Origin: Candidatus Omnitrophota bacterium | GTDB lineage: Bacteria; Omnitrophota; Gorgyraeia; Gygaellales; JAHJCI01 | Direction: 5' to 3' | NCBI GenBank assembly: GCA_018813085.1 | Contig: JAHJCI010000047.1 | Span: forward strand, 1-13,005 | Length of the DNA: 13,005 nt | In this document: one piece after another, positions 1-13,005 of the stretch | How positions within the stretch are numbered: position 1 is the first letter of the stretch | Layout of the letters: each line of letters opens with the position of its first letter | Program-made: the position numbers and the translations under genes | Notes under the pieces: generated by a model | What the model was told of the DNA's origin: nothing | What the model saw: only the letters and a program-made list of their open reading frames with translations | Database searches by the model: none

Positions 1-77
1 AACTCGGCAGATTAAATAAAGAAGAGATGGAATCGCTGATTCCCTTTATCCAGGAAGCATTAAAACAGATGGATTAA
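1..77 (+). CDS. 3' end of an unidentified protein (partial)
   Basis: An open frame entering from the left edge gives 24 residues ending LKQMD before TAA at 75-77. The tail is helical and amphipathic (NKEEMESLIPFIQEALKQ). It is too short to assign a family. The next gene begins 11 bases after its stop with no clear Shine-Dalgarno, which suggests co-transcription. Confidence 0.45.
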   Translation, partial: LGRLNKEEMESLIPFIQEALKQMD

Positions 78-88
78 TCTTCTCACCT

Positions 89-481
89 ATGCCTTATAAA
101 CGGCCGCTCTTCAATATTATCTTCATAATTGCCTGCATGAATACCTTAGGATGTATTAGCCCGAATACTAACATATCGGGCATAAGAAATTTAGCAAGGT
201 TGGGTGGAAACGACCAGCTTAAGGAAAAAGCACTCCAGGAAGAAACAGCAAACTTCCTGAAAGTAAAAGACTATATAGATAATAAGAAAATGGAGGCAGG
301 ATTAAACGCAAAATCCTGCATAAGAAAATTCGGTAAGCCCGTTGTAATTACCTCTTATCCGGAAGGAGAAAAGTGGATATATAAACAAAGCAGCGTTGAC
401 TGGATAGGGGGCGAGAAGATATACCTGTTCTTTGATGCCCAGAAATACCTGACTAGCTGGGAATGTATCAACTGCTCATAA
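89..481 (+). CDS. BamE/SmpA-like outer-membrane lipoprotein (putative)
   Basis: This is a 130-residue exported protein. Residues 3-22 form a basic-then-hydrophobic signal peptide ending NTLGC, a plausible though imperfect lipobox with the lipidated Cys at 22. IIAC at 13-16 is an alternative. The C-terminal part (about 76-128) matches the look of the small SmpA/OmlA (BamE-like) fold: an FGKP turn, then short beta strands through EKWIYKQSSVDWIGGEKIY and LFFD. In such families the domain is an outer-membrane assembly or envelope lipoprotein module. The middle is charged and helical. The ATG at 89 is the only sensible start because the upstream stop is at 75-77, but there is no clear ribosome site, so it may be translationally coupled to the preceding gene. 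It ends 7 bases from the convergent EF-G gene. The family call is from pattern only; the lipoprotein nature is more secure. Confidence 0.6.
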   Translation: MPYKRPLFNIIFIIACMNTLGCISPNTNISGIRNLARLGGNDQLKEKALQEETANFLKVKDYIDNKKMEAGLNAKSCIRKFGKPVVITSYPEGEKWIYKQSSVDWIGGEKIYLFFDAQKYLTSWECINCS

Positions 482-488
482 AAGCGCT

Positions 489-3400
489 TTAATCAGCCGC
501 TTTAAATCTATTCTTGTTGCTATCTTCAACGATCCTTAATGCAATTTCAGCAGGAACCTGTTCATACCTCTTAAATTCCATATTGGCATTGGCCCTTCCA
601 CTGCTTAGGGAACGAAATGCCGTAGCATAACCGAACATTTCAGCAAGGGGTGCTTCGGCGTGAATAACCTTGAGCTTATTTCTTGCCTCAACATTCATAA
701 TCTTACCCCTTTTAGAGCAAATATAAGCTACAACACTGTTCATATACTCTTCGGAAGCAATTACCTCCAGGCTCATATACGGCTCAAGCAATACAGGCTG
801 AGCTTTCATAAAAACCTGCTTAAAACATCCTATGGCAGCAAGCCGAAAAGCAAGCTCAGAAGAATCTACATCATGAAAAGAGCCGTCAAAAAGATTTACC
901 TGAATATCGACAACAGGATAGCCCGCATATACGCCTTTCTGAATTATCTCACGAAGGCCTTTTTTTACAGCAGGTATGAAAGAGATAGGGATAGCGCCTC
1001 CTTTTATTTTATTTACGAATTCAAAACCCTTGCCGCGCTCAAGAGGCCTAATTTCAAAAACAACATGCCCGTATTGGCCTCTGCCGCCGGATTGCTTAAC
1101 ATGCTTATATTCTCCTTCTGCCTGGGAGAGGATTGTTTCTTTATAAGCAACCTTGGGCTGGCCAACCAAAACATCCACGTCAAATTCTTCCTTTAACCTG
1201 TCTACGATAATCTGAAGATGCAATTCTCCCATACCCGAAAGAATGCTTTCTTCGGTGCTTTTATCGACACGTACAGTCAATGTGGGATCTTCTTCAAGAA
1301 GACGCGAGAGCCCCTTGCCAAGCTTATCTTGTTCAGAGCGGGTCTTAGCTACTACACTTAAGGAAACTACCGGAATAGGAAACTGCATTTTCTCAAGCAG
1401 CACGGGATTTTCAGCATCGCTTATAGTATCGCCGGTATTGGTATCATCCAGGCCAATCAAAGCCACTATTTCACCGGCACAGGCGTATTCACGTATTTGC
1501 CTTTGGTTGGCGTGCATCTGCAGAATCCTGCCCACGCGTTCTTTTTTCTCTTTATTAACATTGTATACATATGAGCCTGTCTCTAACAGCCCGGAATATA
1601 CCCTGACATATACCAGCTTGCCCATATGAGGATCAGACTGGACCTTAAAGGCAAATGCGGCAAAAGGCTCGTTTATATCCGGCTTCCTTTCAATGACTTT
1701 ATCCGGCTCTTGCGGGTGATGGCCTTTCACGGGCGGCAAGTCAAGGGGGGAAGGCAGGTAAAGAGTTACCGCATCCAAAAGCTTTTGAATGCCTTTATTC
1801 TTAAGCGCAGAACCGCATAATACCGGAACAATCTTACCGGAGATTGTTCCCGAGCGTATAGCCCGCCTTAATTCATCAGGCGTTACGGAATCCGGAGAAT
1901 CCAGCATCTTCTTCATCAGCTGTTCGTCTTCACTAGCAACCTTCTCAAGCATAAGATTACGGTAATTCAAAGCTGTATCTTTATATTCTGGAGGTATTTC
2001 CTCTTTTTTAAAGTTTTTCCCTGAGTCTTCTTCCTCATATACGTATGCCTTCATTTCAATAAGATCGATTAACCCGCGAAAAGTACTTTCCTCGCCCAGC
2101 GGTATTGCCAGCGGAACAGGATTGGCAGCAAGCTTATCTTCGATTTCCTTTATAACGCCCGCGAAATTTGCTCCCACACGGTCCATTTTATTTACAAACG
2201 CTATTTTGGGTACGTTATACTTATTGGATTGCCTCCATACGGTTTCTGACTGCGGCTCAACTCCTCCCACGGCACAGAATACTGCCACTGCTCCATCAAG
2301 CACGCGCAGGCTTCGCTCCACCTCGGCAGTAAAATCAACATGCCCGGGCGTGTCGATTATATTAATCCTGTTTTCATTCCAGTAGCAGGTGGTTGCTGCC
2401 GAGGTAATGGTAATGCCCCGCTCCTGTTCCTGCTTCATCCAGTCCATCTGGGCTTTGCCGTCGTGAACCTCTCCGATCTTGTGAGAACGGCCCGTATAGA
2501 AAAGGACTCTTTCGGTAAGCGTGGTTTTTCCGGCATCAATATGCGCCATAATGCCGATATTCCTGAGTTTATCCAACTCGAATTCTACAGAGAGCTTTTG
2601 CTTAGTTTCTTCGGGTGGCTCTGGCTTTTTTGCTTCTTTTTCTTCAGCTGACTCTTGAAGCGGCTTTTTTTCCTCGGGTTTGCCTAAAGCCTCGCCAGAA
2701 AAAGAAGAAACTTCCTGAGCCTTGCTTTCTCCGGGCGGTTTTTCTCCAACCTCAGGCTGCTCAGCTTCCTCGGGCGCAGCTGTCTTAGCCTTATCGTTTT
2801 CCTCTACACTGAGGCCGGGTTCTTCTTTCTCTTCGGTCGCGGGCTGGTCTTCGCTAACCTCTTTTTCCCGGGAGGACGGAACAGGCCCTGCCTTAACCGC
2901 AGCAGCATTTCTATTCAGGTTAATGATTTCTTCTGTTAAGAAGATTACTTTTCTATCCTTTACTTCAAGCTCTTTTTCAAGGACGGTATATTCCTCCATC
3001 AGCTTGTTGAACTCTTTTCTGGAAATCCATTCGCTTTCTTCTTCGCGTTTTTTTAATTCGCGGATTGAGCCCTGCTGTTCTTTCCTCTCGTCAATCAGGC
3101 GCTGGATTTGATGCTTCATCCGCTCAATTTCTTCAGCCTTATCTTTAATTTTCTGCTCTTGAGGAGCCATTTTATCGATTAGCTCATTTATCCTGGCATT
3201 CAACTCAACGTTCTTTGAAAACTCCCCGGTTAGTTCCTTTTCCTTCTCCAGGAACCGGCTCCTGTAGGATGCGCATTCTTCTTTAATCTTATCTAAATTC
3301 TCTTCGCTCTTAGAAACCCATTCTTCTCTTTTTTCTATCTTAGCGCTTAAATCCGCTTGCTGTTTTTTATGCTCCTGCGATTGCAGGCTCGCGGCACTAT

Positions 3401-3614
3401 ACTCTGCTTTGATTTTATCAAGCTCTGACTTTAAGGAATTCATCTCCTCCTTGAGCCTGGACTTATCCCTCCTGAGATTTTCCTCTGTTTGCTTGAACAT
3501 ACGGGATTCATTTTGGGACTTTTTATATTCAGTATCCGTAACAGGAGAGAAGAATACCGTATAGGTAGCCCAAATAAGAACTAGAGAAGCTGAAATTACG
3601 AATAACAAAATCAT
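489..3614 (-). CDS. Membrane-anchored coiled-coil / elongation factor G fusion
   Basis: This 1041-residue protein carries a full-length EF-G (about residues 347-1041, the usual size of roughly 690) behind a 346-residue extension. Extension: one hydrophobic segment (2-22), then a Lys/Glu-rich heptad-like coiled coil (about 31-235), then a Glu/Pro/Lys-rich low-complexity linker (about 240-340). The positively charged flank after the segment predicts a cytoplasmic coil and EF-G. EF-G motifs are intact: AHIDAGKTT (357-365), RGITITS (399-405), DTPGH (421-425), NKMD (475-478) and GSALK (601-605). The G' insert, domains II and III, domain IV (GGRGQYGHV 843-851; [10 protein letters not shown] 911-920) and domain V follow, so translocase chemistry should be retained. 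The ATG has a strong GGAGG 4 bases upstream, while no ribosome site precedes the EF-G domain, so the fusion looks like the translated product. It stands alone, outside any str operon, which suggests a paralogue of the housekeeping fusA. EF-G identity is near certain; a specialised role is inference. Confidence 0.93.
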
Positions 3615-3618
3615 TTAA

Positions 3619-3623
3619 CCTCC
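3619..3623 (-). promoter_or_regulatory. Shine-Dalgarno GGAGG of the EF-G fusion
   Basis: On the minus strand GGAGG is followed by TTAA and then ATG, a near-ideal ribosome site. It decides the start at 3614. That places the membrane segment and coiled coil in the translated product rather than in an untranslated or separate reading frame. Confidence 0.8.
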
Positions 3624-3640
3624 GGAATTTAATATATTTA

Positions 3641-3668
3641 ATTTTAACATAACTTTAGAAAATGAAAA
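3641..3668 (-). promoter_or_regulatory. Candidate sigma-70 promoter for the EF-G fusion
   Basis: On the minus strand TTTTCA (3668-3663) and TAAAAT (3646-3641) are separated by 16 bases. The -10 matches consensus at five of six positions and the -35 only loosely. It sits 27 bases before the start codon and is the best pair in the divergent gap. It is predicted from sequence only. Confidence 0.35.
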
Positions 3669-3737
3669 GACTTGTTTTTCTAAAGCATAAGCTGTTTGAC
3701 CAAAACGGAATATTTTGATAGTTTTTAACGCTGAATG

Positions 3738-3746
3738 TGGTATAAT
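3738..3746 (+). promoter_or_regulatory. Extended -10 promoter TGGTATAAT of the HD-GYP gene
   Basis: A perfect TATAAT (3741-3746) is preceded by TGG, giving the extended -10 form TGnTATAAT, which can work with a weak -35. TTGATA at 3715-3720 resembles a -35 but lies 20 bases away, which is long. Transcription should start near 3752-3754, at or next to the ATG at 3754. Confidence 0.6.
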
Positions 3747-3753
3747 ATTCAAA

Positions 3754-5133
3754 ATGAAAAATAATTTTTACCTTGATATCGCTACTGCCAATAACCTGGG
3801 GATAGGGCTTTTTAAATACTCCCTGCTGCCGGAAGAAAAGTTTTTTCTTGTCAATTCTACCTTTAGTGACATATTAGGTTACCCCTCTGTTGAAGACCTG
3901 GAGAATGAAAAACTAGGCAACCTTTTTTATAAGGCCTCTGATAAAGAGGCATTCTTTGCGGCTTTAAAGAAAGAGGGGAAAATCAAGTTCTTTGAAACCA
4001 GCTTTAAGGATAAGCGCGGAAATATTCCCTGGATAGCAATTACCGCATCCCTGGTAACCTCGGCTAATCAGGAAGAATATATCGAGGGCATGATCGAGGA
4101 TATTACCTCCCACAAAAAAATGGAGGAGCAATTATCCCTGGAAAGGGACTTTCTACAGGGACTGCTGGATAATATCCCGGATGCTATTTATTTTAAGGAC
4201 CTCCTTAACCGCATTATCAAAGTAAATCAGTTTTATGCAAAAGGCGTTGGGCTTAATCCTGAGGAAATCGTAGGCAAGACAGATTTTGATTTCTTTCCGC
4301 ATGACCAGGCGCAAAAAATGTTTGATGACGACAATAGGATTATTAAAACCGGCAAACCTATTATCGGCGAGATAGAACGCACCCTACTTAAAAACGGAAC
4401 ATGGAATCAGGTAATTACTACAAAGATCCCGATGTGTGACAGGGAAGGAAAGATCATAGGAACAATGGGAATAACCCGGGATATGACTGCTTACGCCAAC
4501 CTTGAGAAAGAACGCATTGCCATGGTTATAAACTCACTCACCGTCCTGGGCAGGGCATTGGAGATGCGCGACCCCTACACCTTCAGCCACACGCGCCATG
4601 TAGCCAATATCGCCGAGAAAATAGGAGAAGCGCTGGGCTGGGATAAGAACCGGCTGCTGGGAATAAAATTAGCCGGAGAATTACACGACCTGGGTAAGAT
4701 CAGTATTCCTCTGGACATATTGAATAAACCCGGAAAGCTAAGCGACCTGGAATACAGTTTTGTTCAGCAGCACGTGATCAAATGCTATAACCTTATTAAA
4801 GACATAGATTTTCCTTTTGCCTTAGCTGAAATAATATATCAACACCATGAACGCTTAGACGGTTCCGGCTATCCCCGCAAGCTAAAAGGAGACGAAATTC
4901 TACTGGAATCGCGCATCCTTGCTGTAAGCGATGTCCTGGAATCAATGGTTTCATACCGGCCCTACCGCCAGGCGCTGGGCTTTGATACGGCCTGCGCAGA
5001 ACTGATTCAGGGCCGAGGTTCAAAATACGATCCGCAAATTGTAGAGATCATGCTTAACCTCGTCAATGAAAACGGCAAAAAGCCATTCTGGCATATCCCC
5101 GGATTCCTGGATCCATTTTCTATTCCCTCATAA
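3754..5133 (+). CDS. PAS-PAS-HD-GYP cyclic-di-GMP phosphodiesterase
   Basis: This is a 459-residue soluble sensor enzyme. Two PAS modules (about 20-119 and 131-247) are each followed by the usual exit segment (IEDITSHKKMEEQL; GITRDMTAY). An HD-GYP domain (about 259-437) follows, with metal and signature residues in place: H279 in FSHTRHV, HDLGK (311-315), HHERLDGSGYP (364-374) and the RILAVSDVLESMVSYRPYR stretch. HD-GYP enzymes hydrolyse c-di-GMP to pGpG or GMP. The PAS domains presumably sense redox, ligand or light input, but no cofactor residue can be read. There is no transmembrane segment or receiver. An in-frame TTG at 3715 would extend the protein by 13 residues, but that stretch contains the TATAAT box, so the ATG at 3754 is preferred, giving a probably leaderless mRNA. 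The PilZ protein at 6529 is a possible responder in the same signalling network. Confidence 0.9.
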   Translation: MKNNFYLDIATANNLGIGLFKYSLLPEEKFFLVNSTFSDILGYPSVEDLENEKLGNLFYKASDKEAFFAALKKEGKIKFFETSFKDKRGNIPWIAITASLVTSANQEEYIEGMIEDITSHKKMEEQLSLERDFLQGLLDNIPDAIYFKDLLNRIIKVNQFYAKGVGLNPEEIVGKTDFDFFPHDQAQKMFDDDNRIIKTGKPIIGEIERTLLKNGTWNQVITTKIPMCDREGKIIGTMGITRDMTAYANLEKERIAMVINSLTVLGRALEMRDPYTFSHTRHVANIAEKIGEALGWDKNRLLGIKLAGELHDLGKISIPLDILNKPGKLSDLEYSFVQQHVIKCYNLIKDIDFPFALAEIIYQHHERLDGSGYPRKLKGDEILLESRILAVSDVLESMVSYRPYRQALGFDTACAELIQGRGSKYDPQIVEIMLNLVNENGKKPFWHIPGFLDPFSIPS

Positions 5134-5182
5134 TACACAATACCCCAAGAAGGCCTTATTCATTAAGAAGATAGAAAAAATG

Positions 5183-5211
5183 TTTACTACGGGAGAATAG
5201 ATAGATATAAT
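5183..5211 (+). promoter_or_regulatory. Candidate sigma-70 promoter upstream of the AsmA-like gene
   Basis: TTTACT (5183-5188) and a perfect TATAAT (5206-5211) are separated by exactly 17 bases. Transcription would start near 5218, leaving a leader of about 143 bases before the ATG at 5361. The intrinsic terminator at 5293 lies inside that leader. Confidence 0.55.
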
Positions 5212-5217
5212 AATAAA

Positions 5218-5332
5218 AACCGCCACAAGCGCTGAATTATCCTAAAAAAGTAAAAAAGAGCGTGGCAAATGAGTATAAAAATATTTTAGAGCAAAAAAGC
5301 AACTCAAGAAAGATAGCGAGTTGCTTTTTTAT
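5218..5332 (+). ncRNA. Candidate terminated leader RNA or small RNA
   Basis: This is the stretch between the predicted start of transcription and the intrinsic terminator, about 115 bases. GCCAC (5222-5226) can pair with GTGGC (5262-5266) to close an A-rich loop ahead of the terminator hairpin. A six-codon frame, ATG at 5269 to TAG at 5289, lies between the two structures. No known riboswitch or sRNA family is recognised. It could be an attenuated leader of the AsmA-like gene, an independent small RNA, or simply the spacer after the HD-GYP gene. Confidence 0.3.
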
Positions 5333-5337
5333 TTTTT
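5293..5337 (+). terminator. Strong intrinsic terminator
   Basis: Positions 5293-5305 and 5318-5330 form a perfect 13-bp stem (core GCAACTC/GAGTTGC, flanked by A6/T6) around a 12-base loop. A T-rich tail runs on to 5338. It lies 160 bases after the HD-GYP stop and 23 bases before the AsmA-like ATG, so it may end the former transcript, attenuate the latter, or both. Confidence 0.8.
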
Positions 5338-5360
5338 TGCAATTATAGAAAGGGTGCTGA

Positions 5361-6176
5361 ATGAACAAAAAACTCCTAATAATTCTTGCGCTGTTAGCTC
5401 TCTTAGTTGTAGTTATGTTTTCTAAGAATTTAATAGCAAAAACAGCTCTTTCAGCAGGCGTAAAAGCAATTACAGGACTAAACCTGAGTATGAAAAGTAT
5501 GAATGTAGAAATATTTAAAACTTTGATCGGTATCAAGGAACTAAAGCTGTATAACCCTTCAGGATTTCCTGACAAGCTGATGATAGAGATGCCCGAGATT
5601 TATATCGATTACGACCTGGGCTCGTTTCTTGGTGGGCGAGCGCATTTTGAAGAAATACGGCTTAACATAAAAGAATTTTTTGTTGTAAAAAATGAAAATG
5701 GAGAGCTTAATCTTAATTCCCTGAAGATAGTGAAAGCCGGGAAGGAAGGCCTGCCTAAAGAAGAGAAAAAAGAAGCAGCCGGGATGCCTGAGTTAAAGAT
5801 TGACATGCTTCAGTTAAAGATTGGCAAGGTGATATATAAAGATTATTCCGCAGGCAGAGCACCTAAGATCAGGGAATTCAAGGTTAATATTGATGAGAAA
5901 TATAAAAATATAACAGACCCGCGTGTCTTTGCCAGCCTGATAATTACCAAGGCGCTGATGAATACCACCATAGCAAGCCTGACTAACTTTGATTTAGGCC
6001 CTTTAACCCTGGGGCTTGGAGAAACACTAAAGGGTGCAACTAAGATTACCACAGATGTTGCCGGAAAAACACTGGAAGCAGGAAAAGAGATAGGAAAAGA
6101 GGCTGTTGAGACAGTGGGCAAGGCTATAGATAAAACCGGTGAAACTATAAAGAAAATTCTCCCTTTTGGGAAATAG
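5361..6176 (+). CDS. AsmA-like N-terminal domain membrane protein
   Basis: This 271-residue protein has one N-terminal transmembrane segment (4-20) and a region (about 36-120) typical of AsmA-family N-termini: VEIFKTLIGIKELKLYNPSG, then FPDKLMIEMPEIYIDYDLGS and a later NGELNLNSL strand. AsmA-like proteins belong to the group linked to lipid transport and outer-membrane homeostasis. This one is far shorter than full AsmA and keeps only the start of the beta-groove. The C-terminus (about 221-267) switches to an amphipathic Lys/Glu/Ala/Thr helix with a roughly 11-residue rhythm (GATKITTD, GKTLEAGKE, GKEAVETV, GKAIDKTGE), reminiscent of apolipoprotein or LEA-type lipid-surface helices. AAAGGGTG upstream is the ribosome site. 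The PLDc_N protein follows after 26 bases. Periplasmic orientation and lipid binding are inference. Confidence 0.7.
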   Translation: MNKKLLIILALLALLVVVMFSKNLIAKTALSAGVKAITGLNLSMKSMNVEIFKTLIGIKELKLYNPSGFPDKLMIEMPEIYIDYDLGSFLGGRAHFEEIRLNIKEFFVVKNENGELNLNSLKIVKAGKEGLPKEEKKEAAGMPELKIDMLQLKIGKVIYKDYSAGRAPKIREFKVNIDEKYKNITDPRVFASLIITKALMNTTIASLTNFDLGPLTLGLGETLKGATKITTDVAGKTLEAGKEIGKEAVETVGKAIDKTGETIKKILPFGK

Positions 6177-6202
6177 ATTTATATAAACGAAAGGAGGGCG
6201 TG

Positions 6203-6370
6203 ATGCAGGGAATACTTGCCGTTGTAATTTTTCTGCTGGATATTATTGCCATTATCGATGCTTTAAAAAGCTCCCTGGAAACAGGCAAAAAAGTACTCTG
6301 GGTAATATTGATTTTTATCCTGCCGGTTGTCGGCCTGATCCTTTATTACCTGGTAGGTAAAAAGAAATAA
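6203..6370 (+). CDS. Small PLDc_N-type membrane protein
   Basis: This 55-residue protein has two hydrophobic segments (4-20 and 32-50) joined by a short loop, SSLETGKKVLW, and ends with basic GKKK. The pattern LDIIAIIDAL, then W-I-L-IFILPVVGLILYYLVG, is that of the phospholipase D-nuclease N-terminal (PLDc_N) membrane module, which occurs in cardiolipin synthases and, very often, as tiny stand-alone proteins of unknown role. AAGGAGGG (6191-6198) is an excellent ribosome site 4 bases from the ATG. An in-frame GTG directly upstream is less likely. It starts 26 bases after the AsmA-like gene and is probably in the same operon. There is no catalytic HKD motif. Confidence 0.75.
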   Translation: MQGILAVVIFLLDIIAIIDALKSSLETGKKVLWVILIFILPVVGLILYYLVGKKK

Positions 6371-6462
6371 TTCCTGATGATCACTGTTTTAAGTTAGCGA
6401 CTCTGACATTTTTCTTGCCTGAATCAATAAAGAGTGATATATTGACAAACATAATAGGATTT

Positions 6463-6491
6463 TTGACTTTTACGGCAAGATATATTGTAAC
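6463..6491 (+). promoter_or_regulatory. Weak candidate promoter for the PilZ gene
   Basis: TTGACT (6463-6468) and TGTAAC (6486-6491) are separated by 17 bases. The -35 is good and the -10 poor (four of six). A perfect TTGACA at 6443 has no usable -10 partner. The 158-base gap holds no other recognisable structure and no convincing terminator. Confidence 0.3.
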
Positions 6492-6528
6492 CTACTGGCA
6501 ATATTAGCGTTAATAATGGCATAGACTC

Positions 6529-6930
6529 ATGGAATATACAGGCCCTGAGAAGAGAAAATACAAAAGAATAAAACGCCCCTTTACCGCCAGGGTCAGGTTT
6601 TTAAATGAAAAAATAGAGCCCCTGGAGCGGCCTGTTAAAGAGGATTCCAATTGGGATGTCGTAATAATAAAAGATATAAGCGCCGGAGGAATCTCTTTTA
6701 GTTACGTTGAGAAAATTCCTATCGGCTCAACACTGGAATTCTCCATCATGTTGCCTTTTGCCAGAGACCCTATTCATTGTTTCGGGCGGGTATGCCGCGT
6801 AGACGGAGCTGATTCTAATAAACCTGAGATGAAATTTCAAATTTACGTTATTGCTGCCAGCTTTATGGAAATCTCACCGGCAAATCAAAAAGCTATATCC
6901 GAATATGCAAGAGAAATTTCCCGCTTTTAA
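6529..6930 (+). CDS. PilZ-domain cyclic-di-GMP-binding protein
   Basis: This 133-residue protein is a single PilZ domain. The ligand motif RxxxR is present as RKYKR (9-13), in a very basic N-terminus, and the second motif D/NxSxxG is DISAGG (49-54). The remainder forms the expected beta barrel: GSTLEFSIMLPF, then HCFGRVCRV, then the closing helix. PilZ proteins bind c-di-GMP dimers and relay the signal to motility, exopolysaccharide or transcription partners. This one has no output domain, so it must act through a partner. No Shine-Dalgarno precedes the ATG. The pseudouridine synthase gene overlaps its 3' end by 26 bases, so the two are probably co-expressed. The HD-GYP enzyme at 3754 could control the signal it reads. 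Confidence 0.88.
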   Translation: MEYTGPEKRKYKRIKRPFTARVRFLNEKIEPLERPVKEDSNWDVVIIKDISAGGISFSYVEKIPIGSTLEFSIMLPFARDPIHCFGRVCRVDGADSNKPEMKFQIYVIAASFMEISPANQKAISEYAREISRF

Positions 6931-7618
6931 TAAAAAAAAGCTACGCATACAAAAAATACTCAGCAGCCGCGGGTATTGCTCAAGAAGAAAGGCAGAGGAA
7001 TTAATCAAAGAAGGCCGGGTTAAGATTGACGGTAAAATTGCTACTATCGGAGACAGCGCCCGGGAAGATGCTGGAATCTATATTGATTCAAAGCCGGTAG
7101 GCAAAGAGAGTAAAGTTTACCTTCTTTTTAACAAACCCCTGGGCTGTGTTTGTGCGTTGAGGGATAAGAAGTTTAAAACAGTAACGGATTATATTAAATT
7201 AAAACAGCGGCTTTTCCCCGTAGGCAGGTTAGATTACAATACTTCCGGGCTCTTACTGCTTACAAACGACGGAGACTTTGCAAATAGAATAATGCATCCC
7301 AGGTATGAAATATTAAAAACCTACCTGGTAAAAACAAATAGGCCTGTAGGGCCAAAAGAGATTGCCCGGATTAAAGGCGGCATTTATCTTGAAGACGGCA
7401 AAACCTCTGGCCTGGAAGTTAAGCAACACAGCATGCACCTTTTGGAAGTAGGCACACATGAAGGCAGGAACCGCATTATACGCAGGATATTTGATAAATT
7501 AGGCTTCCGGGTTGAATCACTGAAGAGAATAAGAATAGGGAATCTGGAAATCGGCAATTTAAAACCGGCTGCATACAGGCATCTCAGGGAAGAAGAAAAA
7601 ACAAGGATCTTCGCATAA
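6905..7618 (+). CDS. RsuA/RluB-family pseudouridine synthase (rRNA)
   Basis: A 237-residue enzyme that isomerises a uridine to pseudouridine in ribosomal RNA. An S4 RNA-binding domain (about 13-59: LRIQKILSSRGYCSRRKAEE) is followed by the catalytic domain, with FNKPLGCVC, then GRLDYNTSGLLLLTNDG whose Asp at 110 is the catalytic residue. The C-terminal EGRNRIIRRIFDKLG and LKRIRIGNLEIGNLKPAAYR blocks are typical of the RluB/RsuA group. Length and S4 domain fit RluB-like enzymes (23S) slightly better than RsuA, but the target cannot be fixed from sequence. The open frame continues upstream to 6851, but that part lies in the PilZ gene and has no family similarity. The ATG at 6905 gives a normal N-terminus. 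No clear ribosome site is seen, which fits translational coupling to PilZ. Confidence 0.9.
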   Translation: MQEKFPAFNKKKLRIQKILSSRGYCSRRKAEELIKEGRVKIDGKIATIGDSAREDAGIYIDSKPVGKESKVYLLFNKPLGCVCALRDKKFKTVTDYIKLKQRLFPVGRLDYNTSGLLLLTNDGDFANRIMHPRYEILKTYLVKTNRPVGPKEIARIKGGIYLEDGKTSGLEVKQHSMHLLEVGTHEGRNRIIRRIFDKLGFRVESLKRIRIGNLEIGNLKPAAYRHLREEEKTRIFA

Positions 7619-7648
7619 ACTAAGATATTTAAATAGGGAATTGGCTTT

Positions 7649-8641
7649 ATGCTACAATTGGTTATTCTGGTTATTACAGTACTGATTCTTTCAGGCGCAT
7701 GCTCTATGGTGGAAGCGGCAATTTTAAGCCTGCCGCTGATAAAGGCAAGGATTTTATTCGAGCAAAAACGAAAAGGCTCAAAAACCCTGCTCTTGATCAA
7801 GGAAAATGTCCACCTGGCTGTTGCTACTATAGTCATACTTAATAACGCGGTCAATATTATCGGCTCAATATTTGTCGGGCAAAGAGTAATTGCCCTGTTC
7901 GGAAGCCGCTGGCTGGGAATCGCATCCGCGCTTATTACCTTTAGCATTATCGTAATTTCCGAAGTCATACCTAAAACTTTCGGCGAACATTATAAAACCC
8001 GCGTCTCTCTGGCTAGCGCCAAGCCTCTGTATGTGTTAATCTGGGTATTCAGGCCGCTGGTTGGCATATTATCCCTGGTAATGAACCCCTTTAGAAGCAA
8101 ATCCAACCTGCCAAAAGTTACGGAAGAGGAAATAAAGATTATGTTGAAATTAGGCAGGAGCGCAGGAACCGTGGAAACCGACGAGGAAACACTCTGCAAT
8201 AGGGTATTTAAACTTAATGACTTAAAAGCTTCCCAGATAATGAAGCCAATAGAGAATATCTACGCCCTGGAGAAAGAAAAGACCCTGGCAGAGGCCAAAG
8301 AAGCAATTGTTGATTCGCCTTACAGCAGGATTGCGGTTTATGAAAAAGATATATTCAATATAACAGGGATATGTCAGCAGAGGTCATTATTAAGAGAAAT
8401 AGCCAAAGATAACTACACATCCAGCGTAAAAGAATTTAGCTCAATGCCCATCTTTGTAGATGAGAACGAAAAAGCGGATACGCTCTTAGAAAAATTCCAG
8501 GCCTATCACCAGCACCTTTTTATCGTCCAAAATAATAAAAAGAAGAATATCGGAATCCTGACTATGGAAGATGTGCTGGAAGAGCTTTTCGGTGAAATCT
8601 ATGACGAAAAAGACGCCTTAAATAAAAAACGGGAGGGATAG
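7649..8641 (+). CDS. CNNM (DUF21)/CBS-domain cation transporter-like protein
   Basis: This 330-residue protein has an N-terminal CNNM/DUF21 membrane domain (about 1-150; hydrophobic segments near 2-18, 55-78, 86-106 and 122-145) containing the family signature SEVIPKTFGEH (104-114). An acidic helix and a paired CBS module follow (about 195-255 and 260-315, ending GILTMEDVLEELFGEIYDE). The family is known for magnesium and cobalt efflux or homeostasis (CorB/CorC, YhdP, eukaryotic CNNM), with ATP-Mg binding by the CBS pair. The C-terminal CorC_HlyC domain of longer relatives is absent. AGGGA lies 9 bases before the ATG. The receiver gene starts 2 bases after the stop, with its ribosome site inside this gene, so the pair should be translated together. 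The transported ion is inferred only from the family. Confidence 0.88.
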   Translation: MLQLVILVITVLILSGACSMVEAAILSLPLIKARILFEQKRKGSKTLLLIKENVHLAVATIVILNNAVNIIGSIFVGQRVIALFGSRWLGIASALITFSIIVISEVIPKTFGEHYKTRVSLASAKPLYVLIWVFRPLVGILSLVMNPFRSKSNLPKVTEEEIKIMLKLGRSAGTVETDEETLCNRVFKLNDLKASQIMKPIENIYALEKEKTLAEAKEAIVDSPYSRIAVYEKDIFNITGICQQRSLLREIAKDNYTSSVKEFSSMPIFVDENEKADTLLEKFQAYHQHLFIVQNNKKKNIGILTMEDVLEELFGEIYDEKDALNKKREG

Positions 8642-8643
8642 CT

Positions 8644-9027
8644 ATGAATAAAAGAGAAATCCGCATACTCCTGGTGGATGATGAAAGTGACTTTACTCAA
8701 GCTATGGCCTTATGGTTTAAGTCAAGAGGCTACTCTGTATCCGTTGTCTATGACGGAGAGAGCGCTCTAAGGTCTATCAAGAAAGAACCTCCCGGTATAG
8801 TTTTTCTGGATATCATTATGCCGCATATGAACGGCTACACGGTAATGAAGCTGATCAGGGAATTCAATAAAACCCTGCCTGTAGTCTTTATGAGCGCACA
8901 TGAGGAGGAAAGCGAGGCAAAGAAAAAAACAAGCTTCTACGGCGTATTCGCATTTTTTAACAAGACTTCTAATTTTATTGAAGCAGAGAAACTGCTTAAT
9001 TCCGCCTTGAATATAGATGAGGCATAG
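8644..9027 (+). CDS. Stand-alone response-regulator receiver domain
   Basis: This is a 127-residue CheY-type receiver without an output domain. The acidic pair D12-D13, the phospho-acceptor D56 in FLDIIMP, S84 in VFMSA (the Thr/Ser switch) and K107 in FFNKTSN are all present, so it should accept a phosphoryl group from a histidine kinase. GGAGG ends 7 bases before the ATG, inside the tail of the CNNM gene, indicating operon expression. No kinase is encoded in the window, so its partner is elsewhere. It may act like CheY or Spo0F by protein contact. Its last codons overlap the start of the secreted-protein remnant at 9017. Confidence 0.92.
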   Translation: MNKREIRILLVDDESDFTQAMALWFKSRGYSVSVVYDGESALRSIKKEPPGIVFLDIIMPHMNGYTVMKLIREFNKTLPVVFMSAHEEESEAKKKTSFYGVFAFFNKTSNFIEAEKLLNSALNIDEA

Positions 9028-9273
9028 GCTTTTTCTTCTCATTTTTTTCCTCGTATTTTCCCCTCACCCTTTACTCATCGCCCAGGACTATGAAACAGAG
9101 AAAAAATCCAACCCCTCCTGGAATGGTGTTAAGAAAAGTCGTAAACTTTAACCTTATTGTACCCAAGGACGCTATAATTAAGAAAACTTAAAAAAGAAGC
9201 AGCACTTAAAAAAGAACTCCTGGCTCTGTAAATTGTACTTAAGGAATTAGAAGAAAAAGATACCTCCCCCTAA
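9017..9273 (+). pseudogene. Probable decayed secreted-protein gene (signal peptide remnant)
   Basis: An ATG at 9017 overlapping the end of the receiver gene opens a 44-codon frame to TAA at 9149-9151. It begins MRHRLFLLIFFLVFSPHP and continues to LLIAQD, a convincing Sec signal peptide with a cleavage site after Ala, then only about 20 polar residues. In another frame (9193-9273) two short charged helical stretches appear, KKEAALKKELLAL and, after a stop, VLKELEEKDTSP. The simplest reading is a small periplasmic coiled-coil protein broken by at least one frameshift and stop codons. A genuine 44-residue secreted peptide is the alternative. The start has no strong ribosome site and would depend on coupling to the receiver gene. 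Confidence 0.4.
9173..9178 (+). promoter_or_regulatory. Candidate -10 box upstream of the exchanger gene
   Basis: A perfect TATAAT lies about 120 bases before the exchanger ATG, in the non-coding stretch after the decayed frame. No good -35 lies at 16-18 bases: TTTAAC at 9147 is 20 bases away. It could drive the exchanger separately from the upstream operon. Confidence 0.3.
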
Positions 9274-9296
9274 GAGGAATAATAGGTGAATTAAAT

Positions 9297-10253
9297 ATGC
9301 AGCTATATAAAGACTTGATATTATTCATAATCGGCTTGCTGGTAATCATAAAAAGCGCTGATTTGCTGACCAGCGGGGCAGAAGGCATTTCCAGGGCATT
9401 AAGGATACCACGCATCATTATCGGCTTGACCATAGTCAGCCTGGGAACAACAGCTCCTGAACTTTCCGTATCGGCGTTTTCCTCATATATGGGCCACACA
9501 GGCATTGCCGTAGGAAATGCGCTTGGCTCCTGCCTAGCGAATATTGGATTAATTTTAGGGATTGCGGCAATAATAAGGCCGATTGAATTTATTCCTAAGT
9601 TTATCAAAGAGGAGCTTCTTTTTCTTCTGGCTTCAACAGCAGTGCTTTATCTATTGATATCCGACGGCCGGCTTGGATTAGTAGACGGATTATTTCTACT
9701 ATGCCTGCTGACGGCATTCTTTGCCTATATATTCTCCAGGGAAATGAAAACCAAGAAACAAAATAAACAAGAGCCGGTATCGGCAGGTGATTCTCGTATT
9801 AATAAATCCGCATTGATGTTTTTAGCCGGCCTCTTGGGAGTAACCTTATCCGCAAGGTATGCTATAATCCCCAGCGCCGTTAATTTTGCCCGCTTATTGA
9901 ATATACCTGAGATTCTTATCGGGCTAACTCTGGTAGCAATAGGAACCTCGCTTCCTGAGCTCTTCACCGCCCTGGTTGCCAGCTTAAAGAAAATGGGAGA
10001 CCTGGCTGTAGGAAACATAATCGGAGCCAATATCTTAAACATCTTATGGGTACTGGGGTTTTCTTCGATTATCAACCCTTTAAGCGTAGACCTGGCGACT
10101 AAAAGAATAACCGGGCCTATGGTATTTTTTATTACCCTCTTGCTGCTGATATTTACAAGGACGAGGTTTAGATTAACCAGAAAAGAAGGATTATTCCTGC
10201 TCCTAATCTATATCGGCTACATTTTCTATATATTTAAATTTGCCTATAATTAA
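9297..10253 (+). CDS. Sodium/calcium exchanger (CaCA superfamily, YrbG-like)
   Basis: This 318-residue integral membrane antiporter has two inverted alpha repeats: GLTIVSLGTTAPELSVSA with GNALGSCLANIGLILG (43-88) and GLTLVAIGTSLPELFTA with GNIIGANILNILWVLG (209-254). The ion-coordinating glutamates E55 and E221 and the Asn of each GN..G....N motif are kept. About ten hydrophobic segments are visible, with a basic cytoplasmic loop at 148-170 between the halves, as expected for prokaryotic CaCA proteins of this length. The family exchanges Ca2+ for Na+ (some members also K+) across the inner membrane. AGGTGA 8 bases before the ATG is the ribosome site. The lipid kinase gene follows after 21 bases, so an operon is likely. 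Exact ion specificity cannot be read. Confidence 0.92.
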   Translation: MQLYKDLILFIIGLLVIIKSADLLTSGAEGISRALRIPRIIIGLTIVSLGTTAPELSVSAFSSYMGHTGIAVGNALGSCLANIGLILGIAAIIRPIEFIPKFIKEELLFLLASTAVLYLLISDGRLGLVDGLFLLCLLTAFFAYIFSREMKTKKQNKQEPVSAGDSRINKSALMFLAGLLGVTLSARYAIIPSAVNFARLLNIPEILIGLTLVAIGTSLPELFTALVASLKKMGDLAVGNIIGANILNILWVLGFSSIINPLSVDLATKRITGPMVFFITLLLLIFTRTRFRLTRKEGLFLLLIYIGYIFYIFKFAYN

Positions 10254-10274
10254 ACAGCGATCTACGGATGCAAA

Positions 10275-11153
10275 TTGAAAACAAAACTGATCATTAACCC
10301 TACCGCAGGCAGAGGAAGAGCTCGCAAGGCAATCCCAAGAATCAAAGAGATATTCCGTAATAGAAAAATCGATTTCCACACCTCTGTTACTGATTACTAC
10401 AATCAAGCTACGCACCTGGCAAAAGAGGCCTCGCTTAATGGATTCGAGCTCATAATTGCTGCCGGTGGAGACGGCACAGTAAATGAGGTGGTAAACGGAA
10501 TGCTGGAATCAAAATCCTGCTTAGGCGTGATTCCGCTTGGCATTGGCAATGACTTTGCCAGGGCATTGAACATGCCGTTTGAGTTAGAAAAAGCCTGTGA
10601 TATTATCTGCAAAGACTTCGAGCTCAAGACAATCGATGCGGGGAAAATAAACGAAAGGTACTTTATAAACGGCATTGGTATCGGCTTTGATGCCTGGGTT
10701 GCCCGTGAAAGCAGGTGGATCAGGCGTTTTTCTTTTCCGGGTTGTGTTTATTTCTTCGCGGTTATAAGCACGCTCTTTAAATACAAAACCTCTTCCTTAA
10801 GAATAAATTTTGACGATACCGTACTCGAGAAGAAAATATTGCTTGTTGCAATCGGAAACGGAAAAAGCTCAGGCGCAGGCTTCCTGCTTACCCCGGAGGC
10901 AGAGATTGACGACGGGCTAATCGATGTCTGTGTTGTAGATGACATCTCCAGGCTCAAGATTCTTATGCACCTTCCAAGGGCGATAAAAGGAACGCTAGAA
11001 ACCCTGCCTTATGTCAAAACCTTTAAAACAAAGAAGCTATCCATCCAGTCAAGAGATTCATTACTGGCGCATGTAGACGGAGAGCTTTTAGAGAGCTGTG
11101 ATTATCAGATTCAAGTCCTGCCCAAAAAACTCAAAGTAATAATTCCTAAATAA
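10275..11153 (+). CDS. Diacylglycerol-kinase-family lipid kinase (DgkB/YegS-like)
   Basis: This 292-residue soluble kinase would phosphorylate a lipid alcohol such as diacylglycerol. Visible family blocks are INPTAGRGRA (7-16), GGDGTVNEVVNG (64-75) of the ATP site, PLGIGNDFARAL (87-98), GFLLTPEAEIDDGLIDV (202-218) and HVDGE (266-270) with the probable general base region. In most relatives the PLGxGND block reads PLGTGND or PLGTxND; here the Thr is Ile at residue 90. The start is TTG at 10275: an in-frame stop at 10251-10253 leaves no upstream choice, and the product begins MKTKLIINPTAG like its relatives. The ribosome site is weak. TATAAT at 10245-10250, at the end of the exchanger gene, with TTTTCT 17 bases upstream, might give it its own promoter. 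Natural substrate unknown. Confidence 0.9.
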   Translation: MKTKLIINPTAGRGRARKAIPRIKEIFRNRKIDFHTSVTDYYNQATHLAKEASLNGFELIIAAGGDGTVNEVVNGMLESKSCLGVIPLGIGNDFARALNMPFELEKACDIICKDFELKTIDAGKINERYFINGIGIGFDAWVARESRWIRRFSFPGCVYFFAVISTLFKYKTSSLRINFDDTVLEKKILLVAIGNGKSSGAGFLLTPEAEIDDGLIDVCVVDDISRLKILMHLPRAIKGTLETLPYVKTFKTKKLSIQSRDSLLAHVDGELLESCDYQIQVLPKKLKVIIPK

Positions 11154-11168
11154 AATCCAAGAAAACAG

Positions 11169-11197
11169 TTTACTACTAGCGAACATTAGTATAGAAT
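11169..11197 (+). promoter_or_regulatory. Candidate promoter with palindrome over the -10
   Basis: TTTACT (11169-11174) and TAGAAT (11192-11197) are separated by 17 bases. The -35 is identical to that of the 5183 promoter. A small palindrome, AGTAT aga ATACT (11188-11200), straddles the -10 and could be an operator. The transcript would start near 11204, giving a leader of about 80 bases for the gene at 11285. Confidence 0.45.
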
Positions 11198-11220
11198 ACT
11201 TCCTGAGTCAATCTCCTGGA

Positions 11221-11281
11221 AACCTTTTTAAAATAGCTCTGAAGCTCATTTTTTATTAATCGTATTTTTAAAAAAGAGGTT
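11221..11281 (+). promoter_or_regulatory. Leader hairpin able to mask the Shine-Dalgarno
   Basis: AACCTTTTTAAAATA (11221-11235) is nearly complementary to the stretch 11263-11281. The pairing gives about 15 base pairs with small bulges and brings CCT opposite the AGAGG ribosome site of the gene at 11285. The stem is very AU-rich, so it would be marginally stable. The loop holds a short T6 tract. It may be a temperature- or factor-sensitive translation switch, or chance in AT-rich DNA. Confidence 0.35.
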
Positions 11282-11284
11282 AAG

Positions 11285-11497
11285 ATGAGGCCAATCCAGA
11301 AATTCTGCAGGCTAAAGAATAAAGAAGTAACCCTTTTAAGCGAAGAAAGCTCTAAGGAAACCGGAGGTCAGGGCGGAGTGAAATGGATTATAAAAAAATG
11401 CTTTGGAAGAGATAAGTCATGCGAAGACTTAGGATGTAAATACGCCCCTCAATTAATAGGAGGCATGGGCATTAAAGATCCTTTTCCTGCTTTTTAA
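11285..11497 (+). CDS. Small four-cysteine protein of unknown function
   Basis: This 70-residue hypothetical protein has four cysteines: C8 in KFCRLKNKEVTLL, then C39, C46 and C51 in KKCFGRDKSCEDLGCKYA. The spacing C..C-x6-C-x4-C would suit a small zinc- or metal-binding knuckle, with the KNKEVTL strand next to the first ligand. It has no signal peptide or membrane segment. AGAGG 5 bases before the ATG is a good ribosome site, but the leader can fold over it. Its own promoter candidate lies at 11169, so it is probably a single-gene transcript. No family is recognised with confidence; metal binding is inferred from cysteine spacing alone. Confidence 0.65.
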   Translation: MRPIQKFCRLKNKEVTLLSEESSKETGGQGGVKWIIKKCFGRDKSCEDLGCKYAPQLIGGMGIKDPFPAF

Positions 11498-11582
11498 GTA
11501 AAATAGAATATTTAAAATCCCCGTATAAACCTTACCCAAAATACCATCCAATTGCAGATCTTGAAGCAAAAAACAATTCTTC

Positions 11583-11611
11583 TTGAATTACCTGCCCTGG
11601 CAGGTTAAAAT
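11583..11611 (+). promoter_or_regulatory. Candidate promoter with operator-like dyad in the spacer
   Basis: TTGAAT (11583-11588) and TAAAAT (11606-11611) are 17 bases apart. The spacer is almost filled by a perfect dyad, ACCTGCC ct GGCAGGT (11590-11605). The dyad has no T tract after it, so it is not an intrinsic terminator. A smaller hairpin AATTC/GAATT (11575-11589) overlaps the -35. Downstream, GTTATT aaca AATAAC (11641-11656) sits immediately before the ribosome site AGGAG. This layout suits a regulator binding between -35 and -10 to control the NIL/sigma/anti-sigma operon. Confidence 0.5.
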
Positions 11612-11667
11612 AACCTAAGAAGACAAACAAGCTTAATTAAGTTATTAACAAATAACAGGAGAGTAAA

Positions 11668-11898
11668 ATGCAAACCTCAATCGGATTAACCTTTCCCGGG
11701 CACCTGAAAGACGAATCAATAATCTGCTATATTTGCAAAAGATTTGAAGTCGATGTCAATATAATAGAGGCTTCCTTTTCCATGTCTTCGGGATGGGCAA
11801 TCCTGGGAATAGTAGGCAAGGAAGACGAGATTGAGAGAGTCTTCCGCTTCTTAACCAGCAAGGGAGTTAAAATCAATAAGGTTGGAGAAGAAAAGTAA
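11668..11898 (+). CDS. Stand-alone NIL-domain protein
   Basis: This 76-residue protein begins with the strand and helix typical of the NIL domain: LTFPGHLKDESIICYICKRF, then VDVNIIEASFS, GWAILGIVG, and EDEIERVFRFLTSKGVKI. NIL is an ACT-like ferredoxin fold usually found at the C-terminus of methionine ABC-transporter ATPases or fused to ferredoxins, where it acts as a ligand-sensing or regulatory module. A free-standing copy has no known fixed function. Two cysteines (C20, C23) occur in a helix as CYIC, which is not a general feature of the family. AGGAG 6 bases from the ATG is a good ribosome site. The ECF sigma gene begins 51 bases later without an obvious terminator between, so the protein may feed a signal into that system. 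Confidence 0.8.
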   Translation: MQTSIGLTFPGHLKDESIICYICKRFEVDVNIIEASFSMSSGWAILGIVGKEDEIERVFRFLTSKGVKINKVGEEK

Positions 11899-11949
11899 AA
11901 AAGGGAACACTTTTTGCCTTAAGGGCTTCCCTGATATAGTAGAGGGCAG

Positions 11950-12501
11950 ATGCAAGAGATATTAGAGGAAATTTTAATAAAGGCGGCAGCAGGCGATATG
12001 GAGGCATTTGAGAATATATATAAAATAACCTCCGGTTTTGTATATAACGTTGCCTTACAGATTACAAACAATAAAGAAGAGACAAAAGAGCTAACCCGGA
12101 AAGTATTTCTTAAGATACATAAGAATCTTAAAAAGTTCCGCTTTGCTTCTTCTTTTAGAACCTGGATATACAGAATGGCCGTTAACGCGGCAATAAATAC
12201 CTCAAAAAAAAGATCAAGAGAAAGCAGTAGAAAACCCGGTTATGAAGAAGGCTTCTTGTATGACTCTCTTACTGAAAGCTTAAAGCAGAGGCTTGATAAA
12301 AAGAAAAACGAAAACCTGGTACGCTTATTGCTGGATTCGCTCAGGCCTGTGGAAAGAGCATGTTTGGTATTAAGGGATATGCAGGGTTTAAGCTATAAGG
12401 AAATTTCCGATACATTAGGGATTGATATCAATACAGTGCGCTCGCGCCTTGGGAGGACAAGAGAAGCGCTTCTGAAAACGGTTAAAAAAGAGGTAATTTA
12501 A
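11950..12501 (+). CDS. ECF-family RNA polymerase sigma factor
   Basis: This 183-residue sigma factor has only the two ECF domains. Sigma-2 (about 10-90) contains AFENIYKITSGFVYNVALQI and the core-binding and -10 region leading to FRTWIYRMAVNAAIN. Sigma-4 (about 122-178) contains LRPVERACLVLRDMQGLSYK and the helix-turn-helix EISDTLGIDINTVRSRLGR. A Lys/Arg/Ser-rich linker joins them. It would direct RNA polymerase to a dedicated regulon and be held inactive by the anti-sigma factor encoded one base downstream. AGAGGG just before the ATG is the ribosome site. The usual ECF stretch with D-A-E-D-L-x-Q-E-V-F is diverged here to KEETKELTRKVF, but the fold pattern is clear. Target promoters are unknown; autoregulation is common in the family. 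Confidence 0.92.
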   Translation: MQEILEEILIKAAAGDMEAFENIYKITSGFVYNVALQITNNKEETKELTRKVFLKIHKNLKKFRFASSFRTWIYRMAVNAAINTSKKRSRESSRKPGYEEGFLYDSLTESLKQRLDKKKNENLVRLLLDSLRPVERACLVLRDMQGLSYKEISDTLGIDINTVRSRLGRTREALLKTVKKEVI

Positions 12502-12502
12502 A

Positions 12503-12787
12503 ATGGGCTGCAAAATGGTTAAAGATTTGCTCACGGATTATATTGATGAAGAACTCAACCAAGAACTGCGCAGCGAAATAACCAGGCATCTGGATAGCTG
12601 TTCATCCTGCAGAGAATTAAATGAATCCTTAAACCTGCTCACAGGGCAATTTAGACAAATACCCAGGGCAGAAGCGCCGGGCAGGATATGGGGCCAAATA
12701 AGAGAAGCAATAACAACTAAAGAAAAAAAACACTTTCTGCCTACCGGTTTAGTTGAAAAAAAGAAGAAGCCAACCGGGAAACGGTAA
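12503..12787 (+). CDS. Zinc-finger (zf-HC2) anti-sigma factor without membrane segment
   Basis: This 94-residue protein has the anti-sigma zinc-binding pattern C3, then LTDYIDEELNQEL, then HLDSCSSC with the HxxxCxxC ligands H29, C33 and C36. Such domains clamp the partner ECF sigma factor and release it on oxidation, unfolding or proteolysis. Most relatives carry a transmembrane segment and a periplasmic sensor after this domain. Here the protein stops after a short Lys-rich tail (EKKKKPTGKR) with no hydrophobic stretch, so it is predicted to be cytoplasmic. It begins one base after the sigma stop, with AGAGG about 10 bases upstream. An alternative ATG at 12515 would lose C3 and is less likely. 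The stop lies 33 bases before the tandem repeats, which may have trimmed a longer ancestor. That last point is speculation. Confidence 0.85.
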   Translation: MGCKMVKDLLTDYIDEELNQELRSEITRHLDSCSSCRELNESLNLLTGQFRQIPRAEAPGRIWGQIREAITTKEKKHFLPTGLVEKKKKPTGKR

Positions 12788-12820
12788 ATAAAATCGCCTC
12801 GAAATTAAAAAAGCTTCGGA

Positions 12821-12894
12821 CGTATTGGGGACCGTATTGGGGACGTTCCCCCAGGCGACACCCCGTATTGGGGACGTTCCCCCAGGCGACACCC
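12821..12894 (+). repeat. 31-bp tandem repeat with GGGGACGTTCCCC palindromes
   Basis: Two identical 31-base units (12833-12863 and 12864-12894) follow a 12-base partial copy (12821-12832). Each unit is CGTATTGGGGACG, TTCCCCCAGG and CGACACCC joined end to end. GGGGA cgt TCCCC can form a hairpin in every full unit. TCGCCT at 12794-12799, after the anti-sigma gene, is the inverse of AGGCGA inside each unit. The GC-rich repeats contrast with the AT-rich surroundings. They resemble the intergenic palindromic (REP-like) elements spread by Y1/RAYT-type transposases, though no transposase is in the window. They could also end transcription of the sigma operon. Confidence 0.85.
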
Positions 12895-12907
12895 CGCATA
12901 TAAATAA

Positions 12908-12930
12908 CTAACTGTGTTTAAACATGTTAG
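12908..12930. promoter_or_regulatory. 23-base imperfect palindrome upstream of the last gene
   Basis: CTAAC tg TGTTT / AAACA t GTTAG forms an inverted repeat centred on TGTTTAAACA, offset by one base, 15 bases before the ATG at 12946. It has no T tract and looks more like an operator or a leader hairpin than a terminator. No good -35/-10 pair could be placed around it. Confidence 0.35.
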
Positions 12931-12945
12931 AGATAAAGAGAGCTT

Positions 12946-13005
12946 ATGAAAATCAATAAGATTAATGTTAAAATATTTAAAATAAAGAACAGGCGGGGTT
13001 ATGCA
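12946..13005 (+). CDS. 5' end of an unidentified small basic protein (partial)
   Basis: An ATG opens a frame that runs off the right edge after 20 codons. It reads MKINKINVKIFKIK followed by NRRGYA, so it is rich in Lys and Ile. A purine-rich stretch, AGATAAAGAGAG, just upstream can serve as ribosome site. No family is recognised from this fragment. Confidence 0.45.
   Translation, partial: MKINKINVKIFKIKNRRGYA

Follow-up and report, generated by a model that had tools for sequence, protein, structure and literature searches.

An elongation factor G carried on a predicted membrane-anchored coiled coil of fixed length in Omnitrophota

The window analyzed here is the whole contig JAHJCI010000047.1 (13,005 nucleotides) of a Candidatus Omnitrophota bacterium of the class Gorgyraeia (assembly GCA_018813085.1; genome G000 below). 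An open reading frame on its minus strand (489-3614) starts with ATG and encodes a protein of 1041 aa, and a Shine-Dalgarno sequence GGAGG was read directly at 3619..3623 (minus strand), 4 nt 5' of the ATG. Seven segments were distinguished along the protein, all on the minus strand. Residues 1-21 (3552..3614) form a predicted membrane anchor, which is joined to the coil by a stretch modelled with low confidence (residues 22-38, 3501..3551; AlphaFold2 pLDDT below 50 at residues 22-43). The first coiled-coil helix (residues 39-193, 3036..3500), delimited by alignment, periodicity, AlphaFold2 and the W99-W196 spacing, contains the conserved stretches REEWVxKSEE and KEKELxxEFxKNV. A conserved break, SEWIS here and mostly SEWVP in relatives (residues 194-198, 3021..3035), separates it from the second coil helix (residues 199-241, 2892..3020; consensus KxEFNKLNEEYTELEKELE), which was placed by alignment and AlphaFold2. 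Then comes a Pro/Glu-rich linker, predicted to be disordered and varying in length among relatives (residues 242-343, 2586..2891), and finally a complete elongation factor G (EF-G; residues 344-1041 with the stop codon, 489..2585).

The AlphaFold2 model of the 1041-aa protein was made with a 21-row alignment (mean pLDDT 68, pTM 0.44) and gave a helix of membrane length at residues 2-21, helices at 39-193 (155 residues) and 199-241 (43 residues), pLDDT below 50 at residues 243-340 and EF-G elements thereafter. The initial annotation of this locus had placed a membrane anchor, a coiled coil and an acidic Pro/Glu linker in front of the EF-G, and the model, the heptad period and the charge distribution all bore this out. 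As it had suggested, the coil and its topology were predicted. No K or R precedes the hydrophobic helix of the window protein, and in relatives the segment after it is rich in K/R; the K/R count was higher after the helix than before it in 94 of 94 rows, copies retained (mean 5.07 vs 0.09). By the positive-inside rule the N-terminus is thus predicted to lie outside, and the coil and the EF-G would face the cytosol. The hydrophobic period of 3.5 residues in the window protein was equalled by none of 2000 shuffles; the same test on four relatives gave 0, 0, 1 and 0 of 2000, and on the alignment average 0 of 2000. The register shifts once, around residue 183 and next to the point where the conserved SEWVP motif breaks the helix.

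The length of the coil is held constant. W196 was invariant in all 21 aligned rows, and the spacing from W99 to W196, with values of 80-130 allowed, was 97 residues in 64 and 104 in 7 of the 71 measurable coil rows, which are related to each other (78 rows in total, 7 lacking one of the tryptophan motifs). No other value occurred, fused and stand-alone proteins were alike, and one heptad is exactly the difference between the two spacings. By contrast, 89 to 111 residues precede the first tryptophan, and between the second tryptophan and the EF-G there are 116 to 236 residues (68 rows, copies retained), so the coil length is fixed and its ends are free. At 0.15 nm per residue the two helices (155 + 43 residues) correspond to a rod of about 30 nm, broken at SEW(V/I)(P/S), residues 194-198. 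The initial estimate of about 30 nm for a continuous coil therefore stood for the length, but not for continuity, as the rod is not a single helix. Searching the coil profile against PDB chains returned weak coiled-coil matches only (best E 0.0017). When the 1041-aa protein was searched, residues 1-343 had no Pfam match, and the best 25 of 37 NCBIfam families listed all fell on the EF-G. Likewise, no Pfam family exceeded its gathering score in the stand-alone copies L066 and L102 or in the distant copy L008.

The EF-G half was recognized by the TIGR00484 equivalog (1010 bits vs a cut-off of 659, residues 344-1033), and every Pfam domain of EF-G was present. We located AHIDAGKT at residue 357, DTPGH at 421, NKMD at 475 and CGSA at 600, together with GRGQYG at 844 and a ten-letter stretch at 911, which we take to be the EF-G GTPase motifs and the tip loops of domain IV, respectively; all were intact. 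The initial description of a complete EF-G with all GTPase motifs and domain IV was thus upheld. Taking as reference the 136 positions invariant in E. coli, the str-type EF-Gs and the unfused paralogues, 132 were unchanged in 90% or more of the 52 fused rows, while 56 of the 136 failed the same test in the 13 EF-G2-like rows. Two otherwise conserved positions were altered specifically in the fused clade, presumably E548 to S/N and Y680 to A in E. coli numbering. The protein scored below the NCBIfam cut-offs for tetracycline ribosomal protection (397/775 bits), RF3 (265/473), LepA (183/534) and TypA (218/757), and also below those of the EF-G2 models PRK12740.1-1 and Bacteroides EFG2 (503/890 and 482/1000 bits, respectively). 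By its residues, the fused EF-G looks like a functional translocase.

As the initial annotation had also proposed, the N-terminal part and the full architecture were searched for in related genomes. Genome G002, from another genus of the same family, encodes the same architecture with 67% identity over residues 1-1038. At least 62 of 384 genomes of the class, spread over 7 families, carry an EF-G frame of 991-1170 aa, a lower bound because two candidates were scored per genome and counted among the matches listed; all 62 also match the coil profile, and the single-contig assemblies G272 and G310 are among them. Among those of the 25 closest pairs with estimable dS, dN/dS was 0.05-0.15 for the membrane helix and coil, 0.16-0.48 for the linker and 0.02-0.08 for the EF-G, showing that both halves are under purifying selection. 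An assembly join or a missed stop, which the initial annotation had named as a way in which it could be wrong, is countered by G002 and by the at least 62 genomes with the same architecture.

A scan of GTDB (one genome per species) with two coil peptide patterns, which distant forms could escape, found 64 loci (copies retained), of which 44 were fused (43 recognized by the G1 motif and L081, which reaches a contig end, by its tail), 18 had the coil alone and 2 were assigned to neither class. The concern that the two parts might always be separate genes in relatives thus met a mixed outcome, fusion in 44 of the 64 loci and the coil alone in 18. Sixty-one of the loci are titled Omnitrophota or Omnitrophica and the three others "bacterium", "uncultured bacterium" and "Planctomycetales". 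The last of these, L069 (SBBM01000006.1, Planctomycetales bacterium), carries the fusion and groups within the Omnitrophota in the EF-G tree, so that its bin is probably misnamed. The coil had matches in 32 of 155 genomes from the phylum, and the matches listed were all in the window's own class. A search of residues 1-345 against 5.8 billion proteins (7999 candidates scored, 0.55-1.75 times the full length, a range that excludes lone coils) gave 20 matches at E ≤1e-3, its own included; all had EF-G domains, and the one that was named is called "elongation factor G". Two fused relatives contain in-frame stops, a TAG after about residue 413 in that of G315 (L018, G315:C86), which is one of the 62 genomes, and a TGA within the coil match in G360:C3; a real interruption, an overrun of the match at its upstream side or a sequencing error are candidate explanations.

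In a tree of 101 EF-G rows, comprising EF-Gs of the class genomes, the GTDB loci and E. coli and built by a quick method with SH-aLRT values and no bootstrap, the 52 fused rows formed one clade (SH-aLRT 98). Together with 7 unfused paralogues, such as G000:C37, they made up a group of 59 rows (SH-aLRT 100), to which the 28 str-type EF-Gs and the 13 EF-G2-like proteins did not belong. Since the fused EF-Gs form a single clade, one fusion is the simplest account. The fusA paralogues were counted, a further suggestion of the initial annotation, and four EF-G-like genes were found in the window's own genome. At least one further EF-G that is not EF-G2-like occurs in 59 of the 62 fused genomes (partial genes counted; that of G316 was classed by its score per position); G272, G062 and G338 (68% complete) are the exceptions. 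As rpsG is absent from G272 and G062 as well, their assemblies probably miss the str stretch, and the idea that the fused protein is the sole EF-G there (G272 being one contig) was dropped. The main EF-G of almost all these genomes is another gene, and the fused one comes in addition to it. An EF-G2-like paralogue was present in 56 of the 62 fused genomes (partial genes counted; G298 by score) and in 1 of 6 genomes carrying a stand-alone coil only. Five of these six (G004, G121, G135, G161, G300) have a single EF-G, and G247 has one EF-G2-like protein besides. The EF-G2-like paralogues (G000:C43, L004 and relatives) are about 650 aa long and have lost many of the EF-G-invariant residues.

The membrane coil also occurs without an EF-G. 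The coil profile matched 121 of 384 class genomes (E ≤1e-8), the matches being fused genes (a number of them truncated where the contig ends), close stand-alone copies of 236-412 aa and a distant stand-alone family, mostly of 210-315 aa, which is widespread in the class and occurs in several of its families. One distant copy lies in the window's own genome (L008, G000:C81, 64-807, plus strand), a membrane-anchored coiled-coil protein of 247 aa with 27% identity to the anchor of the fused EF-G. A RarA-like AAA ATPase lies directly upstream in 25 of the 44 fused loci and in 11 of the 20 other loci (2 of the 20 assigned to neither class); before it come often pheS-pheT and in some loci rplT. Many loci have a cyclophilin, a UvrD/PcrA-like helicase and RNase Y downstream, and NifU/IscU and 5-formyl-THF cyclo-ligase were seen there too; the RarA-like and UvrD/PcrA-like assignments score below the curated cut-offs. 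Several stand-alone coils occupy the same operon slot as the fused genes. The 489-3614 gene and its counterpart in G002 lie outside the pheST-RarA operon. The distant stand-alone family is located in another gene cluster, where no link to translation was seen among its neighbors (no profile annotation).

In a tree of the coils the stand-alone rows were scattered among the fused rows, with at least 3 changes of state forced by starred branches and 8 changes in the tree without the distant family; these changes may be gains or losses, and the tree, from which identical sequences were removed, was made by the quick SH-aLRT method and has long branches and weak forks. No remnant of an EF-G was found beside the lone coils in 25 loci (tblastn, best E 2.1), where the absence is weak for L081, L091 and L094, which end soon after the coil. 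Repeated loss of the EF-G is the likelier course because the fused EF-Gs form one clade; judged from these trees, the EF-G probably disappeared on several occasions and left the rod behind, and some basal lone coils may instead be ancestral. Since the coil persists in relatives without the EF-G, it seems to have a use of its own, which the initial annotation had not foreseen.

The translation starts of 54 distinct fused genes (identical sequences removed) were surveyed for a soluble product. In the last 40 codons before G1 the only shared ATG was the Met of RNIGIM (50 of 54 genes), which lies inside the G domain and is preceded by a 4-nt Shine-Dalgarno-like motif in 19 of the 50. Some in-frame start with such a motif of at least 4 nt was present within the last 80 codons in 30 of the 54 genes, and the positions, tallied for ATG only, were scattered; strong internal motifs (at least 5 nt) occurred in 3 genes, the 489-3614 gene not among them. 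On this pattern an internal start yielding a soluble EF-G is improbable. At the full-length start a Shine-Dalgarno-like motif of at least 4 nt was found in 25 of the 54 genes and none in 29, so the perfect Shine-Dalgarno noted initially holds for the 489-3614 gene, but not for most of its relatives. In genome G040 (323 sampled genes) the codon usage of the fused gene ranked at the 17th percentile, with the str-operon EF-G at the 45th, the EF-G2-like gene at the 68th and EF-Tu at the 89th; on this weak scale there is no sign of high expression of the fused gene.

Compared with known systems, the fused EF-G half shares its domains, GTPase motifs and domain IV loops with the bacterial EF-G of the str operon (fusA; TIGR00484), being 51-52% identical to str-type proteins of the same family, and differs by belonging to a separate clade and by 343 additional N-terminal residues with a membrane helix, a coil of fixed length and a disordered linker. 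An EF-G has reportedly been joined to a ribosomal protein in the man-made L9-EF-G chimera. There, too, the EF-G is carried by an N-terminal fusion (PDB 4wpo and others). The nearest unfused kin in the tree is the EF-G paralogue G000:C37 (L002), 67% identical to the EF-G half, which is 698 aa long and has neither anchor nor coil. EF4 (LepA) belongs to a different GTPase family (the fused protein scores 183 bits against its cut-off of 534), and to our knowledge it has no membrane helix or coil. This translational GTPase of bacteria is reported to be located mainly at the membrane, with 80% of the molecules there in E. coli according to the part of that report consulted (PMC4085283). The EF-G2 of Bacteroides, described as induced by carbon limitation, is a precedent for a specialized second EF-G, and no membrane link was seen in the part of the text consulted (PMC6989115).

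The best analogue of a tethered EF-G, likened by architecture alone, appears to be the pair kinectin (KTN1) and RRBP1/p180, each described as a protein that has a large coiled coil behind a single N-terminal membrane helix and holds EEF1B at the ER (PMC13231004, consulted in part). The likeness, which on our side is by prediction, is that an N-terminal membrane helix and a long cytosolic coil bring an elongation factor to the membrane; kinectin and RRBP1 differ in being eukaryotic and in binding their factor, an exchange-factor complex, instead of being fused to it. In the parts of PMC13231004 consulted, loss of the contact with EEF1B is cited as lowering the expression of membrane proteins, and in the study itself global translation was unchanged. 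The initial annotation knew of no described EF-G with this architecture, and this agrees with our search: no membrane-anchored or coiled-coil EF-G was described among the full-text matches listed, most subscription journals lying outside their scope. The words "membrane", "coiled" and "transmembrane" do not occur in a survey of translational GTPases (PMC4342817), nor does "elongation" in an Omnitrophota survey (PMC10066038). The architecture and the fixed-length anchor are new to us and are unnamed in the family libraries used, and the molecule itself is an EF-G by family.

We propose that the gene encodes an additional EF-G on a membrane-anchored coiled coil, a translocase tethered for membrane-bound ribosomes, and we give this reading about an even chance. 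With the N-terminus outside and the EF-G in the cytosol, the coil would pair in parallel, so that each tether would bear two EF-Gs held away from the membrane by about 30 nm of rod and a flexible linker; dimerization and topology are here deduced from the sequences. The tethered EF-G would catalyze translocation on membrane-held ribosomes during co-translational insertion and export, and the soluble EF-G of the str operon would serve the remaining ribosomes; the location at the membrane and the preference for membrane-bound ribosomes are likewise inferred. A family of small membrane coiled-coil proteins that already existed was probably the source of the anchor and rod, which, because they persist where the EF-G is absent, would still have a job of their own, perhaps as a membrane scaffold or a ribosome-side adaptor.

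EF-G is commonly regarded as a freely diffusing factor. If our proposal is true, some bacteria control where translocation occurs, as eukaryotes may do at the ER. More tentatively, a dimeric membrane rod of fixed length might present its two EF-Gs to membrane-bound polysomes and serve a large share of the ribosomes, the rod alone being perhaps a bacterial counterpart of kinectin/p180. Omnitrophota cells are given as about 0.2 μm in the part of the survey consulted (PMC10066038), and with a reach of 30-40 nm the tether would cover much of the cytoplasm and could serve many ribosomes. An extra EF-G on a membrane anchor and a long rod, as carried by many Omnitrophota, suggests that part of protein synthesis in these tiny bacteria may be tied to the membrane. 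The system is testable, as it consists of one gene for which nature supplies a soluble paralogue as a control and relatives that lack the EF-G half.

The occurrence of the coil without an EF-G in several lineages is evidence against the tether role, as the EF-G is dispensable there. Further points against that role are the codon usage in G040, with its lack of any sign of high expression, the location of the 489-3614 gene and its G002 counterpart outside the pheST-RarA operon, and the neighbors of the distant stand-alone family, among which no link to translation was seen. The lone coils also lead to the main rival, in which the work is done by the membrane coil, acting as a scaffold or ruler, and the EF-G head grips the GTPase center of ribosomes and brings them to the membrane. 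Such a ribosome receptor would fit the lone coils scattered among fused ones (at least three forced changes in the quick tree), the fixed rod beside a variable linker, and the related stand-alone family that is widespread in the class and has a member in the window's own genome. However, relaxation would be expected in a head that does no more than grip, and the EF-G keeps nearly all invariant residues, the GTPase motifs and the domain IV loops included, so that we regard the receptor as unlikely. The intact domain IV loops, which are used in translocation, speak as well against a role in recycling or hibernation, in which the tethered EF-G would split idle ribosomes or keep them at the membrane, perhaps together with its EF-G2-like paralogue. 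The frequency of that paralogue (56/62 fused vs 1/6 genomes with stand-alone coils only) favors this role, but 4 of those 6 genomes belong to one genus and the association is poorly independent; we think the role improbable.

A soluble EF-G might also be released, by a protease acting on the linker or by internal initiation, with the membrane part as its carrier or regulator. The linker is disordered, variable and under weaker constraint, and in 30 of the 54 genes the 80 codons before the EF-G contain a possible in-frame start behind a 4-nt motif, but no ATG is shared in the last 40 codons save the one inside the G domain, and release of this kind is in our judgment improbable too. An artefact of assembly or gene calling could be suspected from the source, since the 13-kb contig that makes up the window comes from an assembly of 225 contigs that is 75% complete. 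This is refuted by the conservation of the architecture in at least 62 of 384 class genomes, including single-contig G272 and G310, and by dN/dS well below 1 in both halves, and we give it practically no chance. The tethered translocase remains our preferred reading.

Two other places in the window were noted. A gene for a PAS-PAS-HD-domain protein (3715-5133, plus strand) is divergent from the EF-G gene and by its first possible start lies about 100 bases from it, so the two may share a control region. Further along (11950-12787, plus strand), an ECF sigma factor is followed by a zf-HC2 protein, the usual sigma/anti-sigma arrangement.
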